Shown here: one piece after another, positions 1 to 64,000 of the stretch
How positions within the stretch are numbered: the stretch's first letter is position 1
Layout: each line of letters starts with the position of its first letter
Assembly (NCBI GenBank): GCA_027449865.1
Contig: DAIDKV010000148.1
Span: 1-64,000 of the forward strand
Direction: 5' to 3'
Length of the DNA stretch: 64,000 nt
From: Planctomycetales bacterium
Lineage (GTDB): Bacteria; Planctomycetota; Planctomycetia; Isosphaerales; Isosphaeraceae
Position numbers and translations under genes: made by a program
Notes under the pieces: model-generated
What the model was told of the DNA's origin: nothing
The model's database searches: none
What the model saw: only the letters and a program-made list of their open reading frames with translations

Positions 1-1653
1 CTAGGAGCCTGTCCGAGAATTTGGCCATGTCTCGGCTCGGTGAGTGAGCTCCCGCTGGGCTTTGGCCGTTTCGGCCTCCGGCCCTCCCTCGGCGCGCACT
101 GTCCCCCTCAACTCTCACCGGCGGCACGGCTGCGTCGCCAGATCTTCAGCAGATTATGCGACAGACAGATCAGTTGCCACTCCGCGGAGACCTTCTCCAG
201 ACCTCGGAGGAGGAACTGGCGGATGCCTCGCGCCGACTTCGTCTGGCCGAACACCGGCTCGACGATCTGCTTCCGCGCCGCGTAGAGGACCTTACCGGTC
301 GCTGTCTGCAGTTTGGCTCGCATCTGCTCCTTCACACTCGCCGACGAGGGGACCGGCGACTCTGAGGGGTCCGGCTCTTCATGGTGCTTCTGGCGCTCGA
401 CCGCCAGGTACGGGTCGATCCCGATCTCCACCAGGCCCGCGACCGCTCCCTCGCTGAAATAGCCGGTGTCCGCCGTGTTCGGGATCGGCACGGCGGACCC
501 GTCGGCCCCCCGGGGCCGCTCGATCCCGGCCGCTTCCAGATTCTCCAGGGCCGCTTGCGCCATCGGCACCGCCTGCTGTTTATCATTGGTCGCCTGGGTC
601 ACTTCGGCCGCGACGATGATCTGGTCCTCGCCATCCACTACTGCTTGAGCGTTGTACGAGTAATCGAACCCCTTGTTGCTCTGCTTCATGATCTTCGCTT
701 CGGGGTCGGTGAAGTTCGTCTGGGCCTTCTCCTCGGGGGACCACTCGATGGGAGCCGGCTCCTTGCCCGGCCGCTTGCGGCCCTCCGCTTCACGCCGGGC
801 CTGGGCTTCGTCGCGGCGGCGCTGTTCCGCTTCCGCACGGGCTCGGGCCTCGGCTTCCAGCCGCGCCTTCGCCGCGCGGATCTTGGCCAAGCGGTCCTCG
901 CGTCGCTTCAATTCGTCGGGCAACTCGTCGCCGCGACGGCCCCCCAACGCTGCGTCCTGCTCGGCGTCGGACCGCTCGGCGTCGCGGAGCAATCGCTCGA
1001 CCTCGGCCTCCAGCCGCGCGATCTCCTTGGCCATGTAGCCGTAACTCATGGCCTTGTGCCGCGAGGCGTTGGCCCGCATCTTCGTCCCGTCGGTGGAGAG
1101 GTTCCCCAGCTTGACCATCCCCAACTCGCCGGCCACCCGCAGAACCTCGAGGAACAAGGGCTTCAGCGCTGTGGTGTGGAGCTTGCGGAAATCGCTGATG
1201 GTGCGGAAGTCGGGGACGTCGTCGCCGACGATGGCGCGAAAGGCCAGATTGCGCTCGCAGGCAGCGGCGATCTTGCGGCTGGAGCAGACACCGACGGCGT
1301 AGGCGTAGACCAGGAGCGTGACCATCATCGTGACGTCGAAGGGGGGTTGGCCGCGGAGGTCGCGGGCGTAATACGCGTGGAAGGGGCCCAGGTCGAGTTG
1401 GGGGATCAGATCGATGAGGAAGAAAACCAGGTCGCCTTCGGGGAGGGCCTCGCGCGGCGCGATCGCGTCGTCGCCGTTGTGCTGGGGGTCCCAGGTCCGG
1501 TAGCTCTTGCGTCGCCCCTCCATGACTCGGCTCTCCGACGTGGCCTCAAGTGGGTCGAAAGCTCGGCGATCCGCATTGTGCCCGAGCCGTGTCCGTCTGA
1601 CTACAACCCTCGTCCGCTCTGACGCGGATCGAGATACTCGGACAGCCTCCTAG
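1..1653 (-). mobile_element. IS1182-like insertion sequence, complete, with ~20 bp terminal inverted repeats
   Basis: Left end CTAGGAGCCTGTCCGAGAAT (1-20) matches the reverse complement of the right end, CTAGGAGGCTGTCCGAGTAT (1634-1653), with 2 mismatches; CTAG at both outer edges; encloses one transposase ORF. Confidence 0.9.
108..1523 (-). CDS. IS1182 family transposase
   Basis: 471 aa; N-terminal DUF772-like region (FHAYYARDLRGQPPFDVTMMVTLLVYAYAVGVCSSRKIAAACERNLAFRAIVGDDVPDFRTISDFR), C-terminal DDE region ending KQIVEPVFGQTKSARGIRQFLLRGLEKVSAEWQLICLSHNLLKIWR. Confidence 0.92.
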   Translation of the reverse strand: MEGRRKSYRTWDPQHNGDDAIAPREALPEGDLVFFLIDLIPQLDLGPFHAYYARDLRGQPPFDVTMMVTLLVYAYAVGVCSSRKIAAACERNLAFRAIVGDDVPDFRTISDFRKLHTTALKPLFLEVLRVAGELGMVKLGNLSTDGTKMRANASRHKAMSYGYMAKEIARLEAEVERLLRDAERSDAEQDAALGGRRGDELPDELKRREDRLAKIRAAKARLEAEARARAEAEQRRRDEAQARREAEGRKRPGKEPAPIEWSPEEKAQTNFTDPEAKIMKQSNKGFDYSYNAQAVVDGEDQIIVAAEVTQATNDKQQAVPMAQAALENLEAAGIERPRGADGSAVPIPNTADTGYFSEGAVAGLVEIGIDPYLAVERQKHHEEPDPSESPVPSSASVKEQMRAKLQTATGKVLYAARKQIVEPVFGQTKSARGIRQFLLRGLEKVSAEWQLICLSHNLLKIWRRSRAAGES

Positions 1654-2300
1654 TCACGGAATACCAACCGGCGTTCGAAATCGATGCCGGAAGGACCAGC
1701 CAGACGCTCCTGGATCGCGTACGCGACTGGGGCGATCATCCGGCCTGGACCGAATTTCATGATCGTTACGACCCGATGCTCCGGCGATGGTGCGTGCGGT
1801 ATGCGCTGGGCGACGATGCCTCGGACGAGCTCTGCCAGCGCATCTGGTGCGAGCTGATGGCGCGGATGCGGAAGTTCCGGTACGATCCGACCGGAGGATT
1901 CCGCAAGTGGCTCTGGAGGCTGTTTCGGTCGCGGGCCATCGATTTACTGCGCCAGCGCCGCCATTCCCCGGTCTACCTCTTCGAAGAGTTACCGGACGAG
2001 CTGGTCCTGGGTCTGCACGGTCGGATGGCCGAGGATGACGTTGAGCCGGACCACGCCGCTGACTCGACGGCGCTGGCCCTGCTCGCGGTCGAGGTTCAGG
2101 CAGCCGTCTGCCGTCGCGTCGAGGCCGATACCTGGCGCAGCTACTGGATGATCGCCATCGAGGACCGCCCGATTCGAGAAGCGGCCGACGAGCTGGGCAA
2201 GACCTACACAGCGATCTATACCGGCTACCGCCGCGTCGATCGGATGCTCCGCTCCGAGGGCCAGCGCCGGCTTTCGTCGATGCAAGCCCAACCCCGATGA
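1653..2300 (+). CDS. ECF-type RNA polymerase sigma factor, 5'-truncated by the IS
   Basis: Open frame runs back from ATG 1776 to the IS edge, encoding TSQTLLDRVRDWGDHPAWTEFHDRYDPMLRRWC..., typical planctomycete ECF N-terminus; no ATG/GTG/TTG between the IS edge and 1776. Confidence 0.8.
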   Translation, partial: VTEYQPAFEIDAGRTSQTLLDRVRDWGDHPAWTEFHDRYDPMLRRWCVRYALGDDASDELCQRIWCELMARMRKFRYDPTGGFRKWLWRLFRSRAIDLLRQRRHSPVYLFEELPDELVLGLHGRMAEDDVEPDHAADSTALALLAVEVQAAVCRRVEADTWRSYWMIAIEDRPIREAADELGKTYTAIYTGYRRVDRMLRSEGQRRLSSMQAQPR

Positions 2301-2321
2301 CCATCGTGGAAAGGTCGGACC

Positions 2322-4685
2322 ATGCGATCGTGCCCGTCTTCCGCTACCCTGGCTCGACTCGTGCTCGATCCCAGCGGCGGTGAAACGCCCTCGACGCTGG
2401 AAGATCACATCGCGGGCTGTCCTAACTGCCAGTCGGCGCTCGATCGACTGGTGCAGAATGACGCCGCCGATCCCGAGGGCCTGGATATTCCGCCGCAGGA
2501 CAGCTGGCCGAGGCTCCCCGGGTTTGTCATCGAGCGGGAGCTGGGCCGGGGGAGCGCGGGTGTCGTCTATCTGGCGAGTCAGCCGAACCTCGACCGATGG
2601 GTGGCGCTCAAGGTCGTCCGAAGCGGGACAGCGGCCGGCTCTCGCGAGCATGCCCGGTGGCTCCGCGAGGCCCGGTCGTTCTCAAAACTTCGGCATGAAA
2701 ATGTGGTCCGACTCCATGAGATCGGTGAGGCCGAGGGCTGGCTCTACCTCGTCCTGGAATACATCCCAGGCGGGACGCTCTCCGATCGGCTGAAGGTCCC
2801 GTATGCGCCGATCGAGGCGGCCCGACTGATGGCACCGATCGCCGAGGCGGTGGACGCGATTCATCGCGAGGGCCTTTTGCACCGCGACCTCAAGCCGTCG
2901 AACATCCTGATGGATGCGTTCCCGGACGCCCCCCGAGAGCAGGCCACGCCGAAGGTCGGCGACTTCGGCCTGGCCTTCGCCTGGCAGGATGAACCTACTG
3001 TTTCAGGGACGGTCGGTACCGGCGTGCCGGTCGGTTCGCCCGGCTACATGGCGCCCGAGCAGGTCAACAACCGACGCGACCGGCTCAGCCCGGCGACCGA
3101 CGTTCACGGGCTGGGGGCCCTTCTTTACCACGCGATCACCGGCCGCCCACCGTTCGCGGCGCCCTCGGTCGCCGAGTCGCTCGACCAGATCCGCCATCGG
3201 GATCCGGTCCCGCCCCGCCGCCTCAACCCGGGCATCCCCCGCGATCTGGAAACTATCTGCCTGAAGTGCCTCCGAAAGGACCCGACGCGCCGATACGAAA
3301 CCGCGGGGGTCCTCGCCGACGACCTCCGACGATTCGTCAATGGCCTCCCGATCGCGGCCCGGCCCATCTCGCGACTGGAGAAGGCTGCACGTTGTTGCCG
3401 CCGATATCCCACGGTCGCCGCGCTGGCGATGGCGCTGATTGTGGCGATCTGGGGCGGGTTCGTTGGGATGTTCGTGCTCTGGCTTCACGCCGAAGCCCAG
3501 CGTGGCCGGGCCGAGGCCTATCTCGCCCGCGCGGCCGAACTGCTCGGTGAGCTGATCGACCTGAATGCCGGCGGGGCGGGCGGGCAGCCCAGGTACATCG
3601 ACCCAAATCGAAAGATCCTCCTTCTGCGAGGGGCCCGCCGGCACCTCGTCGGACTGGCCGAACAGCTTCCCGATCGCCGATCATATTACACGCAGTTGAT
3701 GGCCGTCGATCAGGGGCTATCCGACGTCCTCGACTACGAGTCGCGTCGAGATGAGCGGCGCGACCTGCTTCTCATCAGTCTCCGCGATGCCGAGGAGGCC
3801 CGCCGTCGATTCCCCCGCGACGGGTTCGCGCGAGACTGGCAGTTCTGGGCCATCTACCAACTCACCGAGGTCGCCGATGGGGACGGGAACGTCGGGGTTG
3901 TCGAATCCCTGATTGGGAGGACTATCGAGCTCGCGAAGGAGGCCTACACCTCCGTGCCCGGCCCCGCACAGCTTACGTGCCTCATCGATGGACGTCTGAG
4001 ACGCGCGGATTACCTCGCCGCGGCCGGGCGGATCGACGAGGTCCGGGGGTTGTTGCAGGATAATCGCCGGACTCTCGCCGAGGTGCCACGGGACCGAGTC
4101 GATCTGACGGTTATCCTGCTCCGGACCGCCTCGCCGATCTACGAGCGCCAGTTCGGGATCCAGCTGCCGCCCTGGCCCGGCCCCACCGGCGGCCTCGGCT
4201 CTACCGAGGCCGACCGCCTACCGCCCGAAGCCTGGGCCGAGGCGGCGGCGCGGTCCCTCGGCCTCGACGCCCCCGATGGACCGACAGCCTCCGCTCCCTC
4301 CATGACTACCCTGAAATTCGCCGAATCGCTCCAGAGGGTCGCGACCATCCAGCGACGACGGAAGCAACTCGCCCGTGCTCGACAGAGCGCCAATCGCCTG
4401 ATGGCGCTGGCCGAGAGGATGCTGAGGAGGCGGCCCCACGATCCCTTCACCTACCTCCTGCTCGCCGCCGCCCACGAGCAGGCGAATAAGAACGCCTGGC
4501 AGGAATACGACGACCCAGCGATCGACCCGGCCCGCAAGCCGGCGGTCTGGGCCAACATCGTGCAGACGATGCGCGATTGCGCGCGGGCCGATCGCACCGC
4601 CATGGAACTGGACCCGGACAACTTTGACGCCCGCAAGCAGTTCCAGCTTCACCAGCGGAAGCTGGAAAAGCTCTTGCATCCATAA
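2322..4685 (+). CDS. Serine/threonine protein kinase with N-terminal HxxxCxxC (anti-sigma-like) zinc finger and one TM segment
   Basis: DHIAGCPNCQSAL; Gly loop GRGSAGVVYLA, VALKVV, HRDLKPSNILM, GDFGLAF; TM VAALAMALIVAIWGGFVGMFVLWL. Confidence 0.92.
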   Translation: MRSCPSSATLARLVLDPSGGETPSTLEDHIAGCPNCQSALDRLVQNDAADPEGLDIPPQDSWPRLPGFVIERELGRGSAGVVYLASQPNLDRWVALKVVRSGTAAGSREHARWLREARSFSKLRHENVVRLHEIGEAEGWLYLVLEYIPGGTLSDRLKVPYAPIEAARLMAPIAEAVDAIHREGLLHRDLKPSNILMDAFPDAPREQATPKVGDFGLAFAWQDEPTVSGTVGTGVPVGSPGYMAPEQVNNRRDRLSPATDVHGLGALLYHAITGRPPFAAPSVAESLDQIRHRDPVPPRRLNPGIPRDLETICLKCLRKDPTRRYETAGVLADDLRRFVNGLPIAARPISRLEKAARCCRRYPTVAALAMALIVAIWGGFVGMFVLWLHAEAQRGRAEAYLARAAELLGELIDLNAGGAGGQPRYIDPNRKILLLRGARRHLVGLAEQLPDRRSYYTQLMAVDQGLSDVLDYESRRDERRDLLLISLRDAEEARRRFPRDGFARDWQFWAIYQLTEVADGDGNVGVVESLIGRTIELAKEAYTSVPGPAQLTCLIDGRLRRADYLAAAGRIDEVRGLLQDNRRTLAEVPRDRVDLTVILLRTASPIYERQFGIQLPPWPGPTGGLGSTEADRLPPEAWAEAAARSLGLDAPDGPTASAPSMTTLKFAESLQRVATIQRRRKQLARARQSANRLMALAERMLRRRPHDPFTYLLLAAAHEQANKNAWQEYDDPAIDPARKPAVWANIVQTMRDCARADRTAMELDPDNFDARKQFQLHQRKLEKLLHP

Positions 4686-4748
4686 CCGGCCCGCGATCGA
4701 ATCCAAGGGAGACGCCATCCTGCACGGCGGCCCGTGCGGGATCGATCC

Positions 4749-6191
4749 TCACTGGATCGGCGCGGTGGGCAGGCGAACGTTGACGGTCGTCCCCTCGCCG
4801 GAGCGGCTTGCGACTTCAATCCGGCCGCCGTGGGCCTCGACGATACTCCGGCAGATCGCCAGGCCGAGCCCGCTCCCGCCGTGTTCGCGCGAGCGTGCCG
4901 GGTCGGCCCGGTAGAAGCGCTGGTAGAGCATCGGGAGGTCGGATTCGAGGATGCCGACGCCCGTATCGGTGACGATTAGCACCGCTTCACCGTCCTCAAG
5001 GGCGGTCGAGACCGCAACCCGTCCGCCCGGCCGATTGTAGAGGATCGCGTTGGTGAGGAGGTTGACGGCGACCTGTCCCAGCCGGCCTGAATCGCCTTTG
5101 ACGATTGCCTCGTCACCCTCGAGCAAGATCGTCACGCCCCGGCGATCGGCGAGCGTTTGAAGCATCTCGACCGATTCCTCCGCGATGGCCGCCAGGTCGA
5201 CCGGCTCGGCCTTCAGTTCGAGCTGGCCGACATCGGCACGGGCAAGGGTAAGCAGGTCGTCAACCATCGCCTTCATCCGTCCGGCGGCCCGGGCGCAGGT
5301 GGTGAGGGCTTCTCGGTACTCGTCGATCGATCGAGGCCGCGAGAGGGCCAGCTCGATGTGGGCGAGGATCACCGAGAGGGGCGTGCGCAGCTCGTGCGAG
5401 GCGTCGGCCGTGAACCGGGCCTGTTGCTCGAACGAGATCTCCAGCCGGCCGAGCATCTCGTTGAGCATCTCGGCGAGCCCGGCCAGCTCAGAGTCGATCC
5501 CTTCGACGTCGATCCGCTCGGAGAGGCGCCGGGCGTTGATCTGGGCGAGGGCCTCGCTCATGCCCTGGATGGGCCGAACCGCCCGCGACGAAAGCCACCA
5601 TCCGCCCGCCAGCCCTGCGCTAAAGACAGCCAGTCCGGCGATCGCCAGACGCCAGGCGAGGCGGTGCATTTCGCCCAGCTCTCGGACGATCGAGCGTCCG
5701 ACGGTGATCTGGGTCCGTCCCGGGCCCATGAGCGTGACTTCGCGGAACATCCCCCTGCGCCGGGCGTGCCATTCCCGACCCGGTCCAACCTCGTCATCCG
5801 GCGGCGACTCCGGCGGGGTCGGATCGGCGCGTAAAATCTCGCCGTTTGGGCGTCGGATCACGAGGTAAGGCTGGTGTTGGGGATAACGTTCGAGGAGGGA
5901 GTTCGGCAACGCGAGGGCACTGGTTCGGATTCCTTGACGTCCAGGCGGTCCGAACGGCGGCGGACCAAATGGCGGCGGACCGAATGGCGGGATCGGCGGG
6001 CGGCGGCCTGGCGGAATCATCGCCCGGAGAACGCCCTCCATCACCCTCGCCCCGGAGAGCAGCTCGGCGTCGATCTCGTCGAGCCTCGCCCGTGCCGCAA
6101 CCAGGTAGAACGATGTCCCCGATCCCGCCACCACCAGCAGCAGGATCATCGCGTGCCAGGCCTGCAATCGCCATCGGAGCGACCTACGCAT
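4749..6191 (-). CDS. Sensor histidine kinase (HAMP, HisKA, HATPase)
   Basis: H-box FTADASHELRTPLSVILAHIELAL, N-box NLLTNAILYN, G1/G2 DTGVGI and GGSGLGLAICRSIVEAHGG; two TM segments; Pro/Gly-rich extracytoplasmic repeat. Confidence 0.95.
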   Translation of the reverse strand: MRRSLRWRLQAWHAMILLLVVAGSGTSFYLVAARARLDEIDAELLSGARVMEGVLRAMIPPGRRPPIPPFGPPPFGPPPFGPPGRQGIRTSALALPNSLLERYPQHQPYLVIRRPNGEILRADPTPPESPPDDEVGPGREWHARRRGMFREVTLMGPGRTQITVGRSIVRELGEMHRLAWRLAIAGLAVFSAGLAGGWWLSSRAVRPIQGMSEALAQINARRLSERIDVEGIDSELAGLAEMLNEMLGRLEISFEQQARFTADASHELRTPLSVILAHIELALSRPRSIDEYREALTTCARAAGRMKAMVDDLLTLARADVGQLELKAEPVDLAAIAEESVEMLQTLADRRGVTILLEGDEAIVKGDSGRLGQVAVNLLTNAILYNRPGGRVAVSTALEDGEAVLIVTDTGVGILESDLPMLYQRFYRADPARSREHGGSGLGLAICRSIVEAHGGRIEVASRSGEGTTVNVRLPTAPIQ

Positions 6192-6837
6192 CGATCATGT
6201 AGCCCTGCCCGCGTCGGGTGACGATCAGATCCTTGCCCAGCTTCTTTCGGATGTGGGAGACGTGCACCTCGACAACGTTCGAGAGCGTGTCGTCGTCGTC
6301 GCCGAAGAGTCGGTCGTAGATCACCGACCTGGTGATGAGCTTGCCGCGATAGTGGGCCAGCAATTCGAGCAGAGCGTATTCACGGGCGGTCATCGCGACC
6401 GGAGCGCCCTCTCGGGTGACGGTCCGCGTGGCGGTTTCGATGGCGACCTCGCCGATCCGGATGATCGTCTCCGCGTGACCGACCGAGCGCCGGATCAGTG
6501 CCCGAAGCCGGGCGAGCAACTCCGAGAGCGCGAACGGTTTGACCAGGTAGTCGTCAGCGCCTGCGTCGAGCCCGGCGACACGATCGCCCACGCCGTCGCG
6601 TGCCGTGAGGATGAGCACGGGCGTCTTCCGCCGAGCGCGGAGCCGTCGCAGGACATCGAGCCCGCTGAGACCGGGGAGTTGCAGGTCGAGGATGACGGCG
6701 TCATACTCGGATTCAGACGCTTTGCGAAGTCCTTCAGGGCCGTCGTCGGCGCGGTCGGCGGCGTATCCCGCTTCACGGAACGCCTGGACCAGCCCCCGGG
6801 CCAGGTCGGGCTCATCCTCGATCACCAGGACCCGCAT
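6184..6837 (-). CDS. OmpR/PhoB family response regulator
   Basis: MRVLVIEDEPDLARGL...VILDLQLPGLSGLDVL...LTARD...DYLVKPF plus winged-helix C-terminus (VVEVHVSHIRKKLG). Confidence 0.96.
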   Translation of the reverse strand: MRVLVIEDEPDLARGLVQAFREAGYAADRADDGPEGLRKASESEYDAVILDLQLPGLSGLDVLRRLRARRKTPVLILTARDGVGDRVAGLDAGADDYLVKPFALSELLARLRALIRRSVGHAETIIRIGEVAIETATRTVTREGAPVAMTAREYALLELLAHYRGKLITRSVIYDRLFGDDDDTLSNVVEVHVSHIRKKLGKDLIVTRRGQGYMIDA

Positions 6838-7328
6838 GAGGGCCCCTTTCCGCCGATCGCCTCGGCCAGTCGGTCGGCCGGGCCAGGCGGTAGCTCAATC
6901 CGAGCGCGTCGGGACGTAGGCCCGGTTGGTTCGAGGGTGATCGTCCATCGATCCGCCGGCAGCCATTCGGAGACCCGGTCGGCCCACTCCACGATCGAGA
7001 CACCCGCGTTCCAGTACTCGGCGACACCCAGCTCCTCAAACGCCGAGGGGGACGTCAGCCGGTAGGTATCAAAATGATGGACCGGTACCCGGCCCTCGTA
7101 TTCCTGGATCAGAACGAAGGTCGGGCTGGATATCGCGCCGGGATCGACGCCCAGCTCCTCGGCCAGGGCTCTTGTGAGCCGGGTCTTGCCAGCGCCGAGA
7201 GGTCCGATCAGGCCAATAACCGTCCCAACCTCAACCACTCCAGCGATCGCCCGGCCCAGGCGCGCGGTCTCTTCCTCCGAATCGAGAGAGACATCGATCA
7301 TCCCGGCATCGGGTCGGGCGACGATCAT
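6822..7328 (-). CDS. tsaE: tRNA threonylcarbamoyladenosine biosynthesis protein TsaE
   Basis: Walker A GPLGAGKTRLTRAL; SSPTFVLIQEYEGRVPVHHFDTYRL; SIVEWADRV. Start MIVARPDAG... chosen by family length. Confidence 0.9.
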   Translation of the reverse strand: MIVARPDAGMIDVSLDSEEETARLGRAIAGVVEVGTVIGLIGPLGAGKTRLTRALAEELGVDPGAISSPTFVLIQEYEGRVPVHHFDTYRLTSPSAFEELGVAEYWNAGVSIVEWADRVSEWLPADRWTITLEPTGPTSRRARIELPPGPADRLAEAIGGKGPSCGSW

Positions 7329-7410
7329 GACGGTTTGGAATCCCCGGATAACGGGCCGCCGCAAGCGCGACGGCCGCATTGATGTTATCCGATCGGTCCG
7401 GGCCTGTGAA

Positions 7411-7869
7411 TCACCGCGCCTCGCGGCGGACATACTTGTGGCAGTTGACGCAGTTCATTGTCAACCGGAGATAGGTCAGCGTGGCACCGTCGATGTTCTT
7501 TTCGCTGGCCTTCTTCGCAAGTTCGTCCGCCAGACGCTGGAATTCGTTGGTGAAGGCAAGGTATTCGCTGGGATCGGGGATGGTATCGACTTCCCACTCG
7601 GCGGCCTGACTCAACTTCTTGAGGGCTTTCGCGCCCTGCACGATCTTCGGGTACTCTTCAAGGGTGAGCCCTTCGAGAACCTGCTTGGAATACTCGAGCT
7701 TCATCCGCATGAACTCAGCACGGGTCCGGCGACTGGGCCCCTGAGCCTGCGCCGCCAGGAACGTCGCGGCGATGGCGAGCCCGGTCGCGACACCCATGAC
7801 CAGCCATCTCCGGTTTGTCGGGATCATCGGCGTCTTCCTCCATCGGCCGGTCGCATCGGACCGGTTCAT
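7411..7869 (-). CDS. Cytochrome c'-like secreted protein with C-terminal CxxCH
   Basis: 152 aa; signal peptide MGVATGLAIAATFLAAQAQG; single heme motif CVNCH close to the C-terminus. Confidence 0.75.
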   Translation of the reverse strand: MNRSDATGRWRKTPMIPTNRRWLVMGVATGLAIAATFLAAQAQGPSRRTRAEFMRMKLEYSKQVLEGLTLEEYPKIVQGAKALKKLSQAAEWEVDTIPDPSEYLAFTNEFQRLADELAKKASEKNIDGATLTYLRLTMNCVNCHKYVRREAR

Positions 7870-7890
7870 CTCGATTCAATCCAGGTCAAG

Positions 7891-8040
7891 TCAGGTCAGA
7901 ACCCACCAGATGGCGAATCCCAGGAAAACCAGCCCAGCGATCGCCCAGAGAACCGTCCGGACGACGATCCGATAGCCGGGGTCGAACGGGGGCACGTGAT
8001 GATGGGACGGATGGACAGCGCTCAGGTCATGGGCTCGCAT
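7891..8040 (-). CDS. Small single-TM membrane protein (49 aa)
   Basis: MRAHDLSAVHPSHHHVPPFDPGYRIVVRTVLWAIAGLVFLGFAIWWVLT; strong SD (CAGGAGGTGACTATG on the minus strand). Confidence 0.65.
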   Translation of the reverse strand: MRAHDLSAVHPSHHHVPPFDPGYRIVVRTVLWAIAGLVFLGFAIWWVLT

Positions 8041-8082
8041 AGTCACCTCCTGCCCGCTCGTCGCGGGAGGAACGGCCGGCGC

Positions 8083-8168
8083 AAGAAGAAGCCCCGCTGA
8101 TGCAGAGATTGCACCACGGGGCCACCCTGGCCGGGATCGCAACACGCCCGTCGCGAGCCGTTGTTCAA
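8083..8168 (-). ncRNA. Candidate leader/small RNA, copy A of a three-copy module
   Basis: Promoter TTGACG-N17-TATCAT (minus strand), leader GCGATCCCGGCCAGGGTGGCCCCG, intrinsic-terminator-like hairpin CCCCG-TGGTGCA-loop-TGCATCA-G-CGGGG followed by CTTCTTCTT. Confidence 0.5.
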
Positions 8169-8301
8169 CTCCTGATGATATCCGCTTCCCAGGATTTCGT
8201 CAATGCCGCGACCCGTAAATCGCCGTGTCCGAGAAGGCCTGAGATCTGGTTGGGAGGAAGGCGAATGACCCGGTCCTGGTCGACCGCCTTGCATTGTTCA
8301 A

Positions 8302-8826
8302 TCAACGCCGCGGACGTGGATTCACGGCCGAGAGTCGTCGAATCAGCCGGGGCGTCGCAACCCAGTCCAGCTCGAATCGATCTGGGCCGCCGGAGAGCGG
8401 ACGAAGTGCGGCGATCCCGCCCTTTTTCAGCTCGCAGACCGTCGCAGACGAGCCCTCGCCGGCGACCAAAAGCGCGATCAGGTCGGAGAGGGCTGGGTTG
8501 TGACCAACGATCATCAGCCGGGTCTCGCGTCGACTGCGAAGCCAGTCTCGGATTGCCCGCGGATCGGTGCCCGATTGCAGGACGTCGTCCACTTCCACAA
8601 GGCCGAAAGCCCCCATCGACTCGGCGACGATCTCTGCGGTTTCGCTCGCGCGAGGCAGGGGACTGGTGACGATCCGATCGAGTTCCAGGCCAAGCCGGCT
8701 CAGTCCGCGGCCGATCTCTCGTAGGCGTTTTCGGCCCTTCGGGGTGAGTCGGCGTTCTGCGTCGTCTATGCCGGGGGTCCCCGGGTCCACCGCGATTCCG
8801 TGCCTCAAAATGTAGAGCGTTTCCAT
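8302..8826 (-). CDS. SixA-like histidine phosphatase family protein
   Basis: METLYILRHGIAV (RHG motif), TSPLPRASETAEIV, VGHNPALSDLIALL. Confidence 0.88.
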   Translation of the reverse strand: METLYILRHGIAVDPGTPGIDDAERRLTPKGRKRLREIGRGLSRLGLELDRIVTSPLPRASETAEIVAESMGAFGLVEVDDVLQSGTDPRAIRDWLRSRRETRLMIVGHNPALSDLIALLVAGEGSSATVCELKKGGIAALRPLSGGPDRFELDWVATPRLIRRLSAVNPRPRR

Positions 8827-9071
8827 CCGCGATGACTCCCATCTGCCCAGGCCGCTGCTTTCTCGCATTCGACGTGGAGCACCCAGCCTTTGGCTTTCCT
8901 GAGATCCTTCGGTCACTCGGCGTCGGCCTGAGATTCTCAACCCACGGGCCTTGTCGAAATAATTCACCCGCCTGGCCTTCATCGAGGGCAGCCGATCATT
9001 GCGATTTTCCATCCCGCGATCGATCTCAGCAAGGTGGTCTTCCGGGTCATTCACTTCCAAAGAAATGCCTC

Positions 9072-9099
9072 TTGCAATACTACCCTGAATCTTTATACT
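9072..9099 (+). promoter_or_regulatory. Sigma-70-type promoter, TTGCAA-N16-TATACT
   Basis: -35 at 9072-9077, -10 at 9094-9099, upstream of RNA module copy B. Confidence 0.6.
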
Positions 9100-9105
9100 G
9101 AAGAA

Positions 9106-9187
9106 ATGTCAAGTCGCTCTCGACAGGGCGACGCGATGGCGGCCAGGGTGGCCCCGGCATGTGCTTGCCACATGTTCGGGGTTTTTT
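9106..9187 (+). ncRNA. Candidate leader/small RNA, copy B of a three-copy module
   Basis: GCGATGGCGGCCAGGGTGGCCCCG, then hairpin CCCCG-GCATGTG-CTTGC-CACATGT-T-CGGGG and TTTTTT (9152-9187). Confidence 0.55.
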
Positions 9188-9249
9188 CGTGCGCTCTGAC
9201 TGTTCCGAGCCACCAGGGCACTCGGCTCTGTGAGGGGCGGGAGGAAATC

Positions 9250-9912
9250 ATGTTCCATAACCGTCAGGAAGCCGCCCGGCTACTGGCGCGGCGATTCGAT
9301 GGCCGCGACTTACGCGACCCTTTGGTCCTGGCGATCCCACGTGGTGGCCTGGCGACCGGGGCCGTGCTGGCCCGGGAACTGGATGCCGAACTCGATGTCG
9401 TTCTCTCTCGCAAGCTTCGAGCCCCGTTTCAGCCTGAGTTGGCGATCGGCGCGGTCGGGGAGGACGGCCAGATTTACCTCGATCCGACCGCGGAGAAACG
9501 CCTCGATCTCAGCGACGAGTACCTCTCGGGCGAGGTCGCCCACCAACTTGGTGAAATCGCTCGACTGCGGACGCTGTTCCGCGCGGTCCGGCCCCAGGCA
9601 GACATGGAAGGCCGATCGGTCATTGTCACCGACGACGGAATCGCGACCGGCGCCACCATGATCGCCGCCCTCGAAACGGCCCGAGTGAATCACCCCTTCG
9701 AACTCATCGTAGCCGTTCCCGTCGCCTCTCCAGACCGGATCTGGGAAGTTCGTCGGCGCTGCGACGAACTGATCTGCCTCCTGTCACCTCGATCCTTCTG
9801 GGCCATCGGTCAGGTCTATGAAAATTTCCAGCAAGTTCAGGACGAAAAAGCAGTAAGGTTGCTCCGCGCCGTGAATTCGACACCTCGGAATTCGGCTCCG
9901 TTGTCCTCATAG
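9250..9912 (+). CDS. Phosphoribosyltransferase family protein
   Basis: VLAIPRGGLATGAVLARELDAELDVVLSRKL...SVIVTDDGIATGATMIAAL (PRPP-binding motif). Confidence 0.88.
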   Translation: MFHNRQEAARLLARRFDGRDLRDPLVLAIPRGGLATGAVLARELDAELDVVLSRKLRAPFQPELAIGAVGEDGQIYLDPTAEKRLDLSDEYLSGEVAHQLGEIARLRTLFRAVRPQADMEGRSVIVTDDGIATGATMIAALETARVNHPFELIVAVPVASPDRIWEVRRRCDELICLLSPRSFWAIGQVYENFQQVQDEKAVRLLRAVNSTPRNSAPLSS

Positions 9913-9972
9913 GCCGGGCGAGATGCCCGCGTCCGCGAGCCCTTATCGGATGGCTGGCTGGACGATGAATCA

Positions 9973-12678
9973 ATGACGCCGAATCACCTGGAAATGGGTC
10001 CGGGACACGATCCGATATTGTTGAGATCCCATCTGATGCGAAGCGCGATCCTCTGGTCTCTCTGGTTTCTCGCCAGGCTCGTGGTGCCACTCCGCTATTC
10101 CGTTCAGGTCCGTGGGTGGGAGAAGGTCCAAGGATTGCGCGGTCCGGTACTTTTGTTGCCGAACCATCCCGGATACATCGACCCTGTCCTTATCCTGACC
10201 TGTTTCCAGGCCCCTCTACGGCCCAGGCCGGTCCTCTACGAGGACAACTTCCGAAGCCCGATCCTCCGGCCTCTGGTGCGGCTCCTACGCGCTGTACCCA
10301 TTCCCGATCTCGACCGCCCAAGCCTTGAGGCCCAGGAGCGTGTCGGTCGGGCCATCGCGGAGGTGATTGAGGGGCTCCGTCGTGGCGAGAACTTCGTCCT
10401 CTGGCCATCCGGGCGAGTGCAGCGAGACGGTGTCGAACGACTAGGAGCGGCTCGGGCGCTGACCGACATCCTGAAGGCCGTTCCCGAGGTCACAGTCATC
10501 CTGGCGAGAACCCGAGGCGTCTGGGGCAGTTGTTTCTCCTACGCCAACGGGCGAACTCCTCTCCTCGACCATTGCTTCCGGGACGGTCTTTTCTGGCTTG
10601 CAGCGAACCTTCTTGTCTTCATGCCGCGACGTCGGGTTGTCATTCATATCGAACGGCTCGATCGCGCCCGCCTCCCGGCGATGGAACGCGATCCGATCAA
10701 TCGATGGTTCGAGGCCTGGTATAATGTGGATGGCCCGGAACGTCCAACCTACGTTCCGTATCACTTTCTCCTTGGTCCGAGGAGTCGTGTCTTCCCAGTC
10801 GCGAGGGAGCCAGCCGAGGGAGTGATCGATACAAATCGAATTCGCCCGGAGACGCGATCGGCCGTCGCCGAGATCCTGACCGAGGAGTTGGGCCGTCCGA
10901 TCACTGTCGACGAACTCCAGCCCGCGACCCTCCTCGAAACCCTCGGCCTGGACAGTCTTCGACGCATGAATCTGGCGATGGCCATCGAACAAAGATTCGG
11001 CTTCTCGGCGGATGGCGCGCCGGTCACGGTGGGTCAGCTCCTGGCCCTGGCTGAAGGTTTGGCCGAGAAGCCGCCACCACCGCCACCGCCACCAATTTGG
11101 TTCCGGCCGCCCTCGGCTGAAAGTCTGCCCGGGATACCGGGAGGAACCATTCCCGAAGCGTTCGTCGCCCGCGTTCTGACCGACCGCCGAGCAGTGGCGG
11201 CCGCTGATGATCTCTCAGGCGTAGTCACCTATGAGCGGCTCCTCACAGGTGCCAAGCTGATGGCCCGCCGATTCGCTCGATTGCCCTCGGCAAACGTTGG
11301 TCTAATGCTTCCCGCATCGGTGGCCTGCGAGACGATGTTCCTCGGCCTCTCCCTCGCTGGAAAGCTTCCCGTTCTTCTCAACTGGACTACGGGACCCGCC
11401 AACCTCTCGCATGCGGCGCGGCTGACGGGCCTGACCCACGTGATCACATCATGGCGGCTTCGCGACCGCCTGGGCCTCGCGATCGAGGGCGTACAGTTTC
11501 TCGACGTTGAGGACCTCCACCAGCAAGTCGGCCGGCTCGAGCAAATCCTTATGATGCTGCGAGTACGCATAAGCCCGAGCCGAATTCGCCGCTGGGTACC
11601 GCTGATCAACCCAGATACGACGGCTGCAATCCTGTTCACATCCGGTTCGGAGAAGGCACCCAAGGCTGTTCCCCTCACGCACCGGAACATCCTCGCCAAC
11701 CAGGAGGGTGCTCTGTCCGCCATTGCGCCAACGCCTCAGGATTCGGTTCTCTCCTTTCTACCGATGTTTCATAGCTTCGGGTTCACCGTGACCGGTATGC
11801 TCCCCATACTCGCCGGTATCCGTGTCGTCCACCATCTCGACCCCACCGATGCCGCCGGTCTGGCCCGAAGAATCGGTGTCTATCGGCCCACTCTCGTCGC
11901 CGGTACACCGACCTTTATCGACCACATTTTCCGGAGTGCTCGTCCAGGAGAACTCGACTCCTTGCGACTGATCTTCGTCGGGGCGGAGAAGTGTCCTCCT
12001 TCCCTGTTTGATCAGGCCCAGCGCCTGGTACCGGGGGCCGACCTGGTCGAGGGCTACGGTGTCACGGAATGCTCGCCGATTATCACGGCAAACCGTCCCG
12101 GGGCCAACCGTCCCGGTAGCATCGGACAGCCATTGCCCGGGGTCGAGATCCGCGTGACCGACCTGGAGACCGGCGAGGTTCTCCCTTCCGGACGGATGGG
12201 CATGCTGCAGGTCAGCGGTGCCTCGGTCTTCCCGGGCTACCTCGGCGACGAGCCCTCACCCTTCCTGGAACAAGAGGGAAAACGATGGTACATCACCGGT
12301 GATCTGGCCGAGTTCGATTCGGAGGGATTTCTTCACTTCCGGGGTCGGCTGAAGCGGTTCCTCAAGGCTGGCGGAGAGATGATTTCGCTCCCGGCGCTCG
12401 AGGAACCTTTCATGATCCTGTATCCAGCCGACGAGAATGGTCCGAAGGTGGCTGTCGAGGGTCTGGAGACCGAAAGTGGCCGCCATGTCGTCCTGTTCAC
12501 AACCGAATCCATCTCTCTCTCCGAGGCCAACGCACGACTGCACGAGGCAGGGTTCCGAGGCGTGATGCGGCTCGACGAGGTCCGCCGCCTGGATACAATT
12601 CCGTTGCTGGGTACCGGAAAGGTTGATTACCGTCGCCTTCGTGAGATGGTCGAGGTACCGGCGCGAGTCTTCGCCTAG
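9973..12678 (+). CDS. Fusion: PlsC-type acyltransferase, acyl carrier protein domain, AMP-forming acyl-ACP/CoA synthetase
   Basis: NHPGYIDPVL (NHxxxxD), ACP motif LGLDSLRRMNLAMAIEQRFG, polyproline linker PPPPPPPP, AMP-binding ILFTSGSEKAPKAVPLTHRN and EGYGVTECSPII. Confidence 0.9.
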   Translation: MTPNHLEMGPGHDPILLRSHLMRSAILWSLWFLARLVVPLRYSVQVRGWEKVQGLRGPVLLLPNHPGYIDPVLILTCFQAPLRPRPVLYEDNFRSPILRPLVRLLRAVPIPDLDRPSLEAQERVGRAIAEVIEGLRRGENFVLWPSGRVQRDGVERLGAARALTDILKAVPEVTVILARTRGVWGSCFSYANGRTPLLDHCFRDGLFWLAANLLVFMPRRRVVIHIERLDRARLPAMERDPINRWFEAWYNVDGPERPTYVPYHFLLGPRSRVFPVAREPAEGVIDTNRIRPETRSAVAEILTEELGRPITVDELQPATLLETLGLDSLRRMNLAMAIEQRFGFSADGAPVTVGQLLALAEGLAEKPPPPPPPPIWFRPPSAESLPGIPGGTIPEAFVARVLTDRRAVAAADDLSGVVTYERLLTGAKLMARRFARLPSANVGLMLPASVACETMFLGLSLAGKLPVLLNWTTGPANLSHAARLTGLTHVITSWRLRDRLGLAIEGVQFLDVEDLHQQVGRLEQILMMLRVRISPSRIRRWVPLINPDTTAAILFTSGSEKAPKAVPLTHRNILANQEGALSAIAPTPQDSVLSFLPMFHSFGFTVTGMLPILAGIRVVHHLDPTDAAGLARRIGVYRPTLVAGTPTFIDHIFRSARPGELDSLRLIFVGAEKCPPSLFDQAQRLVPGADLVEGYGVTECSPIITANRPGANRPGSIGQPLPGVEIRVTDLETGEVLPSGRMGMLQVSGASVFPGYLGDEPSPFLEQEGKRWYITGDLAEFDSEGFLHFRGRLKRFLKAGGEMISLPALEEPFMILYPADENGPKVAVEGLETESGRHVVLFTTESISLSEANARLHEAGFRGVMRLDEVRRLDTIPLLGTGKVDYRRLREMVEVPARVFA

Positions 12679-12791
12679 ATCAGGCAAGCGTCGACGAAAT
12701 CCCAACCTGGCAGATCGGCTTACGATCCTTTATCGATCGGTCCACACCCGGTAATGGCTCGTGGTCCGAGGGAGAGAGAACTTGCGTGTTC

Positions 12792-12869
12792 TTGACGAAA
12801 GGATTCTCCCATCGTAAAAGAGGCGACTGGCCATTCGTGGATGAGTCGAAATTCGGGACGCGGCCAGTC
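12792..12869 (+). promoter_or_regulatory. Putative promoter TTGACG-N17-TAAAAG followed by an 8-bp inverted repeat GACTGGCC-N29-GGCCAGTC, upstream of the qNor gene
   Basis: -35 12792-12797, -10 12815-12820; repeat arms 12825-12832 and 12862-12869. Confidence 0.45.
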
Positions 12870-12994
12870 AGTGATGATCATGGAGAGATCGATCGCCTTT
12901 CTTTTCGCCCGAGAGACGGTTCCGAGAAGCGCGATGCCGGTCTCCGGCCCCGTGCACTGCTTCAAACAGACACCCTTGTCCGGGAGACGAGGCC

Positions 12995-15292
12995 ATGACC
13001 TTACGCCGCCCCATGACGGTCTCGCCGCTCTGGCTTCAGGGATCGATCCTCACCTTCATCATCGGTTTCACGATTCTGGCCTTCTCGGCCGTACGGATCT
13101 ATCAGGATCCCGCCCCGGTGCCCGAAAAGATCGTCGACGAGACAGGGAAGGTCCTCTTCACGCGACAGGAAATCCTTGACGGTCAGGAGCTATTCCTGAC
13201 GTACGGCCTGATGCAGTTTGGCACGATCTACGGCCACGGCGCCTATCTCGGACCCGACTTTACCGCCGACTACCTGCACCGCGAGGCCGAATCGATGATT
13301 CGGAGGTACGGTGGGACCGAGGGCGCTCGCGGCCGTGTCCGGCGCGAGCTTCAGGAGAACCGCTACGATCCCGCGACCGGAACTCTGATCTGGACCCAAG
13401 GCCAGGCCGAGGCATTCGAGGAGATCCACCGTCATTTTGGCGAGATGGTCTACGGCCGCAAGGTTAGCGGTGAGGGGCTCAAGCCCGCAATGATCGCGGA
13501 CGACGCCGAGACGCGGGCCATCACGGGCTTCATCGCATGGACAGCCTGGACGGCCGTCGCGCGTCGTCCTGGACGTGCCTACTCGTACACCAATAATTGG
13601 CCTCCAGAGGAACTCGTCGGCAACTCGCTGACCGGCGATGCCATCATGTGGAGCGCACTCTCGCTGGTGGCGCTCCTGGGGGGCATCGGCATCGTGCTGG
13701 GCCTCTACGGTCGTTTCTCGGGGGCTGTCGGTTGGCACGAGACGGAGGAGCGACGAGTCCGATTCGTTTCGCCGGCTTCGGTTCCCCTGACACCGGCTCA
13801 GCGGGTGACGGCCTGGTTCTTCCTGGTCGCGGCGGTCCTTTTTCTGCTCCAGAACCTGATCGGTGGAGCAACAGTCCATTACATGGTCGAGGCGGGAGGC
13901 TTTTTCGGAATCGACCTGCCGCGGTGGCTCCCCTACAACCTCACCCGGACCTGGCATCTCCAGATGGCGATCTTCTTCGTGGCGACGGTTTATCTCGCCG
14001 CGGGGATCTTCCTGGCGCCTCTGATTGCCGGGCGCGAACCGAAGGGGCAATGGGTGCTCGCCTCGACACTCCTCGGGGCGCTCGCCGTGGTGGTTTTCGG
14101 GAGTTTGGGGGGCGAATACCTCAGCTATCACGGAATGCTGCCCCGCGGCCAGAGAGCCTTCCTGGGCGCCCAGGGTTGGGAATACCTCGATCTCGGCCGG
14201 CTCTGGATGTACCTGCTGATCGTTGGCATGGTGCTCTGGCTGGCGATCATCTACCGGGGATTGCGGCCCCGCCTGGCGACCGAGAGCCGGGGCAATCTCC
14301 CCTGGCTCTTCATGTACAGCGCGCTTTCCATTCCGGCTTTCTACGCCGTCGGGCTGCTGACACATACTCAGAGCACCTTCGCCATCGGTGACTTCTGGCG
14401 GTTCTGGGTCGTCCACCTCTGGGTCGAGGACTTCCTCGAACTCTTCACCACGATGCTCGTGGCCCTGATCTTCGTTCTCATGGGGATCGTCTCGGAGCGG
14501 TTCGCAACCCGGCTGATCTACTTCGACGTGATGCTCTACTCGGTCGGCGGCGTGGTGGGCACGCTGCACCACTGCTACTTCAGTGGCGGCCCCGCTGTGG
14601 AGATGGCGCTCGGGGCGTTCTTCTCGGCCGCCGAGGTCATCCCGCTGACCTTGCTCACGGTGGAAGCCTGGTCATTCCTCCAGCTCGGCAATCGTCAGCA
14701 GCCCGGAGATGTCGATTCGTTCCCACACCGATGGGCCGTGCTCTTCCTGGCCTCGGTCGGGTTCTGGAACTTCCTGGGCGCCGGGGTCTTCGGTTTCCTG
14801 ATCAACCTGCCGGTCGTCAGCTATTTTGAGATCGGCACACTCCTGACCTCCAATCACGGCCATGCCGCGTTCATGGGCGTATATGGAATGCTCGCCCTGG
14901 CGCTCACAGTTTTTTGTATCCGATACCTGGCACGCCCCGAGGACTGGAGCGAGGGCCTGGTCCGATTCTCCTTCTGGGCGACAAACCTCGGGTTGGTCTT
15001 GATGATTCTCGGGCATCTGTTCCCGCTGGGCGTCCTGCAACTCGGCGACGTGGTGACCAACGGATACTGGCATGCCCGGTCGGAATGGTTCCGAAATTAT
15101 CCCTGGCTTTCGTGGGCTCGGATGCCGGGCGATCTCGTCTTCATGGCCGGGTCGGCACCGATGGCCTGGCTGGCGCTCAAGGTGGCCCTGAGGACCCGAA
15201 GGACCATCGAACCGACGGCTCCCTCGGAATCCAACCTGGCGGCGACACTCTACACCGAGGTCACGCCCACCGGCGCAACCAGCGGGGCGTGA
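12995..15292 (+). CDS. norZ: Quinol-dependent nitric oxide reductase (qNor, NorZ-type large subunit)
   Basis: 765 aa heme-copper oxidase-type protein; YGLMQFGTIYGHGAYLGPDFTADYLH N-terminal domain; H-rich TM helices (RTWHLQMAIFF, VVHLWVEDFLELFTT, GTLHHCYFSG, SNHGHAAFMGVYG). Confidence 0.93.
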   Translation: MTLRRPMTVSPLWLQGSILTFIIGFTILAFSAVRIYQDPAPVPEKIVDETGKVLFTRQEILDGQELFLTYGLMQFGTIYGHGAYLGPDFTADYLHREAESMIRRYGGTEGARGRVRRELQENRYDPATGTLIWTQGQAEAFEEIHRHFGEMVYGRKVSGEGLKPAMIADDAETRAITGFIAWTAWTAVARRPGRAYSYTNNWPPEELVGNSLTGDAIMWSALSLVALLGGIGIVLGLYGRFSGAVGWHETEERRVRFVSPASVPLTPAQRVTAWFFLVAAVLFLLQNLIGGATVHYMVEAGGFFGIDLPRWLPYNLTRTWHLQMAIFFVATVYLAAGIFLAPLIAGREPKGQWVLASTLLGALAVVVFGSLGGEYLSYHGMLPRGQRAFLGAQGWEYLDLGRLWMYLLIVGMVLWLAIIYRGLRPRLATESRGNLPWLFMYSALSIPAFYAVGLLTHTQSTFAIGDFWRFWVVHLWVEDFLELFTTMLVALIFVLMGIVSERFATRLIYFDVMLYSVGGVVGTLHHCYFSGGPAVEMALGAFFSAAEVIPLTLLTVEAWSFLQLGNRQQPGDVDSFPHRWAVLFLASVGFWNFLGAGVFGFLINLPVVSYFEIGTLLTSNHGHAAFMGVYGMLALALTVFCIRYLARPEDWSEGLVRFSFWATNLGLVLMILGHLFPLGVLQLGDVVTNGYWHARSEWFRNYPWLSWARMPGDLVFMAGSAPMAWLALKVALRTRRTIEPTAPSESNLAATLYTEVTPTGATSGA

Positions 15293-15331
15293 CGCGGAGG
15301 CCCACCATCCTTCCCCTTGGAGGTCGCTCCG

Positions 15332-15940
15332 ATGCCTGCGATATTGACCCCCTGGGGAGGGACAGTCGACCTGATTCAGGTACTACTCCTGGCGTACCTC
15401 GTGTGTCTCTGGGTGGGCGGATGGATTCTGGAGGCACTGGCCCGGGCTCATTTTCACCGCGCTCGGCGCTTCGCCCATGGCGGCTTCACCTACGACGAGG
15501 GACTTGACCGATACGAATGTCCCCAGGGCGAACTTCTGACCCTCGACACTTACGATGACCGGAACAAACTGGCGATCTACCAGGCGCCGGCGGCCTCGTG
15601 TAACGCCTGCGTGCTGAAAACGTTCTGCACCCCGCACGATGAGGGCCGACGCGTTTATCACTCGCTGGCGGAGTTCCACGAGACCGACCTGGGCCGGTTC
15701 CATCGAGGGCTCTCGCTGACCATCCTCGTCATCGCGGTGGGCTTCTCAGCCGGTGGCCTCATTGCCTGGTGGAACCGCCCGGGTGAGTGGCTCTTCCTGA
15801 TCGCCTCGGGCATGAGCCTGATGATGCTCTGGCTCGACCTGCGCGACTCACCGGCCAGGGCCGACTCGGCCCTTTCAACGGCTCACGAGAGGCAAAGCTG
15901 GTGGATGTCGGAGGACAGGGGGACGACAGGGCGGCGTTAA
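15332..15940 (+). CDS. Membrane protein with a transposase-type four-Cys zinc-ribbon between TM helices
   Basis: TM1 VDLIQVLLLAYLVCLWVGGWILEAL; FTYDEGLDRYECPQGELLTLDTYDDRNKLAIYQAPAASCNACVLKTFCTPHDEGRRV; TM2/TM3 LSLTILVIAVGFSAGGLIAWW and EWLFLIASGMSLMMLWLDL; SD GGAGG before ATG 15332. Confidence 0.75.
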   Translation: MPAILTPWGGTVDLIQVLLLAYLVCLWVGGWILEALARAHFHRARRFAHGGFTYDEGLDRYECPQGELLTLDTYDDRNKLAIYQAPAASCNACVLKTFCTPHDEGRRVYHSLAEFHETDLGRFHRGLSLTILVIAVGFSAGGLIAWWNRPGEWLFLIASGMSLMMLWLDLRDSPARADSALSTAHERQSWWMSEDRGTTGRR

Positions 15941-16530
15941 TCCTGAGGCGTCAGGGATGACGCCACCATCGCCTCGCGGCTTGTCCTGAGAAACAGAAGC
16001 CATTCCTCCAACCCCGCGCTGGTCCTGGCCGACGTCTCGAAAATGGTCATGCCGGGCCGCACGGAGAGAAGATTTCGACGAGCTTCCTCCCGGTCGAACT
16101 CACAGGCGTCCGCCAGGTCCATCTTCGTGATCACGGCGAGATCGGCCGTGTGGAAAAGCTTCGGATACTTCAGCGGCTTATCCTCACCCTCGGTGGTTGA
16201 AAGGAGGACGACACGGATGGACTCGCCGAGATCGTAACTCGCGGTGCAGACCAGATTGCCCACGTTCTCGATAAAGAGGATGTCAGATCGACCGGGCGAC
16301 CATTCCTCCAGATGGCGGGAGACCATGGTAGCGTCCAGATGGCAAAGGCCGTCGGTGTTGATCTGTCGAACCGGAACCCCGCTTGCGGCCAATCGCCTGG
16401 CGTCGTGATCGGTGGCCAGGTCGCCCACCAGGGCGGCCACGGCAAGCCCCTGAAGTCGCAACTCCAAAAGGGTCCGCTGGAGGAGAGTCGTCTTACCCGC
16501 GCCGGGGCTGGAGACGAGGTTGATAGTCAA
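15937..16530 (-). CDS. hypB: Hydrogenase nickel incorporation protein HypB (GTPase); true N-terminus extends upstream
   Basis: NLVSSPGAGKTTLLQRTL, GDLATDHDARRLAASGVPVRQINT, ENVGNLVCTASYDLGES, ITKMDLAD. Frame upstream reads RILEVRKNILHRNDEQARVLRARFQAEGTL, also HypB-like. Confidence 0.93.
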   Translation of the reverse strand: MTINLVSSPGAGKTTLLQRTLLELRLQGLAVAALVGDLATDHDARRLAASGVPVRQINTDGLCHLDATMVSRHLEEWSPGRSDILFIENVGNLVCTASYDLGESIRVVLLSTTEGEDKPLKYPKLFHTADLAVITKMDLADACEFDREEARRNLLSVRPGMTIFETSARTSAGLEEWLLFLRTSREAMVASSLTPQD

Positions 16531-16606
16531 CGTCCCCTCGGCCTGGAACCGGGCCCGCAGGACGCGGGCCTGCTCATCGTTCCGGTGCAGGATATTCTTG
16601 CGAACT

Positions 16607-17032
16607 TCAAGGATGCGAGGTTCCAGGTGCGGGCCTCCGCTCGTCCGTTGTGGCCGTTGGGTGGTCGCTGAGGTGTATCGAGGTCAGCTCCAGTTCTTGC
16701 CCCTGCCGAATATCCAGGCTCGGCCGACCGCATCGTGGACAGCAGAGCGCTCGGAAGTCCGGCAAGACGGCCTCGGACCGACACGATTCACAAAAGACGA
16801 CGACCGGCAATTCCTCTATCACGAGCCGAGAGCCAGCCAAAAGCGTCTCGGATGTCACGACATCGTAACAGAAGAGGAGAGATTCCTTATCAACTCCCGC
16901 GAGTAGCCCCAATCGCAGGTGAACCTCGGTCACGTCTCGCTGAGCGATCTCTTCCGGAGCTTCCCTTGCTCGATCCTGGATCGACTCGATAGCCGTGGTC
17001 AACAGACTCTCGGCAATGGAGAGCTCGTGCAA
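16607..17032 (-). CDS. hypA: Hydrogenase nickel incorporation protein HypA
   Basis: MHELSIAESLL N-terminus; zinc-binding CESCRSEAVLPDFRALCCPRCGRP. Confidence 0.92.
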   Translation of the reverse strand: MHELSIAESLLTTAIESIQDRAREAPEEIAQRDVTEVHLRLGLLAGVDKESLLFCYDVVTSETLLAGSRLVIEELPVVVFCESCRSEAVLPDFRALCCPRCGRPSLDIRQGQELELTSIHLSDHPTATTDERRPAPGTSHP

Positions 17033-17160
17033 CGCGGTCGTATCTCACGTCGAGACCGTGAAGACTACCGATAGGGCGGCACACCGGAAAAAAAGATGGG
17101 TCGCTAGGGAACCAACAGCGGAACTTCTCGAATCTCGGAATCCATCAAGAACTCAGGGAG

Positions 17161-17248
17161 CGGAGGAGGTGGGATTCGAACCCACGGTACCGCGAAGCGG
17201 TACACCGGTTTTCGAGACCGGCCCTATCAACCACTCAGGCACCCCTCC
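17161..17248 (-). tRNA. tRNA-Ser (anticodon CGA)
   Basis: Minus strand GGAGGGGTGCCTGAGTGG...GGTCTCGAAAACCG...long variable arm GTACCGCTTCGCGGTAC...GTGGGTTCGAATCCCACCTCCTCCG; 7-bp acceptor closes; no encoded CCA. Confidence 0.97.
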
Positions 17249-17799
17249 CTTTCGAGGTCATCGAACCCGGCTCGACCGGGCAGCGAATTTGACCCCACTG
17301 ATTTCGGCAGTGGTCGTGAGATGAGTTTACGATAACTTCGCCGTTCCTGGAAGAATCCCCTGAGAATTTCGCCGCAATTCTCGGCCAGGACTCCGGATGT
17401 GATCACCGGGCGATGATTCAGCCGTGGGTCCGAGGTCAGCCGATAGAGACTCTCACAGGCTCCCGCCTTGGGGTCAGTGGCTCCATAAACCACACGAGCA
17501 ACGCGACTTAGAACAATCGCTCCCGCACACATCGCACACGGTTCGAGCGTCACATAAAGAATACAGCCTTCCAGCCTCCACGATCCCACCGCTCGGCCGG
17601 CCCACGTCAAAGCGAGACGTTCGGCGTGTGCGGTGGGGTCGCGAAGCGTCTCACGGAGGTTATAGGCCTGGGCCAGGATCCTCCCATTCCGGACCACGAC
17701 CGCTCCGACCGGCACCTCGCCCGCGTCCCTCGCCTCGACGGCCAGTTCCAGCGCCCTTGTCATCATGGCACGGTCGAACGCCGAAGCTTCCTCGAGCAT
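17227..17799 (-). CDS. tadA: tRNA-specific adenosine deaminase TadA
   Basis: HAERLAL and PCAMCAGAIVLSRVARVVYGA zinc-binding deaminase motifs; stop TGA at 17227-17229. Confidence 0.93.
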   Translation of the reverse strand: MLEEASAFDRAMMTRALELAVEARDAGEVPVGAVVVRNGRILAQAYNLRETLRDPTAHAERLALTWAGRAVGSWRLEGCILYVTLEPCAMCAGAIVLSRVARVVYGATDPKAGACESLYRLTSDPRLNHRPVITSGVLAENCGEILRGFFQERRSYRKLISRPLPKSVGSNSLPGRAGFDDLEREGCLSG

Positions 17800-17878
17800 C
17801 GGCTCGGGCGGCTCGCCAGGAGCATCCTTGAAGTGGATCGATCGCGAATCCAAGCTCTTGCCTCCTTCGCTGCCCTGA

Positions 17879-18745
<867 letters not shown>

Positions 18746-18854
18746 TTAAAAAACTTGAAAAGATCTGACAAAGAGCGGCCTTGTCGTTCGCCATGACGCT
18801 CTCTATGATAGTTCAACAACTGCTGACTGACTGGTCAGTCCGAGCATATCGACC

Positions 18855-19622
18855 TTGGACGATTCGCTAGTGGGAGAGGCGGTCATGAAGCGGAGCTGGG
18901 ACCTCAAGCCGGATCTGCTGGATTGTATGCTGGAAGAGCGCATCGTCCCGGCCGGCCCGATGAATAACCTGGGCATCATCATCCAGACCACGAGCGGACT
19001 GATGCTGGTGACGCCGTTTCCGGGAGCGATCAATCTCGCGGCGATGGCGGGTGGCGCGAGCGGAAGCGTGGCGCCGAGCGTCAGTGGAACACCGTTTCCC
19101 ACGGGTATCTACCTCACGGGAACCCGGGGCATCTCAAGCATGATGCCGGGCAACATGACCGGCAATCCGGCGGTGATGGGCGTGGTTGGTGCAAGTGGCG
19201 GGGCGAGCGAGACCATCGAGGTCGGTTCCGGTGCCGACGAGGCGAGCGGTGGCGGTGGCGGCGCTTCCACGACGCCAGCAATGTCGAGGACCAACCCGGC
19301 TTACGGTGGCGCGGCTACGGCGATCATGGCCTACATTGGGACTCCGGGTCAGAATAGCTCGGGGATGACGACGGCCAATAACGGTCAGATCCAGACGACG
19401 GCCCCGGTTCCGGCCCTCCCGCCCATGGGGACGTCCATCCCGGGAACCCCTGGCAGTCAGGGACAGTCGGATCCGGGTCCAGCCCAGAAGCCGATGGGGC
19501 CACAGCTTGGTGCCCCTCGAATGATCAAGGGCCTCGGCACAAGCCTGATCCCTAGCCTCCCCGGCGGACTGGGGATCGGTGGAACGCCCACGATGAACCC
19601 CTCCGGCGCCGGCGGATATTGA
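18855..19622 (+). CDS. Gly/Ser/Thr/Pro-rich low-complexity protein with LEPR-XLL-like N-terminal motif
   Basis: LLDCMLEERIVPAG near the N-terminus, then compositionally biased sequence. Start could be ATG 18885 (MKRSWDL). Confidence 0.6.
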   Translation: MDDSLVGEAVMKRSWDLKPDLLDCMLEERIVPAGPMNNLGIIIQTTSGLMLVTPFPGAINLAAMAGGASGSVAPSVSGTPFPTGIYLTGTRGISSMMPGNMTGNPAVMGVVGASGGASETIEVGSGADEASGGGGGASTTPAMSRTNPAYGGAATAIMAYIGTPGQNSSGMTTANNGQIQTTAPVPALPPMGTSIPGTPGSQGQSDPGPAQKPMGPQLGAPRMIKGLGTSLIPSLPGGLGIGGTPTMNPSGAGGY

Positions 19623-19648
19623 CCCGAGTGTCGTCCCGAGGTTAGACG

Positions 19649-19683
19649 AGAGGCGAGCGTCCCACGCTCGCCTCTTTGCTTTC
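19649..19683 (+). terminator. Intrinsic terminator, 11-bp stem
   Basis: AGAGGCGAGCG-TCCCA-CGCTCGCCTCT-TTGCTTTCG. Confidence 0.75.
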
Positions 19684-19691
19684 GCGAAACG

Positions 19692-22640
19692 TTATCTTAA
19701 CCGCCTGGAAATTCGACGGGGCGTCGGATCGCCCTCTCGGATCTGGTAGTCGAAGTCGGCCGGCAGATTGTGAAACGTCTCGACGCGACCGGAGGGCCAG
19801 CGGACCTCAACCCGGTCGGCTCGATCAGCGACTCCCAGCCCGAAGTGGAGCCGGGGGTCGCTCGACGATTGATAGCTGCCTCCGCCAAATCGGTCGACGA
19901 CCTGTCGATTTCCGCCCGCCTCCAGCGCAACCCGGGCGCCGATGGCATCTCGATTGGAGGCTGTCCCCTGAAGACGGATCGCAATCGAGCGGGCGGCAGG
20001 CCCTTCGTTGTGGAGATAGGCTGCCGGTCCTCGATGATCGACGATCACCGCGTCGATCCGTCCGTCGTTGTCGAGGTCGCCAATGGCGAGCCCTCGGCCA
20101 ACTCTCGGAACCAGGAACGGCGCACCGGCTGCGGCGCTTATGTCGGCCAGTCGGCACCGGGAATCGGTCAGGAGGAGTTGTGCGGGCATCGCGTAGGGCG
20201 TTCCGCCTCCCTCATCGAAGAGGTGGCCGTTGACGGTCAAGAGATCGAGGCGCCCGTCGTCGTCAGCGTCGAGGAAGGCAATGCCGAATCCCAACCGATA
20301 CCGGCTCGGAGACGAGAGTCCAACCGCTGAGGTCTGGTCGGTGAACTGCCCTCCGCCGAGGTTCTGGTAAAAGGTTGATGACTCGCCATAGTAGTTTGTG
20401 ACAGCAAGGTCGGAGTGGCCATCTCCATCGAGGTCGCCGATCGCGACGCCCATCCCCGCCCGATATCCTCCGCCGCCAGCCGCCGCGACGCCTGACTCAT
20501 GACCAGACTCTTCAAACCGCATCCCACCCCGGTTGAGGAAGAGGAAATTGGCTGTCCCATCGTTCGCGACGAAAAGGTCGACCTTTCCGTCGTCGTTGAG
20601 ATCGGCAGCGACCACCCCCAGTCCACGACCGTCGCGATCATCGATCCCGGCCTCGTGGGTGATGTCCACGAAGCGACCACCGTCATTGCGGTAGAGATGA
20701 TCCGGGCAGGCCGCGAATTTCAGGGGTTCGCAGGCAATCACCCGGCCGGTGGACGGGCTCCGGCAGACCATGGGCTCTCCGGTCTCCCAGGCCAGGTAAT
20801 GCGCCACGTAGAGGTCGAGATCGCCATCAGAGTCGAGGTCGGCAAAGGCGGCCGAGGTCGGCCAGTCACGCTCGCCACCCAGGCCCGCGCGATCGGTGAC
20901 GTCCTCGAACGTCCCGTCCCCTCGATTCCGATAGAGGGCCTGACCGCGCCATCGCGTGACAAAAAGGTCGGGAGCGCCGTCGTTGTCGTAGTCGGCGACC
21001 GTGACGCCATGACCGTATCCTCCGGAGACGACGTCGAGCTTCGAGGCGTGGGTGACGTCCTCGAAAGTGCCATCACCCCGGTTTCGGTAGAGTCGGTCGC
21101 CCGATGGTCGAGGTCCGGTGGGCGGGAAGCTTCCTCCCTGCACGAAGTAGACGTCGAGGCGGCCGTCTCCGTCGTAATCGATCAGGCCGACGCCCCCGGA
21201 CATCGTCTCGGGCAGTTGCCCCCGTGGCGTCGCCCCGTTCTCGAAGTGGAAGGAAAGACCAGCCGAACGAGCCGCGTCGTGGAACTGCGGGACCATCCGA
21301 TGCCCGGATCTCGAAGGTTCCGTTCGTGATACCTCGGCGCTGGCCGAACGGGCCTCGATAGATAGCAGATCGGCGAGCGTCGGCCCAGTCGCGGAGGGAG
21401 CACTCCCGCCTTCTCGAGCCGGATACTGGCCGGCCGGATCGGGAATTCCGGCAATGCTTCGAAGGGCACTGGCCTCGGAGTGACGTCCGAGAGTCTCCGC
21501 AAGTCTCGCCATCTCGGCCGCCTCGCGGTCAAGATCACCCGCTCGGAATCGGGCTCGATACTGGTGAAGCGTTTCGTCGAGTGACCCCTTTCGGCGGCGC
21601 AACTGGACGGCGGCCTCGGTGTCTCCATCGCGAGCGGCGAATTCGGCGAGTCGCTCGATCGCGGAGAGAGCACCTGGATTGTCCGCGACCAATCGTTTCA
21701 GTGCCTCTCGCTCGGCTCGGAAGTCGCCCCGACGCCTGGCCAGCCAGGCTCGCAACTCCTCAACCCTCGCCGGCGATTCGCCGGCCGCGGGCAGGTGGGC
21801 CATCGCCTCGCGGGCCAGGTCGTCGCAGTCGGCGCCCATCGCCCATTCCAGGAACGCACGCCAGACGGCTGGGTCATCGGGACGAGCGCGCCGGCAGGCG
21901 TCGAACCACGATTCCGCTTCGGCAAGCCGCCCCGAACGCATCGCCAGATATCCGCGACCGAGCCAGACCCGATCGTCCCTGGGCGCCTGGGCGATCGCTC
22001 GATCGAGCGTCGAGGCGATCTCGGCGACCGGGATCGGATTCAACCCAGGCGTCGTCCGGCAGAGTCCAGCCGCGATTCGCAGCAGGAGCATCGATCGGGC
22101 CTCGTCCCGATCGCCGATTCGGATCGCCACGCTCCAGGTCTCCTCGGCCATCTGACACACGTCATCAAGCCGACCCTCCAGCCAGTAAAGTTCGACGATC
22201 CGTTTACGCGGTTCCAGGGTCGCTCCGATCGGCCTCCGAATGGTTGCCAGGAGAATGCGTTCGGCCTCGGCGAAATTCCCGGCATCCTGGGCCCTCGTCG
22301 CGCGGGCGAGGTCGGCAGTCTCGGCCGGATCACTCGGGTTGGCCGTGGTCGCCTGTTGAATCTGGTCGTCAATCGTTGGAAGATCCCCAACCTCGGAAGG
22401 GCTCACAGCGACGGACTCGGACGGCAGCGGCGGACCGTCATCGGGCTGCGGAAGCCCGTCGAGATTCCCGAGATCTGTCCGGGCGATCGAGGAGGGAACG
22501 CGAAGCCGCTCCTCGACCGAAACGGACGGAGGCGCCGATTTCCCACGCCACCAGAAGCCCACCCAGGTCAGGCCGATCACCGGAACCAGGATCCACCATC
22601 GTCCTACCGGGCGCATGATATCCTCCTTGCGGTTTCGCAT
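19692..22640 (-). CDS. CRTAC1-like protein: TPR-type region plus FG-GAP/VCBS repeats and ASPIC/UnbV domain
   Basis: Repeated GVGLIDYDGDGRLDVYFVQGG, DYDNDGAPDLFVTRW, DLDSDGDLDLYVAHY; C-terminal VEVRWPSGRVETFHNLPADFDYQIREG. Confidence 0.93.
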   Translation of the reverse strand: MRNRKEDIMRPVGRWWILVPVIGLTWVGFWWRGKSAPPSVSVEERLRVPSSIARTDLGNLDGLPQPDDGPPLPSESVAVSPSEVGDLPTIDDQIQQATTANPSDPAETADLARATRAQDAGNFAEAERILLATIRRPIGATLEPRKRIVELYWLEGRLDDVCQMAEETWSVAIRIGDRDEARSMLLLRIAAGLCRTTPGLNPIPVAEIASTLDRAIAQAPRDDRVWLGRGYLAMRSGRLAEAESWFDACRRARPDDPAVWRAFLEWAMGADCDDLAREAMAHLPAAGESPARVEELRAWLARRRGDFRAEREALKRLVADNPGALSAIERLAEFAARDGDTEAAVQLRRRKGSLDETLHQYRARFRAGDLDREAAEMARLAETLGRHSEASALRSIAGIPDPAGQYPAREGGSAPSATGPTLADLLSIEARSASAEVSRTEPSRSGHRMVPQFHDAARSAGLSFHFENGATPRGQLPETMSGGVGLIDYDGDGRLDVYFVQGGSFPPTGPRPSGDRLYRNRGDGTFEDVTHASKLDVVSGGYGHGVTVADYDNDGAPDLFVTRWRGQALYRNRGDGTFEDVTDRAGLGGERDWPTSAAFADLDSDGDLDLYVAHYLAWETGEPMVCRSPSTGRVIACEPLKFAACPDHLYRNDGGRFVDITHEAGIDDRDGRGLGVVAADLNDDGKVDLFVANDGTANFLFLNRGGMRFEESGHESGVAAAGGGGYRAGMGVAIGDLDGDGHSDLAVTNYYGESSTFYQNLGGGQFTDQTSAVGLSSPSRYRLGFGIAFLDADDDGRLDLLTVNGHLFDEGGGTPYAMPAQLLLTDSRCRLADISAAAGAPFLVPRVGRGLAIGDLDNDGRIDAVIVDHRGPAAYLHNEGPAARSIAIRLQGTASNRDAIGARVALEAGGNRQVVDRFGGGSYQSSSDPRLHFGLGVADRADRVEVRWPSGRVETFHNLPADFDYQIREGDPTPRRISRRLR

Positions 22641-22881
22641 CTCGATCGGCGGGAGGCGGGATTATCTCGGCGGCCCTCGCGGATGGCAATCGAAGTTGAT
22701 TGGGGCGGTGGTCCACCTTGAATCGTTCCGGGCAACGGTCTATGTTGAAGGGAGCGTTATCAGAACCTGTGGAGATGGTCTCATTTTTCCTGGCCTCGAA
22801 AACAGAACATCCCCTGGCCGCCGCGATGTCGCGACGGTCCGCAAACCCCAAAGACGGGGAGGGATTCGGGGGGATCGTGCC

Positions 22882-23718
22882 ATGTCCGTACGATTTGGGA
22901 AGGCTGGCCTGGCTCTCGGGATTGTCGCCGGAATGGCGGCCGGGGCGTGGGCCCAGCAGGAGCCGGCGAAGTCCTCGTCCAGCAGCACGGGAGCGACCAC
23001 CCGCGCGTCCGACCCGAGCGATCCGTTCGATCAGCCCAACGACGCGTCGACTCGATCCCGGACCTCGCCCGGCGACTCGACCAGTTCATCGGCCCCTCGG
23101 CTTCAGAAAGCGACCTTCGGCGCGGGTTGCTTCTGGCACGTCGAGGCCGAGTTCGAATGGCTCCCCGGAGTTGTCTCTGCCGTCTCCGGATACGCGGGTG
23201 GACGTGTCTCCAACCCCTCCTATGAGATGGTCCACGAGGGAGACACCGGGCACATTGAGGTCGTTCAGGTGACCTACGATCCGTCGGTCGTCTCGTACGA
23301 GCAGTTGCTCCGAGTCTTCTGGCATGGCCACGACCCGACCCAGTGGAATCGACAGGGGCCCGACGTCGGTACCCAGTACCGATCGGCGATTTTCTATCAC
23401 AATGAAGAGCAGCGAAAGGCGGCGCTCAAGTCGTATCGAGAATTGACCGCCGCGGGCGCCTACCGGGCCCCGATCGTGACTCTCCTCCTGCCGATGAAGG
23501 CGTTCTATCGGGCCGAGGAGTATCACCAGAACTATTATGGCGGGAAGCCCGACCCATCCGTCGTACGCCGCCCACGTACGAAGAGGTCGCGAGGCGTTGC
23601 TAAGCGACCCGCGACGGCTGCCGCGAAGGTCGCGAGCAAGCCGGCCGAGAAGACGGACCCGAAGTCCGTTCGAGGGGCTGCCCCTGCCCCAGTCTCATCG
23701 GACGCCAGGGAGCCCTGA
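22882..23718 (+). CDS. msrA: Secreted peptide-methionine (S)-S-oxide reductase MsrA
   Basis: Signal peptide LALGIVAGMAAGAWA; FGAGCFWHVEAEFEWLPGVVSAVSGYAGG; YRSAIFYHNEEQ. Confidence 0.93.
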   Translation: MSVRFGKAGLALGIVAGMAAGAWAQQEPAKSSSSSTGATTRASDPSDPFDQPNDASTRSRTSPGDSTSSSAPRLQKATFGAGCFWHVEAEFEWLPGVVSAVSGYAGGRVSNPSYEMVHEGDTGHIEVVQVTYDPSVVSYEQLLRVFWHGHDPTQWNRQGPDVGTQYRSAIFYHNEEQRKAALKSYRELTAAGAYRAPIVTLLLPMKAFYRAEEYHQNYYGGKPDPSVVRRPRTKRSRGVAKRPATAAAKVASKPAEKTDPKSVRGAAPAPVSSDAREP

Positions 23719-23720
23719 CG

Positions 23721-24899
23721 ATGCCGACCTGGATCGTCGACGGCGTTCGGACTCCCATCGGATCGATGAATGGCCTGCTCGCCAGCGTGCCCGCTCCTCG
23801 ACTGGGTGCGGCCTGCATCGCCGCGTTGCTCCTTCGGACCGGAATCGATCCATCGATCGTGGACGAGGTGATCCTCGGCAACGTCATCGGCGCTGGACTT
23901 GGTCAGAATCCAGCTCGACAGGCCGCGCTCTTTGGCGGACTACCATACTCGGTGGGAGCGACGGCTGTCAGCAAGGTCTGCGGCTCCGGGATCAAGGCGG
24001 TCATGCTCGGAGATCAGGCGATACGGCTGGGCGAAGCCCATGTTGTGATCGCGGGCGGGATGGAGAACATGAGCCGCGCCCCGTATCTGCTAACCCGGGC
24101 CCGTTCCGGATACCGACTCGGTCACGGAGAACTGATCGACGCGATGATCCACGACGGCCTCTGGGACGTTTACCATCAGAAACACATGGGAACCTGCGGC
24201 GACTCCTGCGCCTCGACGTTCGGAATGACACGCCAGGAGCAGGACGATCATGCCGTTCGGAGCTTCCTCCGGGCTCGCGAAGCCATCGCCAGGGGAGCTT
24301 TTCGCGACGAGATCGTCCCGGTCGAGATCGAGGGTCGCGGTCGCCCCGCGGTTGTCGAGGAAGATGAGGGCCCGTCACGATTCGACGAGGCGAGACTCCG
24401 GAGCCTGAAACCTGCGTTTGGCGAAGGGGCCGAGGCGACCATCACCGCCGGAAATGCTTCCAGCATTAGCGACGGCGCCTCGGCCTTACTCCTGATCTCC
24501 GAGGATCTCCGCGCGAGGATCGAGCCTACGCCGCTCGCCCGGATCGTTGGAGCCTTCACTCATAGCCAGGAGCCGGAGTGGTTCACAACCGCTCCGGTCT
24601 TCGCCGTCCGAAAGCTCCTCGATCGCCTTGGATGGAGGATCGACCAGGTGGACCTCTTCGAGATCAACGAGGCGTTCGCCGTCGTCGCGATGGTCGCCGC
24701 CCGGGAACTCTCGATCCCCGCGGATCGGCTCAACGTTCGCGGTGGAGCCGTGGCACTCGGCCATCCCATCGGAGCCAGCGGAGCCCGGATTCTCGTCACA
24801 CTAATGCATGCTCTGCATCAGACTGGTGGTCGTCGCGGGGTGGCTTCGCTTTGCATTGGCGGAGGCGAGGCGGTCGCTCTCGCGATTGAGATGACCTGA
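23721..24899 (+). CDS. Acetyl-CoA C-acetyltransferase (thiolase)
   Basis: KVCGSGIKAVMLG (catalytic Cys), NVRGGAVALGHPIGASGARIL, LCIGGGEAVALAIE. Confidence 0.94.
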   Translation: MPTWIVDGVRTPIGSMNGLLASVPAPRLGAACIAALLLRTGIDPSIVDEVILGNVIGAGLGQNPARQAALFGGLPYSVGATAVSKVCGSGIKAVMLGDQAIRLGEAHVVIAGGMENMSRAPYLLTRARSGYRLGHGELIDAMIHDGLWDVYHQKHMGTCGDSCASTFGMTRQEQDDHAVRSFLRAREAIARGAFRDEIVPVEIEGRGRPAVVEEDEGPSRFDEARLRSLKPAFGEGAEATITAGNASSISDGASALLLISEDLRARIEPTPLARIVGAFTHSQEPEWFTTAPVFAVRKLLDRLGWRIDQVDLFEINEAFAVVAMVAARELSIPADRLNVRGGAVALGHPIGASGARILVTLMHALHQTGGRRGVASLCIGGGEAVALAIEMT

Positions 24900-24918
24900 G
24901 AGCTATCGACCGGCACTC

Positions 24919-24946
24919 TTGCAATCGGGCCTTTCGGATGTACAAT
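24919..24946 (+). promoter_or_regulatory. Sigma-70-type promoter, TTGCAA-N16-TACAAT
   Basis: -35 24919-24924, -10 24941-24946; followed by ~280 nt before the next credible ORF. Confidence 0.5.
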
Positions 24947-25230
24947 ACTCTCGCCCTTGGCGGCAAGCACGTCCATTCTCGATCGCATCGAAGAGACGGC
25001 TTTCTGCAATGCCGGTCGCCGGGCGGGACTCGACGAGGTCTCCGACAATCGGGTCGGAGCGGTCATCCCGATGCCGGTCACTGCCCGGGGATCATGACAG
25101 GTTCAGGACTCCTGTCCGGTTCTCGTGGTCCGTAGGGACCGCCAGACCGCGCCCAGACGCCGCATCGATTGGCCACGGATAGCGCCGCGCCGGCACGCGT
25201 CGTTTCTCCTGACGGAGATGGATTCCGCGC

Positions 25231-25569
25231 ATGCAACGGCCTTCACGCCGGAGGAAGCCTCGAAACGCCGCTCCCCGAAGTCCCGAATCCCCTGTCCGGA
25301 TCATCGGGAGCCGGGAGCTGCACCAGAATCTTCCTGGGATCCTCAAGGACCTGGAAGATGGAACCGTTCGCTATGTGCTGACCGTCCACGGGAAGCCTCG
25401 TGCTGTCCTGGTGGGTGCAGCACCCTATCTCGACATGATCGCCGAGGGGAAGGGATCGAGCGAGGTCCTGGTTGGATTGCAGCTCTCGGCGCTACTGGGT
25501 GGGCGGCTCGAAGGGGTGCCGCTCGACGACATCGAGAAGGCGATGGAGTCGAACGGCCGGGGCCCCTGA
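25231..25569 (+). CDS. Phd/YefM-like antitoxin-family protein
   Basis: RIIGSRELHQNLPGILKDLEDGTVRYVLTVHGKPRAVLVGAAPYLDMI fits the Phd/YefM fold pattern. Confidence 0.6.
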   Translation: MQRPSRRRKPRNAAPRSPESPVRIIGSRELHQNLPGILKDLEDGTVRYVLTVHGKPRAVLVGAAPYLDMIAEGKGSSEVLVGLQLSALLGGRLEGVPLDDIEKAMESNGRGP

Positions 25570-25573
25570 GGGT

Positions 25574-25984
25574 TCAGGCTTCCGCGGCACCTCCGGTGTC
25601 TCGACGACCGACCGCCAGGGCATAAGCGGTCGCGTACGTCCGGCAATGCGAGATCGAGATCAAGATATCGGCGATCCCGCGATCGCGGGCGAGCTCGCGC
25701 GCCGCGCCCCCGACCAGGACCTGCGGGCGGCCATCGGACCCGTTGCGTACCTCAACATGCGTCCAGGAGATTCCCCGGCTCCGTCTAGTGCCAATCGCCT
25801 TGAGGATGGCTTCCTTGGCGGCCCATCGCCCGGCGAAGTGCTCGATGGCGTGCTTTCTCGCCTGACAGAACCGGATCTCGCGCTCTGTGTAGATCCGGTG
25901 CAGGAAGAGTTCGCCGTGTTGCTCGATCATTTTCCCGATCCGCGGGCACTCCACGATATCGGTGCCAATTCCCAGGATCTCCAT
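25574..25984 (-). CDS. acpS: Holo-[acyl-carrier-protein] synthase
   Basis: GIGTDIVECPRIGKMI, FAGRWAAKEAILKAIGT, ISISHCRTYATAYALA. Confidence 0.93.
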   Translation of the reverse strand: MEILGIGTDIVECPRIGKMIEQHGELFLHRIYTEREIRFCQARKHAIEHFAGRWAAKEAILKAIGTRRSRGISWTHVEVRNGSDGRPQVLVGGAARELARDRGIADILISISHCRTYATAYALAVGRRDTGGAAEA

Positions 25985-26248
25985 CGCCCGCGCCTTTCCT
26001 CTGGCGATGCGTCGGAAGTCTCCGCGTCGCTCGAACACAAAGCCCCAGGCGCCGCGATCCGTAAGGCTTTACTGTATCCCGGGTCGGCGCGGCGGCCAAG
26101 TGGTATCGAGGCCCCGGACGAGGACAAGTCGGATCGCCCCCGTTCGCAGGCGCGGTTATACTGGTCCGTTGTCCGCGGTCCCGGCTGACTCCGGCGCCGT
26201 GGCCCCCCGGACTCGGGCCGCGCCGATGTCCCAGGATGGAAGCCCCCG

Positions 26249-28513
26249 ATGGACTTGCTCTCCGATCTCACGCCCTCCCAGCGAGAGGCGGTCACTCATA
26301 TCAACGGCCCGATTTTGGTCCTTGCCGGAGCCGGTTCGGGCAAAACCCGGGTGATCACCCGTCGCGTCGCCCACCTGCTCGAGTCCGGAATCCCGGCCGC
26401 CTCCGTTCTCGCCGTCACCTTTACAAACAAGGCCGCTGGCGAAATGCGCGAGCGGATCGAGGCCCTTGTCCCCGAGTCGAAGGTCTGGGTCGGAACCTTC
26501 CACGGCATCTGTGCTCGCCTCCTGAGGAAGTACGCGAAGCTCGTCGGCCTGGACCCCGCCTTTTCGATTTATGATCAAAACGACCGCCGACGCGCCGTGA
26601 AAGACCTGATGGAGGGCGTCGGATGGGATATTGCCGGCTGGACCCCCGAGCGAATCGAATCGCTCATCAGCCGGGCCAAGAACGATCTCGTCCGTCCCGA
26701 GACCTGGCGGAAACGCGCCGCCGACCACAAGGACGCCCTCCTTGCCAGTATTTACGAGGCTTACGAGGAACGCCTTCGCGCCGCTTCGGCCGTCGACTTC
26801 GACGATCTGCTGGTCCACATGGTCTCGATCCTCAAGAACCACAAGGATGTTCGCGCCGACCTCGACCTGCGATTTCGCTACATCCTGGTGGACGAATATC
26901 AGGATACGAACCTGGCCCAGTACGCGATCATCCGGGCGCTCTCGGTCGATCACCCGAACCTCTGCGTGACCGGCGACCCTGACCAGTCGATCTACGGATG
27001 GCGGGGCGCCGACCTGGCGAATATCCTCGAATTCGAGCGCGATTACCCGGGCTGCCGCGTGGTGACACTCCAGGAGAATTACCGGAGCACCAAGAATATC
27101 CTGGCCGTCGCCGACCACCTGATCCAGCACAACCTGCATCGCAAGCCAAAGTCGCTTCTCACGGACAACCCCCGTGGAGCACCCGTCGAGCTGACCATTT
27201 ACCCTCGCGAGAGCGATGAGGCCGAAGGGGTTGCCGGTCGGATCGCCGGGCTGGTTCGCAATGGGGAATTCGGTTATTCCGATATCGCGGTCTTCTGCCG
27301 AATGACCGCACTCACACGGACCTTCGAACAGGCGTTCCGCGTCGCCCGGATTCCCTACCAGATTATCGGCGGTGTGGCCTTCTACGAGCGGCAGGAGGTA
27401 AAGGACGTCCTGGGATATCTGAACCTGATCGTCAATCCTCGGGATGATCTGGCGTTCCTTCGCGCGGTGAACGTACCCCCACGAGGTCTGGGCAAGGCAT
27501 CGGTCGACGCTCTTACCAACGCGGCCCGGGTGCAGGGAGTCCCGCTCCTGACGCTGGCGAGAAAAGCCTGGACCGTCTCCGGTCTGAAGGAAAAGGCCGC
27601 CCGAGCGTTCGACGACTTCGCTCGCCTGATTGACGACCTGGCGACGCTCCGCGATCACTCGGCCGAGGAGGTCATCATCCAGATGATCGCCCGGACGGGA
27701 TACCGGAAGCACCTGGCCGAGGACCCCAAGGGAGGCGAGGACCGGCAGGCGAACCTCGATGAGCTGGTCGCCGCCGCCCGAGAATTCGACCAGGCCCACG
27801 CCGGTAGCTCGATTCAGGATTTTCTCGCCGAGATCACTCTCGCATCACCGATCGACCGATGGGAGCAGGATACGGGCGCGGTCACGCTGATGACGCTCCA
27901 CGCGGCGAAGGGGCTGGAGTTTCCGGCCGTCTTTATCGTGGCGCTTGAGGATAATATCCTGCCCCACTCACGCGGTAATGAGAACCTCAAGGAGCTGGAA
28001 GAAGAGCGCCGACTCCTCTTTGTGGGAATTACCCGGGCTCGCCGCGAGCTCTACCTGAGCCGTTGCTGCCTCCGTTCCTTCCGGGGACAGCAGCAGGCGA
28101 CGCTCGCCTCCCGGTTCCTCGGCGAGCTTCCCGGGGAGATCATGGAGGTCCGCGACCTCTCGGAGATGGGCCAGGAGTACGGACGGCCTCGGCCCGCCTC
28201 GTTTGGCCGGTCAAACCTTCCGCGACGCCCCGAGCCACGTCCCTCGACCCCACCGACCTTCCGTTTGACCACCGCCGCCGCCCTCGGTTCGCCGGCAACA
28301 GCTTCTCCCGGAACCGGGGCGGTCGACCTGGATTCGCTACGTCCCGGAGTCAGCGTGGTCCATCCCGAATACGGCCTCGGCAAGATCGTCGCCGTCGATG
28401 GGGCTGGCCCCAATCGGAAAGGACGAGTTTCGTTCGTCGTGGGGCCTGAACGTACGTTTGTTCTATCGAAGTCCCCGCTCCGAGCGGTCGGTCGGAGCGG
28501 CAAGACCCCCTGA
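26249..28513 (+). CDS. pcrA: UvrD/PcrA-type ATP-dependent DNA helicase
   Basis: [72 protein letters not shown]. Confidence 0.95.
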
Positions 28514-28560
28514 TTTCATTCAAGGTTTCGATCCCGAGAACCGGCGAGGGAGCAGAGCTG

Positions 28561-29301
28561 ATGCCGCGTCTGGGTGTGAACATCGATCATGTGGCGACCC
28601 TCCGACAGGCCCGGGGCGGACGCGAGCCAGACCCGGTCTGGGCCGCGGCACTGGCTGAGCTTGGCGGAGCCGACGGAATCACCATCCACCTTCGGGAGGA
28701 CCGCCGCCACATCCAGGATCGCGACCTCCGATTGCTCCGCGAGACCGTTCAGGTTCGGCTCAACCTCGAAATGGCCGTCGCGCCCGAGATTGTCGAACAG
28801 GCGATCCAGGCGAAACCCGACCAGGTCACGCTCGTTCCCGAACGTCGCGAGGAGCTCACGACCGAGGGCGGCCTCGATGTCGCCGGTCAGGTCGACCGCG
28901 TGGGCGAGGCGGTCCGTCGTCTGGTGGACTCCGGGATCGAGGTCTCCCTCTTCATCGATCCCGATCCCCGACAGGTCGAAGCGACCATCGCCCTCGGCGT
29001 CGCCGCGGCCGAATTGCATACCGGTCGGTACGCCGAGGCTCCCGAGGGACCGGAACGGCTCCGCGAACTGGAAGCCCTGAGCCGCTCGGGCGAGGCGCTG
29101 GTCGCCGCCCGGATCGGCCTGCATGCGGGCCACGGGCTGAACTATCGAAACGTCATCGATGTGGCCCTCATCCCCCGGATGGCTGAACTCAACATCGGCC
29201 ACAGCATTATCTGCCGGGCCGTCCTGGTCGGCCTGACCCGCGCCGTCCGCGAGATGAAGGACGCCATCGATCGCGCCTCGGCCGCCCCGATCGACTGTTG
29301 A
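28561..29301 (+). CDS. pdxJ: Pyridoxine 5'-phosphate synthase
   Basis: [47 protein letters not shown]. Confidence 0.96.
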
Positions 29302-29654
29302 CCGGCGTCCACGCCATGCCGCGCCAGATCAACACCGATCACTCAACTGTTGGAAGCGAACGTGATTGCTTTCTACGCCAATCGGCGGACACTTGGATCG
29401 ATTCTCGGCAAGCCCGGCGCCAATTCGGAAAAAATGGAGTTCTGAAGACTAATTCGACTTCCCTTTCGAGGACGATCTCCTTAAGATTTTTCGACGTTGA
29501 AACCATGGTGTTATGAACTTAGTGTCCGGACCAATCTCCGTCGTGCCGGAACTTCTCCGCGAGATGGTCGGACGGAAATCGATGGTGTCCGCTCCTGACG
29601 CCTGAGCGGCCGTCGCCCGACGACTCGCTCAGTACCTCGCCCCCCGGATTGCGT

Positions 29655-30545
29655 ATGCCTACCAAAGGTCAGGAATTCGCCGGATGTACAGTCGCCCTCG
29701 TCACCCCTTTTCGGGACGGGGCCGTGGATGAGGATGGGCTGAGACGGCTGGTCGAGTGGCACATCGAGCAGGGGACGCGAATCCTCAGCCCGGTGGGTAC
29801 CACCGGCGAATCGCCGACGCTCTCTCATGAAGAGCATGAACGGGTGATCGCGACCGTGATCGAGGCGGCCTCTGGCCGGGCCAGGGTGATGGCCGGCACG
29901 GGTTCGAACTCGACCGCCGAGGCGATCCGCCTGACCCGGTTCGCGGCTCGCTCAGGAGCCGACGCCGCGCTTTCCGTGGCTCCCTACTACAACCGTCCCA
30001 ATCAGGAGGGCCTGTACCGCCACTTCGCCGCGATTGCCGAGGCGGTGGAAATCCCGATCGTCCTGTACAACATTCCCGCGAGGACCGGGCGGAACGTCGA
30101 GCCTGAGACCATCGAACGACTGGCGAAGCTCGGCCCGATTGTCGCGGTGAAGGAAGCTTCCGGCTCGCTCGATCAGGTCAGCGAACTCGTAACCCGAACC
30201 GACCTGACGATCCTCTCTGGTGACGATTCGCTGACGCTCCCGATGCTCTCAGTCGGTGCCGAAGGCGTCGTCTCCGTGGTGGGAAACCTGGTCCCACGTG
30301 ACGTGATGGCGATGATCGAAGCCTATCGTGCCGGTCGAGTCGATGAGGCTCGGGATCGACACGCACGGCTCTTCCCGATGTCACGCGACCTCCTGGGCCT
30401 TGCCCCCAATCCGATCCCGGTGAAGGCCGCCCTCGCTCTCCTCGGTCGATGCCGGGACGAGGTCCGGCTCCCGCTTTGCCCGCTCGACGAGCGGGGCGTC
30501 GAAATTGTCCGCCGCAACCTCGTCCGTAATGGGCTCTTGACCTAG
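29655..30545 (+). CDS. dapA: 4-hydroxy-tetrahydrodipicolinate synthase
   Basis: [54 protein letters not shown]. Confidence 0.95.
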
Positions 30546-30571
30546 TCTGCATAATAGTTTGATGAGTCAAA

Positions 30572-30602
30572 TTACCGATAGATGACTGCCGAACATCGGT
30601 AA
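30572..30602. repeat. 8-bp perfect inverted repeat TTACCGAT-N15-ATCGGTAA
   Basis: Direct reading of the intergenic region after dapA. Confidence 0.55.
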
Positions 30603-30951
30603 CCCCGCCCTCCCCCCGAGCGGTGCCGTGTCCCGTCTCGTGAAGGGGGGAGCGGTCATCCCCCAGACAAATGCGAACGACCGTAGCGGGATCCTGGGCT
30701 GGGCATCGCCACCAGCCCCCTCGCTGTTTGATCGTGGCGGGCCTCCGATCGCATCGGCCCGAGGTCGATGGGACCAAAACTGGCCCAGCGACCACGGGCT
30801 CGGCCCGCGGCTTGCCTCTTTTTTTTGGAAGGCTTATCCCGGACGCCCATTGCCTCATGTCGATCCCTTCCCTCCTCCTGAGCGAAGGGCCCGACTTCGG
30901 GTTCGGCGGTGCGGGTTCCATCTCCCCAGAAAGGTTCGAGGTTCATCACTT

Positions 30952-31368
30952 ATGCCACGCAAGGAAACCAAGCGCGGGTCGGAAACCAATGGGCATGCCG
31001 CGTCGACCACGGGAGCCGAGGTCTCGGATCAATCCGTGCGCGAGCTGGCTCAGGTCTTCAAGCTCCTCAGCGACGAGACCCGACTTCGGATTCTGTTCTA
31101 CCTGGCCCTCTCCCCTCAGGGGGAACTGCACGTCACCGACCTTTGCAACCGCCTCGGACAGAGCCAGCCAGCCGTAAGCCACCACCTCGCTCTGCTCCGT
31201 GTCTCCGGTCTGATCGAGTCTCGCCGCGAGGGGAAACACAATTTTTACACCGTTCGCACCGAGCATTTCGGCGATCTACTTCTCAGCCTGTTCTCGGCCG
31301 CGGGCGAGGTTCCGCGAAACCGGAAGTACCGATTTCACGACTTCATCCTCACCTACTCCGGCGAGTGA
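30952..31368 (+). CDS. ArsR family transcriptional regulator
   Basis: LAQVFKLLSDETRLRILFYLAL...QSQPAVSHHLALLRVSGLIESRREGKHNFY. Confidence 0.92.
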   Translation: MPRKETKRGSETNGHAASTTGAEVSDQSVRELAQVFKLLSDETRLRILFYLALSPQGELHVTDLCNRLGQSQPAVSHHLALLRVSGLIESRREGKHNFYTVRTEHFGDLLLSLFSAAGEVPRNRKYRFHDFILTYSGE

Positions 31369-31374
31369 GTGGTC

Positions 31375-31398
31375 ACGCGGGGCCGGACGGCCCCGCGT
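31375..31398. terminator. GC-rich 11-bp hairpin after the ArsR gene, no U-tract
   Basis: ACGCGGGGCCG-GA-CGGCCCCGCGT. Confidence 0.5.
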
Positions 31399-31436
31399 CC
31401 TGTCGGGGAGAGGACCGGAACAGCCTCTCCCAGCCC

Positions 31437-32603
31437 TCAGCCGATGACTTCCAGCTTCGGCATCCGGGGCGTCTTGATGTTCTGGATGCTGATCTGCGCG
31501 GCCAGTTGCTCGACAACTCCCAGCAGATACGGACGCGCCGGTGAGCCGGCGGCCAGCGCCTGCTCAATCTTCCCCTCGTCTCCCGACTCCCGCAAAACGA
31601 TATTCAGCGGAACCTCGCCCAGGAACGGAACTCCCAGTTCCTCGGCTTTCCGACGCGCTCCACCCCGTCCAAACAAATACACCCGCTCATCCCCCGGCGC
31701 GTCAAAATATCCCCGCGACGGAATCACCTGTTGCGCGCCCGGCCCACCTCGATCCCGAAGATAGGCCACCACATCGAAAAACGCCATGTTCTCAATCATC
31801 CCCAGCACCGGTACCTTGAGCTGCCGGAACATGGAAATCGCACGCGTGGCGTCAAGCAAGGCGACTTCCTGCGGCGTGCAAACCACCACCGCTCCCGTGA
31901 GCGGGAGGGCCTGTGAGAGCGACAGCGGGACATCGCCCGTCCCTGGCGGGAGGTCGATCACCAGATAATCCAGGGGTCCCCATTCTACCTGATGCAAGAA
32001 TTGCTGAATGATGCCATGAAGCATTGGGCCCCGCATGATCACGGCCTTTTCGGGCTCGAGGAGGAAGCCCATCGACATCAACGAGAGTCCACCGCTCTGG
32101 ATCGGCTCGATGCGCTCGCCGCGAGCCATGGGTCGTCCCGAGGCTCCAACCAGGTGTGGGACTGAGGGGCCGTAGACGTCGGCGTCCATGAGACCGACCC
32201 GTGCCCCGTAGCTCCGGAGCCCATAGGCAATCATGGCGGCCATCGTCGACTTTCCGACGCCTCCCTTGCCCGACCCCACGGCGATCACGTTCTTGATACC
32301 GGGGATGTCGCCTCGCTCGGCGATCGGTTTGCCGCGGACCTCCGCCCCCATCGTGATGAGGATCTCTCGATCGGTCCCGAGCCGCGACTGAAGCGCCGAG
32401 CGAACCTCACGCTCGATCTGGGCCTTGAGCGGGCAAGCCGGTGTGGTGAGGTTCACCGTCAGGGCGATTGCCTGGGCGCCGACCTTGATATCCTTGATCA
32501 TCCCCAGATCGACCAGATCGCGGCCGATCTCCGGGTCCTTCACACCCTTGAGGGCGTCGAGAACATCGCGTTCAGAGGGCGCGGTGTTATTCGTACCGAA
32601 CAT
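31437..32603 (-). CDS. mrp: Mrp/NBP35-type Fe-S cluster carrier ATPase
   Basis: GSGKGGVGKSTMAAMIAYGL, GLMDADVYGPSVPHL, DLPPGTGDVPLSLSQ; N-terminal MIP18-like domain. Confidence 0.95.
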   Translation of the reverse strand: MFGTNNTAPSERDVLDALKGVKDPEIGRDLVDLGMIKDIKVGAQAIALTVNLTTPACPLKAQIEREVRSALQSRLGTDREILITMGAEVRGKPIAERGDIPGIKNVIAVGSGKGGVGKSTMAAMIAYGLRSYGARVGLMDADVYGPSVPHLVGASGRPMARGERIEPIQSGGLSLMSMGFLLEPEKAVIMRGPMLHGIIQQFLHQVEWGPLDYLVIDLPPGTGDVPLSLSQALPLTGAVVVCTPQEVALLDATRAISMFRQLKVPVLGMIENMAFFDVVAYLRDRGGPGAQQVIPSRGYFDAPGDERVYLFGRGGARRKAEELGVPFLGEVPLNIVLRESGDEGKIEQALAAGSPARPYLLGVVEQLAAQISIQNIKTPRMPKLEVIG

Positions 32604-33163
32604 CAGTCGTGATCCCCTGTTGAATGGAAGGTGGCGTTCAGGAGGCTCGGATTCGAGAGGCGGGCCGGTGCCGTTCGTGGAAATCGCGGGGGCTCGCCCG
32701 CCACCGGATCGCCCAGGTGCTCGGCCAGCCAGCTCCAGGGCTCGGTGGAACTCTCGGCAAAGGTTGTGCGGGACCAACCGGCCGTCGGGGTTCGGTCGAG
32801 AGCCTGACCCACCCATCGGGCGACTAACCCAGCGACCTCAGGCGGAGGAGCGAAACCCGACCAGACCCGCGCCGCGCCCAGCTCGCGGGCCAGGCCGCCT
32901 GCATCTGGCAGCGATTCCGGGTTCATGACCAGGATTCGGGCACCCGGGGCCCGATCGAGAGCCAGCTCCAGCGCCGATAGTCCATCGATCGGCCATCGGC
33001 CCAGGTCGATCAGGACAACCGGTGAGGCCAGGCCCTCCAGGATTTCGGCGAGGTCCTCGATCGATCGAGATTCGATCCAGCGCACCGGGAGTCTGGACAG
33101 TCTCGGCCGCAACTGGCGATACCACCCTCCGAGCCGTTCGTGGAGGATCACCGCCACTCGCAT
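32603..33163 (-). CDS. Hypothetical protein, receiver-like fold possible
   Basis: ORF translationally adjacent to mrp (shared position 32603); MRVAVILHERLGGWYRQLRPRLSRLPVRWIESRSIEDLAEILEGLASPVVLIDLG. Confidence 0.65.
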   Translation of the reverse strand: MRVAVILHERLGGWYRQLRPRLSRLPVRWIESRSIEDLAEILEGLASPVVLIDLGRWPIDGLSALELALDRAPGARILVMNPESLPDAGGLARELGAARVWSGFAPPPEVAGLVARWVGQALDRTPTAGWSRTTFAESSTEPWSWLAEHLGDPVAGEPPRFPRTAPARLSNPSLLNATFHSTGDHD

Positions 33164-33249
33164 CGACAAACCCCTTCCGGCCTCCGATCTTCCCGAGGGC
33201 TTTAATTGTATCGCAGGCCGGTTCCAGGTTCGAGCCAGGACTTGCTGCC

Positions 33250-35010
33250 TCAACTCGGCCGAATGTGAAGCTCGCGGAGTTGCCGGGGATCGACGGTCCC
33301 TGGGGCGCCCGTCATGAGGTCCGTGCCGCGGGCAGTCTTCGGGAATGCGATGCAGTCCCGGATGTTGGTGAGACCCGAGTACAGCATGGCCAGCCGGTCG
33401 AACCCCAACGCGATCCCGCCGTGAGGCGGCGCCCCGTTCCGGAGTGCTCCGAGCAGAAAGCCAAACTTCTCCTGAGCCTGTTCGGCAGTGAGGCCCAGGA
33501 GACCAAAAATCTTCGACTGGATCTCGGGATCGTGGCACCGGATCGTTCCACCACCGGCCTCCTCGCCGTTGATGACCAGATCGTACGCCTGGGCCCGAAC
33601 CTTCGCCGGTTCGGTGTCGAGCAAATGCAGATCCTCGAACAGGGGCATCGTGAACGGATGATGCTCAGCGACGAATCGGTTTTCCTCCGCGTCCCAGGCA
33701 AAAAGCGGGAAGCGGACAATCCACGAGTAATGAAACGTCTTCGGATCGTAAAGCGATAGCTCGGCCGCGAGACGGGCGCGAAGGCTCGACAGGGCCTGGC
33801 TAGTGATGGCCTGCGTGTCGGCGACGATCAGGATCAAATCGCCGGCCGAGGCCCCGAAGCGGTCTCGGAGTTTTTGCTGTGCCTCGGGCGGGAAGAACTT
33901 GGCGGTTGGGCCGGTCAGGGTTGAGTCCTCAACCTTCAGCCAGACGAGCCCCCTGGCCCCCATCCCCCCGATAAACTCCGTGAGCCCGTCGAGGTCTTTC
34001 CGGCTATATTTTGATCCGCCCCCTGGCGCACAGAGACCTCGAATCCGGTGGCCGAACTCCTTCGCCTGCTGGAAGACCTTGAACTCGGTCGCCTCGGCAA
34101 TGTCGGCGATATCCTTCAATTCAAGATCGTAGCGAAGGTCCGGCCGATCGCTGCCGAACCGCTCCATCATGTCGTGGTAGTCGTGTCGGGGGAGCGGGAG
34201 CTTCAATTCCTGGCCGGTGAACTCGCGGGCCATCTCGGCAACCAGGATCTCCATCGTTGAGGTGACATCGTGGTCGTCCACGAACGACATCTCCACGTCG
34301 AGCTGGGTGAACTCCGGCTGTCGGTTGGCGCGGAGATCCTCGTCGCGAAAGCATCGGGCGATCTGAAAGTAGCGATCGAAGCCCGAGACCATCAGAAGCT
34401 GCTTGTAAAGCTGCGGCGACTGCGGCAGTGCGTAGAAATGACCGGAATGCACGCGGCTGGGAACAAGAAAATCGCGGGCGCCTTCAGGCGTGCTCCGCCC
34501 GAGAATCGGCGTCTCGATCTCCAAAAAGCCCATTTCGCTCATCATCCGTCGCATGAGCTGGGCCAGCCTGTGGCGGACGATGAAGATCTGTTGCATCGCC
34601 GGGCGGCGAAGGTCGAGGTATCGGTAGGTGAGTCTCAACTCCTCGTTCGGCTCGGCTCCGTGCATCTCGAACGGTGGGGTGGGTGTCGCGTTGTAGACCA
34701 CCAGTTCGGCGACACGAACCTCGATCTCTCCGGTCGGGAGCCTGGGGTTTTCCTTGCCCGGTAGACGACGAGCAACCGTTCCCTTGATGCCGACGACGTA
34801 CTCGCTCCGAAGATCCCGCGCTCGGGCCTGGAGTTCGGCCCCGGCCTCGGGCTCAAAAACCACCTGCGTGATCCCAAATCGGTCGCGGAGGTCGATGAAG
34901 ACCAGCCCGCCAAAGTCGCGCCAGGCGTCGACCCATCCATTGAGGACGAGAGCCTCTCCGACGTGTTTCGAGTTCAGTTCACCGCAGGTATGCGTTCGTT
35001 TGTAGAGCAT
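33250..35010 (-). CDS. aspS: Aspartyl-tRNA synthetase (bacterial type with GAD insertion)
   Basis: RTHTCGELNSKHVGEALVLNGWVDAWRDFGGLVFIDLRDRFGITQVV; FRDEDLRANRQPEFTQLDVEMSF; GGIALGFDRLAMLYSG. Confidence 0.97.
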   Translation of the reverse strand: MLYKRTHTCGELNSKHVGEALVLNGWVDAWRDFGGLVFIDLRDRFGITQVVFEPEAGAELQARARDLRSEYVVGIKGTVARRLPGKENPRLPTGEIEVRVAELVVYNATPTPPFEMHGAEPNEELRLTYRYLDLRRPAMQQIFIVRHRLAQLMRRMMSEMGFLEIETPILGRSTPEGARDFLVPSRVHSGHFYALPQSPQLYKQLLMVSGFDRYFQIARCFRDEDLRANRQPEFTQLDVEMSFVDDHDVTSTMEILVAEMAREFTGQELKLPLPRHDYHDMMERFGSDRPDLRYDLELKDIADIAEATEFKVFQQAKEFGHRIRGLCAPGGGSKYSRKDLDGLTEFIGGMGARGLVWLKVEDSTLTGPTAKFFPPEAQQKLRDRFGASAGDLILIVADTQAITSQALSSLRARLAAELSLYDPKTFHYSWIVRFPLFAWDAEENRFVAEHHPFTMPLFEDLHLLDTEPAKVRAQAYDLVINGEEAGGGTIRCHDPEIQSKIFGLLGLTAEQAQEKFGFLLGALRNGAPPHGGIALGFDRLAMLYSGLTNIRDCIAFPKTARGTDLMTGAPGTVDPRQLRELHIRPS

Positions 35011-35128
35011 GATTCGGCGATCGGGCGTCGAGGTAATCCGGGCGTAGGTCTCGGCCGATCACGATACCCCTTCCGGACGGAACCGGTCAAGCCGTCGAGC
35101 ATTCCGACACAGGGCCCAGAGGGGCGGT

Positions 35129-36523
35129 TCATCGATCCGATTTCTTCGACTCGTCCAATGGGCCTGGGGCAGAGGCCGCCGAGGAAGGCCTCGTGCCCGG
35201 CGCGACATAGGCCGGCGGTGGCTCGGCGGGGTTGATCAGCAGCACAAGCCGTCGGCCGACGATCTGCGCCCAGAGCCTGGCGCCGACGGGCGAGAAGTGG
35301 TCGTCGTTGATCTGGTAGTTGAACAGATCGCACCGGGAGATCGGGCGGCCTCGCTTCTCGCCTTCGATCCGGCGCCTGAGGAACTCGTCGGTGAACTCAT
35401 TGAGCGGGTCGCAGTAACGGAGCGAGTTGGTCCGGAAGACCCTGAGGAGAGGCGACGGATAGGCCTCGTCGACCCGGACCCCCTCGATCTGCACGTTCGT
35501 CGGCACCGGGACGACCAGATAGAGCGCGTTCCGCGAGGCGCACCACTGCCGGATCTGGCCGAGCCAGTATCCGGCTTCCTCATACCAATCTCCCTCGCCC
35601 CGAATGACAGCCATCCCATCGCCGAAGTCGTTGGGGCAAACGCTAATGATCACGAACCAGGGTTTCACGCGGTCGCCATATTCGAGGAGCGAGTAATAGT
35701 ACTGCTCGGGCGAATAGCCAATGTGCCCGGTGTTCACCACGGTGACAGGTCGTTTCCAGGCGTCGGACAGGTAGCGCTGGAGGTCAAGCGGTGGGGTATC
35801 GTTATCGCCGTTGAACATTCCCTGCATGAACGAGTCCCCCAGCGCGATCCCTCGGATCGGTGCCGAGAGGTCGGGCTCAGGGCCACGGAGCCCCCATGAG
35901 TTGGTCGTTGTGATCGAGGTCTCGTCAACGATCGCCCCGGCCTTCCCGGCGGCGGCGCGGATCTCGGGTGTATCGCGGACCTGGAACAGGCCGAATGGTC
36001 CGTTCAGCAGGGTAATTTGCCGGAGCCAGACCGATTTCGTGTTCGGCCGCAACCGGTACGATCGCCCTTTCTCGTCGGCTGCGAAGACCTGGGGCGAGAG
36101 CAGGAATCCCTGGTCAGCCCGGCCGTATCGGACCAGGGCATGATCGGGGTCCATCTCCGTGATCCGGAAGAGGGCGCGCATCTCCTCGGTCGTCCCGTTG
36201 TAGAACCGGGTAAGACTCTGGTGCGTGAGATCGAGCCCGCGACGGCGGCGGACCTTCCACTCCGCGTTGACCCGATCGCGCGAAACCGATCCCAGGATCA
36301 TCCGCTCCACCTCGTTCCGCGCTCGCTCGACGCCGGCAAGAACGAGAAATCGGCCGACGGGCGAGATCACGAGAATCGCGGCGATCACGGCGGTCGTGGT
36401 CAGAACGATCAGCAGACGAAAGGTCCGGTGACGGCGGCGAGTCCGCTCGACGCCTGGCGAGATCGAACCAGTCGCCCCTGTATCCGGGCCGGCCGATCGC
36501 AATCGGAAGATGCGTTTCGACAT
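35129..36523 (-). CDS. Membrane-anchored SGNH-hydrolase-like protein
   Basis: TM near N-terminus; RGIALGDSFMQG (GDS block), late YQINDDHFSPVGARLWAQIV (DxxH block). Confidence 0.7.
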   Translation of the reverse strand: MSKRIFRLRSAGPDTGATGSISPGVERTRRRHRTFRLLIVLTTTAVIAAILVISPVGRFLVLAGVERARNEVERMILGSVSRDRVNAEWKVRRRRGLDLTHQSLTRFYNGTTEEMRALFRITEMDPDHALVRYGRADQGFLLSPQVFAADEKGRSYRLRPNTKSVWLRQITLLNGPFGLFQVRDTPEIRAAAGKAGAIVDETSITTTNSWGLRGPEPDLSAPIRGIALGDSFMQGMFNGDNDTPPLDLQRYLSDAWKRPVTVVNTGHIGYSPEQYYYSLLEYGDRVKPWFVIISVCPNDFGDGMAVIRGEGDWYEEAGYWLGQIRQWCASRNALYLVVPVPTNVQIEGVRVDEAYPSPLLRVFRTNSLRYCDPLNEFTDEFLRRRIEGEKRGRPISRCDLFNYQINDDHFSPVGARLWAQIVGRRLVLLINPAEPPPAYVAPGTRPSSAASAPGPLDESKKSDR

Positions 36524-36701
36524 CAGGAGGGAGGGCCGTTTTGATATTGATGGTCAATCATTTCACGTTCGATCAGTAAAACCCGCCAGTCGCCCCTCGT
36601 CAAGCGAGCGGAGCCGACTGGCTGATCCTCGCAACAATTCCTGATACGCTGGTCGCCGGACGGAAACCCGTACGCTCCTCGAAACTCAGGAGGTCCCGGA
36701 C

Positions 36702-39092
36702 GTGCGACGCGGTGCGGTTCTCTTGCTGCTTTTCCTTTTCCTGACGACCGATTCTCTCGCGGTCCTTCCGGAGGCGGATCCCGCTTCCGTGGGGATGGAC
36801 GCCGATCGGCTGCGCCGGATCGACGGCGCGATCGACCGGGCCATTGAACGTGGGGAGGTCCCCGGCGCGGTCGTACTGGTTGGAAGGCGAGGCTCGATCG
36901 TCTATTCCCGTGCCTCGGGGCGGAGGTCGCTGGTGCCGATGGCCGAGCCGATGACCCGGGAGACCGCCTTCGACATGGCTTCGCTCACGAAACCAGTGGC
37001 GACCGCGACGTCGATCCTGATCCTGATCGAGGAGGGGAAGCTCCGGCTCGATGACCGCCTTGGCCGGCTGCTCCCCGAGTTCGACAACCATGGGAAAGGT
37101 TTGATCACTGTTGAACAACTCCTTCGCCATCGGGCGGGACTGATCCCCGACGATCCGATGGAAGACTACCGCGAAGGCCCCGAGGCGGCCTGGAATCGGA
37201 TCGCCGAGCTGGACCTTGTGACGACACCGGGCGAGCGGTTCCTCTACTCGGACGTCGGCTTTCTGATCCTGGGCCGGATCGTCGAAAAGCTCGGCGGCCA
37301 GTCGCTCGATGTCTTCGCCCGCGATCGGATTTTTGCTCCGCTCGGCATGGCCGAATCCGGATTCCGACCCGTCGATCGTCGGGGCGACGGCCAGGGCGCT
37401 GTCCCGGTCCATCGGATCGCGCCGACGGAGCCTGAGAAGCCGGGCGGGCGGATGCTCCGCGGGACCGTCCACGACCCGCGATCGCGGGCACTCGGCGGGG
37501 TGGCCGGCCATGCGGGCCTCTTCGCGACCGCCGACAACCTCGCGGTCTTCGCTCAGATGATGCTCAACGGCGGAATCGGTCCTAACGGACGAAGGATTCT
37601 CTCGCCGATGGCGGTCCGGACGATGATCGACGCCGCCTCGACTCCTCCCGGCCAGCGCCGGGGACTCGGTTGGGACGTGCAGACCTCCCAGAGCGCGACA
37701 CGAGGCGCCCTCTTCGGCCCGATCAGCTTTGGCCACACCGGGTTTACTGGGACCAGCCTCTGGATCGACCCCGAGACCCAGACCTTGGTCATTCTCCTGA
37801 CGAGCCGGCTTCATCCCGACGGCAAGGGCGCCTCGCCCTCGTCGCTTCGATCCGAGGTCGCGACGCTCGCCGCTGCCGCAATCCTCGACGCGCCGGCACT
37901 TCCGGTCTCGACCGTCTCGGTGCCTTCATCCGCGGTCGATCCGGATCGGCGGTCTTCAACGCGGGCGGATGTCCGGTGTGGAATCGACGTGCTCGTCGAA
38001 CAGAACTTCCGGCCCATCCGCGGCAAGCGGGTCGCCCTGGTGACGAACCAGACGGGACGAACCCGCGGCGGGGCCTCGACGGTCGACGTCATGTTCCGGT
38101 CGCCCGAGATCCACCTTGTGAAACTTTTTAGCCCCGAGCACGGCATCCGGGGCGTGATGGATAGCAAGGTTCCCGACGGCGTGGACGAGTCCACGGGTCT
38201 ACCCATCGTCAGCCTCTACGGAATGAGCCGCAAGCCCATCGCGAAGGACCTGGAAGGCGTCGACGTCCTGGCAATCGACGTGCAAGATGTCGGCGTCCGC
38301 TTCTACACGTACATCAGCACCCTCGGACTTGTCATGGAAGCGGCGAGCGAGAACGGCAAGGAGGTCGTGGTTCTCGACCGCCCGAATCCCATCGGCGGCC
38401 GGATTGTCTCGGGGCCCTCTCGCGACCCGGAATTCGCCTCCTTCATCGCCTATCATGACCTTCCCGTCCGCCACGGGATGACCCTCGGCGAACTCGCCCA
38501 GCTCTACAACGCCGAACGGAAAATCGGGGCGAAGTTGCGGGTGATCGCCTGCAAGGGGTGGTCTCGCGACGATCTCTTCGACCAGACGGGCCTACTCTGG
38601 ACCAATCCCTCGCCCAACATGCGGAGCCTGACCGAGGCGATGGTCTACCCGGGCATCGGCCTGCTGGAGGCGACCAACCTCGCGACCGGACGAGGCACCG
38701 ACACACCGTTCGAGCGCGTCGGAGCTCCCTGGATCGACCCCCGGGCGTTTGCCTCGGCGATGAATGCCGAGAAGATCCCCGGCGCCCGTTTCCTGCCGAT
38801 CGAGTTCGTGCCGAAGGAACGGCAATACGCCGGGGCCCGGTGCGGAGGCGTCTACATCGTCATCGACGACTGGTCGCGGTTCGACCCGCTCCGACTCGGG
38901 ATCGCGATGGCCTCGCGTCTTCACGCCCTCTATCCCGACTCATGGAAGCCCGAGGGCCTGCTCAAGCTGCTTTGCCATCGGGCCACGTATGAGAAGATCC
39001 TCGCCGGGAAGCCCGTGAGCACGATCATGGTCCAGTGGGAATCCGACCTGGCCCGGTTCCGCCAGATCCGCCAGCGCTATCTCATCTACTGA
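36702..39092 (+). CDS. Fusion: beta-lactamase-type serine hydrolase and NamZ (DUF1343) exo-beta-N-acetylmuramidase domain
   Basis: MASLTKPVATATSILILIEEGK (SxxK), YSDVGF (YxN-like position), then CGIDVLVEQNFRPIRGKRVALVTNQTG...LFSPEHGIRGVMDSKV...YGMSRKP...IDVQDVGVRFYTYISTL...DRPNPIGG. Confidence 0.9.
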   Translation: MRRGAVLLLLFLFLTTDSLAVLPEADPASVGMDADRLRRIDGAIDRAIERGEVPGAVVLVGRRGSIVYSRASGRRSLVPMAEPMTRETAFDMASLTKPVATATSILILIEEGKLRLDDRLGRLLPEFDNHGKGLITVEQLLRHRAGLIPDDPMEDYREGPEAAWNRIAELDLVTTPGERFLYSDVGFLILGRIVEKLGGQSLDVFARDRIFAPLGMAESGFRPVDRRGDGQGAVPVHRIAPTEPEKPGGRMLRGTVHDPRSRALGGVAGHAGLFATADNLAVFAQMMLNGGIGPNGRRILSPMAVRTMIDAASTPPGQRRGLGWDVQTSQSATRGALFGPISFGHTGFTGTSLWIDPETQTLVILLTSRLHPDGKGASPSSLRSEVATLAAAAILDAPALPVSTVSVPSSAVDPDRRSSTRADVRCGIDVLVEQNFRPIRGKRVALVTNQTGRTRGGASTVDVMFRSPEIHLVKLFSPEHGIRGVMDSKVPDGVDESTGLPIVSLYGMSRKPIAKDLEGVDVLAIDVQDVGVRFYTYISTLGLVMEAASENGKEVVVLDRPNPIGGRIVSGPSRDPEFASFIAYHDLPVRHGMTLGELAQLYNAERKIGAKLRVIACKGWSRDDLFDQTGLLWTNPSPNMRSLTEAMVYPGIGLLEATNLATGRGTDTPFERVGAPWIDPRAFASAMNAEKIPGARFLPIEFVPKERQYAGARCGGVYIVIDDWSRFDPLRLGIAMASRLHALYPDSWKPEGLLKLLCHRATYEKILAGKPVSTIMVQWESDLARFRQIRQRYLIY

Positions 39093-39945
39093 GGTTTCTC
39101 GAGACTCCCGAGGCTGTCCTGCCCCGATCAGCCCCGCTCGCGTGTCGACGACGCGGGCCGGTGGACAGGATGGGCGGATCCTCGTGAGGATCGTCCGACC
39201 GGTAATCGTCGCGGACCCAGGCTCGGAAGCGATCGGGAGTGTGGGCCAAATGGTGCGTCGAGAGCCAGGCGTCGTACTCCTGGAGCGGCTCATGCAGCCG
39301 CTCCGGGCCGAACAGCGGAACATGCCCATGCTCGAGGGTGAAGGCCTCCTCAGCCCGCCGGGGTGGAACACCCTTCGCAATCATCAGATAGAGAGCCGTG
39401 GCCAGGCCCGTTCGATCCGCACCGCTCTTGCAGTGGATCAATAATGGATACGAGCAAGACCGCAAGGTGTCGATCAGGACGAGCAATTCCCTGCGCCTTG
39501 GTCGATGGGTGGCGCTCATGGGAAAGTCGTAGAAGGCGATCGATCCGGATTGCGTCGCCTTGACCTCGGCGGCGTACCAGGGATCATCGAGGCTGCCCCC
39601 GCGCAGGTTCAGGATCGACTTCAGATGATGATCCTGGATCAGTCGATCGAGATCGGAGGTCGGTTGCGCCGAGCGGAAGACCTTGCCGGGGTCGACCACG
39701 CCCAAGTTGTTCCGGAACCAGGGGCGCCGGAACTCCCAGCAGGCGGAGAGGGCAAGGATGACAAGGGTCGCGAGCGCCGCCGTCGCGATCCGACGCAGTC
39801 GACGACGGCGAGGAGCCCGGTCGGTCGGAGCGCCCTCGTTTTCGTTAAGGGTGCGTGGTCCCACGATCGCTTCCTTTCCATCGGAGTCTCCGATGAGCAA
39901 AGCATAATCGTCGAATTCCGTCCACAGCGATCGATCAGGCGGCAC
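39082..39945 (-). CDS. Cys-based tyrosine/dual-specificity phosphatase with N-terminal TM
   Basis: LLIHCKSGADRTGLATALYLM (HCxxGxxR); TM IATAALATLVILALSACW. Confidence 0.88.
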   Translation of the reverse strand: MPPDRSLWTEFDDYALLIGDSDGKEAIVGPRTLNENEGAPTDRAPRRRRLRRIATAALATLVILALSACWEFRRPWFRNNLGVVDPGKVFRSAQPTSDLDRLIQDHHLKSILNLRGGSLDDPWYAAEVKATQSGSIAFYDFPMSATHRPRRRELLVLIDTLRSCSYPLLIHCKSGADRTGLATALYLMIAKGVPPRRAEEAFTLEHGHVPLFGPERLHEPLQEYDAWLSTHHLAHTPDRFRAWVRDDYRSDDPHEDPPILSTGPRRRHASGADRGRTASGVSRNLSR

Positions 39946-40027
39946 CCCAATGAAAACCGGCCGCGCCCCGAGATCGAGGCACGGCCGGCAATGTCGCGGT
40001 CGGTCAAGAGGCCGAAATCAGGCCCGA

Positions 40028-40987
40028 TCACTTGGCCCCGGGCTGGAGTGGGAGAGTGGGCGGGATACGCGACGCCGATGTGCCGGCTGCGCCTCCGCCT
40101 CCGAAACCACCACCAGCACCAAACGGATGACTGAGGACCCGGAGGAAGTTGGCAAAGAAGGTCGTCTGAAGGCCCGAGCTGACCACCACCTGATAAGGTG
40201 CCACGAGGCGGTCGAGGAAGATGGTAAACCGGACGATCGGGTCGCGATGCACGATAATTCGGTCGCCGGGCATCATCTGATAGTTGGTGGTCGGGTCACC
40301 GCCGTTGGTGATCGCCGAGAGGTTCACCGGCAGCACCTGCTCGCAGCAAGCGCCCGGAGGAGCCGGACGGACGAGACGGATATTCTGGGGCGCGGCGGTC
40401 GGAAGCAAGCCGCCCGCGTTCTGAAGGGCATCAAGGACCGTGTCGTTCCCCGTAATCGGAATTCGGCCCGGCACGGCGACATCTCCGAGGATGTAATACA
40501 CCTTGCTGTTATACGCCGTGACGTCCACGAAAATGCGATCGGTATCCTTGAAGTCCTTGATCAGAACCTGCCGCCCTTCCTTGTCATACTTCGGCTCGTT
40601 GGTCTCCTCGTCGATCTCGACCAGGCCGAGGGTCTCGTCGTTGATGTACTTCCGCAAGTGAAGAACAATCTTCTCCTTCACCTCGGGGATGGTAAGCCCG
40701 GCCACGTAGACCTCGCCGTAGAAGCCGAGCGAGATCTTGCCGTCGGGCCGGACCAGGCGTTCGCCCGAGATCGGCCGACCCGGCAAGGCTTCGAGCACCT
40801 CGACAAGCAGAAGGTCGGGCGGCTCGACCACGTACTCGGGCATGCTCACCTTCTGGAACTCACGAGGGATGTTACTGCTGGCAATCTTTTCTTCGGGCGT
40901 CCGGACCGTCTGGCATCCGCAGGCGGCGGAGATTGCGACAACGAGCAGCCAGCGCGCCCAATGTCGATCCGACCTCGTCTGATTCAT
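40028..40987 (-). CDS. Polysaccharide export (Wza/SLBB-type) lipoprotein
   Basis: Lipobox-like AISAACGCQT; YVVEPPDLLLVEVLEALPGRPISGERLVRPDGKISLGFYGEVYVAGLTIPEVKEKI; SKVYYILGDVAVPGRIPITGNDTVLDALQNAGGL. Confidence 0.9.
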   Translation of the reverse strand: MNQTRSDRHWARWLLVVAISAACGCQTVRTPEEKIASSNIPREFQKVSMPEYVVEPPDLLLVEVLEALPGRPISGERLVRPDGKISLGFYGEVYVAGLTIPEVKEKIVLHLRKYINDETLGLVEIDEETNEPKYDKEGRQVLIKDFKDTDRIFVDVTAYNSKVYYILGDVAVPGRIPITGNDTVLDALQNAGGLLPTAAPQNIRLVRPAPPGACCEQVLPVNLSAITNGGDPTTNYQMMPGDRIIVHRDPIVRFTIFLDRLVAPYQVVVSSGLQTTFFANFLRVLSHPFGAGGGFGGGGAAGTSASRIPPTLPLQPGAK

Positions 40988-41246
40988 CGCGATCATCCGC
41001 TCCTCCGACACCACGACATCGGCCGAACAGGCACCCGGCGGGGCGACCGAGACCACCCGCCGGGGACATCGCGGACGGCCCCGCTCCTCGCGGCCCCCGG
41101 CCCGTCCCCCGTCGCTTCGGCTTCGACTACCAGCCCGTCCGGCCGCAATCACCGGATCGGTCTTGACAGGAGATACAATCGGCACAATCGCTTCCCTGCT
41201 CAAATCGATTTCGACCGTTCGCCTCAGCCGACCGGTCTCAACCTGC

Positions 41247-41855
41247 TCAGGGGAAGGCCGTGGGCCGTCGATCGAAGTAATTGCGGGGATATGCCGCCCG
41301 CGTGGCCGATCGCGAAAAATAGCGCGCGGTCAGCCCGCCCGGCCGATTCCTGGTCCGAACGCTGACCCGTGATCGAATCCGATCGTCGGGCACGGCCGGG
41401 GTCACCCCAGAAGATGGACTGGCACTCATCCGAGTCGCCCCCGGTCCAGTGCTTTGCTGGTTCGCCATCATCCACATCATCCCGAGCTGCGCCGTCTGGA
41501 GATTCGTCGCCGCGGCGGTCGTCGCCGCCGTCGACGAACTGCTCGACATCGCCGAAGGAATGCCGAAGGCGCTCGGGTTGCCCAGTATCGTCCCGTACAT
41601 CATCGCCGATCCCATCGGGCTGTTCAGGAAGTTCCCCTGAATCGGCACTCCCGCCGCGGCCGTCGCGAGGTTCGCCCCAGCGCCCGGCTCGCCGAGCTGG
41701 TATTGCGAGAGGTTCTGCATCGGCGCGATCGTCGGGTCGGGCGCCAGGATCGGGATCCCGCCCCCAAAAAGCTGTGCCTGTGCCGATCGCCCCCCGCCCA
41801 GACCCGCCGCGCAGGCGAGGGTCACCCCCAGAATCCGCATCGCAATCGTCCTCAT
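41247..41855 (-). CDS. Secreted hypothetical protein, Ala/Ser-rich
   Basis: Signal peptide MRILGVTLACAAGLGGGRSAQA; low-complexity SSSSSTAATTAAATN. Confidence 0.6.
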   Translation of the reverse strand: MRTIAMRILGVTLACAAGLGGGRSAQAQLFGGGIPILAPDPTIAPMQNLSQYQLGEPGAGANLATAAAGVPIQGNFLNSPMGSAMMYGTILGNPSAFGIPSAMSSSSSTAATTAAATNLQTAQLGMMWMMANQQSTGPGATRMSASPSSGVTPAVPDDRIRSRVSVRTRNRPGGLTARYFSRSATRAAYPRNYFDRRPTAFP

Positions 41856-42155
41856 CACCGTTCCTCCCTTCCCTCTTCGATCGATTCGCGCAACGGCCCC
41901 TCGATCGGAGCCACTTCCCCTTCTTCCCTTTCGACTGACCTCTCCGCGAGGAAACAGAAAAACCCCCACAATCCCCACAAGCCGGGTATTCGTCATTTGC
42001 GCAAAACCCGGATTGTTCCCCTGTTCTCCAGATTCACTGGACTCAGACTCCGAGGAGATCCGATCGAACGAGACAGGTTTGATGGGAAGGACGGGAATGC
42101 CTCCGCCCAGGAGTAATCGGAGGCGAACCAGTCACCGCGAGCGGACGAGGCAAGG

Positions 42156-43013
42156 ATGCGAACGAACGCGAGAACGGGGGCCCACGCGCTGATACTGGTT
42201 GTGCTGACGGCCCTCGTCGGCCTTCCCGAGCGTGCGGAGGCCCAGCAGCAGGGGCTTTTCCCACTGGCGCCGATCCGTCGGCAGCGGGTACCGTGCGATC
42301 AGGAAGATCCGACATACAAGATCTACAAGAGCCAGTATTTCGGCTATCACCCCACTTGCTGGAATCCGTTCCCGGCTGGCTGGGGCTGCCCGAGCACTCA
42401 GGCACCGAACCGCGCCCAGTCACTGAAAGAGACGCCTCCAGCCCGGGAAACCGGCGCTACCGATCGAGGCCTCTTTGATGAGGACGGTGGCCGCGGTGAA
42501 CCGGCACCGAGACGGCGAGCCGAACCGCTCCCACTGCCGGGTGATACGAATGAGAATGTTTTCGACCCGAACAGTCCTGCCACGGGTGCGATTCCGGGCG
42601 CCCCAGCGCCGCCGGGCGCCGCGACGCCGCCAGCCACTCGTCCGTTCGATCCCAATCCCCGAGGCGCCATGAGGTTACCGTCTCGGGGGCGGTCGAGAGC
42701 TCGCGTGCGGACCGCCGAGCCTCCGACCGAGGAAACCGCTCCCGAACTGGCCGAGCCCTCGGGCGCGGTCGCCGAGAGATCATCCGGCCTGCGGGGTCGT
42801 GAAACGACCGACGACGACGGAGGACCCCTGCTCGGCCTCGCCGACTCTGACATCGTTCGCTCGGACACCACCTCGGCCGACCGACCCTCGGCCGAGGTCG
42901 CCGAAAACGACTCCACCCCACCCACGCCGGCCCCGGCCTCTCCTGCTCCACCGCGCCGCCGACTCTTCGGCAACCTCTTCAGCGCCCTCAGTGGGGGCTC
43001 GATCCGCCGCTGA
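42156..43013 (+). CDS. Secreted hypothetical protein with motif YKIYKSQYFGYHPTCWNPFPAGWGCPS
   Basis: Signal peptide ALILVVLTALVGLPERAEA; conserved-looking block then Pro/Arg-rich tail. Confidence 0.7.
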   Translation: MRTNARTGAHALILVVLTALVGLPERAEAQQQGLFPLAPIRRQRVPCDQEDPTYKIYKSQYFGYHPTCWNPFPAGWGCPSTQAPNRAQSLKETPPARETGATDRGLFDEDGGRGEPAPRRRAEPLPLPGDTNENVFDPNSPATGAIPGAPAPPGAATPPATRPFDPNPRGAMRLPSRGRSRARVRTAEPPTEETAPELAEPSGAVAERSSGLRGRETTDDDGGPLLGLADSDIVRSDTTSADRPSAEVAENDSTPPTPAPASPAPPRRRLFGNLFSALSGGSIRR

Positions 43014-43034
43014 TCGATGACGATCCTCGAATCC

Positions 43035-43066
43035 CGCCCCCGCCCGCGATGTTGCGGGCGGGGGCG
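43035..43066. terminator. 13-bp perfect GC-rich hairpin
   Basis: CGCCCCCGCCCGC-GATGTT-GCGGGCGGGGGCG; no U-tract. Confidence 0.55.
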
Positions 43067-43196
43067 CGCGGCATGCATCCGATGCAAAGATTCGGCGGTC
43101 CTGTCAGAATAACTCTCTGAGGCCGCTACCGCCCCGACCGGTCTGTCGCTGACGGCCGGGCCCCTTGATCCCGCCACCGCGAGCGAGCAACCGGGC

Positions 43197-44771
43197 ATGC
43201 GAAGTCGGACAACTGGAACCTACGTGGTGCTGATGGTGGTCCTGATCGGGGCCGCGGTCGGGCTCTCGGCCTGGCTGGTCAGCTCGCTGAACGAGATGCA
43301 CGAGCGGTTCGCCCGTGAGTCGCCTGGGTTGGGACTGACCTTTCTGGTCGTTCTGATCCTCCTCATGGTCTTCGGCGCGGCCTGGCTCGGGCGGCTGGCC
43401 TGGCGTTCGCGATCGATCGGGGCGGCCGGTCAGCCCGCGAGTGTCCCCGAGGACGTCATCCAGGCGGCTGTGGTCCAGGCCGACCAGGCCGAGGTCGTGA
43501 TCCGGAAGCTCGGCGACGAGGCGGCGAAGCAGGAACTCGGTCGAGAGCTGACCGAGATCCGGGCCGGGCGCGACCGCCGCGAGTTCCGCGTCGTGATCTT
43601 CGGGACCGGCTCGGCCGGCAAGACCTCGCTGATCAATGCCCTGCTCGGCCGCGACGTCGGCAAGATCGAGGCGACCATCGGGACGACCCTCCGCGGCGAG
43701 AGCCACACTCACACGATGCAGGGCGTCGAGGGGACGGTCTACCTGACCGACACACCCGGCCTCTCGGAGATCGGCTCCGGCGGCCTGGCGCGCGAGCAGG
43801 AGGCCCGAGAACTGGCCGCCCGCGCCGATTTGCTCATCTTCGTCGTCGATCACGACCTGGTCCGGACCGAGTTCGACCCCCTTTCGGCGCTGGTCCGGCA
43901 GGGGAAGCGGTCGATCGTCCTGTTCAACAAGTCCGACCGCTTCCCCGACTCCGACCGCGAGGCGATCCTCGCCAAGCTCCGAGAGCGGTTGCGCGGCCTG
44001 GTCGCTCCCGACGACGTGATCGTCGGCGCGGCCGCGCCGAGGCCGATCGCGGTCCGGGTCCGCCGTGACGACGGGACCACGGAGACGGTCCTTGAAGACC
44101 AGCCGCCCGAGCTGGATGCCCTCCGATCCCGGATCGCGAAGGTCCTGAAGGCCGAGGGCGAGTCGCTCCGGGCGGGCAACCTGCTCCTCCGGGCGCACCT
44201 GCTCAGCCGAAAGGCGCAGGACCAGCTCTCGTCCGAGCGAGACCGTCGCGCCGAGGAGGTCATCGAGCGGTTCCAGTGGATCACCGCGGCAACCTCGTTC
44301 ACCAATCCCTTCCCGGCGCTCGAATTGCTCGCGAGCGGTGCCGTCCAGTTCCAGATGATCTCTGAACTGGCGAACGTTTATGGCATCACGCTCTCGACGT
44401 CGAACGTCCGAATCATCGGGACCGAAATGATCCAGATGCTGGTGAAGCTCGGATTGGTCGAGGCCACGACATCGTTGATCGCCGGTGTGTTCAAATCGAC
44501 GATGGTCGGCTACGCGGCAGGCGGTGCGGTGCAGGCGGTCTCGCTGGCGTATCTGACGCACATCTCGGGCGAGACCTTTGCCGAGTATTTCCGCCACGGC
44601 CAGAGCTGGGGCGACGGCGGGATGCAGGCGGCCCTGATCCGGCAGTTCGACCTGACCAGCCGGGCCGAGTTCCTCCAGCAATTCGCGAAGCAGGCGGTGC
44701 AGAAGGTCTCCAGCCGGATCCTCCACGGCGGATCGAAGCCGCAGGAACAACACCCGGCGTCGAGGAACTGA
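43197..44771 (+). CDS. Membrane-associated Era/YcjF-like GTPase (paralogue 1)
   Basis: Two N-terminal TM segments; G1 GTGSAGKTSLINALL, G3 DTPG, G4 NKSD; hydrophobic C-terminal region. Confidence 0.88.
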   Translation: MRSRTTGTYVVLMVVLIGAAVGLSAWLVSSLNEMHERFARESPGLGLTFLVVLILLMVFGAAWLGRLAWRSRSIGAAGQPASVPEDVIQAAVVQADQAEVVIRKLGDEAAKQELGRELTEIRAGRDRREFRVVIFGTGSAGKTSLINALLGRDVGKIEATIGTTLRGESHTHTMQGVEGTVYLTDTPGLSEIGSGGLAREQEARELAARADLLIFVVDHDLVRTEFDPLSALVRQGKRSIVLFNKSDRFPDSDREAILAKLRERLRGLVAPDDVIVGAAAPRPIAVRVRRDDGTTETVLEDQPPELDALRSRIAKVLKAEGESLRAGNLLLRAHLLSRKAQDQLSSERDRRAEEVIERFQWITAATSFTNPFPALELLASGAVQFQMISELANVYGITLSTSNVRIIGTEMIQMLVKLGLVEATTSLIAGVFKSTMVGYAAGGAVQAVSLAYLTHISGETFAEYFRHGQSWGDGGMQAALIRQFDLTSRAEFLQQFAKQAVQKVSSRILHGGSKPQEQHPASRN

Positions 44772-44790
44772 GCGATCGGGAGGTAGCGCG

Positions 44791-46170
44791 ATGTCCGGTT
44801 TCCTTGGGGATCTTCCGCGACTGTTCCCCCGACCCGAGCAGACGATCGCCGGCATCGGCCGGTTACTTCGCGCGGGCGAGGTGAGTTGCGTCGGCATTCT
44901 GAACGCCTGCCTCGAACAGGTGGACGCGTGGGAATCGAAGGTCCACGCCTGGGTCGTGCTCGACCGCGAAGGAGCGATGGCCCAGGCCCGAGCGCTGGAC
45001 GAGGAAATGAGTTCCGGCAAGGACCGTGGGCCGCTGCATGGGATCCCGATCGGGGTGAAAGACATCTTCGACGTGAAGGGATTCCCGACGGCCTGCGGCG
45101 CGAGGCGGTGGGCGGACCGGGTCGTCTCGACGGACGCCCATCCGGTCGTCTCCCTGAGAAGTGCCGGGGCGGTCATCCTGGGGAAGACGGTCACGACGCC
45201 TTATGCCTGGATCGATCCGCCGTCGACGCGCAATCCCTGGAATCTCGATCGATCGCCTGGCGGTTCGTCGAGCGGGTCGGCCGCGGCGGTGGCCTCCGGG
45301 ATGTGCTTCGCGGCGCTCGGGTCGCAGACCGGCGGCTCGATCACCCGCCCGGCCTCGTTCTGCGGGGTCGCCGGGATGAAGCCCAGCCGGGCGATCGCCT
45401 CGGCCGACCCACACGAGCACGTCTTCCCACTGGCCCCATCCCTCGACCACGTCGGCTTCCTGGCGAGAGGGACGGACGACCTCCGGATTCTCTTCGACGC
45501 GATGCGCGGCCATTACCTCGCGAAGATCGTGGGCCTGGGACCGGAGAGGGGCTTCCGATTCGGGGGAGCCCACGAGGGCCCTCGACGATTCGTTCGCCTC
45601 CGCGGCTTCTTCGATCGCCGCGCCGATCCGGCGGTCCGCGCAGCCCTCGATCGCGTCGTGGTCGCCCTCGAAGCAGCCGGGGCCGAGGTCCGCGATGTCG
45701 AGGATCCCGTGGATTTCGAGCAGATCCTCGTCGATCATCGCCGGGTAATGGCGTCGGAGGCGGCCTTCGTCCACACCGATGACTTCGGGAGCCATCCCGA
45801 CGACTATCCCCCGCGGATCTCGGCCCTGATCGAGGAGGGTCGATCCGTCCGGGCGCCTGATTACATTAAGACCACCAGGGGCCTCGCGCACGATCGCATC
45901 CCGTTCGCCTTCCTCTTCGGGAATGGCGAGGTCGACGCGATCCTCACGCCCGCGACGGTCGGCACCGCGACCGACCCTTCCGTCACCGGCGACCCGGCCT
46001 TCAACTCTCCCTGGAGCTACACCGGCCTGCCCACCGTCTCGTTCCCGATCGGACGAGCCGAGGACGGTCTGCCGCTCGCGATCCAGCTCGTCGGGCGTGA
46101 TTCAAACGACGACGACCTGCTCGACGCAGCCTCGTGGTCCGAGGACGCCCTCCGATCGAGTCAATCCTAG
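44791..46170 (+). CDS. Amidase signature family protein
   Basis: GIPIGVKDIFDVKGFPTACG, SPGGSSSGSAAAVASGMCFAALGSQTGGSITRPASFCGVAGMKPS. Confidence 0.92.
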   Translation: MSGFLGDLPRLFPRPEQTIAGIGRLLRAGEVSCVGILNACLEQVDAWESKVHAWVVLDREGAMAQARALDEEMSSGKDRGPLHGIPIGVKDIFDVKGFPTACGARRWADRVVSTDAHPVVSLRSAGAVILGKTVTTPYAWIDPPSTRNPWNLDRSPGGSSSGSAAAVASGMCFAALGSQTGGSITRPASFCGVAGMKPSRAIASADPHEHVFPLAPSLDHVGFLARGTDDLRILFDAMRGHYLAKIVGLGPERGFRFGGAHEGPRRFVRLRGFFDRRADPAVRAALDRVVVALEAAGAEVRDVEDPVDFEQILVDHRRVMASEAAFVHTDDFGSHPDDYPPRISALIEEGRSVRAPDYIKTTRGLAHDRIPFAFLFGNGEVDAILTPATVGTATDPSVTGDPAFNSPWSYTGLPTVSFPIGRAEDGLPLAIQLVGRDSNDDDLLDAASWSEDALRSSQS

Positions 46171-46183
46171 AGGACCCGGCACC

Positions 46184-47587
46184 ATGACCGGCGACGAGGA
46201 GCTGAACGACTTGCTCGACGAACTGGACCGACAGACCGCCGCCGAGGACCCGGATCGGGCCGTCGAGCAGGCGCGTGAGAGCCTCGAAGAGACCCTCCGC
46301 GGGCTGAAGCTCACGCCCGAGGAAGAGACCGCGATGGCCGACGAGCTCCGCCAACTTCGCGAGCTAGCGCAAAAGCTCGACGAGACGACCATCGAGATCG
46401 CCGCCTTCGGGATGGTCAGCCGGGGGAAGTCGTCGGTCCTGAACGCGCTGGTCGGCCAGGAGGTGTTCCGGGTCGGCGCGACCCACGGGACGACCGTGGC
46501 CCGAGCCGCGCAGAAGTGGGAACAGAGTACCCTCGACCGCCCGGGGCTCGAAGGAGCCCGACTCGTCGTGGTGGACACGCCCGGGATCGACGAGGTCGGC
46601 GGCGAGGGGCGTGAGGTCCTGGCGCGAGACGTCGCCCGGCACGCGGATTTGATCCTCTTCGTCGTCTCGGGCGACATGCAGCGGGTCGAGATCGAAGCAC
46701 TGGCCGCGCTCCGCGAGGCTCAAAAACCGATCATCCTCGTCTTCAACCAGATCGACCGATATCCCGACCTCGACCGCGACCAGATCTACGCGAAAATCAA
46801 GGACGAGCGGGTCCGACACCTGGTCCGACCCGAAGATGTTGTGATGACCGCGGCGCGTCCCGACGCGTTCCGGGTCAAGATCCAGCTTCCCGACGGGACG
46901 ACCGAGGTCCAGTGGGAGCGTCCCGCCCCGTTGATCGAGCCGCTCAAGGCCCGGATTCTTGATGTTCTGGATCGCGAGGGGAAGGCGCTCGTCGCCCTGA
47001 ACACGCTCCTGATCGCCGGTGACTTGCACTCCGAGATCGTCGCGAGGAAGGTTCAAATCCGAGACAACGCCGCGAACAGGCTCATCTGGAACTTCGCACT
47101 GGCGAAGGGCGCCGCGGTCGCGTTGAACCCGGTCCCGGTCGCGGACATGGCGGGCGGATTGGCGGTCGATGTCGGGATGATCACGACACTGAGCAAGCTC
47201 TACGGCATCCCGCTGACACGACGGACCGCCACCAATCTCGTCCGCGACATGATGCTCGCCCTGGGCGCGATGGGACTGGTGAGCGTCGCCAGCCGGCTGC
47301 TCGCGAGCGGCCTGAAATCGTCGCTCGCCGGGCTGACGGTCGCCACCGGCGGCCTGGCCGCGCCTCTGACCTTCCTCGGCTACGGCGCCATCAGCCTCGG
47401 CCAGGCGGCCACGGGCGCGACGACCTCCTACATCATCGGCCAGGGCGCCAAGACCTACCTCCGGCAGGGCTGCCAGTGGGGCCCCCGCGGGATCAAGACA
47501 GTCATCCAGCAGATCGTCGCGGAGGCAAAGGCCGACTCGGTCATCGACCGACTGCGCGACGACCTCAAGGCGAGGCTCAAGACGTGA
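46184..47587 (+). CDS. Era/YcjF-like GTPase (paralogue 2)
   Basis: G1 GMVSRGKSSVLNALVG, G3 DTPGIDEV, G4 NQIDRY; C-terminal hydrophobic region and QGCQWGPRGIKTVIQQIV similar to paralogue 1 HGQSWGDGGMQAALIRQF. Confidence 0.88.
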   Translation: MTGDEELNDLLDELDRQTAAEDPDRAVEQARESLEETLRGLKLTPEEETAMADELRQLRELAQKLDETTIEIAAFGMVSRGKSSVLNALVGQEVFRVGATHGTTVARAAQKWEQSTLDRPGLEGARLVVVDTPGIDEVGGEGREVLARDVARHADLILFVVSGDMQRVEIEALAALREAQKPIILVFNQIDRYPDLDRDQIYAKIKDERVRHLVRPEDVVMTAARPDAFRVKIQLPDGTTEVQWERPAPLIEPLKARILDVLDREGKALVALNTLLIAGDLHSEIVARKVQIRDNAANRLIWNFALAKGAAVALNPVPVADMAGGLAVDVGMITTLSKLYGIPLTRRTATNLVRDMMLALGAMGLVSVASRLLASGLKSSLAGLTVATGGLAAPLTFLGYGAISLGQAATGATTSYIIGQGAKTYLRQGCQWGPRGIKTVIQQIVAEAKADSVIDRLRDDLKARLKT

Positions 47588-48033
47588 ACGCTCGCCTTCG
47601 ACCCTACCTGATCGCGGGTGGTCTCGCGATCGCGGCGATCGCCGCCCTGGCGATCGAGTTCGTCGCGACGGCTCCGGTCCGGGGTGCCGTACGGACCTGC
47701 TCCGAATTGATGACGATCGCCAATCGCCCCGACCTTTCCGACTCGGATCGGATTGAGGCCGCCCGTGCCCGATGCTCGCGCCGATATCTTTCGACGCACC
47801 GACTCGGAGTCGGACGAGGCGGCGAGGGGCTGGTCGGCTTCCCTCGCAACCTGAGCAAGAACTTCCAGGCCTGGCGCGAGGGCGCCGACGTCTGGATCTG
47901 CCCGACCAACCGTATCGGCCCGATCTATCGGTTCGTCTTCGAGGAGAGGGCCTGGCGGTTCGATGGACCGGTTGGGCTCCTTCGCCCTCACGGCGAGATC
48001 ATCCCAGCCGAGGATTTGCCGAAGGACGAGTGA
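47584..48033 (+). CDS. Small single-TM hypothetical protein, translationally coupled to GTPase 2
   Basis: GTG start overlaps the upstream TGA (GTGA); TM LIAGGLAIAAIAALAIEFVA. Confidence 0.65.
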   Translation: MNARLRPYLIAGGLAIAAIAALAIEFVATAPVRGAVRTCSELMTIANRPDLSDSDRIEAARARCSRRYLSTHRLGVGRGGEGLVGFPRNLSKNFQAWREGADVWICPTNRIGPIYRFVFEERAWRFDGPVGLLRPHGEIIPAEDLPKDE

Positions 48034-48165
48034 TCGCCAGGAGTGGAATCCTCGATCCACAAAGACATTCGGAGCAATCGTCCACCCCAAATCAGACGGC
48101 TTGTCCCAGCGCGGTACATACACACCATCACAACTTGACGGTTCGAATTCGGGAGTTTCCTCGTC

Positions 48166-49287
48166 ATGACGACCGTGGCCGACGTCGCCAAATGGCTGGA
48201 GCGATTCGCCCCGTCGGGGCTCGCGGAGTCCTGGGACAATGTCGGGTTGCTCTGGGGCGATCCCGCATCCTCGGCCGATCGAATCATGACCTGCCTGACC
48301 GTCACTCCGACCACCGTCGGCGAGGCTCTGGAAAGGCGCGCGGAGATGATCGTCAGCCATCATCCGATCCTGTTTCAGGCGACCAGGCAGCTCCGCGCGG
48401 ATCGGCCCGCGACGGGTTTCCTCTGGCAACTGGCGAGGCACGGGATCGCGGTGGCGAGCCCGCACACCGCGTTTGACAACACCCGGGGCGGGATCAACGA
48501 GATCCTGTGCGAGAGGCTGGGAATCGTCGATCCCTCTCCGCTCCGGCCGATCGGCTCCGAGGCAAGGGCGGGGACATTCAAGGTGGTCGTCTTCACGCCC
48601 GAACCCGACCGCGAGGAGGTACTGGCCTCGGCGTTCGCGGCCGGCGCCGGCGCGATCGGCGATTATCGCGAATGCTCCTTCGCAATCCCGGGGCAGGGAA
48701 CCTTCTTTGGGACCGAGTCGACGGATCCCGCGGTCGGGCAGAAGGGACGTCGCGAAACGGTAAACGAGCTTCGCCTGGAATTCGTCTGCCCGGCTGGTCG
48801 GATCGCGGACGTTCTGGAGGCGGTTCGCTCAAGCCACTCGTACGAGGAACCGGCCATCGACGTCTACCCGTTACATCCGGTGAGCAGCGAGGCCGTCGGC
48901 GCGGGTCGAGTCGGGATGCTATCCAATCCCACCTCGCTCGAAGAATTCGCCACGAGCGTGGCCCGGGCGCTCGGAGATCGCGGTACCCGGTTCGTCGGCG
49001 ATCCGGGACGCGAGGTCCGCCGAGTGGCCGTTTGCTGCGGCGCCGGGGACGATTTTTTGAAGGACGCCGCTCGGGTCGGAGCCGACGTCCTGCTGACCGG
49101 CGAGGCGCGGTTCCATCGCGGGCACGAAGCCGAGTTGCTCCAGATCGGCCTGATCGTCGCCGGTCACCACGCCACCGAGCGGATCGGCGTCGAAATCCTC
49201 GGACGTAAAATCGCCTCGGCCTTCCCCGAAGCGGAGGTCTGGGCCAGCCGGACCGAGGTCGACCCGTTCCGGCTCGTCGCCTTTTGA
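48166..49287 (+). CDS. Nif3-like dinuclear metal center protein
   Basis: ESWDNVGLLWGDP, VSHHPILFQ, HTAFDNTRGGINEIL, GEARFHRGHEA, GHHATERIG. Confidence 0.93.
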   Translation: MTTVADVAKWLERFAPSGLAESWDNVGLLWGDPASSADRIMTCLTVTPTTVGEALERRAEMIVSHHPILFQATRQLRADRPATGFLWQLARHGIAVASPHTAFDNTRGGINEILCERLGIVDPSPLRPIGSEARAGTFKVVVFTPEPDREEVLASAFAAGAGAIGDYRECSFAIPGQGTFFGTESTDPAVGQKGRRETVNELRLEFVCPAGRIADVLEAVRSSHSYEEPAIDVYPLHPVSSEAVGAGRVGMLSNPTSLEEFATSVARALGDRGTRFVGDPGREVRRVAVCCGAGDDFLKDAARVGADVLLTGEARFHRGHEAELLQIGLIVAGHHATERIGVEILGRKIASAFPEAEVWASRTEVDPFRLVAF

Positions 49288-49365
49288 GACTCTCAGGAAA
49301 TGCCGGGACGGTCCTCTCGAAGACCGCGAGCACGTCCAGATGATCTCAGGGCGAATCGGCGGAGG

Positions 49366-49398
49366 CGCAAAAAGGAAACCCCGGGGCAACCCGGGGTT
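49366..49398 (-). terminator. Intrinsic terminator
   Basis: Minus strand AACCCCGGG-TTGC-CCCGGGGTT-TCCTTTTTGCG; follows the 49427-49762 gene. Confidence 0.75.
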
Positions 49399-49426
49399 CG
49401 GTTCGTCGAGATCCGGTCACAGCCAC

Positions 49427-49762
49427 TCAGGCCTTCTTCTTGGCCTTCGCGATGGCCGCCTCTTCCTCCTCGGCCTCCAGATCCTCACCCTCCCCGGCCC
49501 CCGGCTTCGCGGGCCGTGCCGTCGGCAGCGGGAGGAATTGCTGGTGCTCCCACTGCCCCGACCAGAACTGCCCGGTCCACTTCTGAAGCGAGATCGTACG
49601 GACCGTCGGCCGGTCCTCGTCACGAATCACTTCACCCCAGGCGCCCGTGTAGGCCGCGCGGACCTGCGAAGAACTCTCGCCCACGCAGAGCAGCCGCTCG
49701 CCGTTGGGTGAAAGGCAGGCCACCGCTCGCCAGTCCTGGGCGCCACTGGTTCCACTACTCAT
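49427..49762 (-). CDS. Hypothetical protein with acidic/Lys-rich tail
   Basis: 111 aa, good terminator downstream; MSSGTSGAQDWRAVACLSPNGERLLCVGESSSQVRAAYTGAWGEV...EGEDLEAEEEEAAIAKAKKKA. Confidence 0.65.
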   Translation of the reverse strand: MSSGTSGAQDWRAVACLSPNGERLLCVGESSSQVRAAYTGAWGEVIRDEDRPTVRTISLQKWTGQFWSGQWEHQQFLPLPTARPAKPGAGEGEDLEAEEEEAAIAKAKKKA

Positions 49763-50164
49763 GGTTGATAGATCCCCTTTTCCGACTTTTCAAACCTCGA
49801 CCGCCCCACTTTACCAGCACTCACATTTCGCCCAATTCCCCAGGTCATTTGGCCGCGGCCATCGACCGAGCCACCGGCCGGGCCAGGCTCCGAAGACCGG
49901 GGACAGAAAAGTTTGGACGTAAGCCGGCTGGTTGCAAATCGATGCGGCGGGAGGAGCTCGATTACCGGCAAACGCACGACCGGCGGGTTCCGAGAGGATC
50001 GTCGCCCCACGGCCATCCGATCGGCTCGTTGACTATGAAAATTGTAGCGGCCGGATTGCAGTCGGGCGACTAAAAATTCGGAAAAAAGCGAGAAGAGATC
50101 GGCCCTACCGGGAAGGATCACACACGCATGAAATTCGATCCAGCTTGCCGGGGGAGTGGTTGGG

Positions 50165-51157
50165 TTAGTCGGAGAGGCGGAGGAGTACCTTGCCGTGTCG
50201 GGCGACGGTGTCGGCGTGTCGGGCGGCCTCGGTGATCTCGTCGAGCGGGTAGACGCGGCCGATCTCGGAGGTGAGAACCTTCTTCCGCATCATCGCCGTG
50301 ATTTCACCGAAGAGTCGGAGCGCGGCGGGTATGGAGAGTTGCCTCATGTAGTGGCCGAGCCAGAAGCCCTGGACCCGGCGGTCGCCGGCGATCATCAGGC
50401 GCGACTCGATCTGGAGGGGTTGCTCGGAGAGCGAGCCGAAGACGATCAGCCGGCCCTCGGGGGCCAGCGAGCGGAACAGGGCGGTGCCCGTCTCGCCGCC
50501 AACCGGGTCGATCGCGGATCGAACGCCCTCGGACCCGACGATCTTGCGGACCTGGTCCTCGATCGGACCGTCCTCGGCGCAGATCACGGCGTCGGCGCCG
50601 AGGGCCTTCAACTCGTCAACGGCCTCGCGACGCCGGACGACATTGAGCGTTTTGAAGCCATCGTGGCGGCCGAGGCGGATCATCATCCGGCCGAGGGTCG
50701 AGCCGGCCGCCGACTGGAGCAGCCATTCCCCCTTCCGCACCTTCAAAACGTGCCTCGCCATCGCAAGCACGGTCGCAGGATTGACAAAATAGGCCGCCGC
50801 CTGGTCATCCGGGATGTCGGAAGGAACCGGCCGAGCCTGACGCGCGGGGATCACCGCGTATTCCGCCCAGTTGCCCCCCGTGTTGTTGATCACCGTGACA
50901 CGCTTGCCCAACACCCACCGCCCGAGAATCCCCGGGCCAGCCTCATCGACCACGCCCACGCCCTCGAATCCAGGCGTGGCCGGGAGCGTCGGCAAAACCC
51001 CATACCGACCCCGGACCACCAGCAAATCCGAGGGATTCACCGGACTCAGTATCATCCGAACCCGCACCTGTCCCGGACCCGGACGTGGCTCGGCCACATC
51101 GCGCACGCCCAGCACCTCGGTCGGCTCCCCAAATCTCTCGAAGACGGCAGCTCGCAT
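50165..51157 (-). CDS. MDR family zinc-type oxidoreductase (quinone/enoyl reductase-like)
   Basis: NPSDLLVVRGRYG, LPATPGFEGVGVV, LQSAAGSTLGRMMIRLG. Confidence 0.9.
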   Translation of the reverse strand: MRAAVFERFGEPTEVLGVRDVAEPRPGPGQVRVRMILSPVNPSDLLVVRGRYGVLPTLPATPGFEGVGVVDEAGPGILGRWVLGKRVTVINNTGGNWAEYAVIPARQARPVPSDIPDDQAAAYFVNPATVLAMARHVLKVRKGEWLLQSAAGSTLGRMMIRLGRHDGFKTLNVVRRREAVDELKALGADAVICAEDGPIEDQVRKIVGSEGVRSAIDPVGGETGTALFRSLAPEGRLIVFGSLSEQPLQIESRLMIAGDRRVQGFWLGHYMRQLSIPAALRLFGEITAMMRKKVLTSEIGRVYPLDEITEAARHADTVARHGKVLLRLSD

Positions 51158-51345
51158 TTCCGTTTTCCGTTTCCAGTAGTCGGGAGCCAGTGAGCGGAGA
51201 CTATAGTGGAGCGCGGGCCGCGGTTCAAGTACCTGAGACTTTCGGCGACCTTCAGCGATCGGTTATTCTCCTTTTCTCAACCGCTGAACGATCCAGAATC
51301 CGCCGATGACCAGGACAACCGGAAACTCAATACCTGTATTAAAAT

Positions 51346-52203
51346 ATGTTAATTACTACTGGCTGGCTCGAAAAACATCTGAGCGACCCGACCATCCGGG
51401 TTGTGGACATGCGGGGCTATGTCGTGACCCGGCCGATCGCGCCGGGGGTCGAGCAGGCCGATTATCGGGGGGCGCCCGAGGAATACCTCGCCGGCCACAT
51501 CCCCGGAGCGGTCTACATCGACTGGACCCGCGACATTGTCGACCCGGAGGATCCGGTGCCAGCGCAGATCGCTCCGCCGGATCGGTTCGCCGAGGCCATG
51601 GCCTCGCGCGGGATCGGGGACGAGACCCACGTGATCGCCGTCGACCACGCCGGCGGGCAGTTCGCGACCCGGCTCTGGTGGGCTCTCGATTATTACGGAC
51701 ACGCGAAGGTCAGCGTCCTCGACGGCGGATGGAACCGCTGGCGCGACGAGGAACGGCCGGTCGAGGAGGGTGAGGTGCTCGTCGAGCGTGCCACGTTCAC
51801 GCCCCGTCCTCGGCCCGAGCGCCGGATCACCGCCGAGGCCCTTGCCGCCCGACTCGGTGAGGCTGGCACCGCCTTTCAGCTTGTCGATGCCCGCGATCCC
51901 GGCCAGTACACCGGCGCCCGACGTCGAGGCGACCGCGGCGGCCACATCCCCGGCGCGGTGAATGTCCCCCGCGAGGTCTTCTTCGCCGAGGGCGGCGGAT
52001 TCCTCCCGCTCGACGAGATCCGACGCCGGATCGAGCAGCAGGGGATCCGTCCCGATCGACCGACCGTCGCCTATTGCAACGGCGGCGTCGCCGCCACGGT
52101 CGTCCTCTTCAACCTGGCGCGGCTCGGGCACGATCGGCTCACGAACTACGACGGTTCGTGGAACGAGTGGGGCAACCGCGCCGACCTGCCGGTCGAGACC
52201 TGA
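51346..52203 (+). CDS. Two-domain rhodanese-type sulfurtransferase
   Basis: GHIPGAVYIDW, second domain GHIPGAVNVP and active site YCNGGVAATVVLFNL. Confidence 0.93.
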   Translation: MLITTGWLEKHLSDPTIRVVDMRGYVVTRPIAPGVEQADYRGAPEEYLAGHIPGAVYIDWTRDIVDPEDPVPAQIAPPDRFAEAMASRGIGDETHVIAVDHAGGQFATRLWWALDYYGHAKVSVLDGGWNRWRDEERPVEEGEVLVERATFTPRPRPERRITAEALAARLGEAGTAFQLVDARDPGQYTGARRRGDRGGHIPGAVNVPREVFFAEGGGFLPLDEIRRRIEQQGIRPDRPTVAYCNGGVAATVVLFNLARLGHDRLTNYDGSWNEWGNRADLPVET

Positions 52204-52360
52204 TCCCGCCATTCCCATTTTCACGCTCTCGAAGGAAAGTCTGAGAGCGACGTCCGAAATATTCACGTTTGCGTATCGAAGATACGGACGAGCAGAGACG
52301 GTCCGTCCCTGGAACGCCCCACACCGAAAGCCCGCGGCCGACGCCGCCCGGAGGCCTCGC

Positions 52361-53140
52361 TTGATCGTCGTCCAGGATTACCACAAGGTCTATCGCGAGA
52401 CCGTCGCCGTTGACGGGCTCAGTTTTGAGGTCGCGCCCGGGTCGATCCTCGGGCTGCTCGGGCCGAACGGGGCGGGGAAAACCACCACGCTCCGGGCCCT
52501 CGCCGGTATTCTCCGTCCGACCCGCGGCCGGTTGTTCGTCGCCGGGCATGATGTCGTCGCCGATCCCGTCGCGGCGAAGCGCGAACTCGCCTACATCCCC
52601 GACGACCCGAAGCTCTTCGACGCGCTGACCGTCTGGGAGCATTTGCAGTTCATCGCCTCGGCCTATCGCGTGGACGACTACCGCGAGAAGGGCGAGGAGC
52701 TGCTCCGTCGTTTCGACCTGACGGAGAAGCGCGAGTCGATGGCTCAGGAGCTTTCCCGAGGGATGCGGCAGAAGGTCGCCATCTGCTGTGCCTATCTGCA
52801 CGAGCCCCGCGCGATCCTGTTCGACGAGCCGCTGACCGGTCTCGATCCCTACGCCATCCGTACGCTCAAGGAGTCGATCATCGAGCGGGCGGCGGCGGGA
52901 GCGGCGGTCGTGGTCAGCTCGCATCTCCTTTCGCTGGTCGAGGATCTTTGCACTCATCTCCTGATCCTCAATCGGGGCCGCTGCCTGTTTCAAGGGACAC
53001 TCGACGACGCCCGGGCCCAGTACGCCGGACTTCAGGGAAGTGCTTCGCTCGAAGAGGTCTTCTTCCGGGCCACGGGTCCGGTTCGGTCGCCCGGACCAGC
53101 CCCGGTTGCGAGCGGGCCTGTCGATCAGCCGGCTCCTTGA
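52361..53140 (+). CDS. ABC transporter ATP-binding protein
   Basis: Walker A GPNGAGKTTTLRAL, signature LSRGMRQKVAI, Walker B RAILFDEPLTGLDP; likely TTG start with GGAGG upstream. Confidence 0.92.
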   Translation: MIVVQDYHKVYRETVAVDGLSFEVAPGSILGLLGPNGAGKTTTLRALAGILRPTRGRLFVAGHDVVADPVAAKRELAYIPDDPKLFDALTVWEHLQFIASAYRVDDYREKGEELLRRFDLTEKRESMAQELSRGMRQKVAICCAYLHEPRAILFDEPLTGLDPYAIRTLKESIIERAAAGAAVVVSSHLLSLVEDLCTHLLILNRGRCLFQGTLDDARAQYAGLQGSASLEEVFFRATGPVRSPGPAPVASGPVDQPAP

Positions 53141-53152
53141 GGAGATGACCCA

Positions 53153-54811
53153 ATGGACCGCTCGCTCTTCCTGCTGATTCAGTTGAAGTATCGCTCGTTC
53201 GTCCGTCGGACGTACCGCGGCGTTCGGTCCTGGCGCGGGGCGATCTTGCTCCTGTTCACACTTGGATTCTTCGCCGCAACGCTCGGACCGCAGTTATTCC
53301 TCGTCGTCACCATGGGCAATCGGCCCGAATTACAACGGGTCGTCGGCTTCGTGGAGCCAATGGCTCCGATTTATCTGTTCGCCTTCACAATGGTTTTTGT
53401 GTTCACGTCTGCTGGCGATACGACCGTTGCGTTCACCCCCTCGGAGGTCGACTTCCTGTTCGCCGGGCCGTTCACCCGCCGCGAACTGATGCTCTACAAG
53501 CTGAGCAAGACCGGGCTGGGGCTTTTATCGGTCTCGGCCTTTGTCACGGCAATGGCGTTGATCAACCTCCGGTGGTGGCTGGCCGGGTTCATCGGGATCG
53601 CGCTGACGCTCGCCATGGTGCAGCTCGTCGGGATGATCGTCTCACTCGGAGGCCAGATTCTCGGCGAGGTCGCCTTTTCGCGGACCCGGAAGTTGGCGCT
53701 GGCCGTCCTGCTGATACTCGGAGTGCTCGCGGCGTCGCAGGTCGCCGGACGATTGCAGGCGGAAGGTGCCGCGAAGCTGATGGCCGTGATTCGGGAATCG
53801 CCGGCCCTCCGTATTCTGGTAGCACCGTTCGAGGTCTTCACCAAAACGGCGCTCGCCGGTCGGCTCTTTCCCGACCTGATCGGCTGGGGCACGGCGGCGT
53901 TCGTGATCGACGCGGCGCTCGTCGCCATCTTGCTCCGGCTGGACCGCGATTACCTGGAGACCACGGCCGCGATTAGCCAGCGGGTTTACGAGCGAGTCCA
54001 GCGAATGAAGCAAGGGGGCGGGTTCGCGATGCCGGTCGGCAAGTCGGCCGCCCGGGTCCGCGTGGCCGGTTTGCCCTGGTTGGGAGGCTTCGGGCCGATC
54101 GCCTGGCGACAGTTGCTGATCGCCCTGCGCACGTCGCGCGGGGTGCTGATCTCCTCGGTGATCGTCATCGTGATGATTGGCGGGAGCTTCATGTTCTCCA
54201 ATGGACCGGCTCCAGGCGGGCCAAGAGAGTCGGCCATGCCCTGGATCGGCCTCGGGATGGTCTTCTACCTGACGTTCCTGTTCTCGATGCAACTTCCGTG
54301 GGCGTTCCGCGGCGACCTCGACCACATCGAGACACTCAAGACGCTCCCGATCCGCCCGGTTGCGATCGCCGCCGGCCAGCTTGCAGGCGGGGCCTTGATC
54401 CTCTGTGGAATTCAGGTCGCGGCACTGGCCTTGGTGGGGGCCTTCGCGCCCTCGGGCTGGCCGATCCTGGCGACAGCCTCGGCATTCTGCGTGCCCTTCG
54501 ATTTCATGATCCTGGCGCTCAACAATCTGCTCTTCCTGCTCTACCCCGTTCGGATGGCCGCGGGGACGACCTTCGATTTTCAGATGTTTGGCCGGATGAT
54601 GCTCTCGTTCGCACTACTCTTCGTGACGCTCATCCCGGCGCTCGGTATTCCGGCCGGGATCGGGGGCCTCGCGTACCTGGTCTCGGGCTACTCGATCACG
54701 GCCTTCTCCGTGACAACCTGGCTGGTGCTGGCGGTGGAACTCGTCCCGCTGGTGCTGGCCCTGGCCTGGGCGTTCTGGCGGTTTGATGTCAGCACGCAGA
54801 CACCGGCCTGA
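53153..54811 (+). CDS. ABC exporter permease
   Basis: 552 aa polytopic membrane protein, start 12 bp after the ATPase stop. Confidence 0.85.
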   Translation: MDRSLFLLIQLKYRSFVRRTYRGVRSWRGAILLLFTLGFFAATLGPQLFLVVTMGNRPELQRVVGFVEPMAPIYLFAFTMVFVFTSAGDTTVAFTPSEVDFLFAGPFTRRELMLYKLSKTGLGLLSVSAFVTAMALINLRWWLAGFIGIALTLAMVQLVGMIVSLGGQILGEVAFSRTRKLALAVLLILGVLAASQVAGRLQAEGAAKLMAVIRESPALRILVAPFEVFTKTALAGRLFPDLIGWGTAAFVIDAALVAILLRLDRDYLETTAAISQRVYERVQRMKQGGGFAMPVGKSAARVRVAGLPWLGGFGPIAWRQLLIALRTSRGVLISSVIVIVMIGGSFMFSNGPAPGGPRESAMPWIGLGMVFYLTFLFSMQLPWAFRGDLDHIETLKTLPIRPVAIAAGQLAGGALILCGIQVAALALVGAFAPSGWPILATASAFCVPFDFMILALNNLLFLLYPVRMAAGTTFDFQMFGRMMLSFALLFVTLIPALGIPAGIGGLAYLVSGYSITAFSVTTWLVLAVELVPLVLALAWAFWRFDVSTQTPA

Positions 54812-54953
54812 TGGAACGCGAGCCACTTGTCTGGGCTCGAAGACGCGCGTACTGTATTAGGTCGATTCAGGTTCAGTCTGCGCCGGGGACGGCGCGGAAT
54901 CTGGACCACCGCATCTCGCAGGACGGGGCGATCGGTTACCGGAGACTCGCTCG

Positions 54954-55586
54954 ATGACAGAACAAAAACCCAGGGATCCCGGCGGGCTGGGCGGCCAGAG
55001 CCGGCGCGACTTCTTGCGGGGCTCGGGCGTGGCAGCCGCCACGGCCGTGCTGACCGGCCAGGCGGCGGGCGTCCTCGATGAGGCGCAGGCCGCCGAGGAA
55101 TCGACCAAGGTCCTCTCGGGGACCGTTGAAATCACACTGAAGGTCAATGGGCAGGAGCGATCGTGCGAGGTCGAGCCCCGAAGCACGCTGCTCGACACGC
55201 TGCGTAATCGCCTCGACGTCACCGGCCCGAAGCGGGTTTGCGATCGGGGAAGCTGCGGCGCCTGCTCCGCGATCGTCGACGGCGAACTGGTCTACTCATG
55301 CACGACGCTGGCGGTCTCGTGCCAGGGCAAGACGATCGAGACACTGGAAAGCTTCGAGACAGGTGAGGGAAGCGTCCCGCACGCCTTCCACCAGAACGAC
55401 GGACTGATGTGCGGCTACTGCACGCCCGGATTTGTCACCGCCTGCAAGGCGTACCTGGACAAGCACCCGAACGCGACCGAGGAAGAGATCCGCAAGGGGA
55501 TCGACGGCAACATCTGCCGGTGCGGCACCTACGTCGGCGTCCTGGCGGCGGCCAAGGCCGCGGCCCAAGCGAAGAAAGGAGCCTGA
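54954..55586 (+). CDS. [2Fe-2S] subunit of a xanthine/aldehyde oxidoreductase, Tat-exported
   Basis: Tat motif SRRDFLRGSGVAAATAVL; CDRGSCGACSAIVDG; CGYCTPGFV and ICRCGTY. Confidence 0.94.
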   Translation: MTEQKPRDPGGLGGQSRRDFLRGSGVAAATAVLTGQAAGVLDEAQAAEESTKVLSGTVEITLKVNGQERSCEVEPRSTLLDTLRNRLDVTGPKRVCDRGSCGACSAIVDGELVYSCTTLAVSCQGKTIETLESFETGEGSVPHAFHQNDGLMCGYCTPGFVTACKAYLDKHPNATEEEIRKGIDGNICRCGTYVGVLAAAKAAAQAKKGA

Positions 55587-55589
55587 GCC

Positions 55590-57740
55590 ATGGCCGAGTG
55601 GCCCGCATCTCCCAGCGTGATCGGTAAACGGATCCCCCGACTCGACGGCCTCTTGAAGGCGTCGGGAAAGGCAAAGTATCCGTCCGACGTCCACCCGAAG
55701 GGTCTCCTCTTCGGCGCGATGCTCTATAGCCCGCACGCTCACGCGAAGGTCAAGTCGATCGACACGAAGACGGCCGAGAAGCTGCCGGGCGTCAAGGCCG
55801 TCCTCGTGATCGCCGGTCCGGGAACCACCCTCCGCTATCACGGCGACGACATCGCCGCGGTTGCCGCCGAGACCGAGGAACAGGCTCGCGACGCCATCCG
55901 GGCGATCAAGATCGAGTACGATGTCCTCCCGCACGTCGTCACCGAGGCCCAGTCGATGGCCGAGGGGGCGCCCGAGGTCTTCAAGGGCGGGAACGTCAAG
56001 AAGGGCCGGGGCCAGACCAAGGGGAAGCCCGAGGACGCCATGGCCAGCGCCGCGGCGACCATCGAGGCGACGTACACCGTCCCGATGATCACCCACGTCT
56101 GCCTCGAAACCCACGGGCTGACCGTCGGCCTCGAGGGCGAGAAGAAGGCGACCGCCTGGGCGAGTACGCAGAACGTCTACGGAATCGCCGGCGACCTCGC
56201 CCAGGCTCTTGAGCTCGACCGGGGTGATGTGACCGTCTACACCGAGTTCATGGGCGGCGGCTTCGGCTCGAAGTTCAATGCCGATGTCTGGGGAACGACC
56301 GCGGCGAAGCTCTCGAAGATGGCCGGCGGCCGGCCGGTGAAGATGTTCCTCGACCGCGAGCAGGAGCACTGCGCGGCCGGGAATCGCCCGAGCGCCACGG
56401 CCCATATCAAAATGGGCGCCGACCGCGAGGGGAAGATTGTCTCGGTGATCGCCGAGGGCCACTCGACCGGCGGCGTCGGCAACGGCACGAACATGATTCT
56501 GCCGTACGTCTACCGGGGTGTTCCGCATTACTCGGTCGGACAGGCCAACGCCCTGACCAACCGAGGTGGATCCCGCGCCATGCGGGCGCCAAACCATCCG
56601 CAAAGCTGCATCCTGACCGAGGCCGCGGTCGACGATCTGGCCGAAAAACTGGGCATGGACCCGCTCGAGTTCCGGTTGAAGAACCTCGACCCCGGCTCGC
56701 CCATGACCCCGATCTACCAGGCCGAGATCCCCATCGGCGCGGAGCTGATCGGATGGAGAGAGAAGCGCAAGCCGCGCGGGAAGACCGGGACCGGCCCAAT
56801 CCGGACTGGCCTGGGAATGGCGCTTCACACCTGGGGCGGCGGCGGCAATCCCGGCAAGCAGGTCTCCTGCACGATTCATCCGGACGGCTCGGTCGACATC
56901 AAGACCGCCACCCAGGATATCGGCACCGGCGCCCGGACCATCCTCGCGATGATCGCCGCGGAGATTCTGGGCCTTCAGCCCACCGAGATCAATAGCCTGA
57001 TCGGCAACTCGTCGTATCCGCCGGGTCAGCCCTCGGGCGGCTCGACCACGACGCCGACGATGGCCCCGCCCTGCTACGACGCCGTCACCAAGGCACGCGA
57101 CGCCCTTTTCAAGAAGGTGGCCTCCGCGTTCAACAACGCCCGTCCCGAGGACCTCTCGCTCAAGCAAGGGCAACTCTGGGCCGGCGGCGAACCGGTCGCC
57201 TCGTGGAAGGAGGCTTGCCGGAAGCTCGGCACCTCGCCGATCTCCGTCACCGGCGAGTTCGTCGATGGGCTCAGCAGCACCGGCGTCGGCGGCTGCCAGT
57301 TCGCCGAGGTCTCGGTCGACCTGGAAACCGGCGAGGTCAAGGTCAAGAAGATCGTCGCCATCCAGGACTCCGGCCTGATCCTCGACCTGCTCACCTGGGA
57401 AAGCCAGGTCTACGGCGGCGTGATCATGGGCCTCAATTACGGCCTCTTCGAGGAGGTCGTGATGGACCCGACCAGCGGCCGGATGCTCAACCCCGACATG
57501 GAGTGGTACAAGCTCGCCGGCGCCTCGGATATCCCCGAGATCGTCGTTCGGGCCTACTCACCCCCAGACGAAAAGGGCCGGCAGGTGATCGGCGTCGGCG
57601 AACCCCCGACGATCTCCACCGCCGCGGCCATCGGCAACGCCGTCTCCAACGCCATCGGCGTCCGCGTGACCGAGTGGCCCATGTCCCCCCGCAACGTGCT
57701 CAACGCCCTCGCGACGGCCTCCAGAGAAGGGAGAGCGTAA
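55590..57740 (+). CDS. Molybdopterin-binding subunit of a xanthine/aldehyde oxidoreductase
   Basis: GGGFGSKFNADVWGTTAAKLSKM, GGSRAMRAPNHPQSCILTEAAVDDLA, GVGEPPTIST. Confidence 0.94.
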   Translation: MAEWPASPSVIGKRIPRLDGLLKASGKAKYPSDVHPKGLLFGAMLYSPHAHAKVKSIDTKTAEKLPGVKAVLVIAGPGTTLRYHGDDIAAVAAETEEQARDAIRAIKIEYDVLPHVVTEAQSMAEGAPEVFKGGNVKKGRGQTKGKPEDAMASAAATIEATYTVPMITHVCLETHGLTVGLEGEKKATAWASTQNVYGIAGDLAQALELDRGDVTVYTEFMGGGFGSKFNADVWGTTAAKLSKMAGGRPVKMFLDREQEHCAAGNRPSATAHIKMGADREGKIVSVIAEGHSTGGVGNGTNMILPYVYRGVPHYSVGQANALTNRGGSRAMRAPNHPQSCILTEAAVDDLAEKLGMDPLEFRLKNLDPGSPMTPIYQAEIPIGAELIGWREKRKPRGKTGTGPIRTGLGMALHTWGGGGNPGKQVSCTIHPDGSVDIKTATQDIGTGARTILAMIAAEILGLQPTEINSLIGNSSYPPGQPSGGSTTTPTMAPPCYDAVTKARDALFKKVASAFNNARPEDLSLKQGQLWAGGEPVASWKEACRKLGTSPISVTGEFVDGLSSTGVGGCQFAEVSVDLETGEVKVKKIVAIQDSGLILDLLTWESQVYGGVIMGLNYGLFEEVVMDPTSGRMLNPDMEWYKLAGASDIPEIVVRAYSPPDEKGRQVIGVGEPPTISTAAAIGNAVSNAIGVRVTEWPMSPRNVLNALATASREGRA

Positions 57741-57744
57741 CAAG

Positions 57745-58734
57745 ATGAAAGCTTTCGAATACGCCGCTCCGACGACCGTCGACGCGGCCCTGAAGCTCCT
57801 CGGCGGTCCGAACGCCGCGGCGCTCGCGGGCGGGACCGACCTTCTCGGTCGAGCCAAGGACTATGTCACCTCGCCCGACCGTGTGGTCTACGTCAAGGAG
57901 ATCAAGGAACTGGGCGGGATCACCGGCGACGCGAAGTCGGGGATGACCCTCGGCGCCGCGACCCCGCTCTCCGAGATCGTCCACCACTCCGGAATCCGCG
58001 AAGCCTATCCGGCACTCTGGCAGGCGACCTCGGAAATCGGATCGATCCAGATCCGGAACATGAGCACGGTCGGCGGCAACCTCCTCCAGCGCCCGAGATG
58101 CTGGTACTTCCGGGCGGGCTTCGGCCTGCTCGGGATGAAGGACGGCCAGAGCCTCGTCCGGGCCGGCGACAATCGTTATCACGCAATCTTCCAGACCGAT
58201 GGCGACGCTCTCTTCGTCAGCCCCTCGAGTCTGGCGGTCGCCCTGATCGCGCTTGACGCCTCGGCGAAGGTGCGCGGGCCGAAGGGCGAGCGCACCGTCA
58301 AGGTGGAGGAACTCTACCGGGTGCCAAGGCGTGAGGGCGAGAGCGAGCTGACGGTCGAGCCCGGAGAGCTGCTTACGCACGTGATGATCCCGGCCGCCGG
58401 GAAGAACGGTGCGTATGAAGCCCGGCAGAAGCAGGCGCAGGACTGGCCGCTGGTGATGTCGGCCGTGAACCTCACCATGCAGGGCGATACCATCTCGAAG
58501 GCGCGGGTCGTGATCTACGGCGTGGCGCCGATCCCCTGGCGGAGTGAGGCGGCCGAGCGCGTCCTTGTCGGCAAGAAGTTCTCGCCCGAGGTCGCCGCCG
58601 AGGCCGGGACGGCGGCGGTCGAGGCAGCCCGTCCGCTCTCGATGAACGCCTACAAGGTTCCGATGACCCGGACCGTCGTCAAGCGTGCCCTGATCCGGGC
58701 CGTTCAGGGGAAGGGATACTGGGAGGAGGGGTGA
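57745..58734 (+). CDS. FAD-binding subunit of a xanthine/aldehyde oxidoreductase
   Basis: AALAGGTDLLGRAKD, STVGGNLLQRPRCWYFR, CO-dehydrogenase flavoprotein-type C-terminus. Confidence 0.93.
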   Translation: MKAFEYAAPTTVDAALKLLGGPNAAALAGGTDLLGRAKDYVTSPDRVVYVKEIKELGGITGDAKSGMTLGAATPLSEIVHHSGIREAYPALWQATSEIGSIQIRNMSTVGGNLLQRPRCWYFRAGFGLLGMKDGQSLVRAGDNRYHAIFQTDGDALFVSPSSLAVALIALDASAKVRGPKGERTVKVEELYRVPRREGESELTVEPGELLTHVMIPAAGKNGAYEARQKQAQDWPLVMSAVNLTMQGDTISKARVVIYGVAPIPWRSEAAERVLVGKKFSPEVAAEAGTAAVEAARPLSMNAYKVPMTRTVVKRALIRAVQGKGYWEEG

Positions 58735-58749
58735 TTCACCCCACCGCCA

Positions 58750-58968
58750 ATGCCTGAGGAATCGCAGAAACCCACGCCTCGATGCCGGCACCTGCGCTCC
58801 AACGCCCTGTACCTCTTCGATGCCCTCCCCGAGGACGACGAAGGCTATGAGTATGGGTCGTCGGCGTGCTGGTGCCAGCACACCATGAAATCGATCGGGC
58901 CCGACGACGACCTCGTCGGGCTCCAGGAATGCCGGGTCGCGGATCGGACCTGTTACGAACCCCTCTGA
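58750..58968 (+). CDS. Small Cys-rich hypothetical protein
   Basis: 72 aa; MPEESQKPTPRCRHLRSNALYLFDALPEDDEGYEYGSSACWCQHTMKSIGPDDDLVGLQECRVADRTCYEPL. Confidence 0.65.
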   Translation: MPEESQKPTPRCRHLRSNALYLFDALPEDDEGYEYGSSACWCQHTMKSIGPDDDLVGLQECRVADRTCYEPL

Positions 58969-59077
58969 CTTCCTCCGTCCGATCCTGCCCTGTGCCGGGC
59001 CTGGCCCATCGAGAACTGCGAGCGGATCCGGAATCACCCCGCCTTCCGCTCGCCCATCTCGGTGGGCGAAGTCCACC

Positions 59078-60478
59078 CTATCTGTTCCTCGTCCGCGGAG
59101 GGATCAGGTCCGTTCCCTGAATACAGGGTATCGCGGCGTGGACCCCCGGCGTCAACTCGGGTCGGAATGCCTGGGGCCTTTGATGGACCGGCCGGGTTGC
59201 ATGAATGCGCAATCGATGAGGGAGCGTTCGAACATCGCGCCGGCCGTGATGTCGAGGCGTGTTCGGATAGGTGTTCGGCGCGGTGATGTTTGAGGCCACG
59301 AGGTCGGGAATCAAGCTCGATCCGACGGGCGAGCCGAGTCCCGTTGTGATATTCGCCGAGGAAGTGGCGCCCGCCCTCCTGTGGCCCCGATGACGGACGT
59401 AGGCGTGGCTCGTCGGCTGAGGGCCGAAAAGCGAAAGGCCGCCGCTCAGTGGAAGCAGCGGAGGCGTCGCCTGGATCGTGTGGAAATCGGTCGACGGTAA
59501 GCTATAAAGCGCGGGGAGCATTTGGGTCGGACCGTCGAGCGAGCCCTTGCCTTCCAGCGTGCGACCCTGATCCACGATCGCCACAATCGCCGCCCAGGCC
59601 GGCGTCCCGAGGCTCGTCCCGCCGACGATCATCCACGAGCCCGCGCCCGCGTTCGGACCCGCGCTGGGCGGTGTCTCAAACACGTCCACTCCCGTATTGG
59701 GGTCGCCGAGGAAGGCGACATCGGGGGCGCTTCGGAATCCAGTCGACTGAATGCGGTACTGGAATGACGGCTCGGGTTCGTAGAGGCTGTAGCCGCCTCC
59801 GCTGCCCGACCAGGCCGTCTCACCGAGGTAGCTGCCACCGGGCCCGATCGAAAGTGTCGTTCCGCCGACGGCCAGAACTCCGGGCGATGTGGATGGGTAA
59901 CTCGGTCCGGCGGCCGTCCCATTGTCGCCGCTCGCGGCCACGAAGGTGACCCCCTGGTGGCCGAGCGGAGTCTGGAAGTACGAGTCAAAGGCCGTCTGTC
60001 CGATGGTCTCGGGAAAGCCCCAGCTCATCGAGACGACGGAGACCCCGGGCGCATACCGGGCGACATCCACAGCGTGGATCAGGTCGCCGAGGTTCTGCGA
60101 GGCCGCCTCGACCACCAGCAAATGAGCCCCGGGCGCGATCGCGTGGGCCCATTCGACGTCGAGCATTTCCTCGGAGGCCCAGACGTCGCTCGTCCGGGAG
60201 CCGGCAAGGTCATCCACCGTGACCGCGGCGGCCGGAAGTCCGAAGGTCTGGTCGAACGTTTGCAGGTCGGAAACGAGGTTCGGGTCGTGGTAAGCCTCGA
60301 TCAGAGCGATCGTCTGGCCCGAACCATCGGCAATCACCGGCTGGCCGCTCGGCGAGGAGAACGTGATCCCGCCCAGTCCATACGCTTGAACCACGTCGGC
60401 CGGCGCGTATCCCGAGAGCAGACATCGATCGTCGAGCCGCTCGGCGAGCGGACGGAGGGCTCTCCTGGGCTTGCGCAT
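59078..60478 (-). CDS. Sedolisin (S53)-like serine peptidase with LEPR-XLL-like N-terminus
   Basis: LAERLDDRCLLSGY; EEMLDVEWAHAIAPGAHLLVVEA; FVAASGDNG; GGTSLGTPAWAAI. Confidence 0.87.
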   Translation of the reverse strand: MRKPRRALRPLAERLDDRCLLSGYAPADVVQAYGLGGITFSSPSGQPVIADGSGQTIALIEAYHDPNLVSDLQTFDQTFGLPAAAVTVDDLAGSRTSDVWASEEMLDVEWAHAIAPGAHLLVVEAASQNLGDLIHAVDVARYAPGVSVVSMSWGFPETIGQTAFDSYFQTPLGHQGVTFVAASGDNGTAAGPSYPSTSPGVLAVGGTTLSIGPGGSYLGETAWSGSGGGYSLYEPEPSFQYRIQSTGFRSAPDVAFLGDPNTGVDVFETPPSAGPNAGAGSWMIVGGTSLGTPAWAAIVAIVDQGRTLEGKGSLDGPTQMLPALYSLPSTDFHTIQATPPLLPLSGGLSLFGPQPTSHAYVRHRGHRRAGATSSANITTGLGSPVGSSLIPDLVASNITAPNTYPNTPRHHGRRDVRTLPHRLRIHATRPVHQRPQAFRPELTPGVHAAIPCIQGTDLIPPRTRNR

Positions 60479-60830
60479 GAGGGTGCAACTCCGATCGTTG
60501 CGCACTCCCTCGCGGCAAACTCCCTGGTGCCCGATGATCGGCAGCATCCCGACTGCGATCGGAATGCGGGGCCACGCCTTCAGACGAGACGGCCGACTCG
60601 ATCCCGTCCCCACGTTGGACGGACGGGCGCCGTCGGTCGGCCTCCAGCGCAAGCCTCCCACCCAAAGTCTAGCCTTCGAAAGCATCGCGTGCGGACGATC
60701 CCATCCGATGTTCCCAAGGTCGTCGGCCCATCGTTCGCCTTGACGACTCCGCCCCCAGCCCCGACCATGAGAAGCCCCGATCGTCGGTCCACCGAGAAGT
60801 CCGAACGCGGGGAGCGGGCAGGGCGCGAGA

Positions 60831-61856
60831 ATGACGCAGAATCCAGAATCGAGTCGCGGCAATCGGGTACTGGTTACCGGTGCGACCGGCCTCCTCGGCA
60901 GCCACCTCGCCGAACGCCTCTCCGAGCGCGGGGAAATCGTCCGGGCCCTGGTCCGGCCCGGAAGCCAGACCGAGTTCCTCGAATCCATCGGCGTCGAGAT
61001 CGTCCGCGGCGACCTCACCGAGCCCGAGGATTGCCGGGCCGCTGTCGAGGGAACCACCCACGTTTATCACTGCGCAGCGAAGGTCGGCGACTGGGGCACC
61101 TGGCCCGAGTTCCAGCGCGGCTGCATGGACGCCACCCGAACCCTCGCCCAGGCCGCCGGACGAGCCGGCGTCGATCGCTTCCTCCACATCAGCTCCACGA
61201 GCGCCTACGGACATCCCCGCGACCGCGATCGGCCGGTCGACGAGACAGAGCCGCTCGGCCAGAACCTCTGGTCCATGGACTATTACACCCGGAGCAAGGT
61301 CGACTGCGAGCGGATCCTCTGGGACCTCGCCGAATCCGGCCGGCTCCCGCTCACCATCATCCGCCCGAGCTGGCTCTTCGGCGAGCGCGATCGAACCACC
61401 ATCCCGAGGTTCCAGCGCGAGTTTGGCCGGGGCCGGGTTCTGATCGTCGGCAAGGGAGACAACCCTCTGAGTGCCGTCTATGCCGGAACCGTCGCCGAGG
61501 CCGCCATCCTCGCCGCCAACGATCCCAGTTCGAAGGGCGAGGCCTACAACATCACCAACCATGGACCGATCACTCAACGCGCTTTCATGGATCTGATCGC
61601 CGACGCACTGGGAGCCCCCAGAGCCCGTCGGCAGATCCCCTATCGACTCGCCTATTTCGGAGGCTTCCTGCTGGAAATGCAGGGCCGCCGGCGTCGCGAT
61701 CCGGTCCCGCCCCGGGTCACCCGGTACGGCGTCTGGCTCCTCGGCCGATATCTCTCGTACAGCACCGAGAAGGCCCAGTCACGCCTCGGCTGGCGGCCAG
61801 GACTGACCTATCGCCAAAGCATCGAGCGGACCATTCGTTGGTTTCTCAATCGTTAA
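60831..61856 (+). CDS. NAD-dependent epimerase/dehydratase (SDR, 3-beta-HSD-like)
   Basis: VLVTGATGLLGSHLAERLSERG; SSTSAYG; YYTRSKVDCERI (YxxxK). Confidence 0.94.
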   Translation: MTQNPESSRGNRVLVTGATGLLGSHLAERLSERGEIVRALVRPGSQTEFLESIGVEIVRGDLTEPEDCRAAVEGTTHVYHCAAKVGDWGTWPEFQRGCMDATRTLAQAAGRAGVDRFLHISSTSAYGHPRDRDRPVDETEPLGQNLWSMDYYTRSKVDCERILWDLAESGRLPLTIIRPSWLFGERDRTTIPRFQREFGRGRVLIVGKGDNPLSAVYAGTVAEAAILAANDPSSKGEAYNITNHGPITQRAFMDLIADALGAPRARRQIPYRLAYFGGFLLEMQGRRRRDPVPPRVTRYGVWLLGRYLSYSTEKAQSRLGWRPGLTYRQSIERTIRWFLNR

Positions 61857-61964
61857 TTTCCTATTTGACAATGCCTTGCTCTCTGGAAGCATTCAAATAT
61901 CCCTTGGAGAAGAGAATTCTGGTCTCACCTTGACTTCAGGTGCGTCCATGTGTTGAATAAGATA

Positions 61965-62045
61965 GTCTCCGTCGGCTCATGCCGGGCTGACAGAATTGGT
62001 TACGATGGCCCCGCCGTGCGAACCTTCGCATGAGCGGGGTTTTTT
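61965..62045 (+). ncRNA. Candidate leader/small RNA, copy C of a three-copy module
   Basis: ACGATGGCCCCG, then hairpin CCCCGC-CGTGCGAA-CC-TTCGCATG-A-GCGGGG and TTTTTT (62009-62045); candidate -35 TTGACT at 61930. Confidence 0.5.
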
Positions 62046-62376
62046 CGTGATTTCCCTTCCATGTTTTGCCGGAGGGGCGAGCATCTGGGATCGTCCCACG
62101 GGGATGAATCTCGATGGCGGCCATGGCAGCCGCGCAAGGTCTCGCGGAAATCCGATGGATTCGATCCTCCCTGGAGATGGCACCATGTTCGCGCCTGGCC
62201 GGATCGTTGAACTTCTGCGCCCGGGATTCACCGCCCCTGCGAGAAGGGCCAGGCAGGCGCTACCGGGGAAATGCTGGCGGATGCGGCTCTCCGCCTGTCG
62301 ATCGGGTCTCCGGAGACTACAGACCTGTTCGTCCGGATCACCCCGAAGGCGATGCAGCCTTGCGAGGGCGACGTCG

Positions 62377-63498
62377 ATGTTCCGCCCCTGCCTCGACAGG
62401 CTGGAGTCGCGGAAGGTTTTTTCCCTGGCTCCGGTACCGGCGAATGCGCCTTTCCCCTTCACGGCGATCGTTCAGCTCGTCGCCACCTTCCCCAATGGCG
62501 AGGTTGACACGGGCTCGGGCGTGCTGGTGGACAGCAACCATGTGCTGACCGCCGGCCACATGGTTTATCAGTATCACGACGGAGGATTCGCGACGAGCCT
62601 CGTGGCGACTCCCGAGATGAGCGGCCCAGGCCAACCCTTTGGCCAGGCTTCCGCGACCATTGTGAGGACGCCCGTGGAGTGGCAGAATTATAGCCGAACC
62701 CACTCCGGTGATCTGGTCGGCTACGACTCCTTCGATTACGGCCTCATCACGCTGAACTGGCCGATCGGCGATGAGACCCACTGGATGTCTTTCGGTTATG
62801 ACAACAACGGCAATACCTTCGCTCCCGGGACTCGCTTCGAAACAGCCGGCTATCCCGGAACGAATGGATATTCCGGCCGGCGCCTGTATGACTCGGCTGG
62901 TCCGATCGACGGACTTTCGCGAAGCGGAAATGCGCTCCTCTATCAGCAGAAGAACATCACGGTCTGGGCAGGGCAGAGCGGAAGCCCGGTCTGGTCCACC
63001 TCGAACGGTGTGATCTACGCAATCCAGTCGGGCGGAGGGCTCGGCTCACCCACCAGCGTGAACGACGCCACCCGGATCACGCAGAGTGTTTTTGAGATGC
63101 TTCAGAGCTGGATCTCGGCCGATCCCCCGTCGCCGATGCCCATCTCTACCCTGACTCCTGCCCCGCCGAAAGTTCTGGTGATCGGCCCCGTTTCGCACGC
63201 CAGGACCGGAATCCGCTCGATCCAGATCCAGTTCAGCGAGCCGCTGAGCCCCCGATGGGCAATCCATCCTCATCTGTACGATGTGCTGGCCATGCGGACG
63301 AGATCGGTCCACCGGCAGAAATACACCAGGGACGCAAGGCTGCCGATCCGAAAAATCGTCGTCAATGGTCAGGCGGACAGGGTGACGATCGAGCTGGCCA
63401 GACCATACCGAGGGGAAGTCGAGATCATCGTCCATCCAGGGATCGTGGCTGCGCGGGGCGGGGTGAGTCGGGTCTCGTATGCGGGTTTACTCCATTGA
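62377..63498 (+). CDS. Trypsin/V8-like serine peptidase with LEPR-XLL-like N-terminus
   Basis: LDRLESRKVFS; VLTAGHMVY, FDYGLITL, GQSGSPVW catalytic blocks. Start chosen at MFRPCLDRLESRK. Confidence 0.82.
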   Translation: MFRPCLDRLESRKVFSLAPVPANAPFPFTAIVQLVATFPNGEVDTGSGVLVDSNHVLTAGHMVYQYHDGGFATSLVATPEMSGPGQPFGQASATIVRTPVEWQNYSRTHSGDLVGYDSFDYGLITLNWPIGDETHWMSFGYDNNGNTFAPGTRFETAGYPGTNGYSGRRLYDSAGPIDGLSRSGNALLYQQKNITVWAGQSGSPVWSTSNGVIYAIQSGGGLGSPTSVNDATRITQSVFEMLQSWISADPPSPMPISTLTPAPPKVLVIGPVSHARTGIRSIQIQFSEPLSPRWAIHPHLYDVLAMRTRSVHRQKYTRDARLPIRKIVVNGQADRVTIELARPYRGEVEIIVHPGIVAARGGVSRVSYAGLLH

Positions 63499-63613
63499 GA
63501 CCCGTCCGCGGTCCCCGATCAAACATCGTGATGGCTTGAGCGAGGAGCGAGAGGGTTGTGTCGCTGGCGAAATCGTCACGCTCAGCACCAACTTCGCGCG
63601 GGGAACCGCGTCG

Positions 63614-64000
63614 TTAGAACGGGATATCTCCGCCCCCGGTCTGTCCGGCGGGAGGGGTGCCTGGTTGGGGAGAGTTCGGCTTTTCCTCGTGCGGGACGAT
63701 CAGGGCCGAAGCCTCGCTGCCCTCAACCGCGAGCGAGCATCGGAAGCCGATGTAAGGCGCTCGACGGTCGGTATCCATCCCGTGGCGGACAAAGGCCAGC
63801 CACTCCTTCGAGTCGCCCCGAATCACGCGCTGGATGCCCTGACGCTTCGAGGGCGGGCCGGTCGGATCGAGCGTCGAGGAATCGCGGAGCCGGCCGTAAA
63901 GCGAGGGGTCGTACCAGTCTCGAACCCATTCGACCGCGTTGCCCGCGAGGTCGAAAACGCCAAACGGCGAGACGTCCTCGGGTACGCTCATCACTGCGCC
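63614..64000 (-). CDS. Formylglycine-generating enzyme (SUMF1)-family protein, truncated by window end
   Basis: VSPFGVFDLAGNAVEWVRDWYDPSLYG...RVIRGDSKEWLAFVRHGMDTDRRAPYIGFRCSLA. Confidence 0.88.
   Translation of the reverse strand, partial: GAVMSVPEDVSPFGVFDLAGNAVEWVRDWYDPSLYGRLRDSSTLDPTGPPSKRQGIQRVIRGDSKEWLAFVRHGMDTDRRAPYIGFRCSLAVEGSEASALIVPHEEKPNSPQPGTPPAGQTGGGDIPF

Follow-up and report, generated by a model that had tools for sequence, protein, structure and literature searches.

What is a cysteine-rich module of the transposase type doing in a small membrane protein encoded directly behind a nitric oxide reductase? The question is raised by a stretch of 64,000 nucleotides (the window) from a Planctomycetales bacterium of the family Isosphaeraceae, in which the gene for a quinol-dependent NO reductase (qNor/NorZ, 765 aa; positions 12995-15292, plus strand) is followed on the same strand by the gene for a 202-aa protein (positions 15332-15940), hereafter the partner.

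Organization of the partner gene and its product

The partner ORF starts with ATG at 15332, is coding to 15937 and ends with TAA at 15938-15940. A GGAGG sequence at 15319-15323, read directly from the DNA, is its likely ribosome-binding site. The spacing from the qNor stop codon (15290-15292) was measured as 39 nt, and replaces the 32 bp given in the first-pass annotation, whose layout of one transmembrane (TM) helix, a Cys region and two further helices was borne out by a real 202-aa ORF with the predicted helices in place. TM1 (residues about 13-36; 15368-15439) leads into residues 37-48, which are rich in Arg and His, and into a loop of about 70 residues that bears the Cys module (residues about 44-116; 15461-15679); then come a hairpin of TM2 (about 120-145) and TM3 (about 152-171) that begins with RFHRGLS (residues about 120-172; 15689-15847), and a polar tail. 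The four cysteines of the module, C63, C90, C93 and C99, are encoded at 15518, 15599, 15608 and 15626, respectively; a further cysteine in TM1, C25, is variable among the homologues. At the 3' end, the stop codons of the partner gene and a convergent hypB-like gene (15937-16530, minus strand) overlap within a TTAA palindrome (15937-15940), and a hypA-like gene (16607-17032, minus strand) lies beyond. Conservation of this neighbour does not extend to the other genomes.

The partner modelled alone folded poorly (pLDDT 52), and this model was set aside. A fused model (31 rows) was then used, with qNor and partner joined in one frame through one TGA and 13 codons, the TGA being read as Trp as a folding device only; it gave a mean pLDDT of 75.9 and a pTM of 0.72. 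In this model the partner forms helices at residues 14-44, 119-145 and 152-171, and the module is predicted to fold into four or five short strands and two small helices (pLDDT about 73-87). The Lys/Arg residues number 0 in the N-terminal tail, 5 after TM1, 2 before TM2 and 1 in the TM2-TM3 loop. Since positive charges follow TM1 and precede TM2 and are missing from the N-terminal tail, a cytoplasmic loop is favoured, and we infer an N-out topology with the Cys module on the cytoplasmic side.

The neighbouring qNor

The window qNor (PF22085, E 3e-50; COX1, E 1e-46) is a full qNor, with the NorB cytochrome-c-like domain, the COX1 fold and the residues of the quinol and FeB sites all present. 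The quinol-site residues are retained as VHYMVE at 294 and RMPGD at 709 and the active-site residues as VVHLWVEDFLE at 472 and LHH at 524, in agreement with the known qNORs of Geobacillus (3AYF), Alcaligenes (8BGW) and Neisseria (6L3H), and the model of the protein superimposes on solved qNOR structures with a target TM-score of 0.89-0.90. In the literature, qNORs form dimers and take up protons from the cytoplasmic side (PMC6713497; PMC10256718), and the solved ones are described as single-subunit enzymes (PMC6713497), in contrast to the window qNor with its conserved downstream membrane partner.

Several side observations concern qNor genes. The genome of the window carries a second qNor (G000:C144:2963-5173, minus strand), which belongs to a higher-scoring PF22085 group and is 41% identical to the window qNor. 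A gene for a fused acyltransferase/acyl-carrier/AMP-ligase is found upstream of qNor both in the window (9973-12678) and at L022:1822-4515, the latter on a G001 contig that ends inside qNor. Six qNor-like proteins of Planctomycetota (L045, L046, L051, L052, L055 and L059) carry HMWAECFFEVF and SHN instead of HLWVEGFFEVF and HH, so that one expected His ligand of FeB seems to be replaced by Asn.

Genetic linkage of the partner to one qNor clade

PF22085 qNors were detected in 25 of the 45 Isosphaeraceae genomes examined, and are split by PF22085 score into two groups of about 170 and about 240 bits. The partner was found in 8 of the 45 genomes, several of these eight being metagenome-assembled, and every one of the eight starts 32-93 nt after a qNor of the 170-bit group on the same strand, while the remaining genes of the neighbourhood differ from locus to locus. 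Conversely, all eight complete qNors of this clade are followed by a partner; this tally sets aside shorter fragments in G001, G002 and G003, and two more qNors of the group (L021 and L022) are cut off by the end of the contig, upstream of where a partner would lie. The window clade is distinct from the canonical planctomycete qNors (clade support 100). Another 29 qNors of Planctomycetota (37-42% identical) were inspected, and behind no member of this set does a gene for a 3-TM protein follow on the same strand; one of them (L068) is followed by a gene for a 6-TM protein. Three plasmid qNors from alphaproteobacteria, members of the sister lineage, were inspected together with five other plasmid-borne ones, and none of these has an annotated partner-type gene directly behind it. 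In Methylocystis rosea, a SirB2-family gene (L092:3832-4230) lies directly 3' of qNor and adjoins nnrS, possibly as another small membrane partner.

Among the matches listed from 394 Planctomycetota genomes, no full-length partner homologue was detected outside the family; these matches cover the Cys module and lie in transposase-like ORFs, two of which were identified by family scan. A tblastn search of plasmids with the partner gave no match. The survey of gene neighbourhoods thus came out in favour of the tie to qNor proposed in the first-pass annotation: instead of being scattered mostly outside qNor contexts, the homologues adjoin qNor in 8 of 8 cases. The linkage between partner and qNor is real and strict.

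Relationship of the Cys4 module to IS1182 transposases

The NCBIfam model of IS1182 transposases (NF033551) matched the partner with an E-value of 1.4e-10, residues 44-112 corresponding to model positions 350-417. The Pfam model DDE_Tnp_1_6 (PF13751) covered the same region over its positions 2-52. Neither of its E-values, 0.003 with the entire protein as query and 4e-4 with just the module, reaches the curated cut-off. When the modules of partners and transposases were aligned, twelve columns were invariant, including all four cysteines, and F, Y, P, G, L and GR were also common to both. The shared pattern, F-x-Y-D...D-x-Y-x-C-P-x-G-x-x-L...Y...C-x2-C-x5-C-T...G-R, occupies PF13751 positions 1-57 and NF033551 positions 350-417 in IS1182 transposases. 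What had been noticed as a familiar Cys pattern is, by these profile and alignment data, homologous to the Cys-containing insert of IS1182-type transposases. No relatives of the module were found by sequence in the PDB.

Family profile searches detected neither the N-terminal DUF772 domain nor the DDE catalytic core in the partner, in line with the initial reading that the catalytic domain is absent. Judged from these profiles the partner is not a transposase: unlike IS1182 transposases, it retains only the segment matching NF033551 350-417 and PF13751 2-52, placed between the TM helices of a 202-aa protein. An IS1182-family transposase gene is present in the window itself (108-1523, minus strand), and its product matches NF033551 at 13-350 and 418-487 and PF13751 only at 58-125. 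The partner therefore carries, within a membrane protein, exactly the piece that is missing from this transposase. As had been proposed from its lack of the Cys domain, this coverage rejects the local copy as donor of the module. In two transposases from other parts of the phylum, the match to the models extends across the entire region, module included; with a local copy that is devoid of it, the Cys module must be optional within the IS family. A profile of the module searched against the 45 Isosphaeraceae genomes detected the eight partners and two other places, one encoding an intact transposase-like protein of 545 aa (L087) and the other a broken one (L088). Taken together, the homology suggests that the respiratory machinery has co-opted a piece of a mobile gene.

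Conservation of the module

Similarity to a transposase, in genomes where IS remnants are common, could also mean that the partner is a remnant of a transposase undergoing decay, or an ORF that arose by chance. The eight partners, however, share 63-68% overall identity and align without gaps through residue 174, their location 3' of qNor is constant, and the pN/pS ratio is well below 1, so that both forms of this explanation are refuted and its probability is close to nil. The mean identity among the eight is 81% in the module, compared with 65% and 68% in the membrane-spanning parts. The pN/pS ratios, which are rough because they are uncorrected Nei-Gojobori proportions at high pS, are 0.17 for the module, 0.40 for TM1 and 0.35 for TM2-TM3. 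With the highest identity and the lowest pN/pS of all parts of the partner, the module is held hardest by selection, indicating that purifying selection acts on it.

A module-free protein behind a Streptomyces qNor

The closest plasmid-borne qNor, 52.7% identical over its full length, is encoded on a Streptomyces plasmid. In a quick tree of qNors, which carries a long-branch warning, the Isosphaeraceae form a clade (SH-aLRT 100) with Streptomyces as sister (99) and alphaproteobacteria next (98). On the plasmid NZ_CP108071.1 of Streptomyces sp. NBC_00271, the qNor stop codon is overlapped by 4 nt by a gene for a 129-aa hypothetical protein (WP_328760300.1) with three TM segments, the first of which is separated by a short loop from the other two, which form a hairpin. 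In common with the Isosphaeraceae partner, this protein has its place behind the sister qNor, three hydrophobic segments, the motif AYLVxL in TM1 and the motif RFHxxxS, with which the hairpin opens (RFHHSVS, against RFHRGLS in the window partner). Unlike that partner it is devoid of the Cys module, and its homology over the whole sequence is statistically insecure: BLASTP between the two groups was non-significant (E 0.004 for one pair, over a dubious segment), as was hhalign (probability 2.6%). The profile scores of TM1 and TM2-TM3 reached about the 1.6% and 2.9% levels against membrane-segment nulls, for segments that were picked after inspection. The placement of the Streptomyces protein on TM-II of qNor by MAFFT was rejected as homology, an alignment artefact being likelier. 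On two other Streptomyces plasmids (L077 and L078, around 3917-4313), a decayed qNor C-terminus is followed by a broken partner of the same kind, looking as if the pair had been deleted on both.

Common descent of the partners in Streptomyces and in Isosphaeraceae is likely but unproven from these sequences. If it holds, it suggests that the module was either inserted into an existing 3-TM partner of qNor or lost in Streptomyces. The module thus probably sits in the TM1-TM2 loop of a 3-TM partner which exists in module-free form in Streptomyces.

Metal type and possible function

The cysteines of the module are spaced as C63-x26-C90-x2-C93-x5-C99. Of the name "zinc ribbon" used in the first-pass annotation, the homology to the transposase type stands, while the classical ribbon of two CxxC pairs does not, the module having a lone Cys followed by CxxC plus C. 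The name "Cys4 module" should therefore be preferred until the metal is measured. Four-Cys domains with 4Fe-4S clusters of the Cas4/AddB type also have one distant Cys and then C-x2-C-x5-C, matching the spacing in the partner. The partner differs from them in being devoid of a RecB nuclease domain and in giving no family match, and the likeness is probably a convergence of motifs. The same four-Cys arrangement is able to hold either a cluster or zinc (PMC3466216).

With regard to function, we give about an even chance to the reading that qNor and partner make up a two-gene unit in which the partner is an accessory subunit and its module serves assembly or stability. A small membrane subunit would be made and inherited together with one clade of qNor; its N-out 3-TM scaffold would have gained the IS1182-type Cys4 module in the TM1-TM2 loop in the Isosphaeraceae lineage, so that the module would have passed from transposase to partner; the cytoplasmic module would hold a structural metal, more likely zinc than iron-sulfur; and, as a protein-contact domain, it would touch qNor and help it to assemble or to stay stable on the cytoplasmic face. 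Such a role fits best with a co-inherited 3-TM protein bearing the proposed rigid, metal-holding cytoplasmic domain. Counting against it, the solved qNORs are described as single-subunit enzymes (PMC6713497), implying that a partner is not generally needed.

The position next to an NO-consuming enzyme, four invariant cysteines under the strongest constraint in the partner and a C-xn-C-x2-C-x5-C spacing shared with the iron-sulfur domains of Cas4/AddB are what one would expect of a subunit sensing NO or redox state, in which a reaction of NO with a zinc thiolate or 4Fe-4S site would adjust qNor activity or relay a signal to a partner in the cytoplasm. Transposases, however, keep the same four cysteines equally invariant without any known role connected with NO, so that metal-dependent folding explains their conservation and this conservation is not itself evidence for NO chemistry. 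Moreover, no conserved regulator gene lies near the partner loci, and no consistent FNR/NNR-like site was found in the 330 nt upstream of ten qNors, nine having no such box and the tenth one match with two mismatches. We regard sensing as unlikely, and its fullest form, in which a transposase-derived, membrane-anchored and NO-reactive Cys4 site, possibly 4Fe-4S, is the built-in sensor or regulatory subunit of a two-subunit qNor, as improbable.

The strict tie of the partner to one qNor clade, together with four invariant histidines close to membrane and module (His40, His49, His102 and His124), would also agree with a factor for FeB or iron insertion or maturation in this clade, the module handing over iron or docking a maturation protein. 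NorQ and NorD, described as essential for FeB insertion in cNOR (PMC9976466), offer a precedent. Nevertheless, most qNors manage without a partner-type neighbour, and the module is derived from transposases and not from metal chaperones; a NorQ/NorD-like role, which together with sensing is a main alternative to the accessory subunit, is accordingly doubtful. The transposase origin could finally mean that the module still binds nucleic acid, the partner being a membrane-anchored DNA-binding protein that merely shares an operon with qNor. We consider this very improbable, for residues 61-118 are not markedly basic (5 Lys/Arg against 9 Asp/Glu), and no tie to a regulon beyond qNor was observed.

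Biological significance

If the accessory-subunit reading is true, a qNor clade in which a second membrane protein looks obligatory would represent a new architecture for an N2O-making enzyme. The module of the partner would, in addition, be a clean case of bacterial exaptation, in which a sub-domain of an IS transposase has moved into a respiratory gene unit, and for which near-matching forms without the module, the Streptomyces partner on one side and the local transposase on the other, are at hand for comparison.
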